54,675 bases of DNA from Nanobdellota archaeon (GTDB taxonomy: Archaea > Nanobdellota > Nanobdellia > Pacearchaeales > GW2011-AR1). Under the pieces are notes generated by a model. That model saw only the letters and a list, made by a program, of their open reading frames with translations. It was not told the origin of the DNA and made no database searches. Positions 1-54,675 of this stretch are shown here, in pieces; the stretch's first letter is position 1, and the number at the start of each line of letters is the position of its first letter. The stretch covers positions 1 through 54,675 of the forward strand of contig JAHITZ010000025.1 of assembly GCA_018817405.1 (NCBI GenBank), in the 5' to 3' direction. The position numbers and the translations under genes are program-made.

Positions 1-141
1 AGGTCGTCAAGAATCGAAGATTCTTGAGCGCAGCCAAGAATTCTACTGTAAGGAATTCTTGGGGTCTTGAGCACAGTCAAGATTTGCATTTACTTTCTCA
101 CGAACTAAAGTAGGGAGTTTACGCAAAATGCAAATCTTGAT
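1..141. repeat. Multi-hairpin repeat element; nt 1-103 identical to the window's last 103 nt
   Basis: Consecutive inverted repeats: CAAGAATC/GATTCTTG (8-26), CCAAGAATTC/GAATTCTTGG (34-62), TCTTGA/TCAAGA (65-82), CAAGATTTGCATTT/AAATGCAAATCTTG (78-139). Confidence 0.9.
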
Positions 142-301
142 ATATTAAATTATTATTGATATAATTAATTAGTTATCTTGAGAGATTATTTTGATGTAAC
201 TCTTTTGGAAATATGGACAAAAATATAATCAGAAAAAAATTAATTGGGGATGGAGCAAAACATCCCCCAATATTTAAAAACCTCAATTCACTTATTAAAA
301 A

Positions 302-1012
302 ATGTTAAAAGGGAGAATTGCAATTGTAACAGGCGGGACAAAAGGCATTGGAAAAGGGATTGCAGACGCTCTAGCAAAAGACCATGCTAAAGTTGTTGTC
401 TGCTCGAGACATAAAGAAAAAACAAAGCATTATTTTATCAAATGCGATGCTTCAAATTTTAGAGAAACACAAAATCTTGTAAGGGAAACTATAAAAAAAT
501 TCAAGAAAATAGACATCCTCGTTAATAATGCTGGAATTTATCCATTCAAAAATCTCTTAGAGATGAGCGAAGCAGATTGGGACAAACTTATCGCAATTGA
601 CCTAAAAAGTGTATTCAACTGCACAAAAGCAGTTTTGCCTTTCATGGCAAAACAAAAGTATGGGAAAATCGTAAACATAACATCTATTGCCGGCCATGAA
701 GTTGGTTTTCCAGGGTTAACTCATTACTGCGCTGCAAAGGCAGGTATTGTTGGTTTTACAAAAGCAGCAGCATTGGAACTTGCCCAGTACAAAATAAATG
801 TGAATGCAGTTGCTCCCGGAGTAATTCTCACACCCGGAGTAAAAGAAGGAACAAGCAAAGAACAAATTGACACTTTAATCAGGACGATACCAGAAAAGAG
901 AGCGGGTAAACCAGCAGACATTGCAGCAACAGTTGTTTTTCTTACTTCTGATTTATCTGAATACATTACAGGTCAGACAATTGTTGTTGACGGCGGTTTT
1001 ACAAACCAATAG
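302..1012 (+). CDS. SDR family oxidoreductase (FabG-like)
   Basis: TGGTKGIGKGIA nucleotide-binding motif, NNAG, YCAAK catalytic motif. Confidence 0.93.
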   Translation: MLKGRIAIVTGGTKGIGKGIADALAKDHAKVVVCSRHKEKTKHYFIKCDASNFRETQNLVRETIKKFKKIDILVNNAGIYPFKNLLEMSEADWDKLIAIDLKSVFNCTKAVLPFMAKQKYGKIVNITSIAGHEVGFPGLTHYCAAKAGIVGFTKAAALELAQYKINVNAVAPGVILTPGVKEGTSKEQIDTLIRTIPEKRAGKPADIAATVVFLTSDLSEYITGQTIVVDGGFTNQ

Positions 1013-1146
1013 ACCAAAAGTAAAAAAGTTGCAAGGGGTTTTAAACCCAGAAATGAACCAACTAGCTAATCAGATGTTTGTAGTGTTTAAAAAACGTATT
1101 CTTGCTTGGTAGAAACCTTTTTTAAATCTACTTTCTTTTAACCAAT

Positions 1147-1782
1147 ATGCTGCTAATAAACTTCAAAAACTACATCACTGGAAAAAAAGCTCTGAAGCTA
1201 GCAAGGAAAATTCAAAAATATCTTCCAAAGGCAATTGTCTGTCTCTCTGATTTAGAAATAGAAACAATCTCCCAACAAACAGACCTAAAGGTCTACGCCC
1301 AACACGTTGACTATTTTAAAACAGACAGAGCAACTGGGTTTTCAACCCCTGAAAACATAAAACAAGCAGGTGCTGTTGGCTCTCTGCTGAACCATGCAGA
1401 GCACAGGTTAATGCCTGAAACAATTGAAAAAACTGTGAAAAGAGCTAAACAAGCTGGATTAAAAATAGTCTTATGCACAGACAGTGTAAAACAAGCAAGA
1501 AATTTTATAAAACTCTACCCAGACGCTATTGCATTTGAAGACAAAAAACTAATCGCAACAAAAAAGTCAATCACTCAATACAAACCAAATCAAATAAAAA
1601 AATTTGTCTCTCTTTTAAAAAAAACAAAAATCCTGCCTCTTTGCGGAGCAGGCATCCACTCTGCAGAAGATGTCGCATCTGCTTACAAGTTAGGCTGTAA
1701 GGGTGTCTTGATTGCAAGTGCAATTGCAAACAACAAAAAGCCAATGGGGTTGTTGAAGGAGTTGGCTAAAATTAAATTTTAG
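1147..1782 (+). CDS. tpiA: Triosephosphate isomerase, archaeal type
   Basis: NFKNY, LLNHAEHR, GAGIHSAEDVASAYKLGCKGVLIASAI. Confidence 0.9.
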   Translation: MLLINFKNYITGKKALKLARKIQKYLPKAIVCLSDLEIETISQQTDLKVYAQHVDYFKTDRATGFSTPENIKQAGAVGSLLNHAEHRLMPETIEKTVKRAKQAGLKIVLCTDSVKQARNFIKLYPDAIAFEDKKLIATKKSITQYKPNQIKKFVSLLKKTKILPLCGAGIHSAEDVASAYKLGCKGVLIASAIANNKKPMGLLKELAKIKF

Positions 1783-1808
1783 GTAATAACCAAGCATCAT
1801 CCCAACCC

Positions 1809-2636
1809 CTAACGTTCTCTAACCAGTAGCGATGCCCCTATAAGTCCAGCATCATCCCCAAACCGCGCCTTAACAATCTTCGGCTTCGGATTCAATTTAT
1901 ATAACTTATCGAAAGTCGCACGCATCTTAGGATAAATATACTTCACTCTAGAAAACCCCCCACCAATAATCAACAACTCAGGGTCAAAAATATAAGCCAG
2001 ATTAGAAAGCCCAATCCCTAAATATCTACCAACTTCATCATAAACTTTCTTAGCCCTTTTATCTCCCTTATCTGCCCGATGCTCCAACTCCAAACTATTA
2101 ACCTTCAAACCATTCTTCCTAGCCAAAAACACAGAACCATCACCAGAAGCAATATCCTCCCACCTATACTTCTCACCATCAACTCTCATACTCCCAGGCT
2201 CAATGGCCCCACCACCTCCACGATACAACTTCCCATCAAGTATCGCCCCCCCACCAATCCCACTCCCCAAAGTCAATAAAACAAAATTCTTCTTTCCCTT
2301 CCCAGCCCCATAATACAACTCTGCCAAAGCCGCGCAATTCGCATCATTCTCAACAAAAACCTTTGTCTTAAACTTTTTCTTCAAAACATCAAACAAATGC
2401 ACTCCATCCATATCATTGTTCAAAGAATTTACAATCTTCCCATCTCTCAAAAAACCCGCAGTCGAAACACAAATCGCGTCAACCTTTCCATAACCCTCAA
2501 CACACTCAAAAATCTTCTTTATTGTCTCTTTCTGTTTATGCGGCGTCTTAACTTTCCGATAATCTTTCAACTTCACTCCTTGAACTATCGCCGACCGAAT
2601 GTTCGTCCCACCAATATCTAACGCAAGTATTTTCAT
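1809..2636 (-). CDS. ROK family sugar kinase (glucokinase-like)
   Basis: ALDIGGTNIRSAIV, VENDANCAALAE, LTLGSGIGGG. Confidence 0.88.
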   Translation of the reverse strand: MKILALDIGGTNIRSAIVQGVKLKDYRKVKTPHKQKETIKKIFECVEGYGKVDAICVSTAGFLRDGKIVNSLNNDMDGVHLFDVLKKKFKTKVFVENDANCAALAELYYGAGKGKKNFVLLTLGSGIGGGAILDGKLYRGGGGAIEPGSMRVDGEKYRWEDIASGDGSVFLARKNGLKVNSLELEHRADKGDKRAKKVYDEVGRYLGIGLSNLAYIFDPELLIIGGGFSRVKYIYPKMRATFDKLYKLNPKPKIVKARFGDDAGLIGASLLVRER

Positions 2637-2682
2637 GTTGACCTCTTTTGTGATTTAACAAACATCTCAAGGTATAAAAGTC

Positions 2683-3400
2683 TTATCTCTCCAGAGGAAT
2701 AATCCCGTCCTCAAGTTTCACAGAGTTCTTCCAAAAATAAGGCCTTAGGTTTTCCTTTGCATCAATCAACCCATCAACCCATTGCAACTCAACAACCTCA
2801 TAATGTCCACTCACAAGCCCCCTCTTCTCAGCATAATACTCCATAAGTTCACCAACACTGACAAACTCAACAGGAATCGGATTTGCTCGCTCGCTCAAAC
2901 CATACAGCCCATCTTTCTCAAGCAAATGAACCGCATGATCAAACTGCCTCTCTTTCTTCTCACCACCCTCATCATATTCCTGAAGCGCATGTATGTACAT
3001 CATCTTGGCAGGATAACCACGTTTGTACCCACACACAATAGAACATATGGCCCAGTTATCACAATCTCCCCCACCCTTCTTCCTAGTATATTCAAACGAC
3101 CTCCAATCATCAAATTTCAACTCAGGACTATCTGGAATATCCCTCCAAAAACTATTCAAATAAGCTAATTTCTCCTCTAATGTTTAATCTCCTCCAATTA
3201 TTTCCCTCGCTTCAACAGAATTTGTTGTTTGCGGCTCTGGAATCTCCAGCATCGGTGGCAATGATCTCGCCTCATTACACAAAACTGCAGGCAGCTCACG
3301 CGGCGGCGGAGACGACAACACCCTGCCCTGAAAAGCACCACATCCTGCACTAAACAAAACACCAACAAGCCCACTCAATAAATATCAAACCTTTTTTCAT
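2683..3400 (-). pseudogene. Broken lipoprotein with transglutaminase-like domain
   Basis: ORFs 2683..3159 (GGGDCDNWAI / FDHAVHLLEKDG Cys-His motifs) and 3184..3378 (LFSAGC lipobox) share a frame and are split by one TAA (IIGGD*TLEEKLAYLNSFW). The signal start MKKGLIF at 3400 is one nt out of frame. Confidence 0.65.
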
Positions 3401-3437
3401 CCAACTCAACCAATACCAACATTTTTAATTATTTTCC

Positions 3438-3720
3438 TTATTTCTCAGCTTCCTCCCAAACATCCTCAAACAACTTCCTAAAATTATCTGCAACCTTCTT
3501 ATTTTCAATCACAATCGCCACCTGCCCAGTTTCCTGAATAATCGTCATCACAACTCTTATGCCATAAATAATAATCCCCATAGGAAAACCATACTTGAAA
3601 AACCTAATCTCCTGCAGCTTTTGTTTCTCCACCCAACTACCCCCTTTAAACTTCGGGTCAACAATCGCCTTCCTCTTAATCTTCTCCTTCAACCGTCTCT
3701 TGTAAAATCTAGGAAGAAAA
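3438..3720 (-). pseudogene. Truncated C-terminal fragment of a TrmB-like regulator
   Basis: GQVAIVIENKKVADNFRKLFEDVWEEAE resembles TrmB C-termini; no N-terminal HTH; the upstream part of the ORF is antisense to a zinc-ribbon gene. Confidence 0.4.
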
Positions 3721-4273
3721 TACTGCACAAACGAAAAATGCGAAATTGAAGTTCCTAGAGACAACGCTAGGTATTGCCCACAATGCGGGGATGAAGGCCT
3801 TAATGACCGCAGACCCATTCACCTAAATGAATTTCTAGACAGCGATAAAGATGTAAGAAAATTCTTGGGATATTACGAGTTCACTAACGGGGACGAAAAA
3901 CTAGACCCAGAGGATGCATTTAATGTTTTAAATACATTAAGAATCACTAATAGAACTCCAAAATCAGAAAGCATGGCAGGTAGATGCTTGCAATAAATAT
4001 TTACTAGAAAACGCTAATTCGTGCAGCAACTACCGCGGATCTTTTGATCAATATTTGGGTTCCTTTGCAAGTTACTTGTCTTTCGAACAAGTTGAAAGAA
4101 TCGCAGAATCTACTCTCGGAGAAATGATAGACAATGGGCACAAAAAAGCTGTTGGGTCTGCAGGTAAATGGTATGGGGCATACAAGAAAAAGAATAAACC
4201 AGGGAAAAATAAACCAGAGGTCAAAAAGGAAAGGAGAAGTTTATTTTCAAGGGTTTTCGGGAGAGGTAAATAA
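3706..4273 (+). pseudogene. Zinc-ribbon protein gene, frameshifted near 3973
   Basis: Frame 1: GRKYCTNEKCEIEVPRDNARYCPQCGDEGL...NRTPKSES; frame 2: WQVDACNKYLLENANSCSNYRGSFDQYLGSFASYLS...; no ATG start visible. Confidence 0.55.
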
Positions 4274-4274
4274 A

Positions 4275-4589
4275 ATGATGGGCAAACCTACCAAATTCAT
4301 GCTCTGCTACATAGCAGGATCTATCATCGGTCTTGGGGCAAGAGCTTGCACAAACATTTCGCAAAAAGCAGCTAGAAATGATTATGCTCCCTCAGAAGTC
4401 ATCCGAGAAGATTATAATAAAGATGGAAGGACAGATCTGCTGATTAGATCAGCAAACGGGTTCCATGAAGAAATCTTTTACGATTTTGAAGGAGAATATA
4501 AGACAACTAGACAGATAGAAGAAACCATGAGAGAAAGAGCTGCTGAAAGAGCTGCTAATTATGTTGAGAAAGCAAGAGGTAATGGGTGA
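4275..4589 (+). CDS. Small secreted/membrane protein with DYNKDGRTDLLI motif
   Basis: Starts MMGKPTKFMLCYIAGSIIGLG; EF-hand/FG-GAP-like DYNKDGRTDLLI. Confidence 0.55.
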   Translation: MMGKPTKFMLCYIAGSIIGLGARACTNISQKAARNDYAPSEVIREDYNKDGRTDLLIRSANGFHEEIFYDFEGEYKTTRQIEETMRERAAERAANYVEKARGNG

Positions 4590-4590
4590 A

Positions 4591-5109
4591 ATGAAATTTC
4601 CAAAAATAACATTCCCAAGAGTCGCAACCGGTTTGTTAGCAGCAGCAATGATAAACATGGCGTGAACTTTTACAACGCTGTGGCTTCGCACCCAAAAACT
4701 CCCGAAATCCCAAAAGCAGTAGTTGAACGCAACACACTTGACAATTACATAGCCAACTCAAGAGGTCTGTTAAATTATAGCGAATCTAATAAACTAGAAT
4801 TAGTGAATCAAATCGACAGCGCAGAAAGGAGACGCGACAAAATAACAAGTCGTCCAGACTGTATTAGATACGAAGAACAATTAACCGCCTACAATAACGA
4901 AATGAAAAAATTAGACAGAAGACTCGGATGGACAGCTATTTCTAGTCTTGGGTGCAGTTTGCTTATGGGGCTTTTCATTAGCAGGGGCCTTACCAAACGG
5001 AAACAGAAACTCTGGCACTCCAACTCAAGAAAGATCATTAGATGAAAGACTCGCAAGACTAGGAGAACTAGACAAGCGAATGGAAAAATATTCCCAGCCT
5101 CAAGAATAA
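4591..5109 (+). pseudogene. Membrane protein gene with at least two frameshifts
   Basis: MKFPKITFPRVATGLLAAAMINMA* in frame 1, body VNFYNAVASHPKTPEIP...RRLGWTAISSLG in frame 0, tail GAVCLWGFSLAGALPNGN...RMEKYSQPQE* in another frame. Confidence 0.5.
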
Positions 5110-5162
5110 ACCGCAACCTTAATAAATCTATCTCCACTAATATCTTAATAAAAAGAGGCACA

Positions 5163-6161
5163 ATGAAAATAGCAATAAACGGCTTCGGCCGCATCGGAAG
5201 AGCAATTTTTAAAATAGCCCTAGAAAAAGGAATCAATGTCTCAGCCATAAATCATCCACGTGGTCCAGAAGATGCAGCCTACATTCTAAAATACGATTCT
5301 GTTTACGGCCGCTACCCAAAAACAATCAAACCCCTAAAAAACGCAATCCAAGTAGGCAACAAAAAAATAAAAGTCCTCCAGGAGCGAGATCCTTCTAAAC
5401 TTCCTTGGAAAAAATTAAGCATTGACATTGTTGTCGAAGCAACAGGCGCATTCAGAGATCGCGCAGGAGCGAGCAAACACCTTGACGCAGGAGCAAAAAA
5501 AGTAATCATCACAGCTCCGATGAAAGGCGGCAAGCCAGATCTAACTCTTGTCCCAGGAGTAAATCAACACCTTCTAAAAAAAACAGACCAAATAATTTCC
5601 GTGGCGAGTTGCACAACAAATTGCCTAGCTCCCTTAGTAAAGGTTCTAAACGACGCATATGGAATTGAATCAGCTTTAATGACAACAATCCATGCCTACA
5701 CTTCAAGCCAAAACTTAGTTGATGGCAGTGCAAGAAAACCAACAAGGGGAAGAGCTGCAGCCTTAAACATCATTCCAACAACAACCGGCGCATCTGATGC
5801 AGTCATCGAAGCCATTCCAGAGCTAAAAGGAAAAATCAAAGGCATGGCAATGCGCGTCCCAGTTGCCTGCGGCTCAATAACAGACCTAGTAGCTCATGTA
5901 AAGAAAAACACAACACCAGATCAAGTCAACAAGCTATTCAAAAAAGCCTCCCAGACCTCAATGAAAGGAATTATCCTTTACAACACAGAACCTCTTGTCT
6001 CAAGCGACATAATCGGCTCTGACTGCAGCGCAATCTTCAACGCCAACGAAACCCAAGTCATCAACAAAACAGTCAAAGTCCTGGCCTGGTATGACAATGA
6101 ATGGGGTTATTCTCATCGTGTTGTAGATGTTATTAAGATGTTGAGTAAGTGGGCAAAATAA
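5163..6161 (+). CDS. gapA: Glyceraldehyde-3-phosphate dehydrogenase, bacterial GapA-like
   Basis: INGFGRIGR, ASCTTNCLAP, WYDNEWGYS. Confidence 0.96.
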   Translation: MKIAINGFGRIGRAIFKIALEKGINVSAINHPRGPEDAAYILKYDSVYGRYPKTIKPLKNAIQVGNKKIKVLQERDPSKLPWKKLSIDIVVEATGAFRDRAGASKHLDAGAKKVIITAPMKGGKPDLTLVPGVNQHLLKKTDQIISVASCTTNCLAPLVKVLNDAYGIESALMTTIHAYTSSQNLVDGSARKPTRGRAAALNIIPTTTGASDAVIEAIPELKGKIKGMAMRVPVACGSITDLVAHVKKNTTPDQVNKLFKKASQTSMKGIILYNTEPLVSSDIIGSDCSAIFNANETQVINKTVKVLAWYDNEWGYSHRVVDVIKMLSKWAK

Positions 6162-6698
6162 CTACCTAACACCTGCAGGCAATCTTCTTCCTTCCAATTC
6201 ACGCAGCCTATCAACAACAGTGTCTTTTATTCTGTCTCCATATCTCTGCTCTATCTCCCTAACTTTCTCAGGCCTAGTTGTAATAGAAATCCAATGCCCT
6301 GACTTATCAAGCAGTAGCCTTCCTGACTCAATCTCCCCATCAATAACATTCCCTACATCCCTCTTATTAAAATGACCATGTGCTGCAATCCTAGATTCTA
6401 TCACTGCAGTCTGCTCTGTCTTGTGCCCGTAGGCATCATGAGCCCCCAAGGTTTCATAAACTCTAGCAGCAATCTCACCATAATATCTGTTATGGTGAGC
6501 CCGAGCCATCAAAATCGCAATCCCTGCAAACAACAAGAGCGCTCCCAAAATCGAACCAACCTCCCCACCCTCCCCTTCAACAACTGCAAATCCTGTTATC
6601 CCAGAAAAATAATTAAGCAACAACACAGCCCCAAGCACAACAAACAAAACACCCAAAACCCCAAAAGACCTCTTTCTAATCATGCCCCCTATAAACAA
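6162..6698 (-). CDS. Hypothetical membrane protein
   Basis: Two hydrophobic N-terminal segments, soluble C-terminal part. Confidence 0.6.
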   Translation of the reverse strand: MFIGGMIRKRSFGVLGVLFVVLGAVLLLNYFSGITGFAVVEGEGGEVGSILGALLLFAGIAILMARAHHNRYYGEIAARVYETLGAHDAYGHKTEQTAVIESRIAAHGHFNKRDVGNVIDGEIESGRLLLDKSGHWISITTRPEKVREIEQRYGDRIKDTVVDRLRELEGRRLPAGVR

Positions 6699-6786
6699 AA
6701 CAGATTATTAAATTTAACCCACCATTTTGAATATCCAAAAAATCTAAAAACCCTGTTAACAACTATCTGAAATGGCAAGAGAATAA

Positions 6787-6906
6787 TTACTCAGTTTCGT
6801 CAGGAAGGATTTTGCGACGTTCTAAATCAAGATTGTCTTCTTCATTTTCTTGCTCGAATTTCATCAAACCTTCATGCGGCCATTCCATGGAATCATCTTG
6901 CGGCAT
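6787..6906 (-). CDS. Small acidic protein, 39 aa
   Basis: MPQDDSMEWPHEGLMKFEQENEEDNLDLERRKILPDETE; below ORF-track size cutoff. Confidence 0.4.
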   Translation of the reverse strand: MPQDDSMEWPHEGLMKFEQENEEDNLDLERRKILPDETE

Positions 6907-6964
6907 GGTTTTTTAAACCTTCAGAACTATATAAACTTGTGTTGAATAAAAGAGTGACATCAAA

Positions 6965-8764
6965 ATGACTGACAGAGAATTATACAAAAAAGTAAACTTC
7001 AAGGAAAACCTTAAAAAGTACTGGAAGATCGCAAGACCATATAAATGGTTTTTCGTAGCCCTAATTTTCCTTGCCACCACTTATGAAGTATTAAGCTTAG
7101 GAGAAAAATACCTTTTCAAAGCAATCCTTGACAACGGCGCAGAATTCCTAGCTGGAACGCTAGAAAGAACAGCATTTGTAAACATCTTACTAATAGTCGC
7201 CGGTGTTTACCTAGGACTTTTACTCTTCAAGCTATTAGATCACTGGTTCAGAATTGGACTAACAAACATCCTAGAATCCAAGATGATCTTTGACTTAAAG
7301 AAAAAGTTCTTTGACCACATAGTTAAACTCTCACATAGCTTCCACACAACTCACAAAACCGGATCTTTAATATCTAGATTAAATCGCGGATCTAATGCGC
7401 TAGAAAGACTAACAGATTTCATAATATTCAGCGTAGCCCCAGTAATACTTCAGATAGTCATTGTATCTATCTCCTTATTTACCTTGGACTGGACCTCTGC
7501 AGTCTTGCTATTGATCACCTCAGCAGCTTTCATCTCATACGGCTTCATCATAGCTAAAATACAAAAACAAGCACACATCGAAGCTAACAACGCAGAAGAT
7601 AGGGAAAAAGGAAACATCGCAGACGTCTTAACTAATATAGACTCAATAAAATACTACGGAAAAGAAAAACTAATACAAAACCGCTACGCAAAAATAGCAG
7701 AAAAGACAAGAATCACAAGACTAAGATTCTGGAATTACGGAAAAATGTTCTCAGTAGGCATCAGCTTAATTGTCGGAATCGGAACTTTCTTCATCTTCTA
7801 TTTCCCACTCCTGAGATTTCTAGACGGAGAAATAACAATCGGAACTCTTGCATTCATCTACTCAGTCTACATCGGAATCATCGGCCCATTATGGGGCTTT
7901 GTCCATTCAATCAGAGGATTTTACATTTCACTAGGTGACTTCGACGCTTTATTTAAATACGATGAAATAAAAAATGATATAAGAGACAAAGAAAAAGCTC
8001 AAAAATTAAAAGTCAAACAAGGAAAAATAGAATTCAAAAACGTCACGTTCGATTACTACAGAAAAGCCAAAAACAAAACAGTCCACAACCTGAACCTAGA
8101 AATAAAACCAGGTGAAAGAGTTGCATTAGTAGGCCACTCAGGCAGCGGCAAAACAACACTTGTAAAATTACTCTACCGCCTTTACGAAGTAGACAAAGGA
8201 AAAATCCTCATTGACGGAAAAAACATTAGGGAGTTCAAGCAAGAATCTCTAAGAGGAGAATTAAGCATAGTACCACAAGAATGCATTCTCTTTGATGACA
8301 CAATTTACAACAACATTCTATTCTCCAAACCTTCCGCCATGAGAGAGGAAGTCACGAAGGCCATAAAGTCAGCACAATTAGACAAATTCATAAAAAATCT
8401 ACCAAAAAAAGAAAACACAATTGTTGGCGAGAGAGGTGTCAAACTTTCAGGTGGAGAAAAACAAAGAGTTTCCATAGCAAGAGCAATTCTAGCAAATAAG
8501 AAGATACTCGTCCTAGACGAAGCCACATCTTCTCTCGACAGTAAAACAGAATGGGAAATTCAACGCGCTTTGAAAAATCTAATGCAAAATCGCACATCCA
8601 TAATAATCGCGCACAGACTTTCCACAATAATGCACGCAGATAAAATCGTAGTCATGGATAAAGGCAGGATTGCACAGCTCGGCAAGCACCGCGACCTCAT
8701 AGAAGAAAAAGGCGTTTACCGCGAACTCTGGAATTTGCAAAAGGGAGGGTATTTGGGAGAATGA
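6965..8764 (+). CDS. ABC transporter permease/ATPase fusion, ATM1/ABCB-like exporter
   Basis: Walker A GHSGSGKTT, signature LSGGEKQR, Walker B ILVLDEATSSLD; FHTTHKTGSLISRLNRGSNALERL typical of ATM1-type TMDs. Confidence 0.93.
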   Translation: MTDRELYKKVNFKENLKKYWKIARPYKWFFVALIFLATTYEVLSLGEKYLFKAILDNGAEFLAGTLERTAFVNILLIVAGVYLGLLLFKLLDHWFRIGLTNILESKMIFDLKKKFFDHIVKLSHSFHTTHKTGSLISRLNRGSNALERLTDFIIFSVAPVILQIVIVSISLFTLDWTSAVLLLITSAAFISYGFIIAKIQKQAHIEANNAEDREKGNIADVLTNIDSIKYYGKEKLIQNRYAKIAEKTRITRLRFWNYGKMFSVGISLIVGIGTFFIFYFPLLRFLDGEITIGTLAFIYSVYIGIIGPLWGFVHSIRGFYISLGDFDALFKYDEIKNDIRDKEKAQKLKVKQGKIEFKNVTFDYYRKAKNKTVHNLNLEIKPGERVALVGHSGSGKTTLVKLLYRLYEVDKGKILIDGKNIREFKQESLRGELSIVPQECILFDDTIYNNILFSKPSAMREEVTKAIKSAQLDKFIKNLPKKENTIVGERGVKLSGGEKQRVSIARAILANKKILVLDEATSSLDSKTEWEIQRALKNLMQNRTSIIIAHRLSTIMHADKIVVMDKGRIAQLGKHRDLIEEKGVYRELWNLQKGGYLGE

Positions 8765-8821
8765 AAACACAAAAGCTATAAAACCCTTTCTTCCTTTAAA
8801 GAAATAGAAAAAGAGGCTGAA

Positions 8822-9349
8822 ATGAAAATCAAAAACTTAAAGCCAAATGAAATTCTCACAACGAAAGATTTTCCAGTTCACAACCCCCACATATTAAAGA
8901 TTTATTTTAGCATTTGCAAAAAAGGTCATAAGAACATTCTTCCTCCAACTCCAGTTATTCCCCTATCAATCGGGCAGCCGCTATTAGATAACAAATCAAA
9001 GAAGGCTAAGGAATATAACGATAGAATAAAAACATTCATCAAAAAGAAGAAGGTGAAATACCTAATGCTTGATGGAAGTCATAAAACAACCGCTCTAGCC
9101 TTAAACCACAATAAGATAAATTCCGTCATTTTTGAGAAAGATGCAGATATTAAGGAGTTCGCCGATTTAGTTCACACAGGAGAAGTTTTTAGTTTATCAA
9201 CAAAGGAAACAATTAGAGATTCATTGCTAGAGATGGCGAATCATTTTAAAGATGCAAAATTTTTTGAATCCATAGAAGATAAAACAAAAAGGATGGTTAA
9301 AGAAAATGTCATACCCCTATACATGATCAAGCACTATAAAAGAAAATGA
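8822..9349 (+). CDS. ParB/sulfiredoxin-like domain protein
   Basis: LDGSHKTTALAL motif. Confidence 0.5.
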   Translation: MKIKNLKPNEILTTKDFPVHNPHILKIYFSICKKGHKNILPPTPVIPLSIGQPLLDNKSKKAKEYNDRIKTFIKKKKVKYLMLDGSHKTTALALNHNKINSVIFEKDADIKEFADLVHTGEVFSLSTKETIRDSLLEMANHFKDAKFFESIEDKTKRMVKENVIPLYMIKHYKRK

Positions 9350-9843
9350 ACCTAAAACTAAGAAACCCAACTGAAAAAGACCTACCTCAGTTACACAAAC
9401 AAATAAACGACAAAGAAATCCACAAAAACATCCCGGAGATACCTTATCCATGCTCACTAAAAATTACCAAGAATATCCTTAAGGACATGATAAAAGAAAA
9501 TAAAGAGGGTAAGAAGAAAAATTTTATTATCAAAATTAATGGGAATATCGCAGGAGCTGCAGGCTTAACCAAACTTTCCAAAAAGCACAAAGCAGAAGTT
9601 TGGCTTTGGATTGGAAAGGATTATCGGGGGAAAGGCGTTGGAAGGAAAGTTTTAAAATTTGTTACTAAATTAGGTTTTGAGAAATTAAAATTAAAAAGGA
9701 TTTACGGCACATTACTCGCAAGCAACCGAGCATCTGAGAATCTGTTAAAGAAGTGCGAATACAAAAAAGAGGGCACTTTGAAAAAAAATGTGAAGATAAA
9801 AAATAAATTTGTTGATGAACTTATTTATGCAATAATAAAATGA
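9346..9843 (+). CDS. GNAT N-acetyltransferase (RimJ/RimL-like)
   Basis: WIGKDYRGKGVGRKVLKF, ASNRASENLLKKCEYKKEG. Confidence 0.88.
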   Translation: MNLKLRNPTEKDLPQLHKQINDKEIHKNIPEIPYPCSLKITKNILKDMIKENKEGKKKNFIIKINGNIAGAAGLTKLSKKHKAEVWLWIGKDYRGKGVGRKVLKFVTKLGFEKLKLKRIYGTLLASNRASENLLKKCEYKKEGTLKKNVKIKNKFVDELIYAIIK

Positions 9844-10988
9844 ACCTCCTAACCAAATCCCTCCGCATCCTAAAATCCCTGCAACTAAAAAACGGAGGAA
9901 TCTTAGCAACACCTGCAGATGGAGCATACCCGTACATTTATCCAAGAGATTCAGTAATAGTTACAAAAGCTTTCAACGTCTCTGGTTTAACAAAACGCTC
10001 TGAAAAATTCTACCGCTTCCTAAACAAAAATGCAAAAATAGAACAATACAAGGAGATATTCCACAGATACACACCAAATGGCCTGCCCGCAGTCACAAGA
10101 AAGCATCAGCACGACAACACAGGCCTTGTCCTCCATGGAATCTACAATACATTCCTCTACAACAAAAACAAAGAATTCCTAGCAGACACATGGGCTCTTG
10201 TCAAAGGATGTGTAGCATCAATAGAAAAAAACATCAAGAGAGGTTTAATCTACACAGAAACAAGCATCCATGAATTTGAAAAACTAGAAAAAAGCCATGA
10301 AATCTGGGCAAACTGCGCCTGCTGCCGAGGTCTTTACGACGCAGCCGAAATAGCCAAAGTCCTCAATTGCAAAACAGAACAAAAACGCTGGTTCTCAGAA
10401 GCAAAACAATTACACAAAAATATAAAATCAAAACTCTTCAACAAACGCTCCAGCCTCTACATGAAAAACACAAAATACAAAACAGCAACAGACATCTCCC
10501 AACTCGCCCCATTCTATTTCAACTTAGACACAAACAAAACAATCCTTAAGAAAACCCTCGCCCATATAATGAAAAACCTTTGGTATGGAGAAACAGGAGG
10601 TATAAGACGTTTTAAGAAATTCGAGATTGCAAGAGATTGGCACTGGTATTCAGGCGGCTCTGGAGCCTGGGTTGCATTCACAGCCTGGTTAGCCCACTTT
10701 TATAAAAAAATAAACGACAAGAAAAACGCAAAACTCTGCGAATCATGGATAGAAAAAACCGCAACAAGAACCTCTGGCCTCCTCCCCGAACATGTAACAA
10801 TAAAAGAAGAATTCGACGAGTGGGAAGAGCATGAAATTGAATTCAACAAGCGCATTCTCAATGGCATGCGCCGTGCAGAAAAACTAAACAAAACATTCAA
10901 AAAGAAATACAACGAAGATCTCATATACTGGGCAACCCCGCTAGGCTGGGCTCACGCCGAGTATGTTTTACTAAAAAAGAAAAAATGA
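9840..10988 (+). CDS. GH15-like glucoamylase/glucanase
   Basis: YPYIYPRDSVIVTKAF, WHWYSGGSGAWVAFTAWLA. Confidence 0.85.
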   Translation: MNLLTKSLRILKSLQLKNGGILATPADGAYPYIYPRDSVIVTKAFNVSGLTKRSEKFYRFLNKNAKIEQYKEIFHRYTPNGLPAVTRKHQHDNTGLVLHGIYNTFLYNKNKEFLADTWALVKGCVASIEKNIKRGLIYTETSIHEFEKLEKSHEIWANCACCRGLYDAAEIAKVLNCKTEQKRWFSEAKQLHKNIKSKLFNKRSSLYMKNTKYKTATDISQLAPFYFNLDTNKTILKKTLAHIMKNLWYGETGGIRRFKKFEIARDWHWYSGGSGAWVAFTAWLAHFYKKINDKKNAKLCESWIEKTATRTSGLLPEHVTIKEEFDEWEEHEIEFNKRILNGMRRAEKLNKTFKKKYNEDLIYWATPLGWAHAEYVLLKKKK

Positions 10989-11806
10989 CCTACAAGTTCA
11001 AAAAAGATAGATCTTTTGAATATCGATTCAAAGAAAGACAAAAGCTTATAGCCCCATTTATCCAAAAATACAAAAGTCCCGTTATAGTTCATGCTATTGA
11101 TAATACTAAAACTTTCAAAAAGATAATTGGGGAGGGAGGGTTGAAGACGCCAAAGGAACATGATGGAAAAAAGAAAACACCTTATATGGAAAAATTCTTG
11201 GGCTTCGACAACCGGATCTTTTTCAGCCTAGGATTTTTCTACACGACCGCTTATGATTTTAAGTATTGTTTAATTTTTAGCTTAGATATGTTAAAAAATC
11301 TTGAGTATTATAGAAAGTCCATATCCTGGCAGCCCTATAAAAAAGTAGTAGATTTTTGGCATGAGAAGGATCCGACATATCTAGAAAGATTAGCCAGATC
11401 GTCAAAGGTTGCTAGGGGAGTTATAAATCGATACCACAATGAAGAAGTCAACGGAAAGAAAAGAACAATACTCGATTTCTGGAAAATAGAAGAAGAGCTA
11501 TTCCGGGCGATACGCAAATATAAAGACTTTAACAAATTAAATCGCCTAATTAAGAAAACAGTAAAGGACCTCAAATTAATATATCCAGATTCCAAAAAGG
11601 ACGCATTAAAAGCAATTAACAATTACCGTGGTACGCCTGAGATCCTATCAAACAAATCAATAGAACTTCCGAACAATAAGAATTTTTTAGGTTTTTACAT
11701 TAAAGGCAAAACATCTAAAAGAACACTTGACCTGTTAAAGAAAGAGTATCCGGATAAAATCTTATTTAACGGAAAGAAAATTAAAAAAATAGGGGATATT
11801 AAATGA
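10985..11806 (+). CDS. Uncharacterised protein, possibly ADP-ribosyltransferase-like
   Basis: VHAIDNTKTFKKIIGEGGL ... RGTPEILSNKSIELP suggests an ART-like layout; weak. Confidence 0.3.
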   Translation: MTYKFKKDRSFEYRFKERQKLIAPFIQKYKSPVIVHAIDNTKTFKKIIGEGGLKTPKEHDGKKKTPYMEKFLGFDNRIFFSLGFFYTTAYDFKYCLIFSLDMLKNLEYYRKSISWQPYKKVVDFWHEKDPTYLERLARSSKVARGVINRYHNEEVNGKKRTILDFWKIEEELFRAIRKYKDFNKLNRLIKKTVKDLKLIYPDSKKDALKAINNYRGTPEILSNKSIELPNNKNFLGFYIKGKTSKRTLDLLKKEYPDKILFNGKKIKKIGDIK

Positions 11807-12267
11807 AACCTTCCAAAAAAACCATCAGAGAACTTGAAAAATATCATGATAAAAAGAAAGTAGTAAAAGTAAAAGATATGAAAGACTTCTTTCTAAAAAA
11901 AGAACCAAAAAATAATAACTTAGTGTACGAGGTCTTCATTAAAAATTATTCTCCAATGAATTTTGCCCTTACAATACTCAACCCCGGAACTGTTGGAAAA
12001 GAGTTCTACATGACAAAGGGCCATGTCCACAAAACCAAGATGCAAGAGTTCTATATCTTACTCGAGGGCAAAGGCAAATTAATCTTACAAAAAGGCGCTC
12101 TAAAAGAAATTAATCTAAAAAAGAAAGAACTTAACCTTGTCCCCTCTGGTTTCGCTCACAGGTTAATCAACACTGGCAAAACAAAGCTCAAAGTCCTAAC
12201 AATCTATCATGAAGATTCAAAACCACAGTACGGGGTAAAATTCAAAAAAAGGTTCAATAAGAAATGA
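11803..12267 (+). CDS. pgiA: Cupin-type glucose-6-phosphate isomerase
   Basis: TILNPGTVGKEFYMTKGHVHKTKMQEFYILLEGKGKL. Confidence 0.88.
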   Translation: MKPSKKTIRELEKYHDKKKVVKVKDMKDFFLKKEPKNNNLVYEVFIKNYSPMNFALTILNPGTVGKEFYMTKGHVHKTKMQEFYILLEGKGKLILQKGALKEINLKKKELNLVPSGFAHRLINTGKTKLKVLTIYHEDSKPQYGVKFKKRFNKK

Positions 12268-12893
12268 AACTCTACCTAGTCCGTCACGCACAATCACTAA
12301 GAAACGCCCGCATAGCTTCAGATATAGACGCAAACTTAACCGAAATTGGACAAGAACAAGCGAAACGCCTTGGTTCATACATCAAAGACATAAAGTTCCA
12401 CAAAATCTACTGCAGCCCATTAAAAAGAACAAGAAAAACCCTTGAGAAAATACAACCTTTCGTTGAGAAAACCCCAATGGCATTCTCTAAAAAAATGATT
12501 GAATTCAACATGGGCATCTTCGGCAAAGGAGGCATAGATGACTGGAGCTCATTTTTCAAAGCAGCTGAAAACGAAGGTGTTCCATCCCACTTGTTCAAAC
12601 CAAAAAACGGAGAAAGTCTCCAGGGCTGCTACCACCGCGCCGGCAAATTCTACCGGGAACTATTAAAAAAACACCCAAAACAAAACATCCTCCTAGTCGG
12701 CCACGGCCTATTCTTCCTACACCTAATCCTAAATTCCCTAAATCTAAGCGTAACAGAAGGAAAATACTACACCCTCAGCAACGCCAGCATCTCAATCCTA
12801 GAGACAAGCCCCAAAGGCAAAGTCACCCACTTCACCTTCAACGATCTCAGCCATCTCATCAAGGAAGGCATCAAGCTAAAGGAAGGAAGATGA
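12264..12893 (+). CDS. Histidine phosphatase family (phosphoglycerate mutase-like)
   Basis: LVRHAQSLRNAR, LLVGHGLF. Confidence 0.9.
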   Translation: MKLYLVRHAQSLRNARIASDIDANLTEIGQEQAKRLGSYIKDIKFHKIYCSPLKRTRKTLEKIQPFVEKTPMAFSKKMIEFNMGIFGKGGIDDWSSFFKAAENEGVPSHLFKPKNGESLQGCYHRAGKFYRELLKKHPKQNILLVGHGLFFLHLILNSLNLSVTEGKYYTLSNASISILETSPKGKVTHFTFNDLSHLIKEGIKLKEGR

Positions 12894-14023
12894 AACTCCC
12901 AACACTCTCAACCTTAAACGTTCGCAACAAACGCGTCCTCATCAGGTTGGACCTTAACACAGAGATAATAAAAGGCAAAGCACAATTCTCAGCTAGAATG
13001 AAAGCCCACCTCATTACATTGAAAGAACTCAAAAAGAAAAAAGCCAAAACAATTATCCTCGCACACCAATCCCGCCCAGGCAAACCAGACTTCACTTCAC
13101 TAAAACAACACGCCAAACTCCTTAAAGTTAAGTTCGTCCCAGACATTTTAGGAAAAAAAGCAGTCTCTGCAATCACATCACTCAAACCAGGTCAAGTCCT
13201 CTTACTAGAAAACATCCGCTCAATCAAAGATGAATTTAACCAATCCCTAAAGAACAATGACCTCATCAACATTCTAGCACCACTATTTGACATCTACCTA
13301 AACGACGCATTCTCAGTCAGCCATCGCTCCCAAACTTCTGTTACAGGCTTTCCTCAAGTCCTCAAATCAGGCATAGGCAGAGTTTTAGAATCAGAACTCA
13401 AACATTTACAAAAGATAAAAGTCAAAAATGCCCTCTTCATCCTTGGCGGAGCAAAACCAAAAGAGAATATCGACATATTAAAGAAAAACAAAAATGTAAT
13501 AACAACAGGCATCTTCGGTCAGCTCTGCACGATTGCTAAAGGCCACAATCTCGGCGCACAAAACAAATTCTTAAAAGACAAAGTCAAAGAATTTGTTCCA
13601 AAACTAAAACCCCTTGTAAAAAATATCCAAACCCCTATTGATTTTGCAGTCCGGGTGGAAGGTAACAAACGAAAAGAAATCCCATTAGAAGACTTCCCAA
13701 GCAAATACGAAATCTTTGACATTGGAAAAAAAACCCAGGCTCTTTGCATAAAGAAGATCAAGCAGGCAAAATACATCTTTATGAAAGGCGTTGCAGGCTA
13801 CTGCGAAGATCTCAAATTCTGCCAAGGAACACACGCAATCTTCAAAGCCATCACCAAAAGCAAAGCCTTCTCACTCGTAGGTGGCGGCCACACAACCGAC
13901 GCAATACAAAAACTAAAGATTAATAAATCTCGCTTTGGTTATATTAGTCTAAGTGGCGGAGCCTTAGATGAATATATCGCGGGCAAGAAGCTTCCAGGAA
14001 TTGAGGCCCTAAAAAAGAAGTGA
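12890..14023 (+). CDS. pgk: Phosphoglycerate kinase
   Basis: KRVLIRLDLNTEI, LAHQSRPG, FILGGAKPKENI, SLVGGGHTTDA. Confidence 0.93.
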   Translation: MKLPTLSTLNVRNKRVLIRLDLNTEIIKGKAQFSARMKAHLITLKELKKKKAKTIILAHQSRPGKPDFTSLKQHAKLLKVKFVPDILGKKAVSAITSLKPGQVLLLENIRSIKDEFNQSLKNNDLINILAPLFDIYLNDAFSVSHRSQTSVTGFPQVLKSGIGRVLESELKHLQKIKVKNALFILGGAKPKENIDILKKNKNVITTGIFGQLCTIAKGHNLGAQNKFLKDKVKEFVPKLKPLVKNIQTPIDFAVRVEGNKRKEIPLEDFPSKYEIFDIGKKTQALCIKKIKQAKYIFMKGVAGYCEDLKFCQGTHAIFKAITKSKAFSLVGGGHTTDAIQKLKINKSRFGYISLSGGALDEYIAGKKLPGIEALKKK

Positions 14024-14961
14024 AAATGTACGACATAATAACCTTCGGCGGAGCAGTTGTTGACGCTTTCCTAGACACAGACATCCCACAAAAAGGAAAA
14101 GACATTTGCTACACCTCTGGATCCAAAATAGCAGTCAAAAGGTTAGAATTCTCAACCGGCGGCGGCGGAACAAACACTGCGGCAACATTCGCAAACCTCG
14201 GTCTCAAAACAGGAGCAATAATTAAAATAGGCAAAGACTCCAACTCTGAGCTAATACTCAAAGAACTAAAACAAAGAAAAATTACATTCCTAGGAAAACA
14301 AGAACCCGGCCTTACAGACTTCTCAGTAATCCTAGACAGCAAAGAACACAACCGAACAATCCTGACATTCAAAGAAAAATCAAACTCCATCTCATACAAA
14401 GACATTCCATTAAACAAACTAAAAACAAAATGGTTCTACTTCGCATCTCTGGACAACATCTCGCTAAAAACACAAATCAAACTAGCCTCATACTCTAAAA
14501 GAAAAGGCATCAAACTCGCCTACAACCCTTCTAGCTACCTAACAAAAAAAGGACCATCATATATTAAAGAAATCCTAAAGCACTGCGATGCACTAATCCT
14601 CAATGGTTCCGAAGCGAAACAATTAATCAAAAAAGGCGATCTCTTCAAAGGTCTTCACAAGTTAGGCCCAAAAATAGTCGCAATAACCTTCGGCAAAAAA
14701 GGCACTTCTGTTTCAAACACCAAGGAAAAATTCACAGCACTACCAAGAAAAATCAAAGTCAAAGAACGCACAGGCGCAGGAGATGCATTCGCTTCTGGTT
14801 TCGTAGCAAGCTTAGTAAAATCAAGCGATCTAGAAACAGCAATCATCGCAGGCTCCTTGAACGCAGAATCAGTAATCCAAATCCCAGGAGCAAAGAACGG
14901 CCTCCTAACCTGGCAAGAAATGTCCAAGGAACTAAAAAAAAGTAAGATTAAAATCTTATGA
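14020..14961 (+). CDS. PfkB family carbohydrate kinase
   Basis: TGGGGTNTAATFANLG, ERTGAGDAFASGFVASL. Confidence 0.9.
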   Translation: MKMYDIITFGGAVVDAFLDTDIPQKGKDICYTSGSKIAVKRLEFSTGGGGTNTAATFANLGLKTGAIIKIGKDSNSELILKELKQRKITFLGKQEPGLTDFSVILDSKEHNRTILTFKEKSNSISYKDIPLNKLKTKWFYFASLDNISLKTQIKLASYSKRKGIKLAYNPSSYLTKKGPSYIKEILKHCDALILNGSEAKQLIKKGDLFKGLHKLGPKIVAITFGKKGTSVSNTKEKFTALPRKIKVKERTGAGDAFASGFVASLVKSSDLETAIIAGSLNAESVIQIPGAKNGLLTWQEMSKELKKSKIKIL

Positions 14962-15641
14962 AAAAAAGAAAAAAGAAAATCCTGACATTCTCCTTTCTCG
15001 TACTTTTAATTCTAATCTTAGCCGGCTCGTATTACTCGTACATCTCAGAAGGAATTATTTATTCAATCGCAACAAACGACACAGATTATGTTGTTAACTA
15101 CATTAACTCATTCGGAAGCCTCGCGGCACTCATCCTCATCCTTCTCGTAATCCTTGAAGTTGTCGCAGCCCCAATACCACATCTCATCCTTTACGTTGTC
15201 TCCGGAATACTCTTCGGCACCTTCCTCGGCGGCTTCCTAGTCCTCGCAGGAAACTTAATCGGAGCCGCCTTAGCATTCATAATCGCCAGAACAATTGCAA
15301 GAGAATACATATCAAAAAAGATTGAGGGCAAAAACAAAAGAAGGTTTGACAAACTTTCAGAGAAATACGGAGCATTTGCAATCTTCTTCCTAAGAATCAA
15401 CCCAATCACCTCATCCGACATCTTCAGTTACCTAGCAGGTCTAAGCAAAATGAAACTCTCCCACTTCTTAATCGGCACAGCCCTCGGCCTCGCCCCACTC
15501 GTCTTCATCCAAACCTACCTCGGCGCCGACATAATCAAAAACAACCCTATTTTATTCCTAATCTTCATCGCAGCAAGCCTCGCCTACTTCATAATCTTCA
15601 TCTACTTGATAATACATTTCATATTGAAGAAGAAGAAATAA
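14958..15641 (+). CDS. VTT/DedA-TVP38 family membrane protein
   Basis: Several TM segments; GILFGTFLGGFLVLAGNLIGAALAFIIAR; FFLRINPITSSDIFSYLAGLSKM. Confidence 0.85.
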   Translation: MKKRKKKILTFSFLVLLILILAGSYYSYISEGIIYSIATNDTDYVVNYINSFGSLAALILILLVILEVVAAPIPHLILYVVSGILFGTFLGGFLVLAGNLIGAALAFIIARTIAREYISKKIEGKNKRRFDKLSEKYGAFAIFFLRINPITSSDIFSYLAGLSKMKLSHFLIGTALGLAPLVFIQTYLGADIIKNNPILFLIFIAASLAYFIIFIYLIIHFILKKKK

Positions 15642-15642
15642 C

Positions 15643-16059
15643 TTATTCTCCCACCACCTGCACCACAATCTCTCTCGATCTAGCACGATTATCAAAATCC
15701 ATAAGAACAATCTGCTGCCAGGTTCCCAACAGCAACTCTCCATTTGAAAAAGGCACAATTACCGAAGGTCCTAACAATGAAGCCCTAACATGACTATGCC
15801 CATTTCCATCTCCCCACCTCTCGTTATGATAATAATCTTTATCCGAAGGTACCACTCGCTCAAACATCTCCTTCAAATCTTTTTCCAAACCCGGCTCATA
15901 CTCAACAGTTGTCACGCCAGCTGTCGAACCAGAAACAAAAACCAAAACATGCCCCTCCTGAACGCCACTCTTATCAACCTTCGACTGCACCTCTCGCGTT
16001 ATATCAATCACATCTGTATTTCCTTTCGTCTTGATATTTATTTTTTCTTTTTTTATCAT
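15643..16059 (-). CDS. YjbQ/UPF0047 family protein
   Basis: GHVLVFVSGSTAGVTTVEYEP, NGHSHVRASLLGPSVIVPF, LGTWQQIVLMDFD. Confidence 0.92.
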   Translation of the reverse strand: MIKKEKINIKTKGNTDVIDITREVQSKVDKSGVQEGHVLVFVSGSTAGVTTVEYEPGLEKDLKEMFERVVPSDKDYYHNERWGDGNGHSHVRASLLGPSVIVPFSNGELLLGTWQQIVLMDFDNRARSREIVVQVVGE

Positions 16060-16226
16060 TTCTAAAAACCCCTGACCCCAAAATACTCTCCCCTACACGA
16101 AACCAAGGACCAAGAAGCTTATAATTTCTTCGGACGCGTCAGCGCTAAGCTTCGAACTGTATGTCTAGGCACGAATCTCCAATAAAACATTCAAGAGTAA
16201 AACACTTAGCGTAAAAAAATAAAGGG

Positions 16227-17300
16227 GTGCAGAAAACTTATGTGATTCTGCGCTATATTAAAGAAAGAATTTATAAGGAAACAAGTTTTTTACATTACGT
16301 GAGTGAAAGAAGAGACTCTTACAAAAAAGTCGCTAAAAATATATTGCATCTCATAGCAAAACATTATTCTTATTTGGCATTGCGTGAAGAAGAATTCAAG
16401 AAAGCAAGTTCAGCCCTACAGAATAGGGTGGATAAAATAAAAGATGATGAAAAATTCATCAAACACGTATTAAAATCTTTATTCATTATGAGAGACCCTC
16501 ATATCAGAATTGTTGACGGGACCGGAAAAGGTATTGGGACCCATGAATTCAAAAAACGTAAAAACTACAACGGAGAATTATTAAAAAAATACTTTAAGGG
16601 GAAAAATAATAATAAGGCAATCGTTTCCAGGAAGAAGGGCAATTTAATTTATATAAGAATTGGAAGTTTAGCAGATAGATATAGATCGGACTTAGAGAAG
16701 ATGTATCGTGAAATCAATTTTGGAAAATACCATAAATGGATAATTGATTTAAGAGCAAATAAAGGCGGAAATGACTCCTTAGCAAACAGACTAATAAAAA
16801 ATTTGGCAGGGTTAGGAGATCCTTTCATCTCTTCCCATGCTAGGTTTAGAACTAATGAAAAAAATCCAAAGCAGTTATCTGAATTCACTCCCAATTACGT
16901 ATTTCCCGGAAAGAAATATCAACAAAAAGATATAGTTGTTCTAATTGGAAATAACACCTATAGTTCTGCAGAATTAGTAACCATGGATCTAGCTGCAATA
17001 CCTGGAACAGTTCTGATAGGGGATATAACTGGAGGCGGAAGCGCGCGCCCTGAAAGATATCTAGTTGATGGCCCGTTAGTAGGTAAAAAAATTGACAATA
17101 ACAAAAATCCCTTGAAACACAAGTCTAGATTTGCATTAGATATTCCATCATGGCTGAAATACCGTTTAGATCAGTTCCTTTTACAAGACAGGGGGATAGC
17201 ACCACACATTTTCATTCCTGCTTCGAAATCAATAATTGGCAAAAGAGACATTGTTTTAGAGAAGGCGCTTGAGTTTCACAGAAATCCACTCATCTGTTAG
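16227..17300 (+). CDS. S41 family (C-terminal processing) peptidase
   Basis: IDLRANKGGN, NTYSSAELVTMDLAAIPGTVLIGDITGGG; start codon uncertain. Confidence 0.82.
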   Translation: MQKTYVILRYIKERIYKETSFLHYVSERRDSYKKVAKNILHLIAKHYSYLALREEEFKKASSALQNRVDKIKDDEKFIKHVLKSLFIMRDPHIRIVDGTGKGIGTHEFKKRKNYNGELLKKYFKGKNNNKAIVSRKKGNLIYIRIGSLADRYRSDLEKMYREINFGKYHKWIIDLRANKGGNDSLANRLIKNLAGLGDPFISSHARFRTNEKNPKQLSEFTPNYVFPGKKYQQKDIVVLIGNNTYSSAELVTMDLAAIPGTVLIGDITGGGSARPERYLVDGPLVGKKIDNNKNPLKHKSRFALDIPSWLKYRLDQFLLQDRGIAPHIFIPASKSIIGKRDIVLEKALEFHRNPLIC

Positions 17301-17353
17301 ACTATGAGGCAGGGTTATTGGAGATTTGGTCAAGACCCAGTTAGGAAAAATGA

Positions 17354-17514
17354 CGCCAGCGAGAGGATTCGAACCTCTGCTCCTGTTAAGGAATCGGTTA
17401 GCTCGGAAACAAGTCCGCAGGACCTATTGCAGTTTCTTTGATGCGTACTACTTTCTTTTCGAAAGAAATTAGTACTTTCGAGACCGACGCGTTAGACCAC
17501 TCCGCCACGCTGGC
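17354..17514 (-). tRNA. tRNA-Ser(CGA) with 77-nt intron at 37/38
   Basis: Acceptor GCCAGCG/CGCTGGC, anticodon stem TCGGT/ACCGA, loop CTCGAAA, variable arm TCCT-TAAC-AGGA, T arm AGAGG-TTCGAAT-CCTCT, discriminator G; intron 17400-17476; CTCG/CGAG central helix with AAA and CTA bulges. Confidence 0.92.
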
Positions 17515-17606
17515 ATAAAATATTAAAATTTCCCCAGTTTATAATTTTAACCATTAGTAGTAAGTTTTAAAAACCACTTTTCTCTAAAATCTTTACTAAG
17601 GAGAAA

Positions 17607-18215
17607 ATGTTCTACATATTAGATGCTGAAGACCACGTCAGAGTAGAGCCGCGCCATTTTGGCCTGCCTACCCATGAAGCAGTAGAAAAACAATTGAATG
17701 AAGATTTTGCAGACAGCATCAGCAGGGAATTTGGTTATGTGATATCAATCCTTTCAGTAGGAAAAATAGATGACGGAATCATAATCTCAGGGGATGGAGC
17801 AGCATACTATAACTCACAATTTAGGCTCCTTGTCTGGAAACCTGAACTACACGAATTAACCTATGGAACAATTTCTGAAATAACAAACTTCGGAGCATTC
17901 ATACAAATCGGACCTGAAAGAGGTATGATCCACATCTCACAAACAATGGAAGACTACGTTTCATTAAACAAAACAGGCACGCTATCCGGAAAATCCTCAA
18001 AACGCTCTCTCGGAAAAAAGGACGACTGCATTGCAAGAATCGTCGCAATAAGTTATAAAGCAGGAACCCCAAAGATAGGCCTCACAATGCGCCAACCTGG
18101 TCTGGGAAAATTACAATGGCTTGAAGAAGATAAAAATAAAAAAGAAGAGGATATAAAAAAAGCAGCCAAAAGAGCAGGTAAAGGAACTAAAGGGAAGAAA
18201 GGGGGAAAGAAATAA
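17607..18215 (+). CDS. rpoE1: DNA-directed RNA polymerase subunit Rpo7/RpoE'
   Basis: N-terminal RpoE fold plus S1 domain (GTISEITNFGAFIQIGPERGMIHISQ). Confidence 0.93.
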   Translation: MFYILDAEDHVRVEPRHFGLPTHEAVEKQLNEDFADSISREFGYVISILSVGKIDDGIIISGDGAAYYNSQFRLLVWKPELHELTYGTISEITNFGAFIQIGPERGMIHISQTMEDYVSLNKTGTLSGKSSKRSLGKKDDCIARIVAISYKAGTPKIGLTMRQPGLGKLQWLEEDKNKKEEDIKKAAKRAGKGTKGKKGGKK

Positions 18216-18220
18216 ATAAA

Positions 18221-18406
18221 ATGGCAAAACAAAAAGCATGCAAGAAATGCAAAACAGTCTATAAAGGAGCAAAGTGCCCTAAATGCGGCTCTGAAGAATC
18301 CAGCGACTCATTCAAAGGAAAAATATTTGTTCTCAAACCAGAGGATTCTGAAATTGCCAAGAAACTTAAAATAAATGAAAAAGGCGAATATGCAATTAAA
18401 CTTTAA
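18221..18406 (+). CDS. spt4: Spt4/RpoE'' elongation factor
   Basis: ACKKCKTVYKGAKCPKCGS zinc ribbon, adjacent to rpoE1. Confidence 0.9.
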   Translation: MAKQKACKKCKTVYKGAKCPKCGSEESSDSFKGKIFVLKPEDSEIAKKLKINEKGEYAIKL

Positions 18407-18505
18407 AATGAACAACCCCTCCCTAAAGGACGAGGTATCAGGAACTAAAACAAAAATGTTAACAGACACACAAAATCCACAAAGAAAAGATTTAATACTT
18501 ACTTA

Positions 18506-18575
18506 CGTCAAGAGTCAAAGATTGTTGAGCGCATCCAAGAATTGCATTATTGGAAATTCTTGGTGTCTTAGATTT
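18506..18575. repeat. Degenerate copy of the terminal multi-hairpin repeat
   Basis: CGTCAAGAGTCAAAGATTGTTGAGCGCATCCAAGAATTGCATTATTGGAAATTCTTGGTGTCTTAGATTT aligns to nt 5-83. Confidence 0.8.
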
Positions 18576-18651
18576 ATTAATAATCAATTAAATTTGGAGG
18601 ACCCAATTCCTCGCTCTGCTTTAGAGTGGAAGTATCCTTGCCGTTGATAAA

Positions 18652-18933
18652 ATGAACATCCTTAACGACAAAAAAAATAATTTACTGAAAAGAAGAGAGG
18701 TTCAATTTATTTTAGAGTCAGACTCCAACCTCGGCTATGAAAATTGCAAAAAAGCAGCCATCTCTCACTTTAAAATCCCTGAAACAAACGTCGTTGTTAA
18801 ATCTGTGAAAAATAATTTCGGCTCAAAAGAGTTTGTGTGCAAGGTTTTCATTTACGATTCAGAACAAGACAAACACAAAATAGAACCTAAGGTGAAAGCG
18901 AAAAAGAAAGCGCAGTCTGGAGAGAAAAAATGA
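18652..18933 (+). CDS. rps24e: 30S ribosomal protein S24e
   Basis: NNLLKRREVQFILE...NCKKAAISHFKIPETNVVVKSVKNNFGSKE. Confidence 0.9.
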   Translation: MNILNDKKNNLLKRREVQFILESDSNLGYENCKKAAISHFKIPETNVVVKSVKNNFGSKEFVCKVFIYDSEQDKHKIEPKVKAKKKAQSGEKK

Positions 18934-19163
18934 GTATCACAATCCAAGTAACTAACGAAGTTGTGAAAGAATTAGTCTTGGATTTACTTAGACAAAAGAT
19001 GTATAGGAAACAAATGCAAGAGAACGTAAGAAGAGCTGATATGCTTGAGGACAGTATTTGCGCTGAAATTCGTGAGTTAAGGGCAGTAGGATTTAGTGGA
19101 AAAGAATTAAAAAGATATAGGGGTCATCGATTAAGGGGAGGACAACCAATACCTTACTGTTAA
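18930..19163 (+). CDS. Hypothetical protein between S24e and S27ae
   Basis: Overlaps S24e stop (ATGA); 77 aa, basic. Confidence 0.65.
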   Translation: MSITIQVTNEVVKELVLDLLRQKMYRKQMQENVRRADMLEDSICAEIRELRAVGFSGKELKRYRGHRLRGGQPIPYC

Positions 19164-19169
19164 TATAAA

Positions 19170-19397
19170 ATGGCAACAAAAAAAGGCGGCTCTAAAAAAG
19201 AAAGAAAAGGCAAAAAGCCGCACAAAAACAAACCAACTGGGAAAAAATACTCTCATTACTCAATTGAAAATGGTTCTATAAAAAGAAACAAAAAACACTG
19301 CCCAAGATGCGGACCTGGAACATTTTTAGCAAACCACAAAAACAGATTGTATTGTGGATGGTGCAAATACACAGAGTTTGGCGAAAAAAAAGAATAA
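19170..19397 (+). CDS. rps27ae: 30S ribosomal protein S27ae
   Basis: KKHCPRCGPGTFLANHKNRLYCGWCKYTEF. Confidence 0.93.
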   Translation: MATKKGGSKKERKGKKPHKNKPTGKKYSHYSIENGSIKRNKKHCPRCGPGTFLANHKNRLYCGWCKYTEFGEKKE

Positions 19398-19496
19398 TTT
19401 TTCTTAAAGATAATTACAAACCCTTGAAGAAATAGGTTCTTAATGAGAGAAAAGTTGTTAAGAAAATTATAAAAAGGAAGTTTGGTCAGTAATAAA

Positions 19497-20258
19497 ATGA
19501 ATAAAAGAGGTTTTGTTTTGGCAATTTTAATTTTTGCAGTTGTAGTTCTTGGAGTTATTCTTGCAGTTTATTTCCTGGTGGAGGAAGATGACAAAACTTC
19601 TGATGAAAATGGAGAACTCAATGAATGCAATGATGGCACAGATAATGATGGGGATGGAAAGGTTGATTACTTGATAGACGAAGGTTGTGAAAATGAGAGC
19701 GATAATGATGAGTCAGATTGTGGTGATGGGATTTGTGAGGGGGAGGAGAGTTTTGATTCATGCAGTGATGATTGCTTGCCTTTAGTGAATGAAACGCATG
19801 CAATTTGTTCAAACAATTCTTGCGTAGAAATTGAGGGCATGGGAGAGGACGGATGCAGTACTGATGCAGATTGCCAATCTGACGAAGGCCTTCCTGATTT
19901 AATAATTAGTAATATAAGTATGGAGATAACAGATGAAATAACAAATAGTACGACAAATGTGACAGTATATTCTGTGACAGTGTATACAACTGTGAAAAAT
20001 ATCGGGGAATCTAGCGCAGAGCAGTCTACGACGAGAGTGAGTTTTGGGGGAGAGTTATTTCCTTTGAGTTTTACAAGTACATACACTCCTTCTTTAGAGC
20101 CTGATCAAGAAACGATTGTGGAGTCTGTTTATGATGAGTTGGAGGAGGGAGAGTATGATGCAACGGCGTCTGTGGACCACTTGCTGAAAATTGAGGAATT
20201 AGATGAAGAGAATAATGGGTTTGGAGTAATTATGTTGGTGGTTTCCGATTCTAATTAG
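19497..20258 (+). CDS. N-terminally anchored surface protein with CARDB-like domain
   Basis: TM FVLAILIFAVVVLGVILAVYFLV; NECNDGTDNDGDGKVDYLIDEGC; CARDB-like C-terminal part. Confidence 0.75.
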   Translation: MNKRGFVLAILIFAVVVLGVILAVYFLVEEDDKTSDENGELNECNDGTDNDGDGKVDYLIDEGCENESDNDESDCGDGICEGEESFDSCSDDCLPLVNETHAICSNNSCVEIEGMGEDGCSTDADCQSDEGLPDLIISNISMEITDEITNSTTNVTVYSVTVYTTVKNIGESSAEQSTTRVSFGGELFPLSFTSTYTPSLEPDQETIVESVYDELEEGEYDATASVDHLLKIEELDEENNGFGVIMLVVSDSN

Positions 20259-20310
20259 AATTTAACCCTTGAAGATGTGGTATTAAAAAGTTAAACTGTT
20301 AGGGTTTAAG

Positions 20311-20841
20311 TTACTTGTGGTCTTTAAGGTATTGCTCACCTTTGGGTGTTATTGATAATCCTGCATATCCCTTCTCTCTTACGAGGAAAGAAGCTCCAAT
20401 TTTATGTTTAGTGTTAAACTCTGGGTGATTATTAATTTGTTCATCAGTAACATTTTGGTTTTGTTGAATATAAACTAATAATTCAATTATTTCTGGCGTT
20501 AGCTCCCTTTCCTTGTAAGCTAATTTATTATCAATTTGTTTAATCCATTGTTTTTCGTTTCTCTCTGCTTTTTTCTTTAGAAGAGTTTGATATTCTTGGA
20601 TTTTCTTTGAATTTGTTTGGATAATTATTTTTCTATCGTCATTTTGGTCTTTTGTTTTTGTTAATAGACCAACTTCTAAGAGAAAATTAAGATGATATGT
20701 TAATGCTCCAACAGATAATCCAACTTCTTTTTTTAGTTCGTTAAAGTTTTTAGGAATTTCACATAGAACCAGAATTTTACCACGATTTTCACTTGTGAAA
20801 GCAGTCTCAATATTTCTGATTTGTTTAGTTCTACCACTCAT
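20311..20841 (-). CDS. ArsR-like winged-helix transcriptional regulator
   Basis: NFNELKKEVGLSVGALTYHLNFLLEVGLLTKTK. Confidence 0.85.
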   Translation of the reverse strand: MSGRTKQIRNIETAFTSENRGKILVLCEIPKNFNELKKEVGLSVGALTYHLNFLLEVGLLTKTKDQNDDRKIIIQTNSKKIQEYQTLLKKKAERNEKQWIKQIDNKLAYKERELTPEIIELLVYIQQNQNVTDEQINNHPEFNTKHKIGASFLVREKGYAGLSITPKGEQYLKDHK

Positions 20842-20932
20842 CTATTTTATAGAACTATTCTCTTTATAAATTTAATTGTTGTTCTATTTAATAGAAATAT
20901 TTATAAACCTATTATGCTCTATAAAATAGAAC
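20841..20932. promoter_or_regulatory. Divergent promoter with three TTCTATTTxATAGAA-like operators
   Basis: TCTATTTTATAGAA (20841), TTCTATTTAATAGAA (20882), TCTATAAAATAGAAC (20918); TTTATAAA boxes between. Confidence 0.7.
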
Positions 20933-20936
20933 TAAA

Positions 20937-21110
20937 ATGGCACAAACAAAAAGATTCGGTGAAAAGATTGTTTTTCATATTGAACCAGAGAATAAAAAGG
21001 CATTAAGGCAAATAGCGAAGGAAAAAGGTCTTGGTGTTTCAACTTATTGCCGATTTATTATTCTCAAAACTTTAGGAGGGCGAAAAGAGGAAAATGCAAC
21101 AGCAACCTAA
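20937..21110 (+). CDS. Small ribbon-helix-helix-like protein, 57 aa
   Basis: MAQTKRFGEKIVFHIEPENKKALRQIAKEKGLGVSTYCRFIILKTLGGRKEENATAT; absent from ORF track. Confidence 0.7.
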   Translation: MAQTKRFGEKIVFHIEPENKKALRQIAKEKGLGVSTYCRFIILKTLGGRKEENATAT

Positions 21111-21225
21111 TCTTCAAACACAAGAACCAACCATCCAAGAGAGAATGGACTATCTGATTAATCGCATGAGTTTTGTCCTTATGGTTCTTGAAAATAAGAC
21201 GCAAATAGAGGAGGATTTTTCTTAA
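21094..21225 (+). CDS. Small protein, 43 aa
   Basis: MQQQPNLQTQEPTIQERMDYLINRMSFVLMVLENKTQIEEDFS; overlaps upstream gene. Confidence 0.5.
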   Translation: MQQQPNLQTQEPTIQERMDYLINRMSFVLMVLENKTQIEEDFS

Positions 21226-21297
21226 TATGATAAATTCACAACCAGATGGCTTTTCTGTTGAGTATGAGGTTGAAAAAGGTTTTAGGAGGTATATATT

Positions 21298-22797
21298 ATG
21301 AAGACACCAACGAAAAAACAAATCAAATTTTCTGCTAAAGAACTTCTTGCATTACTAAAGAAAAGTTTTGATGATTTTGTTAAAGAATCCCCTATTTATT
21401 ATGACGAACATTCTTTATGGTGGGCGTGGGATGACGAGAAAAAATTTTGGAGTATCGTTGATGATGTTTGTGTTCTGAATTTATTTGAAGACTTTTTTGA
21501 CTTGAAAACAGAACAAGTCTCTAAACACTCTGGTTTTATTCTAAAAGTTTTGAGGCAAAAGAGCAGACGCTATAAACCTTTAGACCTACCAGAGTATTGT
21601 GTTCAGTTCAAGAATAAGATTTATAACTTGCGAGAGAAAAAAGAACTTCCTGCAACTCCGAAATACTTTTTAACTGCTCCAATACCTTACGAACTTTCTA
21701 AAAATTCAGAGACCCCAACCATAGACAGACTTTTTGTTGAGTGGGTCGGCGAAAAATATAAACCAACTCTCTATGAAATTTTAGCTTACTCATGTTTGCG
21801 GGAGCAATTCTTACAAACTATTGTAGCTCTCACTGGTGCAGGGAGCAATGGCAAAGGAACATTCCAAAACCTTATCATAAAGTTTCTGGGAAAGGAGAAT
21901 TGTGTTGCTTCAAATATCAAAAGTCTCATCACTCGTTCTTTTGAAACATCTGCGTTGTATAAAAAACTCCTTTGTGTTGTCGGCGAGGTTGATTCTGCTG
22001 ACCTAACAAATACGAACCTTCTCAAGCAACTTACAGGCGAGGACTTAATTCGGTATGAGTTTAAAGGAAAAACTACATTTTCAGAATTATCCCCAACAAC
22101 TTTTATAATCGCAACAAATTCTCTTCCAATTACCCCAGACAAATCAGACGGATTTTATCGGCGTATTCTCACCATTGACTTCCCCAACCAATTCAAACTC
22201 AAAAGAGACTTACTTGCAGAAATCCCAGAAAAAGAGTTTCATAACCTCACCCGCAAGGTTGTAGATGTTCTATTGCGACTCATAGAAACAAATGAATTTA
22301 CAAACGGCGGGGATATTGAAGAACGCCGACGCAGGTATGAGGAACGTTCTAACCCCTTAATGATGTTCGTTTCACAGGACTATGAAGAAGGAGGGGCTGG
22401 TTATGTTAAGTTGAGGGAGTTCTCTAACTCGTTTAACGATTTTCTGAAACAGAAGAAGTTGCGACAATTAACAGTCTCAAAGATTGGGAAATTGTTGAGG
22501 GATGAGGGCTTTGAAGTTTCCACAAGAAAATTCAAGGATGAGACGGGAGAAATCATTGACTCTGCTAAATCTATTATTGGTTTGACAGAAAAATCCCAAG
22601 AAAAAACAAAAAAAATTGAATCGCACCGTATAGTAGAAACTGGTGGTTTGGGTGGTTCAGAAACCACCAGAACCACCGAATCTGGCTATACACCGCAAGA
22701 TAAAATTTTCTGTATAAAATGTAAATCAAACAATGTTCACGCTTATTCAGATATGATATTCTGTGATGACTGCAAACACAAGGAGCAACTAAAATGA
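21298..22797 (+). CDS. D5/P4-like primase-helicase (SF3) with C-terminal zinc ribbon
   Basis: Walker A GAGSNGKGTF, VVGEVDSADL, FIIATNSLPITPDKSDGFYRRILTIDF; CIKCKSN...FCDDCKH. Confidence 0.88.
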   Translation: MKTPTKKQIKFSAKELLALLKKSFDDFVKESPIYYDEHSLWWAWDDEKKFWSIVDDVCVLNLFEDFFDLKTEQVSKHSGFILKVLRQKSRRYKPLDLPEYCVQFKNKIYNLREKKELPATPKYFLTAPIPYELSKNSETPTIDRLFVEWVGEKYKPTLYEILAYSCLREQFLQTIVALTGAGSNGKGTFQNLIIKFLGKENCVASNIKSLITRSFETSALYKKLLCVVGEVDSADLTNTNLLKQLTGEDLIRYEFKGKTTFSELSPTTFIIATNSLPITPDKSDGFYRRILTIDFPNQFKLKRDLLAEIPEKEFHNLTRKVVDVLLRLIETNEFTNGGDIEERRRRYEERSNPLMMFVSQDYEEGGAGYVKLREFSNSFNDFLKQKKLRQLTVSKIGKLLRDEGFEVSTRKFKDETGEIIDSAKSIIGLTEKSQEKTKKIESHRIVETGGLGGSETTRTTESGYTPQDKIFCIKCKSNNVHAYSDMIFCDDCKHKEQLK

Positions 22798-23084
22798 CTA
22801 ATAGTTCAATCCGCACCAGAATTGAAACATTGTTAAGGGAACGGGGACTTAAATGGGTTGATGTGTATTCTAAACTCGGATGGCACAAAACCTTCTCTTC
22901 TAAGGTCTTGAATGGTTTATTTATTCCTCCACTCTGGCAAAGGGTGGCTCTTGCTAAAGAGTTCAACGTTGATAGTTCGGTTATTTGGGATGAACCAAGT
23001 ATTGTTTCGGCTTATGAAATAAAAGGAGAAACCACCCAAACCACCAATTCTCACTATACAGTGCGGGATGAAAAAAATGAATAG
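22794..23084 (+). CDS. XRE-like HTH protein
   Basis: RIETLLRERGLKWVDVYSKLGWHKTFSSKVLNGLFIPPLWQRVALAKEFNVD. Confidence 0.7.
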   Translation: MTNSSIRTRIETLLRERGLKWVDVYSKLGWHKTFSSKVLNGLFIPPLWQRVALAKEFNVDSSVIWDEPSIVSAYEIKGETTQTTNSHYTVRDEKNE

Positions 23085-23838
23085 TCAAGAATACCTTAAA
23101 TCAAAAAACCTCCGAAAAGAAGAACCAGATGAGATAATCATAGACATAGATGACAGAACCGAACATGGAGTTAAATGTTATATGGCTACTGGAATCAATC
23201 TTGTTAATGCTGGTTACTGGATTGAGGTCTGGTATGCTGATGGCATGAAAGAACCCCACATCCACATTAAAAATATTGGTGGGCTTTCAGACTTAACACA
23301 AGAAGAAGGCACAACATATCGTAAGTTATTCTTACAAAAGTTTATTCCCAAAGAGTTCTGGAAAAACAAGCGAGTAAATGACGACTTAGGAGAAATCCCA
23401 GACTATTCAATGTGTGAAAAGTATGAGGATAAGTTTCACCCAATTGCAGAAGAGAACAAACCTCACCACAAATACAAAACTCTCAAAACTTTAAGGTCTG
23501 AATTTAACAAGAACTATCAAAACGCATTAGACTTAGAAATCTATGAGCAAGTTAAGAACCAACTCTCTACCAAAAACACAACCAGAGAAATAACTGGAGA
23601 TGAGCTTTACAAAAAGATAGCAAGTAAAATCTCTATATTTCATATCGCAGACTTGTTTGGATTAACTCCAACTGGAAAGAGATTAAGAGAGTGTCCATTC
23701 CACGCAGATACTAAACCAAGTTTATCTCTTAATGAACAAGAAGGAATCTTTAGATGTTTTGGTTGTAAAGTCTCTGGAAATATTATTAAGTTCTATGCTC
23801 TCCTCAAACAATTAAACCCCAAGTTTAAGATAAAATGA
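23068..23838 (+). CDS. CHC2 zinc-finger primase-related protein, possible AEP-like N-terminal domain
   Basis: CHC2: RLRECPFHADTKPSLSLNEQEGIFRCFGCKVSGNIIKF; N-terminal IIIDIDDRTEH ... EPHIHIKNIGGL. Confidence 0.72.
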   Translation: MKKMNSQEYLKSKNLRKEEPDEIIIDIDDRTEHGVKCYMATGINLVNAGYWIEVWYADGMKEPHIHIKNIGGLSDLTQEEGTTYRKLFLQKFIPKEFWKNKRVNDDLGEIPDYSMCEKYEDKFHPIAEENKPHHKYKTLKTLRSEFNKNYQNALDLEIYEQVKNQLSTKNTTREITGDELYKKIASKISIFHIADLFGLTPTGKRLRECPFHADTKPSLSLNEQEGIFRCFGCKVSGNIIKFYALLKQLNPKFKIK

Positions 23839-23990
23839 AGAAACCAAAACCATGTGAATATCCAGAATGTAACCAAATGGGATTACATAGATTCAAGACA
23901 CAGTATTATTGTTGGTTGCATTACCTTCATGTTCTACAATCAAGTAGAGAAGAGAAACGCAAGGAGGTTAAAGATAGTGTTGATGGGTAA
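23835..23990 (+). CDS. Small Cys/His protein, 51 aa
   Basis: MKKPKPCEYPECNQMGLHRFKTQYYCWLHYLHVLQSSREEKRKEVKDSVDG; ATGA overlap with upstream gene. Confidence 0.6.
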   Translation: MKKPKPCEYPECNQMGLHRFKTQYYCWLHYLHVLQSSREEKRKEVKDSVDG

Positions 23991-24092
23991 TACTTGTTCA
24001 GAGCAGTAACAACTTCAATAGATAAAGGAAAGTTACTACACATATACCAAATAAAAACAATTTTACCCACAAATCCATCCTAAAACAAACAA

Positions 24093-24389
24093 ATGAAAGA
24101 ATACACAAAATATAAGGAGATTTGTGAGAAATGGAAGCGTCAGGCACTAAAATTAGGTAGAAAAATGATTAAAGAGGGTGCAACAGACCAAGAAATAATA
24201 GCCAGACTCTCAAACAATGAGGTTTTTGATGGAGAACAGGCAACCCTATTATTAGAGATGTGTAAGGACATCAAAGTTGTCAAGACAATTAGGGTTAGAC
24301 CATCTGTTCTTAAAAGAATTAGAAAAACAAAAAGACCCCTCAATGAAATTGTTGATAACTTTTTAGAGTGGAGGTTTGCAGATGCCTGA
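24093..24389 (+). CDS. Hypothetical protein, possible RHH C-terminal segment
   Basis: KTIRVRPSVLKRIRKTKRPLNEIVDNFLEW. Confidence 0.55.
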   Translation: MKEYTKYKEICEKWKRQALKLGRKMIKEGATDQEIIARLSNNEVFDGEQATLLLEMCKDIKVVKTIRVRPSVLKRIRKTKRPLNEIVDNFLEWRFADA

Positions 24390-24627
24390 CTTGTCTGAAA
24401 CAAAATCAGAGAATTTTATGGGGCTTTCTTTTCTTGGAGTGTTTGGAATATTCGCAATTGGAAATTTTGTTTTATTTATTATGATTCTTCTAATTGAAGT
24501 TTTCAACTGGTCAAGGTTTAGTAAGGTGATAAACCTTCTTTGCATTTTGAGTTTTGTAACTTTTAATTTCATTATGATTATCCTCATTATTGCAACATCA
24601 GATTCAACAAATCAACAGAGTGTATAA
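24381..24627 (+). CDS. Small two-TM protein
   Basis: Two hydrophobic segments. Confidence 0.55.
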
Positions 24628-24629
24628 CA

Positions 24630-24875
24630 ATGGAAGAAGAAGTAATAAACCAAATCATTGCGAAGTTAAATGAGTTAGAGGAAACCATTAAGACAGAAAC
24701 ATCAAGACAACCAGAGGTTTGTCGCATTGGAGACTTAACAATTCAGTCTCATTTTCTCCGAGCAGATAAACTTGTTAAGATTGCATTGAAAACTTTGAAA
24801 GATAAATCTGTGGAAAAACACTTTTTTAGTTCTGAATTAAAACGTATGAGGGGAACGAGGGGGTTTGGAGAATGA
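24630..24875 (+). CDS. Hypothetical protein
   Basis: 81 aa, directly upstream of serine recombinase with ATGA overlap. Confidence 0.5.
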   Translation: MEEEVINQIIAKLNELEETIKTETSRQPEVCRIGDLTIQSHFLRADKLVKIALKTLKDKSVEKHFFSSELKRMRGTRGFGE

Positions 24876-25432
24876 GATGTGGACTTTATGTTAGAGTTTC
24901 AACAGGAAGACAGGAAATTCAAAACCAACTCCTTCAATTAAGAGAGTATTGTAAGAAAAATAATTATAAAATCTTTGAAGAATATATTGATGTAATTTCT
25001 GGAAAAGAAACATCAAGACCTTCTTATGATAAGATGTTTCAAGACGCACATAAAAGATTATTCGATTTGGTTTTGTTCTGGGACATTTCAAGATTCTCAA
25101 GAGCAGGAACTTTATTTACATTACAGAAATTAAAAGAACTTGAGAACTTAGGAATTGACTGGGAGAGTTATCAAGAACCTTATTTTAAATCTGTCGGACA
25201 ATTTAAGGATGTTGTCCTTTCAATTATTTCTACTGTTGCAAAAATTGAAAGAGAAAAAATATCTCAACGAACTAAGGCAGGACTTCAAGCAAGTAAGAAA
25301 AGACATCTTGTTGGAAAGAGAGGAAGAGATAAGAGACCACGAAAGATGAGGAAGGATAGAGGATTAAAAAGGGGTCATAAAAAACCATACATAGAATCCT
25401 CTCAAAATCAAATAAATAAAAACCACCGTTAA
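24872..25432 (+). CDS. Serine recombinase/resolvase
   Basis: GLYVRVSTGRQEIQNQLLQLREYC, LVLFWDISRFSRAG, VAKIEREKISQRTKAGL. Confidence 0.93.
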   Translation: MRCGLYVRVSTGRQEIQNQLLQLREYCKKNNYKIFEEYIDVISGKETSRPSYDKMFQDAHKRLFDLVLFWDISRFSRAGTLFTLQKLKELENLGIDWESYQEPYFKSVGQFKDVVLSIISTVAKIEREKISQRTKAGLQASKKRHLVGKRGRDKRPRKMRKDRGLKRGHKKPYIESSQNQINKNHR

Positions 25433-25434
25433 TA

Positions 25435-25587
25435 ATGGCACGAAATAACGAGATAAGAATTAAAGTAAATCCAGAGGAAAAGGAAATAATTAAAAGGAAA
25501 GCCGAAAGAGTTGGAATGAACCCCAGCTCATTCCTTAGATTCTTAGCATTAAACTCCACTGTTAGTGTAACATTGGAGGAGGAATAA
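25435..25587 (+). CDS. RHH-like DNA-binding protein, 50 aa
   Basis: MARNNEIRIKVNPEEKEIIKRKAERVGMNPSSFLRFLALNSTVSVTLEEE. Confidence 0.7.
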   Translation: MARNNEIRIKVNPEEKEIIKRKAERVGMNPSSFLRFLALNSTVSVTLEEE

Positions 25588-25626
25588 TCCTATAACATAT
25601 TTTAAAGGGTTTGTTTTTTACTGTTT

Positions 25627-25857
25627 ATGGTTAGAAGAAAAATATTAAGGGTGAATATTGGTTTTCCAGATATTCTTTTAATTGCAGACCGAGACCTCCG
25701 AAATTTAAAATCACTTGCAGAGAGAGATTTATCAAACTTGAATAAACTTTGTATTAAAGATACGAACAACTTGAGAAGATTAGTAAATACAGACATGAAC
25801 AATTATGATAAACTTCTTGATAGAGACATGGGAATAAGAAAAAGGAGGCGAAGATGA
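25627..25857 (+). CDS. Protein with 11-residue repeats
   Basis: RDLRNLKSLAE/RDLSNLNKLCI/KDTNNLRRLVN/TDMNNYDKLLD/RDM. Confidence 0.6.
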   Translation: MVRRKILRVNIGFPDILLIADRDLRNLKSLAERDLSNLNKLCIKDTNNLRRLVNTDMNNYDKLLDRDMGIRKRRRR

Positions 25858-26102
25858 CAAAGAAAAAAACCCATCCAAAAAATCCAATAACAATGCCAAT
25901 TACTTCAAATTCTCAAAGACCTAAATTCACAAAGAAAAAAGTCCTATTAGAATTTTCTATAAAGTCATGGGAAAAGTCAGAGCAGTTTATTGAGGAGATA
26001 AAACAATTAAACAAGAAATTTCCCATAACTTCTTTTTGGTGTAGTCCATACGTTGAACCAGACAAACCTATCCCAGTTGAAAGTAACAGGAGGTTGATAT
26101 AA
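25854..26102 (+). CDS. Hypothetical protein
   Basis: Overlapping start (ATGA) in the same gene string. Confidence 0.5.
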   Translation: MTKKKTHPKNPITMPITSNSQRPKFTKKKVLLEFSIKSWEKSEQFIEEIKQLNKKFPITSFWCSPYVEPDKPIPVESNRRLI

Positions 26103-28516
26103 TGGTAAGATTTGGAGAGGCACAGCAACAAGAACTTCCAAGTGAATTAGAAACCCCTGTTAAAATTGCAGAGAGAAGATTTGGTGGCAGTCCACGACTT
26201 CAAGAACTAACTCTTCAAGAACAAAAGAGGAGAGAATTGTTAAGAAAAACATCAAGTTATAGAGATGTTATTGGTGAAATTGAGAGAACAAAATCAAAGA
26301 TTCAACAACTTAATGAAAAAGAAAAATATCTCCAAGAAGGAATTAAAGGTATGCAACAGCGAGGGTTAAATGTTGAAGGGGCATTGGGAGAGCTGGAAGG
26401 TCTTAGAGAGGCAAGACAACAACTACAAAAGTCTATTCCACAACTTCAAACAGCAAGAACATCTGTTGGGAGATTGTTATTAGTAGGAAGAGAACAACAA
26501 GCACAAGAACTTTCACAGGAAGCAAAAGATTTTTCTCTTGTTGGAAGAGTTGATGAGTTTATTCGTTCAAAGGAAAGACAATTTAGAAACATTGCAGTTG
26601 CAGGAAGGATAAAAGGAAGGACACAGGCAAAGATAAAAGCAGTTGAACAAAAGTTTGGAAAACCAATTAGTAAATTAACAGTTGAGGAAGCTAAAACTCT
26701 ATCTCCAATATTAAGAAAACAAATTGGGATAACAATAACCGAGAGAAGAGTTCCAGTAACTCAACCCGAAACACCATCAAGCAAGGATATTCCAACTGAA
26801 TATCAAGATGAAGGGTTTGTTGAACATGGGGAAAAACAACCTGTTGGAGTTATCACCAAACCAGAAGAACCCTCTGGACTTACAGGGGTCATATCTGATA
26901 TAAGAAGATTTAGTTCTGAAATTCAGACAAGAAGAATGAGAGATGAGGAAGTTAAGATTCAAGAAGAAGTATTGAGACTTGGAGGTTTGGGTGTTCTCCC
27001 TTTTTTAGAGGCAGGTTTATTTGTTAAACAAGCTGTTACTCAACCAAAAGAAACTGCCGTTGCAGTAAAAGAGTTTGGAGTAGAGACTGGACAGTTTTTA
27101 TTTGGAAAGGGTAAGTCTCCATTCGCAGATATTGGAAGGATGGCAAGAGAAGACCCCAGAGGGTTCACTGCAAGAGTTGGGGGAGAACTTTTACTGTTAA
27201 AAGGTTCTGGCAAACTAATAAGTCAAATTGAAAAGGGAGCAGAATTAACAAGAGCAAAAATCTCAACAAAATTTAAGGGTGTAACGACAGAGGTTGATGA
27301 TTTAACCAAGTTAGAAAAGAAAACCATCAAAGACATCAAAACCAAGACAGGAAAAGACATTGATATTGGTTTAATCCCTAAAGGTGTTGAGAGAGGAGGA
27401 TTACCGACAATAGACCCAACTTTAAGAGGGGGCTTTGGGTTTACAGTAAAAGAACAGATAGCGTTCACAAAGAAAAGGGGGGTAATTGTAACAGCACAGG
27501 AAGACTTTGTTAAGTTGTTAGACAAACCATTGAAGAGAGAATTGTTTGCAACTCCACCGCTTAAAGAGACTAAGGGATTCGTTAGAGTTAGCAGGTTGGG
27601 ATTAAAACAAAAAGAAGCAACGTTTAAAGATATTCTTCTTGGAGAGGACATTACTTTTAAGAAAACCAAACCTCAAATTATTGCTTTTCCTGATGAGTTA
27701 GTTGGAAGAAGGGGAGGTTTTCAAGCTCAATTAAGAGGTTCAGAGTTAGAAACTGTCTTATACCCCCCAAAAATTCCTAAAAAGGTTGGGGATATTGGAG
27801 TAACGATTATAGAAGGTCGTAGAGTCCCCATTGTTGAGGCAAAGATTGGAGTAACATCAAAACAACTCAATAAAATTCTTTCAACAAAATCAATTTCAGA
27901 ATTAAGTCAAATACAATTAAAAAAATTAAGAGCAGAAACAAGATTTGATTATTCCAGTTATTTGAGACAAACTAAACGTTATGTCTCTCCAACAAAAACA
28001 ACTCTTCCACTTTTTACTTTTGTCAAAACAACAAAACAACCAACAACCATGAAACAAACCTTAAAGAGTTTAGATGTTTCAATTAAGTCTCCAAGTGTTA
28101 AGAGTTTTGACAGAGCCATAACTAAAATATCTCAAAAACCTGTCTCATTGCCTAAAGGTTTTGTTACATTCAGACTTCCGACAACTCCGAGAGGAAAAAC
28201 TGTTGGAAGACCAACTAAAAAGGTTCTTTCACCTTCTCTTTTGGGCAAGAGGGTTGTTAGACCTCCAATAACAACCCCTCTCTTCCTTCAACCTGATAGG
28301 AGGAGAAGACCACGAAAGAAAAGGAGAAAAGACACATTTAAAGATGACATTGCGTTGGTTGAGGGGTTCACAGCAAAGATTTTAAAGTTAAAACCCCTGA
28401 AAATACCAGTAAGTAAACTTAAACTTGCTATACCAAAATACCAGACAGCAGGAATCAGATTAAAACCAATAATAATTCCAGATGACAGACGAAAAAGAAG
28501 AAAGAAAAGACGATAA
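26102..28516 (+). CDS. Large orphan protein, 804 aa, element-encoded
   Basis: Coiled-coil N-terminal third, hydrophobic/Gly segments, very basic C-terminus (DRRKRRKKRR). Confidence 0.75.
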   Translation: MVRFGEAQQQELPSELETPVKIAERRFGGSPRLQELTLQEQKRRELLRKTSSYRDVIGEIERTKSKIQQLNEKEKYLQEGIKGMQQRGLNVEGALGELEGLREARQQLQKSIPQLQTARTSVGRLLLVGREQQAQELSQEAKDFSLVGRVDEFIRSKERQFRNIAVAGRIKGRTQAKIKAVEQKFGKPISKLTVEEAKTLSPILRKQIGITITERRVPVTQPETPSSKDIPTEYQDEGFVEHGEKQPVGVITKPEEPSGLTGVISDIRRFSSEIQTRRMRDEEVKIQEEVLRLGGLGVLPFLEAGLFVKQAVTQPKETAVAVKEFGVETGQFLFGKGKSPFADIGRMAREDPRGFTARVGGELLLLKGSGKLISQIEKGAELTRAKISTKFKGVTTEVDDLTKLEKKTIKDIKTKTGKDIDIGLIPKGVERGGLPTIDPTLRGGFGFTVKEQIAFTKKRGVIVTAQEDFVKLLDKPLKRELFATPPLKETKGFVRVSRLGLKQKEATFKDILLGEDITFKKTKPQIIAFPDELVGRRGGFQAQLRGSELETVLYPPKIPKKVGDIGVTIIEGRRVPIVEAKIGVTSKQLNKILSTKSISELSQIQLKKLRAETRFDYSSYLRQTKRYVSPTKTTLPLFTFVKTTKQPTTMKQTLKSLDVSIKSPSVKSFDRAITKISQKPVSLPKGFVTFRLPTTPRGKTVGRPTKKVLSPSLLGKRVVRPPITTPLFLQPDRRRRPRKKRRKDTFKDDIALVEGFTAKILKLKPLKIPVSKLKLAIPKYQTAGIRLKPIIIPDDRRKRRKKRR

Positions 28517-28727
28517 ACCGAAGATTTGGAGGTGGGTTGTTACTCGTTGGTATTTTTGGTTGATTGTTTTTGTTAAGATTATAATTTCAGAACATACTCA
28601 CGTTTTATTTTCTATGTCTGATTATCGTGGATTAATTGCTTACTCTTTTGGAAATTTTGCTCTCGTTCTGTTAATCTTTGCGTTCTTTAGATTTATTTAT
28701 TTAAAATTTAAGAAAAAAAAGAAATAA
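28482..28727 (+). CDS. Small membrane protein
   Basis: Two TM segments; overlaps the 804-aa ORF end. Confidence 0.5.
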   Translation: MTDEKEERKDDKPKIWRWVVTRWYFWLIVFVKIIISEHTHVLFSMSDYRGLIAYSFGNFALVLLIFAFFRFIYLKFKKKKK

Positions 28728-28729
28728 AT

Positions 28730-28912
28730 TTACAAAACCTCCCACCAATCTAATACTTTCGTAAATAATGCGACAGTTAAACCTACCAGAATACTAACTG
28801 CAATGGTTTGATTAAACACACTAAATTGTGTCATGACAGCAGAAACAAACCAAAGAACACCGATTACAATTAATATTTCTCTTCTCCTTTTCTTTACTCT
28901 TTTTGAAATCAT
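28730..28912 (-). CDS. Small membrane protein
   Basis: Two TM segments; start overlaps integrase stop. Confidence 0.5.
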   Translation of the reverse strand: MISKRVKKRRREILIVIGVLWFVSAVMTQFSVFNQTIAVSILVGLTVALFTKVLDWWEVL

Positions 28913-29967
28913 TTTGCTACCTGCAATATCTTTTTTAACTTAGGATTTTTTTCTAACTTGTTCCATAAATCCTCCATTTTTTCAAGTCTCTTAATCAATT
29001 CTGCTTTTTCTTCTGGAGGCACGTCTTCAAGTTTGTAAACTGTCTGCAATAAGTTTTCTTTTACGTCTTTAGATGAGAGATGAGTATAGATGTTGCTCAT
29101 ATCTTTCTTATGACCCATAAATTTCTGTGCAACCTTTGGATTATTCAAATAAAGTTCAGTGGCTCGTGTATGACGAATTAGGTAGGGGAAAATATCTCTT
29201 CCCAATGTCTTTTTCCCCATCCCTTTAATCCATAATGTTGCAGACGCTTTTGATATTGGTTCGTTCTGTTTCATTACAGAAGGAAAAACATAATCACCAT
29301 CAACTTCTTCTTTTAACTGTTGAAGATAATAAGTTGATTCTTTTACGAAGACAGTCCTTGCTTTTGATGTTTTAGTTGCGAAGATATGAAGCTCTGATAT
29401 ATCCCCATCAGTATTAAACCTGATATTCTTCCACTTCAAAGTTCTTAATTCAATAGGTCTTAATCCACTTTCATAAAGAGAAATAAAAAAAGTTTTTTTA
29501 GACAAGTTTCTTTCCTTTTGCATGATTTTTTCAATGTCTTGTTTCGTTAATAAAGTTCCTTCGTTTATCTTCTCATGGTTAAATGCTTCCATGAGTCTAA
29601 TATCTTTCAACTCATCAAATCTTTCAGACCATCCTTTGAAATACCATTTGAGAAATCTTTTAACATGAATTTTAGTGCCGTTGGTTGTGTATTTTGTTCT
29701 TCCAGATTTGTTTAAGAGAACAAGATAGTCTCTTAGGTCTTTAAGGTTAATTTCTTTAAATGGTTTTTCAATAATGTCTCTAAACTGAAGAATGTTTGCT
29801 TTAATGTCATTGAGTTTGTTTTGTCCAGAACCAATTGCACAATAAGAAATAAAGTCATCAACAATTTTCTTTTCTGCGTTAGTGAGTTTGTTATAGAGTT
29901 GTTCTTTGTTGATTCTTAATTTTCTATATTCTGGATATGATTTTTTCATTAAGAGAATAAGAGGCAA
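28909..29967 (-). CDS. Tyrosine recombinase/integrase
   Basis: ESGLRPIELRTLKWKNI, YLIRHTRATELYL, MGHKKDMSNIYTHLS (R..HxxR..Y). Confidence 0.92.
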   Translation of the reverse strand: MPLILLMKKSYPEYRKLRINKEQLYNKLTNAEKKIVDDFISYCAIGSGQNKLNDIKANILQFRDIIEKPFKEINLKDLRDYLVLLNKSGRTKYTTNGTKIHVKRFLKWYFKGWSERFDELKDIRLMEAFNHEKINEGTLLTKQDIEKIMQKERNLSKKTFFISLYESGLRPIELRTLKWKNIRFNTDGDISELHIFATKTSKARTVFVKESTYYLQQLKEEVDGDYVFPSVMKQNEPISKASATLWIKGMGKKTLGRDIFPYLIRHTRATELYLNNPKVAQKFMGHKKDMSNIYTHLSSKDVKENLLQTVYKLEDVPPEEKAELIKRLEKMEDLWNKLEKNPKLKKILQVAK

Positions 29968-30013
29968 GGATTATTTAAACCTTTTTGGTTTAACTTAATT
30001 ATAAACCCTTGAA

Positions 30014-30056
30014 GAGGAGGTTTAATTCAAGCTAAACAGATGAATTAAACGTCCTC
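30014..30056. other. Candidate core recombination (att) site
   Basis: GAGGAGGTTTAATTCA-11 nt-TGAATTAAACGTCCTC, 15/16 inverted match, 47 nt from int start. Confidence 0.5.
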
Positions 30057-30247
30057 TCCCGGGCAAAAAGAGGTGAGCTTATATAAGATATTGAACCTAT
30101 TTAAACTTTTCGGTTTGTTGTAACTTCTAAATGGGAACAGCATTAACTCGCATTTTGAAGTAGTAGCGCATAGTATGTAAAATGTTCGGTTAAATTAAAT
30201 AGTTTTCCCATGACAATGAATTTAAACATCTTCTTCCAGATTATCCC

Positions 30248-31297
30248 ATGACAATGCCTCAACAAACTGAAAAAATAAAAAATAAGGAACAGATTCCTAA
30301 CCCTCACTATACTCCGCAACAAGCTGATAGTGTATTGCGCTCAGGTTCAAGACGGAATCTCTCTAACTCTCATTTGGACGCAACAAGCTACAGCAGATCT
30401 AATCCAAATGAGAACAAAAAAGTAAGCCAAGAACAAATCCACGGACTCTTATTCGGAGAACAACTAAGCTGGCAGGCAATTATTCTGGACCTGATAAATT
30501 CAGAACAGCTCGACCCATGGGACATTGACCTCACACTATTAACAAACAAATATCTGGAAAAAATCAAAGATATTGAAGAAGCAAACCTCTTTGTCTCGAG
30601 CAAAGTGCTCTTTGCTGCCGCCCTTCTTCTTAGAATCAAATCAGAAATCCTCCTAAATCAGGACCTTCCAGGTTTAGATGACATTCTCTTCGGCAAAAAA
30701 GAAGAAAAGAAATACGTACAAGAAAGAATTGAACTTGAAGATGAAATTCCTGAATTAATGCAGCGCACTCCCTTGCCAAGATACAAAAAAGTCACACTTC
30801 AAGAATTACTTTCTGCACTAGGCAAAGCACTTCGCACAGAAAATCGAAGAATAAAAAAAGTCGTCACAGCTCGCCAGCAGGAAATTGAAACAGCCATTGC
30901 AATACCCAAAGCAGGAATCAACATAAGAGATAAAATCAAAGAAGTCTACAACAAACTGCGTGGCTTCTTCACAGAAAAAGAAGAGCGCGTCGCTTTCTCA
31001 GAATTAGTCGGGGAAAATGGAAACGGAGAAGAAAAAGTCTCAACCTTTGTCCCCCTCCTCCACTTAGACAACCAGCACAAGGTCTTCTTAGAACAAGAAA
31101 AGCACCTTGAGGAAATTTACGTCTGGATAAAATCCCATTATATGAAAGCAAACAAATCTGAATTAGAACAAATGCGCAAGGAGGCAGAAATAGAAAACGT
31201 CAAGGCCGCTCTTGAGCAAGAACAGGAAAGGAGTGAAAAGGCTGAGAAAGTTAAAGAAGAAAGAGAAAAGAAAACAATTAAAAACAAGTCTAAATAA
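30248..31297 (+). CDS. scpA: Segregation and condensation protein A
   Basis: EQLSWQAIILDLINSEQLDPWDIDLTLLTNKYLEKIKD...LRIKSEILL. Confidence 0.9.
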   Translation: MTMPQQTEKIKNKEQIPNPHYTPQQADSVLRSGSRRNLSNSHLDATSYSRSNPNENKKVSQEQIHGLLFGEQLSWQAIILDLINSEQLDPWDIDLTLLTNKYLEKIKDIEEANLFVSSKVLFAAALLLRIKSEILLNQDLPGLDDILFGKKEEKKYVQERIELEDEIPELMQRTPLPRYKKVTLQELLSALGKALRTENRRIKKVVTARQQEIETAIAIPKAGINIRDKIKEVYNKLRGFFTEKEERVAFSELVGENGNGEEKVSTFVPLLHLDNQHKVFLEQEKHLEEIYVWIKSHYMKANKSELEQMRKEAEIENVKAALEQEQERSEKAEKVKEEREKKTIKNKSK

Positions 31298-31305
31298 CCC
31301 AAAGC

Positions 31306-31431
31306 ATGGTTTCAACATTCATGCCAATAAACCTCACAGAATTTCTCACAATTTTAGCAATAGTGGTAATTATTTTAATTATAACAAGATGGTTGAATAA
31401 AAATAAGGCCAAGAAGAAAAAAGAATACTAA
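31306..31431 (+). CDS. Small single-TM protein
   Basis: MVSTFMPINLTEFLTILAIVVIILIITRWLNKNKAKKKKEY. Confidence 0.5.
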   Translation: MVSTFMPINLTEFLTILAIVVIILIITRWLNKNKAKKKKEY

Positions 31432-31722
31432 AAAGGAATATCCTTCTCGTCAACAACAAAAACCTTATCATTTCTTAACGCCTCAAGCGCTCTTTCTCCT
31501 TCAGAAAGTAAGTGAAATTTGAACATAACCAAGAGCGAGCAAATAAGGAAGAATAGGGCTGTAATCATTTAAACGAGGTTCTTCTCCTTTAACAAAGGGT
31601 TTCTTATCAGAGACTTCTCTCAAGGCACGAGCAAGTTCAGCCCCATCTATCTTTTCACCACAAATTGCTCCAGACAATCTTTCAAGCATCTCAACAGCCC
31701 AGCGTTTCTCTTCCTCACCCAT
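31429..31722 (-). pseudogene. Winged-helix-like small protein, frameshifted near C-terminus
   Basis: Frame A ...LPYLLALGYVQISLTF*; frame B at the same site MFKFHLLSEGERALEALRNDKVFVVDEKDIPF*. Confidence 0.5.
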
Positions 31723-31744
31723 AATTTTAAACCAATGCTGTAAT

Positions 31745-32230
31745 TTATAAGGATTGTTGTTCTAAACCAATCGACTTCTTCCTAAACCACACCACACCTA
31801 TTCCAATTATAACAATCCCCAACACAACAAGAAAACTATTCAATGCATTAATACTAAGCCCAATCAAGTTCAAATAAAACATCGCCAACGGCACAATAGC
31901 TATCGACAACGCAAAAGACAAAGCCACACGCTCAATAATATCAATTCCTTGCTTCTCGCGCTCACCAGAAAACCCACTACCAACACACCCACCAAAACCA
32001 TCCGCGCCCTTAGAAAACCCACCACCCCTCGCTCGCAAGCCCTTACCACCAAAAAACACAAACGTCCAAACCCATCCAGGCAAAAACAGCACAAACACAC
32101 TTCCAAAAACAACCCTAAAGCTCTCACCATATCCAAGCGAACTAAAAAGCCCGACAAGAAGACTAACTATCTCAAGCCCAACTAAAATAAAGATAGTCCA
32201 AATCACATTCCTAAAAAACTTATCTCTCAT
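31745..32230 (-). CDS. DUF1616-like membrane protein with Gly-rich insert
   Basis: VVFGSVFVLFLPGWVW ... IIERVALSFALSIAIVPLAMFYLNLIG. Confidence 0.65.
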   Translation of the reverse strand: MRDKFFRNVIWTIFILVGLEIVSLLVGLFSSLGYGESFRVVFGSVFVLFLPGWVWTFVFFGGKGLRARGGGFSKGADGFGGCVGSGFSGEREKQGIDIIERVALSFALSIAIVPLAMFYLNLIGLSINALNSFLVVLGIVIIGIGVVWFRKKSIGLEQQSL

Positions 32231-32600
32231 CTTCTCCCTCCTCTAATACTAAAAGTGAAAGCAGAATAATCAAAACACCAGCAATAAGTGAAATCACCCA
32301 GCTCAACCATTCTAAATCAGCTGTCTTGTACTTGATTATCATAAATCCAATCACGCCTAAAACAGCAACAAACCAATAATCTCTCTTCTTAACTTTCTCT
32401 TTCCCTTTCTCAGGAACTTCTGAAAAAACATCCACAATCCCAACTAAAATTACAATAACAAGCAGATAATTCAAATTTAAATACACGCTGACAATGCCTT
32501 TCCAGATTTGTTCAAGCAACAACAAAACCAAATAAGTAACTAGCAAAGTCTGAAACACATGATTCACTAAAACAGCGCTATGCCCTTTGAATATTCTCAT
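32220..32600 (-). CDS. Hypothetical membrane protein
   Basis: Four hydrophobic segments; ATGA overlap. Confidence 0.6.
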   Translation of the reverse strand: MRIFKGHSAVLVNHVFQTLLVTYLVLLLLEQIWKGIVSVYLNLNYLLVIVILVGIVDVFSEVPEKGKEKVKKRDYWFVAVLGVIGFMIIKYKTADLEWLSWVISLIAGVLIILLSLLVLEEGEDER

Positions 32601-34204
32601 GAAAACGCCCCTGGTTTGAAAACCTTTATCTCAATCCAATCAACAGGAATTGTATAATTCTTAGTTTCATCTTTAGAAAGATGAGGAACATTAAACACCA
32701 GACTCAGCTTGTTGTCCTTAACAAACAACCCGTCCTCTGCAATGTCAAATTCTGTCCCAACAATAATCCAATCACCATCTTCAACAGGTTGCTTGTAATC
32801 TGTAACAAGATAATCAACATTTTCAAAAACCCATGAGTCTCTATTCGCCGGAACTACTTTCTGCTTCCAGGGATGAAAGTAACCCTCTTCTGTAAATGCA
32901 AAATACTCAGGGCTTTCTACAACAATATCATTTTTCAAAAATGTCAGCATATACTTCCCCGGCCCAATCTTCCTGTAAGCAGGCTCATCCTCAATAGAAA
33001 AATCAAACATCTCTGACTGCCCATTATTGAAAAATATTTTCTGCAGTCCTGCCTCATGATATGTCAAAAACTTCAATGTCCTTTCCAAATCATAGTCAGT
33101 ATACAACCTTGATTGCCTGGTTTCCAATCCATAAAGAGAATTGTCTGCAAGGAAAACTTTTTCAGCAACAATCTTATTTGTATTAATTTTAATCTCTCTA
33201 ATCAAACCATCAAAATCACTAAATTCTAATTTGTAAACCCCTCTTTCAAGGCCAACAGCAACAAGAAATTCACTCTGCATGGCTCCAAGTTTGCTTGTTT
33301 TTTCTGTTTCTCCATCATCCTGAATCTCTGTAAATTCCATAACCCTTCCTTGAAGATCATAAAGAACAATCCTTAACTCATCACTTCCCTCATACCAATT
33401 CAAATCCTGTTTCTTAAATTCAATATCTAAATAATCTTCAGCATAAACATAAAAAACATGCCCTCCTCTCAAAGATAAATCTATAACTGTTTCCTCCTTA
33501 GAATAATCTTCAACATAATTTGCAATGGGTTCAAAATCCTCGGCAGCAACAATCACTCCGTCCTGAAGCTTCAACTCCTCCAAACCCAAAAGCTCTAACT
33601 CTGGATTGATTCTATAAACCCTGTCCACGCTATCGTAAGCACTCAAGTCTAAATTTGGATTGAAAATCAAATTGTAAAGATAATGCCACTCTTCCTCATC
33701 CTTTGCTCCAATGCTAATCTTCCCGCCCTCAGGAAAATTATCCTTCAGTCTAACATTTACAAATACCTTTTCACCACCCCGTGGAATTTCTACATCAAAA
33801 TAAACCAACCCTCTTGTTAATTCCCTGTAATTTATTTCTCCTACACTTAAAACATCTGAAACTCTCTCAGCCGGAGTTAGGTATTTCTCCCCCTCGTCTC
33901 CTAAATCATAAACATAAACAAACTCATGATTAACAATAAAGTTAGAAAAAACCAAATACACAATTATCACAATAGGAATCAGCCAAACAAAAGCCCTTAA
34001 TATATTAATATGTCCTGGCTCCTTACGATGTGGGTGGGCAAGCTCATTACGCGAGACATTTTTAGGTGGGTGGGGGAGACTTCTACTATCGCGAGCGTGG
34101 TCACGAGCAGGGTGGGCACCATCATCAGAAGCAACCACAACTACCTTTCTCTTCTTCTCCTTCCGCCATTTCTCAAACTTTTCTTCCCATTCGTCTTTAG
34201 CCAT
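32597..34204 (-). CDS. Membrane-anchored surface protein
   Basis: Single N-terminal TM (FVWLIPIVIIVYLVFSNF), long extracellular part; start probably at MAKDEWEEKFEKW. Confidence 0.7.
   Translation of the reverse strand: MAKDEWEEKFEKWRKEKKRKVVVVASDDGAHPARDHARDSRSLPHPPKNVSRNELAHPHRKEPGHINILRAFVWLIPIVIIVYLVFSNFIVNHEFVYVYDLGDEGEKYLTPAERVSDVLSVGEINYRELTRGLVYFDVEIPRGGEKVFVNVRLKDNFPEGGKISIGAKDEEEWHYLYNLIFNPNLDLSAYDSVDRVYRINPELELLGLEELKLQDGVIVAAEDFEPIANYVEDYSKEETVIDLSLRGGHVFYVYAEDYLDIEFKKQDLNWYEGSDELRIVLYDLQGRVMEFTEIQDDGETEKTSKLGAMQSEFLVAVGLERGVYKLEFSDFDGLIREIKINTNKIVAEKVFLADNSLYGLETRQSRLYTDYDLERTLKFLTYHEAGLQKIFFNNGQSEMFDFSIEDEPAYRKIGPGKYMLTFLKNDIVVESPEYFAFTEEGYFHPWKQKVVPANRDSWVFENVDYLVTDYKQPVEDGDWIIVGTEFDIAEDGLFVKDNKLSLVFNVPHLSKDETKNYTIPVDWIEIKVFKPGAFS
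34023..34130. repeat. In-frame dispersed palindromic repeat, copy A
   Basis: GTGGGTGGGCAAGCTCATTACGCGAGA...ATCGCGAGCGTGGTCACGAGCAGGGTGGGCACC; encodes GAHPARDHARDSRSLPHPPKNVSRNELAHPH on minus strand. Confidence 0.8.
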
Positions 34205-35894
34205 TTTCACATCCATACTGATACAATTTATTTTCCCCCAGTTCCATAAAAACTGAAAAACAAGGACCATTAAAATTCTTATTTCCTGCAAACAGATAAA
34301 TCGGTCTATCATAAACAGACATCATTTCCTGAATCTCAATTTCACTGTCGCTTCTCCAAAATCTTTCCCATTCCTCTTGAAACCACTTGTTTTCCTCAAA
34401 CAATCCAGGAGCAATTGTCTTCCTGTTTGAATAAGCCAAAACCCACGGCGAATATTCTGAAGAAAGAACCATTACAAAAGCGTCCCTCTCTACTTTTGTG
34501 TCTATCTTTTTAATCAAATCCAAACCCTCCTCGCTAATCAAAGATTTTGCATTCACTGATTCATGCATTGTCACAAACCCCGCAGAAAACAACATTAAAA
34601 CCAAAACCAACAAGCCGAGTTTCTTCTTATTATCAATCAACAATGAAAATCCAGAGCCTGCTAATAAAATCAACATAATATCAAGATGAATAATAAATCT
34701 ATTAAAAAAGAAAAACTGAAAATAAACAATTATTGCAGCAATTGATGTAATAAAAAAGATCATATCAAACTTCCTTTTCCAAATCAAGTAAAAGAATCCC
34801 AAGATGGCAAATGGCAGATAAGCTAAAGTAGAAAACTGATATGTGAAAAACGAAACAAAAGTCCCTGGCGCTGTTCCTGGATCAACAAATGACTCAACTA
34901 GCGGGAAAAACAACGGAGCAATTGATTCTCTCCAAGACCCGGCGTAAATCAACAAAGTCAGCCCAAGTATCACAACACCACTAACTAAATTTCTCCCAAG
35001 TCTTTTATAATCCTGAACTGTAAAACAAACAAAAGCCAAGCCAAACAAAAAGAAAGTCGGCCTGTGCATAATGCCTGTCAATATACCAAAGAATATAAAC
35101 CAAAATCTGTTATATCCCAAACCTAATAAGCCCTGCTCAACGCGGGATTTTCTGATATTATCTTGAACACGATTATGGGTGGGCGAGCGCACCACGCGAG
35201 AGTAATTTCCAATATCATTGCGAGCGTGGTCGCGAGTAGGGCGGGCACCTTTATTACCTCTCTTAAGAAAATACAAAGCAAACAGCATAAACGAAAGAGC
35301 AATTATATTCTTGTAATACATATAAGTAAAGACCTTAAATTGAATAACAGACACAGCATAAAGCAAAAACGCAATAACTCCAACTCTTTTATTAAAATAC
35401 TCTTTGCCTACAAGATATACACTCACTCCCAAAAGTAAATTAAAACCAATAAACAACCATGTCAAAATAGCCCCACTGCCAAAAACCTTACACAAAACAA
35501 ACATCAAATACAAAAACCCAGGAGTAAAAGCACCTTTAACCCAGCTATCAACATTAAAACCTTTCTCGGCAAACGATTCAATCCCATACTTATAGATGCC
35601 AGCATCATAACCCAAAGGTATGGAATTATCTAAATAAGGCACAACCCTTAGCCCGATTATCAAAACAATCCCAATAACCAAAAGTAAATAATGCCACCGC
35701 GCGGCCTTTACTTTGTCCTTCTTTCCATTGTCATCGAGTTCCCGCAAAGCATAAGCTCCGATCACAGCAATCACAACTGCAAATATCTCAAAGTGTAGTG
35801 TGTACTTCCAAAACAAGTTCAAGGAAATCAGCACAACCAGGGCTGCATACACCACAAGCAGCTGCCAGAATGAGCTACGCGCTATCTCTCTCAT
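34197..35894 (-). CDS. Multi-TM glycosyltransferase (GT39/GT-C-like)
   Basis: YLDNSIPLGYDAGIYKYGIESF, many TM segments. Confidence 0.8.
   Translation of the reverse strand: MREIARSSFWQLLVVYAALVVLISLNLFWKYTLHFEIFAVVIAVIGAYALRELDDNGKKDKVKAARWHYLLLVIGIVLIIGLRVVPYLDNSIPLGYDAGIYKYGIESFAEKGFNVDSWVKGAFTPGFLYLMFVLCKVFGSGAILTWLFIGFNLLLGVSVYLVGKEYFNKRVGVIAFLLYAVSVIQFKVFTYMYYKNIIALSFMLFALYFLKRGNKGARPTRDHARNDIGNYSRVVRSPTHNRVQDNIRKSRVEQGLLGLGYNRFWFIFFGILTGIMHRPTFFLFGLAFVCFTVQDYKRLGRNLVSGVVILGLTLLIYAGSWRESIAPLFFPLVESFVDPGTAPGTFVSFFTYQFSTLAYLPFAILGFFYLIWKRKFDMIFFITSIAAIIVYFQFFFFNRFIIHLDIMLILLAGSGFSLLIDNKKKLGLLVLVLMLFSAGFVTMHESVNAKSLISEEGLDLIKKIDTKVERDAFVMVLSSEYSPWVLAYSNRKTIAPGLFEENKWFQEEWERFWRSDSEIEIQEMMSVYDRPIYLFAGNKNFNGPCFSVFMELGENKLYQYGCENG
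35170..35260. repeat. In-frame dispersed palindromic repeat, copy B
   Basis: ATGGGTGGGCGAGCGCACCACGCGAGA...ATTGCGAGCGTGGTCGCGAGTAGGGCGGGCACC; encodes GARPTRDHARNDIGNYSRVVRSPTH on minus strand. Confidence 0.8.
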
Positions 35895-36331
35895 CCAGGG
35901 CCATCCCTCACCCCTTCATCTTTTTCTAAATGCTTTTTCAAAATATTTAGCATCTCAGGAACCTCTGCCAAAACATCCTTCACAGTACTGACATCAATTT
36001 CATTCCCATAATAATTTACTCCGTGCCTTAGTTTTCTATATCTATCAAACTTTCCAGAAATTTTATCTTCTTTTAAGACATCCCTCAAAAAATAAGTTAC
36101 CACTTCATGCGACTCGAATTTATATCCTTTAACAAAACCAATTGCCTCGCAATATTGCCTAAGTCCCTCATACAATTCTCTAAGTACCGATTTCAACGAA
36201 TTTTCCTTAAGGGGAATTAATTTTGCAGTTTCAATCGCCTGCTCTGCAGATTTAACAAGACTTTTCGCCCTATTCTTATTCTTCACAATAACCCTCGCAT
36301 ATCCTGCCTTAACACTACTTTCAAAGTCCAT
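35891..36331 (-). CDS. HEPN domain protein (putative toxin)
   Basis: Helical, RYRKLRHGVNYYG motif; adjacent MNT gene. Confidence 0.78.
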   Translation of the reverse strand: MDFESSVKAGYARVIVKNKNRAKSLVKSAEQAIETAKLIPLKENSLKSVLRELYEGLRQYCEAIGFVKGYKFESHEVVTYFLRDVLKEDKISGKFDRYRKLRHGVNYYGNEIDVSTVKDVLAEVPEMLNILKKHLEKDEGVRDGPG

Positions 36332-36867
36332 TACATGACCTCCAACTCTCCACTCAGAGTTATTCCATTACAAATATTGTTAACCAGTTCCTTATTTTTC
36401 TCTTTCATAATATTCCATTTCTTCCTGTTAAACCTATGAAGACCAATCTTTCTATTCAGCAACTTTTCATATTTTCCTGTTTCAAATTCCTTATCAATCT
36501 CTGTAAGAACACAAATATCAATATCGCTATCAGAGTCGTCCATTGCTTTTGCATAGCTTCCAAAGACTACTATTGTAGGAAAGTCATAGAATTTCTGTAA
36601 TTCCTCAATTAGTTTAGATTTTCTTAATTTCTCAAAATTGTAAAACAATTTTAAATTCAAGTACTTTTTAGACAAAACAGCCCTGTATCCACCATACAAT
36701 CCATCCTTCTCTTTCACCAAAATCCCTTCTTTAACTAGATTCTTCAAATACTGACTAACAGTCGTATGGTTCACCCCGGTCTTCCGAGCAACCTCTCTAA
36801 TCAAATAAGCCTTGCGCGGCTCTTCAAAGAAAACCTTCAATATCCTGCTGTCAGCTTTTATTTCCAT
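36331..36867 (-). CDS. wHTH-MNT nucleotidyltransferase (putative antitoxin)
   Basis: VVFGSYAKAMDDSDSDIDICVL (GSx10DxD) with N-terminal winged helix. Confidence 0.88.
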   Translation of the reverse strand: MEIKADSRILKVFFEEPRKAYLIREVARKTGVNHTTVSQYLKNLVKEGILVKEKDGLYGGYRAVLSKKYLNLKLFYNFEKLRKSKLIEELQKFYDFPTIVVFGSYAKAMDDSDSDIDICVLTEIDKEFETGKYEKLLNRKIGLHRFNRKKWNIMKEKNKELVNNICNGITLSGELEVM

Positions 36868-36891
36868 TTGTAAATATTTACTTACACTTGT

Positions 36892-38220
36892 TTATAAGTT
36901 TTTCGCTTCTTCCCTCCTGCTTCTACGCGAAGGCGATTTCACTATCTCTCCATCTCTATCGCTTATCTTCCCACCACCCCTCAACTCCGAACGAGATCCT
37001 TTATCATATTTTTTCTTTCCCTTCCCGTTTTTGACTAGCGTGTAGCTGAATATTGGGCCCAGCACAAACAACACAACTAAGCTCACAGCTCTTCCCAACA
37101 ATGCCGCTGATAAAGATTCTGCCGGTGTTATGCCGATTGTCATTGCCGAGAAGACGATGATTGCCTCGTTGATTCCTAAACTTCCGGGGGTGATGCTTAT
37201 CAACAATCCCAAACTTCCTATGGCAGACAAAAATATACAAGAAGCAAAACCCACATCAATTCCAAACACTCTGAATTGCAGCCAAAGCATCAATGAACTA
37301 ATCAATACCTGAATAAGCGTAATCACCAGAGTAACTGCAATAACTCGCCCGTTCTTCTTTATCAGGTGCCAGCCATTCACAACCTTGATAAAACGATTCA
37401 ACCACTTGTCAAATGAACTAAGCCCGCTATCATTTCCATCATCCCTATATCCCTTCTTACCCAATCCATCGCTATCACTCAACCCATCTTTCATCCCTCC
37501 CAATCCATCGCTATCACTCAACCCATCTTTCATCCCTCCCAATCCATCGCTATCTCCCAACTCACCTTCATCGCCTTTTCTCAGTTTACTCACCTTCCCG
37601 CTATTCAACTCACCACCCCTCAACTCCGAACGGGATTTCTGCGATAATGAGCGAGCGGAGCGAGCCGTATCATTGAAGCTATTTTTTCCCTTCCGACCTC
37701 TTTCTTTAAACTTCGGACTTACAAAGATAATTCCCAGCATGCCAATGAACACAACATCAAAGATAACAAAAAGTATCCATGAAAACACACCAGTAGTAAA
37801 GTAAATCCAGAGCGTGCTAACAATTCCCAAAGCACTTCCAACTAGGAAGATCAGGACATAAACAGCCGAAAGCGTGGCAAGGAAGTGAACATAGGCAAAG
37901 TCGTACTTCTTCTTCAGATAAACCGCCCGAGCCGCCATGCCGCCACGGAATGGCGTTATTAGGTTGTAGAAGCCCGTGATGATTGCCAGGGCGAATGATT
38001 CCCAAATAGGCATGATGACTTTCAAAGCGCGGAGGAGAGTGTTGTTGAGACAGGCAATAAAAGAATAAGTCACAAGAACCCCCACAATCAAAGCCACAAG
38101 CAGCCACGGATTCGCAACACTCAAACCGGCAAAGTCAGTCCTATGAGAATAGCCGTAGTATCCAAGCCATGCTACAAGAAGGATTAATACAAGCGCTGAG
38201 ATAATTGTTTTAGCTTTCAT
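36892..38220 (-). CDS. UPF0104/LPG-synthase-TM flippase-like protein with long low-complexity inserts
   Basis: NLITPFRGGMAARAVYLKKKYDFAYVHFLATLSAVYVL; GSLGLLISITPGSLGINEAIIVF; insert between TM blocks; start probably MKAKTIISALV. Confidence 0.82.
   Translation of the reverse strand: MKAKTIISALVLILLVAWLGYYGYSHRTDFAGLSVANPWLLVALIVGVLVTYSFIACLNNTLLRALKVIMPIWESFALAIITGFYNLITPFRGGMAARAVYLKKKYDFAYVHFLATLSAVYVLIFLVGSALGIVSTLWIYFTTGVFSWILFVIFDVVFIGMLGIIFVSPKFKERGRKGKNSFNDTARSARSLSQKSRSELRGGELNSGKVSKLRKGDEGELGDSDGLGGMKDGLSDSDGLGGMKDGLSDSDGLGKKGYRDDGNDSGLSSFDKWLNRFIKVVNGWHLIKKNGRVIAVTLVITLIQVLISSLMLWLQFRVFGIDVGFASCIFLSAIGSLGLLISITPGSLGINEAIIVFSAMTIGITPAESLSAALLGRAVSLVVLFVLGPIFSYTLVKNGKGKKKYDKGSRSELRGGGKISDRDGEIVKSPSRRSRREEAKNL
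37462..37554. repeat. 39-nt tandem repeat, about 2.4 copies, in coding sequence
   Basis: CAATCCATCGCTATCACTCAACCCATCTTTCATCCCTCC at 37462-37500 and 37501-37539, partial third copy. Confidence 0.92.
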
Positions 38221-39110
38221 TTTGTATAAACCTCCTTTGCTACAGAAAACCAAAACGAAAAGTAACCAATCAAAATCAAAAATCCAACAGGAACGACCTT
38301 TCTAGCTGATAAACTTCTTGACTTAATCGCGTTCATAAAGGTTCTTCCAGCAGCAACAAAAGGAAGAAACAAAAGGGCGACAGAAAACAAGACCTTATTT
38401 TTTAGTAAAGAAGCAAATTTCATCTTTGGATATCTCGTCCTAGTTAAGTAAAATCCCTTGCCTGACAAATTCATTTTTCTAACCAGATTTTTTAATGTGC
38501 CTTTAGTCTTATGCCTTATTTCAGGTTTAGGAGAATAAAGAATCTTCTTGTCAAACTTACGAACTAGCTTCTGCCCCAAATCTATATCCTCGCCATAATA
38601 TTTGAAACTGCCAAACAAACCAACAGCCTCAAGATCCTTCTTCCTAAAAATAGAATTACAAGTTATTGCGACTTCAACTTCAATGTAACTCTCACCACCC
38701 CACCAATTAAACTCTAGGGTATGAAGCGCCTTACTAAACGTGTTGTCATAATAATTTTTAATCTTCCCGATTACCCCAATATTATTCTTTTTAGACTTCA
38801 ACTCAGAATATAAAAATTTCAACCATTCCTTGTCTGCAACACAATCAGAATCTATAAATGCTATAAATTCACCTTTTGCTTTCTTTATCGCAAGATTCCT
38901 CGCAGATGCAGGCCCGCCGTTCTTCTTCCAAAAATATCTAACATTACCAAACTTCTTTAGTTTCTCTTTTATATCAGATTTCGAGCCGTCTTCAATGACA
39001 ATAATCTCAAACTTCTCTTTTACCTTTTGATTCCTTAACTCACTCACACAATGCATAAGATTATCTTCATCATTATATACAGGAACTATTATTGATATTT
39101 TAGGTTTCAC
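38217..39110 (-). CDS. Glycosyltransferase family 2
   Basis: ISIIVPVYNDEDNLMHCV, GEFIAFIDSDCV, YYGEDIDLGQKL. Confidence 0.9.
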   Translation of the reverse strand: MKPKISIIVPVYNDEDNLMHCVSELRNQKVKEKFEIIVIEDGSKSDIKEKLKKFGNVRYFWKKNGGPASARNLAIKKAKGEFIAFIDSDCVADKEWLKFLYSELKSKKNNIGVIGKIKNYYDNTFSKALHTLEFNWWGGESYIEVEVAITCNSIFRKKDLEAVGLFGSFKYYGEDIDLGQKLVRKFDKKILYSPKPEIRHKTKGTLKNLVRKMNLSGKGFYLTRTRYPKMKFASLLKNKVLFSVALLFLPFVAAGRTFMNAIKSRSLSARKVVPVGFLILIGYFSFWFSVAKEVYTK

Positions 39111-40858
39111 TTTCTACTCTCCAAGAGAATAAAGTTGTCATCATTATAAATAATATCAAAATTATCAAAAGAAGAGCTAATTTCAGAAGCGTTAGACCAG
39201 TCAAGAGAGATCTTAGTAAAATCAGATACATCCTCTTGATTGAACTTTTTATTAAATAGGATAAATTTTGGAGAGTAAGTTCTTAGCAAATCCTTATTAG
39301 ACAACGGATCGAATAGCATCTTATAAGTTTCACCTATCCTAATGATATTTTCTTCATAATCCACATCGGAAACTTTATCTTCAGGCAAAGATACGACTTT
39401 GTTTTTTGTTAATCCTTCTAGATGATAATTAGTAGTCGGGTCAGAAAGTACAAGCACATTAGAACTAACTAAAACCTCTGGCAACTTATACTCCACAGGC
39501 ACATTCCCATAATATCTTCCGACACTAGAGTTTACAACATTTGTAAAAGTAAACAAAAAAACGAGAAGAACAAAAAGAGAATAGATAAGAACAATATACT
39601 TCTTCCTCTCTGTTACCTTATCAAAAGCCCATGAAACTAAAAAAACCAATGGGATTTTACCAAAGAACAAGAACCTCCAATAGGTCTTCAAAGGTAACCC
39701 AACATACCCTAACAAATAAGGACCAAAAGAAATAGCACACCAATACAAAATCAGAAAGAGTAAGAACCCCCTCCCTTTATTCATAAAGTTTGGCAGTATT
39801 AAAACAAAGGCCAACAAAAGAGGCAAAAAACTTAGGTACCATGAATTTACCTGAGAAAAGGATAGGTGGCTGTCCAAGATTCCGCTATTAACTAGCTGGA
39901 CCATGACAATGCTAAATATCAATAATAAGATCAGTGCCTTAGAAAGGTCCATTTCCGGTAGCTTAAAATTATTCATTCTTGCTAAATAACCATAAACATA
40001 AATTCCAAGAAAAGATAAACCCACAGACAAAACAAGAATAAGATAAGAGTTCGTCTCAGATAAAAAGCCAAGAACAGAATAAAGGGGCCAAAAATGAGAT
40101 AAAATAAAAGAGACCAAAGTCCCTATGATAATATTTCTCCCAATTATCCTCTGATTATTAAAAAGGCAATAGGCCCCAATTGATATTAAAATTAGGATCA
40201 GGAATAATCCAGTCAATATGTGCAATAAAATAACTACCAAAGAAAAAAAAGAAGCAAAAAATATCCACTTAATACTTTTATTCTTCAGATATTCAACAGT
40301 TGTGTAAACAGACAAAAAGAAAAAAGAAAGTGCAAAAAATTGAGGTAAATAGAAGTTATAAGTTAAACCGTGTAAGGAAATAATCCCAGACCATCTAATA
40401 AGAGGAATCTCTGTTAAAACAAGAAGCAAGATAGTGAAAAGTAAAGCACCCCTATCACTTCCAAATAAAGACCTATAAAGCAAAAATGAAGAAAAGACGA
40501 ATAAAATTATTGCCAAAAATCCGACAAAATAAAGATTTGTAAGTATAGAAGAACTCTCTTCCGAGAGATATGAAAAGACACTTGCTGTAAAGTGTATCCT
40601 AGAAAGGCCGATTAGGTCACTCCTTAAAAAAAAGTTTTGTATTACAAAAAATGCATCATTATGGAAGTCCTGAGCAGTGAAATCAAAAGCTCTAAACCCT
40701 ACCTTAGAGACTTCCTTAACATTACTCATAGCGGATAACAAGTCACCTGTAAGTGCATAGTTTTTCTGAATCCCAAAATAAGCTACTGCGATAAAACAAA
40801 AACTTAGTAACACTAAATAAATTAAAATCTTGCTCCCTTTCATCACAACCCCCTCCAA
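39107..40858 (-). CDS. Multi-TM membrane protein (GT-C-like)
   Basis: More than 10 TM segments in a glycosyltransferase cluster. Confidence 0.7.
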   Translation of the reverse strand: MEGVVMKGSKILIYLVLLSFCFIAVAYFGIQKNYALTGDLLSAMSNVKEVSKVGFRAFDFTAQDFHNDAFFVIQNFFLRSDLIGLSRIHFTASVFSYLSEESSSILTNLYFVGFLAIILFVFSSFLLYRSLFGSDRGALLFTILLLVLTEIPLIRWSGIISLHGLTYNFYLPQFFALSFFFLSVYTTVEYLKNKSIKWIFFASFFSLVVILLHILTGLFLILILISIGAYCLFNNQRIIGRNIIIGTLVSFILSHFWPLYSVLGFLSETNSYLILVLSVGLSFLGIYVYGYLARMNNFKLPEMDLSKALILLLIFSIVMVQLVNSGILDSHLSFSQVNSWYLSFLPLLLAFVLILPNFMNKGRGFLLFLILYWCAISFGPYLLGYVGLPLKTYWRFLFFGKIPLVFLVSWAFDKVTERKKYIVLIYSLFVLLVFLFTFTNVVNSSVGRYYGNVPVEYKLPEVLVSSNVLVLSDPTTNYHLEGLTKNKVVSLPEDKVSDVDYEENIIRIGETYKMLFDPLSNKDLLRTYSPKFILFNKKFNQEDVSDFTKISLDWSNASEISSSFDNFDIIYNDDNFILLESRK

Positions 40859-42027
40859 ACCTTATCATAAACCTTAGCAATATCCCTCCAATCATACCCC
40901 TCAAGGTTGGCCTTAACTCTTCCGCGCTTCTCTGCAACAAACTTCAAAACATCACTCGCATTCTTGTAAACATAAACACCCTTAAGCTTCTTACTCATCT
41001 CTCTATGCGTCTTCAACTCTGATACAAGAACAGGAACTTCACAAGAAAGATATTCCAAGATCTTCAAAGGCACACTATTCTCATAAATAAAGATATTGGG
41101 CAAGTGGCATAAACCAAAGTCACAAGCAGCAATTATCTTAGGAACATCCTTGTGTTCGACATTTCCAACAAAAACAACATTCTTTACCAAGTCAAGTTCC
41201 ATAACTCTCTTTTTCAAATCAGTCAAAGCATCTCCTTCTCCAACAAACATCAACTTAACCTTCTTGTTCTTCTCAACAACTTTCTTGAAAATATCCAAAA
41301 ACTCATCAAGCTTTCTTATCTTAGCAATTCCACCAATACTCCCAATCAACACATCATTCTTCTTTATCCCATGCTTTGACCTTGTGTTTGATTTAACATT
41401 CCTAAACTTCTTAGTATCAATTCCAGAAGGACTAACAGCTATCTTCTGCTTTCTCCTTATCCTACAAACATCTTCATAATATTCCCTCAAACCTTCTGTA
41501 ATAAAAATAAACTGATCAACAAACCTACACAAAAACCTTTCTTCAGAATAAAGAGCCCATCTATAAAGCGGAACAACCTTCTTGTTAATGAATCCTCTAC
41601 CAATTGACATATCAATCCACGGACTTCTAATATCATAAACCAACTTCACATTCTTATTATGAAATGCCTTAAACAACACACCACCAAGCAAAGACGAATT
41701 AGGGTAAAGACAATGCACAATATCAATCGCATTCTTATCATGCTCTCTCTTTAGGATTGACCTAACCTCAAAACTAAACTTAATATTATCCTTAATCGAA
41801 TACGTGCTTGATTTCAACTGATAGATTTTCTTACAAAGCTTCTTTATCTCACTCGGGACATTCTTCGACTTACCAACAATCAAGTTAATCTCAAAGGTCC
41901 CGCTCTTCTTTATGTTTCTCAATAAATCTGTCAAGTAAACAGACAAAGGCAACGGTGCTCCTAACGGTGTGTTCTGAACAATGAATATCCTTTTCATCTC
42001 AACACCCCTCCTCTCTTTCTTCTTCAT
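40843..42027 (-). CDS. Glycosyltransferase family 4/1
   Basis: IAVSPSGIDTKKF, VGEGDALTDLKKRV, PLKILEYLSCEVPVLVSEL; start may be MKRIFIV at 41997. Confidence 0.88.
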   Translation of the reverse strand: MKKKERRGVEMKRIFIVQNTPLGAPLPLSVYLTDLLRNIKKSGTFEINLIVGKSKNVPSEIKKLCKKIYQLKSSTYSIKDNIKFSFEVRSILKREHDKNAIDIVHCLYPNSSLLGGVLFKAFHNKNVKLVYDIRSPWIDMSIGRGFINKKVVPLYRWALYSEERFLCRFVDQFIFITEGLREYYEDVCRIRRKQKIAVSPSGIDTKKFRNVKSNTRSKHGIKKNDVLIGSIGGIAKIRKLDEFLDIFKKVVEKNKKVKLMFVGEGDALTDLKKRVMELDLVKNVVFVGNVEHKDVPKIIAACDFGLCHLPNIFIYENSVPLKILEYLSCEVPVLVSELKTHREMSKKLKGVYVYKNASDVLKFVAEKRGRVKANLEGYDWRDIAKVYDKVWRGL

Positions 42028-42338
42028 CCCAACACCCCTCCTCTCTTCCTTCTCATACCAAACCCCCGCCTTCCCTGCTTGTTATCTCCATCCAGCACAA
42101 CCTAGCCAAATCATATCCAAATACAAAACCAAATACGTACTTAATTCCTAAATGAATTCCAAAATAAATAAGATCCTCTGTCATGCTTCATCTTCCTCCC
42201 AAATAATGCCAATTTTACTACTCCTAAACATAAAAAACCTTGCTCACAAGGGGTTAAAAACCTTACTGTTTGTGTAACTCCAGAGTTATTACAAAAGCTA
42301 ATACCAATTTTTATTAAGTGGAAACACCATTCTTGTAA

Positions 42339-42655
42339 ATGGGCAACCTATTTGAAGTCTCCGATAAAACTGGCAGAAAAATACACCTTACTAAAGAAAG
42401 GTGGAAACACATCTTAAAACATCCAGTATTGGAGAAAACCAGATAGAACTAATAAAAGAAACATTAAAACAGCCATTAACAATACGATATTTCTCAGAAG
42501 ATGAGAGCGTAAGATACTTTTACAAAGACCTGAAAAATAAATCTCCCCAGGAAAGATACCTCTTCGTCTCAGTTAAATATTTAAACGGAGATGGATTTGT
42601 CATAACATCATTTTTCACCAACAAAATAAAAGGAATAAAATGGAAAGCGAAATGA
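42339..42655 (+). pseudogene. Frameshifted BECR/PBECR-like toxin
   Basis: MGNLFEVSDKTGRKIHLTKERWKHILKHPVLEKTR* then next frame NQIELIKETLKQPLTIRYFSEDESVRYFYKDLKNKSPQERYLFVSVKYLNGDGFVITSFFTNKIKG; break at AAAA 42435-42438. Confidence 0.65.
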
Positions 42656-42876
42656 ACATCTACTACGACGAAGAAGGAGATTACCTAGAGATATCAACAG
42701 GAGACATCTCAAACTGTTACTTCGATAATGAAGGCGAGGGAATCTTCAAAATTGTTGACAAAGAAACAGAAGAAATCAAAGGAATATCAATACACAGCTT
42801 CAAGGCCAGAACAAAAAAGCTAGAAGAAATAAGCGTTTCTCTCCCCTTCAAGTTAAACATTTCACTTCTTGGTTAA
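42640..42876 (+). CDS. DUF2283 family protein (putative antitoxin)
   Basis: MNIYYDEEGDYLEISTGDISNCYFDNEGEGIFKIVDKETEEIKGISIHSF. Confidence 0.8.
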   Translation: MESEMNIYYDEEGDYLEISTGDISNCYFDNEGEGIFKIVDKETEEIKGISIHSFKARTKKLEEISVSLPFKLNISLLG

Positions 42877-43111
42877 CACTCATCTTTTATTCCATGCTGC
42901 ACGCCAACAGATTTTTTTCCAATTTTCCTTAATGCGCCACGCCACGAAAAAGCCTCACCTTACCCGCGACCACCACAACCATCCCCGCAATCCCCTTGAC
43001 CACAACTTTCATCCCCTCTAATCTCATCATCCCTGCCATTGCAATGAACTTCCCAAACCTTGCCGCTACCAAAACCAGAACCATCACCATCGCCCCCACA
43101 ACTTCCAAATA

Positions 43112-44210
43112 TCATCTCACCGACCTCCTCACCCTAACGTCCTCACCCAACTTCCCCCCATTTGTTTTCCTAATATGATTATCAACTCTCTCAATCCCAC
43201 CATTCAGCTTATTCAAAATCTCGCTGTTCTCAACATCCTGTCTCTTCAACCTATACAAAATCTCATCCTGTGTTGTCTTAATCGTCTTCATCATATCTGC
43301 TATCAAAGCCAGTATTCCCAACGCAAGGCCAAAAATCATAAAGAACACAGATACATTGAACAGCGTCCTCACCGGCGTAGTAGCATGATAAATCAACCAA
43401 TAAACAAAACTAACTCCTCCCCCAATCATTCCTAAAAACAGTATAACAAGAGCAGGCATGCCGAAAAAATCCAGCGGTTTTGTATCCCTAGTTGCCTTTG
43501 CAATTATACCCAGACTCTTAAACCCATACTTCCTCAAATTCCCAGAAATCTTTGAATCTCTCTTCTTGTGATAAACAACCTTCAACGGAATCTCCTTAAT
43601 CCTCATTCCCTTCTCAATCAAATCAATAAAAACTTCCTGCGTGTAAGTAAACTTTCCCTTAAGCGTCAGCCTCAACGCCGCCTCTCGCCCATAAGCCCGA
43701 AAACCACACTGCGTGTCTGTAAATTTCTCTTTTGTTATCCGGGAAATCAGATTTGTAAATCTCCTATTCCCCCACTTCTTCAACCAGGGCATATTCTTTG
43801 TCATGTTTGGATTCAAAAACCTGGAGCAAGTGACCATATCTGCTTCATGTCGAAGTATCGGCCTGACCAAATTCTCTATATCCTTTGAATCAAACTGCCC
43901 ATCACCGTCAATATTAACAATTATATCAGCCCCAAGCTTCAGCGCCATATCAATCCCTTTCTTAAAATTCACACCCAACCCAACATTCTGCTTCTGCTTG
44001 AAAATATAATCTGCCCCTGCCCTTTTCGCAACCTCTGCTGTTTTATCCCCGGAATAATCATCCATAACCATAACCTCAACCTCGGCAATTCCATTAACCT
44101 TTCGCGGCACATCCCGAATGACTTTCCCAATAGTCGCTTCCTCATTATACGCAGGAATCATAACAATGACCTTCTGCTTTTTACTACTAGTATCCAATGA
44201 GTTTATCATG
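43112..44210 (-). CDS. Polyprenyl-phosphate glycosyltransferase (GT2, DPM1-like)
   Basis: VIVMIPAYNEEATIGKVI, NIDGDGQFDSKDI, FTDTQCGFRAY, C-terminal TM pair; start probably MINSLDTSSK. Confidence 0.9.
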
Positions 44211-44311
44211 CATTTCCAACTAGATATCATTATATAAACTTTACTATTTGCTGTAATTCCAGAGTAACTACACATAGCAAAGCTTAAAAACCTCGTATAA
44301 CAACAGAAAAC

Positions 44312-45268
44312 ATGTCAGTTAGCGCACATGCAGGAAAAAACAAAACAACAGCTTTCCTACTTTCAGCATTTATCATCGCCATGCTCATACTTGCAGGACC
44401 GGCACAAGGCTTCTCCCTAAATCTAACACTAGACAACCAAAACCCAGCTCAAGGAAACATAATCACATTTACCGCAGAAATCACAATCCCTGCAGGAGAA
44501 CAACTGCCAATAGATTTCCTAAATCTAGAACTCACAGGCCCAGAAACCCAAACCTGCAAATTCACACCCCAAGGCCAAATAATCGAAGGATGCAAAGACA
44601 TAACAATAACCCCCTCCCAAGACGCAAACTTCGGCTATGGTTACGGATACAACTATTTCGGATTTGGTTATGGTTACGGATACAACTTCGGCTACGGTTA
44701 CGGTTATGAATCTGGCAAACTAAAATATAAAATCACCCTCAACACTGCCAACTACCAAATCGGCGACTATACAACAGAACTAAAAGTCAAAATACAAAAC
44801 AATGAGTTCTCAGAACAAGGACCTGGATTCACAATTCATCAAGTAAGTAGTGGCGGAGGAGGCTGCAGAACAGCCTGGCAATGCACAGAATGGAGCAAAT
44901 GCACCGACGGCATTCAAACAAGAACTTGCGAAAAAGTAAAAATCAATTGTTACGCAGACCCAGCACCAGAGCAGACAATGACATGCACCACAGAATCTGA
45001 AACATTAGCAGGCCAAAACAACCAAAATCAAAATGAACCAATAGACTTAAATCTTGAACAAGACGATGAACAAACCAAAGAACAATTTGTTTCAAGAATA
45101 ACAGGAGCAGTTACAGGAGTTGTAAGCGATGCATTAAACTCAAAAAAAGGAATCATCGTGCTCATCATGATGGTTTCTATTGTTGCAGCACTAAGCATTG
45201 TTGTCTGGATTAAAAGAATAAAGTACCAAAAATCAAATCTCTCACCAAGTAGTTTTTACCATTCTTAA
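44312..45268 (+). CDS. Secreted surface protein with YGYGY-rich and TSP1-like segments (paralog 1)
   Basis: Signal peptide; GYGYGYNYFGFGYGYGYNFGYGYGY; WQCTEWSKCTDGIQTRTC; C-terminal TM. Confidence 0.82.
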   Translation: MSVSAHAGKNKTTAFLLSAFIIAMLILAGPAQGFSLNLTLDNQNPAQGNIITFTAEITIPAGEQLPIDFLNLELTGPETQTCKFTPQGQIIEGCKDITITPSQDANFGYGYGYNYFGFGYGYGYNFGYGYGYESGKLKYKITLNTANYQIGDYTTELKVKIQNNEFSEQGPGFTIHQVSSGGGGCRTAWQCTEWSKCTDGIQTRTCEKVKINCYADPAPEQTMTCTTESETLAGQNNQNQNEPIDLNLEQDDEQTKEQFVSRITGAVTGVVSDALNSKKGIIVLIMMVSIVAALSIVVWIKRIKYQKSNLSPSSFYHS

Positions 45269-45316
45269 ATTACAACACATAGTAACATTTAAAAAGTTCA
45301 CTTTACAACCAAAATC

Positions 45317-46195
45317 ATGGCTAAAAGCAAGATTTTCTCACTTTTGTTTACAGCATTTGTAATAGGACTCCTTGTCGTGACAGGCCCTGTGCAAAGTTTT
45401 TCTCTAGACTTAGATTTAAACAAAATCCGTCCAGAAAAAGGAGAAACAATTACATTCACAGCAGATATCACAATTGACTCTGGAGAAAGAGTGCCAATAG
45501 ATTTCCTAACTTTAGAACTCACAGGCCCAGAAACCCAAACATGCAAATTCACACCCCAAGGCCAAATAATCGAAGGATGCAAAGACATAACAGTGACAAA
45601 GCTCCAGGATTCAGATTATGCTTACGGTTATGGGTATAATTTTGGATATGGTTACGGCTTTACCGAAGGAAAACTATCTTACAGAATCAGATTAGACACA
45701 TCAGATTACAAGACCGGAGAGTACACAACAGAATTAAAAGTTAAAATTCAAAACGATGAATTCTCAAAAAAAGGACCAAAATTGACAATAAAAAATAAAT
45801 CTGGAGGCGAGCCTGTCTGCTATCCAGAATGGGACTGCGACGCTTGGAGCCCTTGCATCCAAGGTTTGCAATTCAGAACCTGCTACCGAAATCTTAATTA
45901 CTGCTATATTGAAGAAAAACCCATAGAAGAAAGAACATGCTCAGTAGAAAGTGATGCACAATACAAAGACACAATGATTATACTGAACACAGCTCAAGAA
46001 AACAAAAACATTCCACCAGAAACCAAATCAACTATAACACTCTCAAGCCTCGGCTTCAGCGAAGGCCTGCAGTTTATAATTATCCTGCTACTATTGAACT
46101 GCATCATAACTACATTAAATATTATTGTTAAAGTAACAAAGCTCCGAAATTACAGAAAAAGGCGCTTCCAAAACTTGCGAAAAAATAAAAAGTAA
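45317..46195 (+). CDS. Secreted surface protein with YGYGY-rich and TSP1-like segments (paralog 2)
   Basis: YAYGYGYNFGYGYGF; WDCDAWSPCIQGLQFRTC; C-terminal TM. Confidence 0.82.
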   Translation: MAKSKIFSLLFTAFVIGLLVVTGPVQSFSLDLDLNKIRPEKGETITFTADITIDSGERVPIDFLTLELTGPETQTCKFTPQGQIIEGCKDITVTKLQDSDYAYGYGYNFGYGYGFTEGKLSYRIRLDTSDYKTGEYTTELKVKIQNDEFSKKGPKLTIKNKSGGEPVCYPEWDCDAWSPCIQGLQFRTCYRNLNYCYIEEKPIEERTCSVESDAQYKDTMIILNTAQENKNIPPETKSTITLSSLGFSEGLQFIIILLLLNCIITTLNIIVKVTKLRNYRKRRFQNLRKNKK

Positions 46196-46472
46196 GTCAA
46201 AAAAATAGAGTTGTTGTGAATAAAACTTTGAAATAAATATCGAGAACCCTCCACTAAAGTTACAATGTTTCTGCATTAATTATTTTTACGATTTCATTTG
46301 AAAAGTTAAGGTAATCAAACGGAAAATTATTATTTTCTCTAAGTATTGCGCTAAGGCAACTCCACCACTAATTTCCTACTCATCGCACATCTAAAAAAAT
46401 AGTGTTTTTAATTATTTATGTCTAATTATGAACAACCAAAAGGCTTAAAAAACCCACTTCTCTCGAACCACC

Positions 46473-46748
46473 ATGAGACACAGCACACGAAACACTCTAG
46501 CGAGCTTCCTAGTTAGCGCAGCAGCTCTCGGAGCAAGCACAGAAAGAGCAGAAGCAGTTATTTGCGATGGCATATCCTCTCAAGGACCTCTGTCGGTTTG
46601 TTCTGTCCGTCAAACAACATACACTCCAATTGAACCATTATTCAGTGAATCTCAGGCAATTGGAATCCTCGCGACAGGAGCCCTATTATCAATCGGTGCT
46701 TATTTCGCCGGCAGAAACGAAGAAGATTATGATCATAATTTTGACTAA
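46473..46748 (+). CDS. Small secreted/membrane protein
   Basis: N-terminal signal-like segment and C-terminal TM. Confidence 0.55.
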   Translation: MRHSTRNTLASFLVSAAALGASTERAEAVICDGISSQGPLSVCSVRQTTYTPIEPLFSESQAIGILATGALLSIGAYFAGRNEEDYDHNFD

Positions 46749-46756
46749 TCTAGAGA

Positions 46757-47974
46757 TTACTTCCCCAACTTCCCAACCAACTTCTCCTCTGTAACCATCT
46801 CCTCTTTCCCGCTCTCCATATTCTTCAATTTGTATTTCTTCTTACCAACTTCTTCCTCTCCGACAAAAACAACATAAGGAATCTTCAACGCATTTGCATA
46901 TTCCATTGCCTTTCCAACTTTGCCAAACTCAATCGAACACGAAACTCCGCTCTTGCGTAATTTCTTAGCAAGTCTAATTGTCTCTGCTTCCTGACTGATT
47001 GAAATTAATAAAACTTTTGGCAGGGACTCAACTTTTATCTTGGCAAGTTGGCAAACCCTTTCCAGCCCAAAAGAAATCCCAACAGCCGGAATACCATGTG
47101 TCAGATATTTCCCAACAGTTTTATCAAACCTCCCGCCCCCGGCAATTGAATCTTTCTTCCCCGCCACTTTTATCTCAAAAACATTTCCTGTATAATACCC
47201 CAACCCACGAATCAAAAACGGATTAAACTTAACTTTCAACCCGTAAAACTCGCAAGTTTCAATCAGCTCCTCAATTTCTTCAACTCCAGCAAAAGCATTT
47301 TTCCTGAAAAAAGCAAAATCTTTCTCAAAAATCTTTAACATTGTTACAATCTGATTTGTGTCAGCCCACTTTTTCAAATTCGCCTTTACTTCATCAATCC
47401 CCAATTTCTCTATCTTGTCCAGCTCCCGCATAACATTCTTTACTCTTTTAATCTGAACAGATTCAATAATTGACTGCAGCAATTTCCTATTATTGACTTG
47501 GATTTCAATATCAATTTTCAGCTCTTTCAAAATATCTGCAAACACAGCCAAACACTCTGCATCAGCATTCACACTCGCATCTCCAATTATATCAACATCA
47601 CACTGGGTAAACTGTCTAAATCTGCTTGCTGAAACAGGCTCGTCTCTAAACACTTCCCCAATCTGATACCTCTTAAACGGCAGCTTCAAATTAGGATTCT
47701 CTCTAAAAAGTCTACTAAGTTGGAATGAGAATTCATACCTCAAACCCAAATTCCTCCCCCCACGATCACTTAACTTAAATCTGTCTGAAACAGCTTCGTC
47801 ACTTTCATCTTCACTTTTCATCAGCTCGTCATACTCAACAATCGGCGTCTCAATCATCATAAAACCATATAGCTTAAACCATTTCTCAATAACCTTGCGA
47901 ATCGCATCTCGCTTCAAAGACTCCGGCGGCAGAAAATCCTGAAATCCCTTGACTGTTGATACTTCGATTTTCAT
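46757..47974 (-). CDS. hisS: Histidyl-tRNA synthetase
   Basis: GFQDFLPPE, LRYEFSFQLSRLFRENP, RYQIGEVFRDEP, RQFTQCDVDIIG, RGLGYYTGNVFEI. Confidence 0.95.
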   Translation of the reverse strand: MKIEVSTVKGFQDFLPPESLKRDAIRKVIEKWFKLYGFMMIETPIVEYDELMKSEDESDEAVSDRFKLSDRGGRNLGLRYEFSFQLSRLFRENPNLKLPFKRYQIGEVFRDEPVSASRFRQFTQCDVDIIGDASVNADAECLAVFADILKELKIDIEIQVNNRKLLQSIIESVQIKRVKNVMRELDKIEKLGIDEVKANLKKWADTNQIVTMLKIFEKDFAFFRKNAFAGVEEIEELIETCEFYGLKVKFNPFLIRGLGYYTGNVFEIKVAGKKDSIAGGGRFDKTVGKYLTHGIPAVGISFGLERVCQLAKIKVESLPKVLLISISQEAETIRLAKKLRKSGVSCSIEFGKVGKAMEYANALKIPYVVFVGEEEVGKKKYKLKNMESGKEEMVTEEKLVGKLGK

Positions 47975-48396
47975 AGTATTCTCCCCATACCTGCTCTTCT
48001 CCTATACTCTGCTTCTGCTCTCAGAGCAATCTTTTCATACTCGGCCACTAAAGCAGGATCTCTCATCCCCCTATCTTGATTTGTTACAACAAATTCTGCC
48101 CTAAGTTCTTCAACACCTGCATGTGTCTGCCTTATATAATCAACAACATCCATTAAGGCACCATTAAGCTGAGATATCTGCTCTCCAACAGGACTGCGCA
48201 CGTCATGAAAACTCCCAAAATTTTCAAGCATAAATGCAAGCACCCCTTCAGCGCGTTCTTCATCACCATCTAGTACCTCCAATAAATACCTAACCGGCTC
48301 TTCTTCAAACCTATATTCTCCGCTAACCAGAGGAACATCTGGACTCATCAGAGTAAATGCATATTCTCTCCTTAATTCTTCTATTCTATCGCTCAT
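47971..48396 (-). CDS. Hypothetical protein
   Basis: ATGA overlaps on both sides in hisS operon. Confidence 0.6.
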   Translation of the reverse strand: MSDRIEELRREYAFTLMSPDVPLVSGEYRFEEEPVRYLLEVLDGDEERAEGVLAFMLENFGSFHDVRSPVGEQISQLNGALMDVVDYIRQTHAGVEELRAEFVVTNQDRGMRDPALVAEYEKIALRAEAEYRRRAGMGRIL

Positions 48397-48710
48397 TTCT
48401 TCTTCCTCTCTCCTTTCCTAACAAACCTTCTGAAAAACCCGAACTCCGAAAGCAAAGTAGGGATTGTCCATATCACAGCTACAAAACCAATAACAAATAT
48501 ATAAATATTATAGTTCTCCACATTGTCAGACAAAAACGGTTTGCCAGTCAAAGAGAAGTAGAGCAAAGACACGCCCGCGTACAGCAAAACAACCGCCAAA
48601 AACTTCTCAAGAATCTCAGCAGGCTCCCTAATAAATCTCTTCTCCGCTATAATCAGGACTAAATAGTAAAACAAAAACAATCCTACAATTATCAAATATC
48701 CTGGTTCCAT
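48393..48710 (-). CDS. Hypothetical membrane protein
   Basis: Three TM segments; start MEPGYLIIVGLFLFYYLV, because the longer ORF runs through the tRNA. Confidence 0.6.
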   Translation of the reverse strand: MEPGYLIIVGLFLFYYLVLIIAEKRFIREPAEILEKFLAVVLLYAGVSLLYFSLTGKPFLSDNVENYNIYIFVIGFVAVIWTIPTLLSEFGFFRRFVRKGERKKK

Positions 48711-48745
48711 TTTTACCTTTTTACTCAACTCTCTCCGAGAGCGAA

Positions 48746-48817
48746 AGCGGAAGGAGGGTGTCGAACCCTCTCCTTTGCCGCCACAGGGCAACGCGCTACC
48801 GTTACGCTACAACCGCC
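48746..48817 (-). tRNA. Probable tRNA-His(GTG), atypical acceptor stem
   Basis: D arm GCG/CGC, anticodon stem TTGCC/GGCAA with loop CTGTGGC, T arm GAGGG-TTCGACA-CCCTC; acceptor GCGGTTG/CTTCCGC has two T-T oppositions. Confidence 0.65.
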
Positions 48818-49486
48818 ATATTATATTTAATTCTATCTCTTTCAGAGAATATAAAGTTATTTGTAAGATTTGTTCCACTAAAAGAACAATTATCAAATAA
48901 CCAAGAACTCACAACCCCACAACTCCGGCCGATACTCTTTATCATAATTTTTGGGGTGGGTGGCATGATAATTTCAAAAGAACCAGAGTAACAACTAAAA
49001 AAACTACTTCCTGTTCTGCCAATGGGGATAACCCCAAAGTTTAGTTGTCATGTTTTTTACAAATAAGGAAGGTTTTTAAACATTTGGATTTTCTTGTTAC
49101 AATGAGCAAAGTTCTAAAAAAATATCTTAAAGGCAAAGAAAAAACAAGCAAAAAAACATGCTGCAAAATCAAGTAAAAGGGTTCAAAATCTGCCAAAGTG
49201 GAACAATATTTTCAGAATGCCGATCTCTACTTTTAACAATTCTCTAATTCCATTTCCTGTCACCACGCTTCCAAGCTGCACACATTTTCTTCAATCCATA
49301 AAACAGCACAATTTATTAATTTAACTATGTTATAGATTTTGTTGAAAAATCTAAACAAAGATTATTTTGCGAAAGATAACCAAACATCGGCTGAACATTA
49401 GTGAAGGAGATGTTTGGACTCTCTGAGTGAGGTGGGCGGGTGCAAAATAACCTTTAAGAAAAAGACCTTCAACAAAACAATCAACA

Positions 49487-50125
49487 ATGCCCTCAAGAAA
49501 ATTCCACTTCCGCGCATTAAAACTCTCAGGCATAATAATCCTCGTCTTCCTAGCCCAAGCCATCTTCTCAAACTTCACAAGTCTTTTCGTTCTCAACGAG
49601 CTATCTTGGCAACAACCCTGGCGCTTCGTCACCTCAATTTTCCTTCACGGCGGTCTAGCACATTTAGTCCTAAATCTCTTCGCCCTCTTATTGTTCGGCT
49701 CAATCCTCGAAAAATTCATCGGAGGAAAACGCCTTCTCTTAGTTTTCTTCATTACAGGGATTTTAGCAAACTTAGTCTCAATTAACTTTTACAATTCATC
49801 TCTTGGAGCATCAGGCGCCATATTCGGAATCATCGGTTGTTTGGTCCTAATTCGCCCATTAATGACAATCTGGGCCTTTGGCATGCCAATGCCCCTCTTT
49901 GTCGCAGGAGTCCTTTGGATAATAGCAGACCTACTCGGAACATACGGTTTTCTCATCGGCAACCCAATTGACAACACGGGAAACATTGCCCATCTCTCAG
50001 GCATGATCTTTGGAATTTTATTTGGCATAATCTATCGAAAACTGCTGGTAAGAAGAAAAAAGATAAACGCCTCGATAGATGAACACCAAGTAAGAAACTG
50101 GGAAAGGACTTGGATGAAAAACTAA
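49487..50125 (+). CDS. Rhomboid family intramembrane serine protease
   Basis: TSIFLHGGLAHLVLNLFAL, LGASGAIFGIIG, NIAHLSGMIFG. Confidence 0.92.
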   Translation: MPSRKFHFRALKLSGIIILVFLAQAIFSNFTSLFVLNELSWQQPWRFVTSIFLHGGLAHLVLNLFALLLFGSILEKFIGGKRLLLVFFITGILANLVSINFYNSSLGASGAIFGIIGCLVLIRPLMTIWAFGMPMPLFVAGVLWIIADLLGTYGFLIGNPIDNTGNIAHLSGMIFGILFGIIYRKLLVRRKKINASIDEHQVRNWERTWMKN

Positions 50126-50254
50126 TTCCCCTGCCGAAGCGAGACTGCTTTTGTTCACTTATTAGGGGGGTAAAAAAGCATATTTGAAAAGATTTTCTCC
50201 TTTCATATCATCTGTAAGATTAGCTTGCATTTATAGTTTTCTATGAATAATTGT

Positions 50255-51148
50255 TTAGACTTTCATTATCCAATCTACATCATTTCTATATTTCTTTTTT
50301 CTTCTGTGTTTCTTTCTATGATGAGAATGATCTGAACCAAAGGAGTTTTTTACAAGATTTCTTTGCATCCTATTCCAGTTTCTTTTAGCAGTCATAACTT
50401 TTTCTTTATCTCTATACCAAATATTATTTCCACTTTTTGATAAAGAATAGAAAAAGAACCATAATGCTATAATTATGAGTGTAATTCCTAAATAAATTAG
50501 ATAAGGCGAGAAATCAAGTAATTTAAAGCTAAATCCTAATAAAAGAAGGAACGAGAAACCCCCCAAAATATTTTGATAAAGACCAGCCCTAATATCTACT
50601 TTTCCTTCCTGCTTCTCAAAAGTGCATATTCTTCCTTTAAGTTCTTTGGTTCCAAAAGGAAATTTCCAGTTTATGCCTGAAACCGTGCAACTATCTTCAA
50701 GAATATGAAGTAATTGTCCAATTACTAATCCTGCAAAGATTAAAGATAAAGTGATTAAATTAGTGAATTTTCCAATCAGCATAAAGATTAAAACTACTAA
50801 AGTTAGAAGGAGAGATGAGATTAAAATTCCTATTGGAGAGTGCATAATCCCCCTATGTTCATGATTGACTTCATACTGCAAGTTAAGTCTTTTTTTAATT
50901 CCAGATAATTTAAATAAAAATACAACAATTTTTTGAATAGGAATCATCAAATCATAAATAATTCCAAAATCATAATACAATTTAGGTTTTCCTCCACAAT
51001 CTGAATCAGGCAATAGAGAACCTACGACTACGGCAACCAGCAAGGCTATTGAATAAACGAGGACATTTTGAGTATTAAGGAAAAATAGGGGAATTATGAA
51101 AGGCAAAACCGTAAATACAGATATTGAAAGATGATGCCTTCCTAACAT
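50255..51148 (-). CDS. YdjM/DUF457-like membrane-bound metal-dependent hydrolase
   Basis: GSLLPDSDC, HRGIMHSPIG, LLHILEDSCT. Confidence 0.8.
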   Translation of the reverse strand: MLGRHHLSISVFTVLPFIIPLFFLNTQNVLVYSIALLVAVVVGSLLPDSDCGGKPKLYYDFGIIYDLMIPIQKIVVFLFKLSGIKKRLNLQYEVNHEHRGIMHSPIGILISSLLLTLVVLIFMLIGKFTNLITLSLIFAGLVIGQLLHILEDSCTVSGINWKFPFGTKELKGRICTFEKQEGKVDIRAGLYQNILGGFSFLLLLGFSFKLLDFSPYLIYLGITLIIIALWFFFYSLSKSGNNIWYRDKEKVMTAKRNWNRMQRNLVKNSFGSDHSHHRKKHRRKKKYRNDVDWIMKV

Positions 51149-51258
51149 ACTATTCCTATTATTATGCTTTATTTAAAGTTATCAAAATTGAACTATTATT
51201 CAAAAATACCTTTTTCTTTCTTCATCAGAGTAATAAAAATAACTAATACTCATGCACA

Positions 51259-51624
51259 TCACTTCTTCACAAACTCCACACCATCAAAATCTCGAAAATC
51301 CTCATCTCCAGTCAAAAACTTAACTTTCTTCTTTTTAGCAACAACATACCCAATTGCATCCGGAATCGACAAATTCCGATGCTTTGTCTTCAAGTCCATC
51401 GCCTCAACTAAATCATCAAAACCAACATCAACAACAAAATCCCAATACTTTTTTGTAATCCAATCAGAAAATTCCTTACTTTTTTCTTTCTTTAAGTTAT
51501 AGTTCAACTCTGCAAGATTAAACACAGAAGTTATTACTTTAGCACCTACATATTTTTCATAATTTGGATTCCCTCTAATTACCTCAATTAAAGCATAAGT
51601 GTCAAAAAAATACATATCACTCAT
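51259..51624 (-). CDS. vapC: PIN domain VapC-like toxin
   Basis: YFFDTYALIEVIRGN ... IPDAIGYVVAKKKKVKFLTGDEDF. Confidence 0.88.
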   Translation of the reverse strand: MSDMYFFDTYALIEVIRGNPNYEKYVGAKVITSVFNLAELNYNLKKEKSKEFSDWITKKYWDFVVDVGFDDLVEAMDLKTKHRNLSIPDAIGYVVAKKKKVKFLTGDEDFRDFDGVEFVKK

Positions 51625-51838
51625 CCCAGGCCTCTTTATCAGATTCTTCTAACATTTCTTTAGTTGTCTTTTTGAATTTAGCTGTACCAAACGTTTCTCT
51701 TAGCGGACTCTCTTCCTTCGTTATCGTTATTTCCACAATTGTATTCTCATCAATATCAAACTTCCGCAGCTCTTCCATCGGCACAACTACTCCAAAGGAC
51801 CTTCCCCATCTCTTAAGTTTCGATCTAAATTCTATCAT
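51617..51838 (-). CDS. vapB: AbrB/SpoVT-like VapB antitoxin
   Basis: SKLKRWGRSFGVVVPMEELRKFDIDENTIVEITI. Confidence 0.85.
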   Translation of the reverse strand: MIEFRSKLKRWGRSFGVVVPMEELRKFDIDENTIVEITITKEESPLRETFGTAKFKKTTKEMLEESDKEAWDE

Positions 51839-51897
51839 GATTATATTGGTATAACCAGATATTTAAATCTTTCTGTTTAACTCATCAACCCCAAGAA

Positions 51898-52158
51898 TTA
51901 ATGCTCCTTCCCAGCAATATCTTCTTCCTTCGAATTAAAATACTCTTCCGCTTCATGCGCAAACTCTTTATCATGCTGCCTTATCCACTCAATCAACATC
52001 GCAGCATGCTCTTTTTCTTCCTTAGAATTATGCAACAAAATCTTCTTCAAATTCTCATCCTTGCACAACTCCGCCCTCTGCACGTAAAAATTAATTGCTT
52101 CTAACTCCTCCTTCAAGGAGTCAATCGCACGCCTAAGATCATGCGCTTCATCACTCAA
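51898..52158 (-). CDS. Ferritin-like protein (encapsulated ferritin-like family)
   Basis: ELEAINFYVQRAELCKDENLKKILLHNSKEEKEHAAMLIEWIRQHD. Confidence 0.75.
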   Translation of the reverse strand: MSDEAHDLRRAIDSLKEELEAINFYVQRAELCKDENLKKILLHNSKEEKEHAAMLIEWIRQHDKEFAHEAEEYFNSKEEDIAGKEH

Positions 52159-52216
52159 TTTATTTTGAATCTTCCTGTAACATCTTTTTCACTAACCTCT
52201 TTTGTTTATAAATTTA

Positions 52217-54298
52217 TCATCTCCTATAACCACCAGCACCCCCACCACCAGGACTCCCAGGACCTCCAGGACCGCCATAATGCATCCCCTGATGAAAACC
52301 TCTTGGTTGTCTTTGCGCCACTTGTATCCTCGGCTGCTCTTGCACTAAATCTTCACTTCTGTTTCTTAGCACTTTGAAAAGCACCACGATAATAACTATA
52401 ACAAGAACAGATATACCGGCTATAAGACTGATAAGCCAAAGATTCAGCCCCCCTGCTTCGCAACTCTTAGTCTCTACAGGCTTGCCTGACAAAGTCCCGC
52501 AATTGTTCAAGTCTGTGCAGGTCCTTGTTTGCTCCTCTTCATTAGAACACTCATCATCCAAAGGGTCCCAAGCGCCGCAACTCCAAGAAGGAGTACAACC
52601 AGCAGTGCATGCTTCTGTTTCAGTAGTATCACTCTCGCAATTATTCTCATCAGTACATGTTTTCGTTCTTTGTCCATTAATACAACTGCCCCAATTACAT
52701 GTCCAAGAAGCAGCACAATCCTGACTTGAATGACAACCGTTAGTGTACCAATAACCCCCTACATTAGTGCAACTAGTTTGAGTTGTACATAAATTCAAAT
52801 GCCCAGAGCCACAAACCGGATTTGTCCATCCATCAATCTCCCTCACCCCAGAATGCTCAAGGCCTGAAATAATATACACTCCTGAAGATACATCACACTC
52901 AATGTCCTGATTGCTGTTCTCTCCAGGACACTGAACAATGTATTCCCTGCTTCCGTCGCAATCCTCATCAATATCATCGATATCATCTATCGCTCTATCT
53001 TCTACACACACTATTCCACTGTCTAAAATTCTCTCAACCCTTACCTCTTTATCTATATCTTCCAATCCCTCAATAAGAATATAACCAAAATCATCATTAT
53101 CATCCTGAACCTCAACATGGATTATCTTCAAATTCAACGCCTCCTCTTCCTCAAAATCATAATCAAACTCAATTCTGACAAGGTCTGTATCTTCATCAAC
53201 AAATTCAACCTTCTCCTCGCCTAATAAAGTATAATTAGTAGAATAATTAATCTCATCATTGTCAATGTACACAATGACATCAAAATTATCATCATCAATT
53301 TCATGCACCTTTCCGATTATGCCATTTCCATCAGGGTCACAGTACACCGTATCATTACCACGTACTGTAACATTTTCGCACTGCTCTTCGTCAGAATACC
53401 AAATCACGTAAGTTTCTGTTATTGCATTGCAAGCTGTGTTATGGGCTGTCCAGTTTGGCACGCAATCAGGACAAGAGTCAACTTCAGCAGGCTTTTCATA
53501 ATTATTCCCGCAGTTTTTTGCATCAAGACATATCCTTGTCCTAGCGTCATTAACACACTCGCTCCAAGCACCGCAAATCCAACTTGGTTCACAAGACACA
53601 TCAATAAATTCAGAAGCCATGTAAAAAGAAGTTTGATTTTCGTCATAAACCGCCCCAGATCCCTGCTCTTGTGTCAAGATAGAATGATATCCTTCTTCAT
53701 CTTCACTGCTTGCAGAATAATCAAAGTAATAATAAGGCTCTGCATACTGAAAAGCTGTTTCATTCTCAAAATTAAAAATACTTTCAAATTCCAAACCTGG
53801 CTTTACAACCTCTGTTCTTTTGCGCGCCAAAATTTCAGGTCCAGAAGATAAGAAAACATACATCGCAAGACCATAATTCTCTCCAACTTCTGATTCATTT
53901 AAATCTAAAAAAGTCTCATTAACTTCATCTGTAGAATTACCTTGGACAGCAAAAAGAAAAGTTGAATTGCGATAAAGTAATTTACTATTCTCTCCCTCTG
54001 GAAGATATTCAACCGAACTATACCCTGTAAGAACATATGTAAGATTCCCAACAATCTTCCAGGCATAATAATACTCGCAATATTCTGTGCTTGAAGTGTT
54101 TGTAACAATACTTGCCCCAGCAGAACTTTCATCAAAAATCACATCCCAAAGAGCTTGGATGCTTGCATCTGAACAATCTCCTAAAATGCTCGGAATTGGC
54201 GGAGCAAACAAAACCTCTTCTTCAGGAGCATACATATAAATAAAACCCAGAACAAGAATCATAATTGCAACTATCCCAATAATCTCACCTTTTTTCAT
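52217..54298 (-). CDS. Large TSP1-like repeat surface protein with N- and C-terminal TMs
   Basis: PSWICGAWSECVNDARTRIC, ASWTCNWGSCINGQRTKTC, PSWSCGAWDPLDDECSNEEEQTRTC; C-terminal TM and Gly/Pro-rich tail. Confidence 0.82.
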   Translation of the reverse strand: MKKGEIIGIVAIMILVLGFIYMYAPEEEVLFAPPIPSILGDCSDASIQALWDVIFDESSAGASIVTNTSSTEYCEYYYAWKIVGNLTYVLTGYSSVEYLPEGENSKLLYRNSTFLFAVQGNSTDEVNETFLDLNESEVGENYGLAMYVFLSSGPEILARKRTEVVKPGLEFESIFNFENETAFQYAEPYYYFDYSASSEDEEGYHSILTQEQGSGAVYDENQTSFYMASEFIDVSCEPSWICGAWSECVNDARTRICLDAKNCGNNYEKPAEVDSCPDCVPNWTAHNTACNAITETYVIWYSDEEQCENVTVRGNDTVYCDPDGNGIIGKVHEIDDDNFDVIVYIDNDEINYSTNYTLLGEEKVEFVDEDTDLVRIEFDYDFEEEEALNLKIIHVEVQDDNDDFGYILIEGLEDIDKEVRVERILDSGIVCVEDRAIDDIDDIDEDCDGSREYIVQCPGENSNQDIECDVSSGVYIISGLEHSGVREIDGWTNPVCGSGHLNLCTTQTSCTNVGGYWYTNGCHSSQDCAASWTCNWGSCINGQRTKTCTDENNCESDTTETEACTAGCTPSWSCGAWDPLDDECSNEEEQTRTCTDLNNCGTLSGKPVETKSCEAGGLNLWLISLIAGISVLVIVIIVVLFKVLRNRSEDLVQEQPRIQVAQRQPRGFHQGMHYGGPGGPGSPGGGGAGGYRR

Positions 54299-54572
54299 AT
54301 CATATGATTAATTCCATCATTAATAAATATTGTGAAAGTGCTATTCTGAAAAGGAGAATGTCTCATCGAGCAAGAATAAGATTTATCCATTTCAAGAAAC
54401 AATTTTCTGATTTTGTTAAAAGAAGATAAATATCTAATTTGACAAAGAGAATCTTGTCTTTATTAAGTATTCTTCTGTGTTGGGATTGATGTATTAATTG
54501 CTATCTTGGTTATTGTTTTTGTTGTATTTGGTGTTGTCAAGAACCCGCGGACTAAAATCCGGGGCGTGCCTC

Positions 54573-54675
54573 AGGTCGTCAAGAATCGAAGATTCTTGAG
54601 CGCAGCCAAGAATTCTACTGTAAGGAATTCTTGGGGTCTTGAGCACAGTCAAGATTTGCATTTACTTTCTCACGA
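54573..54675. repeat. Terminal direct repeat, identical to nt 1-103
   Basis: Base-by-base identity over 103 nt. Confidence 0.97.

What the first reader, a model, noticed from the sequence alone, without database searches (positions are those of the whole stretch)
22623..23064. About 36-nt repeat family (one inverted, two direct) inside replication genes
Revcomp of 22623-22658 (GAACCACCCAAACCACCAGTTTCTACTATACGGTGC), 22660-22696 (GAAACCACCAGAACCACCGAATCTGGCTATACACCGC) and 23028-23064 (GAAACCACCCAAACCACCAATTCTCACTATACAGTGC) are clearly related. The first two form a ~74-nt palindrome in the linker before the helicase zinc ribbon; the third is at the 3' end of the XRE gene. They could be origin iterons, autoregulatory sites bound by the XRE protein, or another in-frame palindromic insertion.
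Basis: seen in the sequence. Interest (0 to 1): 0.75.

Follow-up and report, generated by a model that had tools for sequence, protein, structure and literature searches.

The report
Replication origin inside a helicase gene
The repeats are most likely the binding sites where a small mobile element in a DPANN archaeon starts copying its DNA; they lie inside the gene for the helicase that probably reads them, and relatives from viruses to plasmids carry the same kind of 9-letter repeat at the same place, which makes this an unusual version of a known type of origin.

Summary
The three repeats are real, exactly placed and DNA-level: the inverted similarity was never reached in 200,000 codon-resampling trials. 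They lie in a ~10.6 kb integrated element (tyrosine integrase, candidate att sites) in a DPANN archaeal genome. Each ~37-nt copy is two 9-nt iterons (AACCACCNR AACCACC) plus a tail with CTATAC. Among 61 non-redundant D5/P4-type helicase genes, the region around the helicase 3' end has a strong 9-nt period (34/61 against 1/61 in gene bodies; other lags near background). In 27 elements the paired iterons occur nowhere else in the fetched DNA. Relatives usually have convergent inverted arrays around a ~45-nt interior rich in CTATA. The same spacing is annotated in phage P4 crr and visible in the pRN1 'stem-loop' origin. Best explanation: the element's replication origin, read by the helicase's own C-terminal winged helix, as in SaPI Rep and SCCmec Cch2. 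Unusual here: the origin is coding (it encodes the disordered linker before a zinc ribbon), its halves are inside-out, and a third half-site lies 370 bp downstream in the next gene. XRE-operator and palindromic-insertion readings are not supported. New variant of a known kind; no binding or replication was tested.

The parts
22623..22658 (-). half-origin copy 1: tail + two iterons, minus orientation; encodes helicase residues ~443-454
22660..22696 (+). half-origin copy 2: two iterons + tail, plus orientation; encodes helicase residues ~455-467; its iterons are 4 nt from those of copy 1
23028..23064 (+). half-origin copy 3: two iterons + tail, inside the 3' end of the next gene
22642..22657 (-). 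iteron pair AACCACCCA AACCACC of copy 1 (9-nt spacing)
22662..22677 (+). iteron pair AACCACCAG AACCACC of copy 2
23030..23045 (+). iteron pair AACCACCCA AACCACC of copy 3
22628..22633 (-). CTATAC box in the tail of copy 1
   Evidence: sequence; CTATA/CTATG is enriched in the interiors of relatives
22686..22691 (+). CTATAC box in the tail of copy 2
23054..23059 (+). CTATAC box in the tail of copy 3
21298..22797 (+). D5_N/DUF5906 (P4-family) SF3-type helicase, 499 aa: AAA+ core, C-terminal winged-helix region (~353-431), disordered linker (434-468), zinc ribbon (~472-494)
22794..23084 (+).
23068..23838 (+). 256-aa protein with a C-terminal DnaG-type CHC2 zinc finger; probable primase component
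28909..29967 (-). tyrosine recombinase (integrase) of the element
19398..19430 (+). candidate attL: ...ATTACAAACCCTTGAAGA
   Evidence: repeat D14; uninterrupted site in a congener
29983..30015 (+). candidate attR: ...ATTATAAACCCTTGAAGA, next to the integrase gene
   Evidence: the congener continues with the same GAGGAGGTTTAA sequence

Best explanation
The repeats are the replication origin (or its initiator-binding core) of a ~10.6 kb integrated plasmid- or virus-like element in a DPANN archaeon. The D5/P4-type helicase encoded here probably binds the 9-nt AACCACC iterons through its own C-terminal winged helix, assembles as hexamers on the iteron pairs, opens the adjacent CTATAC-containing DNA and starts replication, with the downstream CHC2-zinc-finger protein acting in priming. 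Because 9 is a multiple of 3, the iterons can be read in frame, and they encode the disordered linker between the winged helix and a C-terminal zinc ribbon. SHOWN here: the repeats, their DNA-level constraint, the family-wide 9-nt arrays at helicase 3' ends, their absence elsewhere in each element, and the helicase's relation to the SaPI5 primase-helicase. INFERRED: binding, hexamer loading, melting, which half-sites are active, and origin activity itself.
For: (1) 61 non-redundant homologous helicase genes: best lag-9 segment around the 3' end averages 10.98, with 34/61 scoring >=10, against 1/61 in gene bodies; every other lag from 5 to 30 averages 4.6-6.7. Other ORF ends in the same loci: 10/273 against 30/61 for helicases, Fisher P = 1e-17. 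(2) In 27 elements, lag-9 iteron pairs occur only within 330 nt of the helicase stop and nowhere else in the fetched DNA. (3) 30 loci have convergent inverted arrays; CTATA/CTATG occurs in 18 of 60 half-interiors against 3.9 expected, and all three window copies have CTATAC there. (4) Close relatives L013 (47%) and L081 (51%), plus L018 and L035/L004, have in-frame arrays at the homologous position with different letters. (5) Iteron divergence tracks divergence of the winged-helix region (Mantel p = 0.0025; partial, given the ATPase domain, p = 0.0045; 24 loci). (6) The only PDB sequence match and the top fold match is the SaPI5 primase-helicase 7OLA. (7) Tested precedents: SaPI Rep and SCCmec Cch2 bind iterons just downstream of their genes with the C-terminal domain (PMC7581432); P4 type 1 repeats at 4314 and 4323, 9 nt apart, lie at the 3' end of the alpha gene.
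Against: No binding, replication-intermediate or copy-number data. GC skew in the element gives no clear origin signal. In the window the two halves diverge (iterons inside, tails outside), whereas relatives are convergent, and each array has two iterons rather than three, so this copy may be rearranged or partly decayed. Arrays were not detected in some relatives (L014, L023, L044, L108 and several halophile or cyanobacterial plasmids). The winged-helix correlation is modest (r = 0.23), and several iteron units (the window's, L013, L018, L035) were entered by eye.
Confidence: 0.85

Rival explanations
1. The repeats are operator sites for the small 'XRE' protein (22794-23084), which regulates the replication operon; copy 3 lies in its own gene.
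For: One copy lies in the gene, and small DNA-binding proteins often autoregulate. Palindromic sites suit dimeric repressors.
Against: The sites lie inside coding sequence within and downstream of the genes, not at the promoter upstream of 21298. The protein has no family match and no relative in 371 genomes of the phylum, while arrays persist in L013 and L081, whose next genes are unrelated. The unit is a tandem 9-nt pair, not a dyad operator.
Confidence: 0.05
2. A palindromic mobile or selfish DNA unit inserted in frame (like Rickettsia palindromic elements or MITEs), with a second insertion in the next gene.
For: In frame, palindromic, encodes a disordered linker, and three related copies are present.
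Against: No second locus in the ~1.07 Mb genome and none in 371 genomes of the phylum. Relatives have unrelated letters at the same place with the same 9-nt period, in or just outside the gene, which an insertion does not explain.
Confidence: 0.03
3. A protein-level tripeptide-repeat linker (ETT-RTT / ETT-QTT) under selection as peptide; the DNA similarity is a by-product.
For: Copies 2 and 3 are in the same frame and encode ETTRTTESGYT / ETTQTTNSHYT.
Against: Copy 1 is inverted and encodes HRIVETGGLGGS. Codon resampling cannot reproduce the inverted similarity (0 of 200,000). In many relatives the same array is non-coding.
Confidence: 0.02
4. Recombination or resolution sites (res-like) for the small serine resolvase at 24872-25432, or an RNA hairpin controlling expression of the operon.
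For: A resolvase-domain protein is encoded ~2 kb downstream. The single strand folds well (z = -5.3).
Against: Iterons of this kind follow the helicase gene across the family. Arms of inverted iterons fold for free, so the hairpin is not independent evidence. Rfam finds no RNA family here.
Confidence: 0.03

Closest known systems
Phage P4 crr / alpha protein
   Same: P4-family primase-helicase; 8-nt type 1 repeats with 9-nt spacing (4314 and 4323) and inverted copies, at the 3' end of the alpha gene; iteron sites can be far apart (ori and crr).
   Different: P4 repeats are TGTTCACC and crr lies beyond the alpha stop codon, in two 120-bp direct repeats; P4 also has a separate ori with 10-11 nt spacing.
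SaPI Rep origin and SCCmec Cch2 origin
   Same: D5-type helicase, origin immediately downstream of its gene, short iterons bound by the C-terminal domain (PMC7581432); closest solved structure is SaPI5 primase-helicase 7OLA/7OM0. The Cch2 site has three 5-nt iterons in 23 bp, which would fit 9-nt spacing (inference).
   Different: Bacterial; non-coding; other iteron letters.
pRN1-family plasmids of Sulfolobus (orf904)
   Same: Archaeal P4-family replication protein with the required site 3' of its gene. The arms of the published stem-loop read TGTCCATAG TGTCCAACT and its exact inverse, i.e. two 9-nt-spaced iterons per side.
   Different: The authors described a stem-loop and stated that there is no iteron structure (PMC4234260); the site is non-coding.
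Phage lambda ori within gene O
   Same: Iterons located inside the coding sequence of the initiator that binds them (PMC4488673).
   Different: 19-bp iterons, unrelated initiator without a helicase domain, no inverted arrays.

Membership tests
P4/SaPI-type (D5-helicase) iteron origin | A D5/P4-family helicase with a C-terminal winged-helix-like domain is encoded at the site | tested here: met
   DUF5906 and TIGR01613 above cut-off, D5_N at the cut-off; model with C-terminal helix/strand domain ~353-431; best match 7OLA
P4/SaPI-type (D5-helicase) iteron origin | Short direct repeats at or next to the 3' end of the helicase gene | tested here: met
   Three iteron pairs within 330 nt of the stop codon, none elsewhere in the 10.6 kb element
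P4/SaPI-type (D5-helicase) iteron origin | 9-nt iteron spacing (rule found here in homologues; annotated in P4 crr) | tested here: met
   AACCACCNN AACCACC in all three copies; family rule; P4
P4/SaPI-type (D5-helicase) iteron origin | Convergent inverted arrays flanking an AT-rich or CTATA-containing interior (usual layout of close relatives, not a published requirement) | tested here: not met
   In the window the arrays are back to back with tails outside; no facing partner was found
P4/SaPI-type (D5-helicase) iteron origin | Helicase binds the iterons and the site drives replication | not testable with these tools
   Needs EMSA and a replication assay
XRE-protein operator | Site conserved with the regulator gene and placed at its promoter | tested here: not met
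   No relatives of the protein in 371 genomes; arrays occur without it; site is within coding sequence
Palindromic coding insertion (RPE-like) | Dispersed copies in the genome | tested here: not met
   Only one locus in the genome

The most novel reading that the evidence does not exclude
D5/P4-family self-loading helicases of archaea and bacteria share one origin grammar: inverted sets of 9-nt iterons around a short CTATA-containing interior, at the 3' end of the helicase gene and often inside it. The iteron letters are matched to the helicase's winged helix. The pRN1 'stem-loop' origin belongs to this group, and the window's element uses an inside-out, coding version with a third half-site in the next gene.
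Probability: 0.5. Interest if true: 0.65.

Novelty: new variant of a known kind. Interest (0 to 1): 0.52.

Why it matters
It turns an odd repeat into a predicted origin with its predicted reader, in DPANN archaea, where little is known about how mobile elements replicate (own judgement). The period-9 rule lets origins be located from sequence in many uncultured viruses and plasmids, predicts which helicase reads which iteron, explains tripeptide-repeat tails of these helicases as origin DNA, and suggests that the pRN1 stem-loop origin is an iteron origin. All of this can be tested with short synthetic DNA and purified helicase domains.

Tried and rejected
Exact-pattern scans of IMG/VR and of 371 genomes of the phylum for the window's own letters found nothing relevant (L015 is taken as a chance match); the letters are element-specific, and only a search by helicase homology showed the rule. 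GC skew as an origin signal: uninformative. The 103-nt terminal repeat of the window suggested a circle, but it is a dispersed repeat with 21 matches in the genome, so the window is most likely a chromosomal contig ending in a repeat. Searching for further half-sites with mismatches in the window gave only weak, distant matches. Megablast of the element against phages: no match. The SaPI origin papers (Ubeda 2007, 2012) are not held. Literature searches found no report of in-frame 9-nt iterons in D5 helicase genes; the library is partial.

Full report
OBSERVATION. The repeat finder lists copy 1 and copy 3 as a 36-nt inverted pair, 86% complementary. The core AACCACCNNAACCACC matches exactly only at these three places in 54.7 kb. 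Copies 2 and 3 are in the same reading frame (ETTRTTESGYT, ETTQTTNSHYT), so I tested whether protein sequence alone could explain the similarity. With codons resampled from the element's own usage and the proteins kept fixed, the inverted similarity of copy 1 to copy 3 (29/34) and to copy 2 (22/34) was never reached in 200,000 trials (best 25 and 19), and the direct similarity of copies 2 and 3 (29/37) was reached 5 times. The repeat is a DNA feature.

SETTING. The window is contig C45 of a ~1.07 Mb, 66-contig genome. Genomes of the same class contain contigs whose lengths equal those of named Pacearchaeota and Woesearchaeota contigs (45,287 and 23,893 bases), so the host is taken to be a DPANN archaeon (inference). 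The 103-nt direct repeat at the contig ends is a dispersed repeat, not evidence of a circle. The repeats lie in an integrated element of ~10.6 kb between a ribosomal protein gene block and a gene for an ScpA-like protein. A tyrosine integrase (28909-29967) sits next to one copy of a candidate att repeat, ATTAYAAACCCTTGAAGA (19398-19430 and 29983-30015). A congener has an uninterrupted site, ATACAAACCCTTGAAGAGGAGG, downstream of the same ribosomal genes, although with a different gene in between.

THE GENES. 21298-22797 is a D5_N/DUF5906, P4-family helicase. A structure model (mean pLDDT 71, moderate; the ATPase core is partly low) has a helix/strand domain at ~353-431, a disordered segment 434-468 and strands at the zinc ribbon. 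The palindrome encodes residues ~443-467, within the disordered segment. The only sequence match in the PDB and the best fold match is the SaPI5 primase-helicase 7OLA/7OM0. The next protein (96 aa) has no family match, so 'XRE' is unproven. The following one has a DnaG-type CHC2 zinc finger; in relative L013 a Prim-Pol domain, a weak CHC2 match and the helicase are one protein.

THE RULE IN RELATIVES. The nearest viral relative found first, L013 (47% identity), has in its helicase gene, at the same place, AACCATTAGAACCATTCAAACCATTAG and its inverse. L004, L005 and others show the same with other letters. In 61 non-redundant helicase genes the best self-match at lag 9 around the 3' end averages 10.98, and 34 of 61 reach 10; gene bodies reach it in 1 of 61, and all other lags from 5 to 30 average 4.6-6.7. 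Ends of other ORFs in the same loci reach 10 in 10 of 273 against 30 of 61 for the helicases. In 27 elements with a defined iteron, lag-9 pairs occur only within 330 nt of the helicase stop and nowhere else in the fetched DNA. The usual layout is three iterons, an interior of about 45 nt, and three inverted iterons. The interior is enriched in CTATA/CTATG (18 of 60 half-interiors, 3.9 expected), and all three window copies carry CTATAC after the iterons. In the closest relative, L081 (51%), the interior starts AATTCTCACTCATCTTCTATATG; copy 3 continues AATTCTCACTATAC. The array may be in frame (window, L013, L018, L081, L035, L094, L097 and others) or just after the stop codon.

WHO READS IT. 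The iteron letters change between elements, as expected of initiator-specific sites. Across 24 loci iteron distance correlates with the distance of the helicase's winged-helix region (r = 0.23, Mantel p = 0.0025), also after removing the ATPase-domain distance (p = 0.0045), and not the other way round. The effect is modest and some units were entered by eye. Published work on relatives agrees: SaPI Rep and SCCmec Cch2 bind iterons directly downstream of their genes through the C-terminal domain (PMC7581432). Phage P4's annotated type 1 repeats stand 9 nt apart in crr, at the 3' end of the alpha gene. A putative rep_origin is annotated in phage Sfi11 starting inside the primase gene; its repeats are spaced 8, not 9, nt.

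pRN1. The pRN1 origin was described as a stem-loop without iterons (PMC4234260). Its arms read TGTCCATAG TGTCCAACT and the exact inverse, and pHEN7 has TGTCACCAC TGTCACAAC with an inverted partner and a 58-nt interior. This is my reinterpretation; the published mutations that required restored stem symmetry fit a structural role at least as well, so it needs a test.

WHAT IS UNUSUAL IN THE WINDOW. The array is coding, has two iterons per half rather than three, the halves are inside-out (iterons 4 nt apart, CTATAC boxes outside), and a third half-site lies 370 bp downstream. No facing partner was found. P4, with its separate ori and crr, shows that distant iteron sites can belong to one replicon (that both are needed is established knowledge). 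The layout could also be a duplication product or a partly decayed origin in an integrated element; I cannot tell which half-sites are active. In-frame iterons have a precedent in lambda ori within gene O (PMC4488673).

VERDICT. Origin iterons read by the element's own helicase: confidence 0.85. New variant of a known kind. Binding, melting and replication are inferred, not shown.

Noticed in passing
window 1-103 and 54573-54675: Identical 103-nt sequence at both contig ends; 21 matches in the same genome, several at contig ends: a dispersed repeat that probably broke the assembly.
   Followed up: partly
L111 (pRN1), ~55-150 nt after the stop at 5030, and L051 (pHEN7), ~80-180 nt after the replication gene: The arms of the published pRN1 stem-loop origin consist of two 9-nt-spaced iterons per side, although the paper says there is no iteron structure.
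   Followed up: partly
L013 9333-9352 and 9407-9426: A perfect 20-nt inverted repeat with a 54-nt spacer just after the iteron array; its first arm overlaps the helicase stop codon. Function unknown.
   Followed up: no
window 26102-28516: 804-aa protein in the element with only a weak match to archaea-specific SMC-related proteins (E = 2e-4, far below the curated cut-off).
   Followed up: no
window 24872-25432: A 186-aa serine-recombinase N-terminal-domain protein in the same element as a tyrosine integrase.
   Followed up: no
window 44444-44652 and 45431-45639: 209-nt direct repeat, 79% identical, with tandem 25-nt TTCGGCTATGGTTACGG-type units nearby, outside the element.
   Followed up: no
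L047, from ~0 to 140 nt after the helicase stop (2559): A relative in another genome of the class uses the same heptamer (AGGTGGTTC x3) and has a further outward-facing array beyond the convergent pair, the only hint of a layout like the window's.
   Followed up: partly
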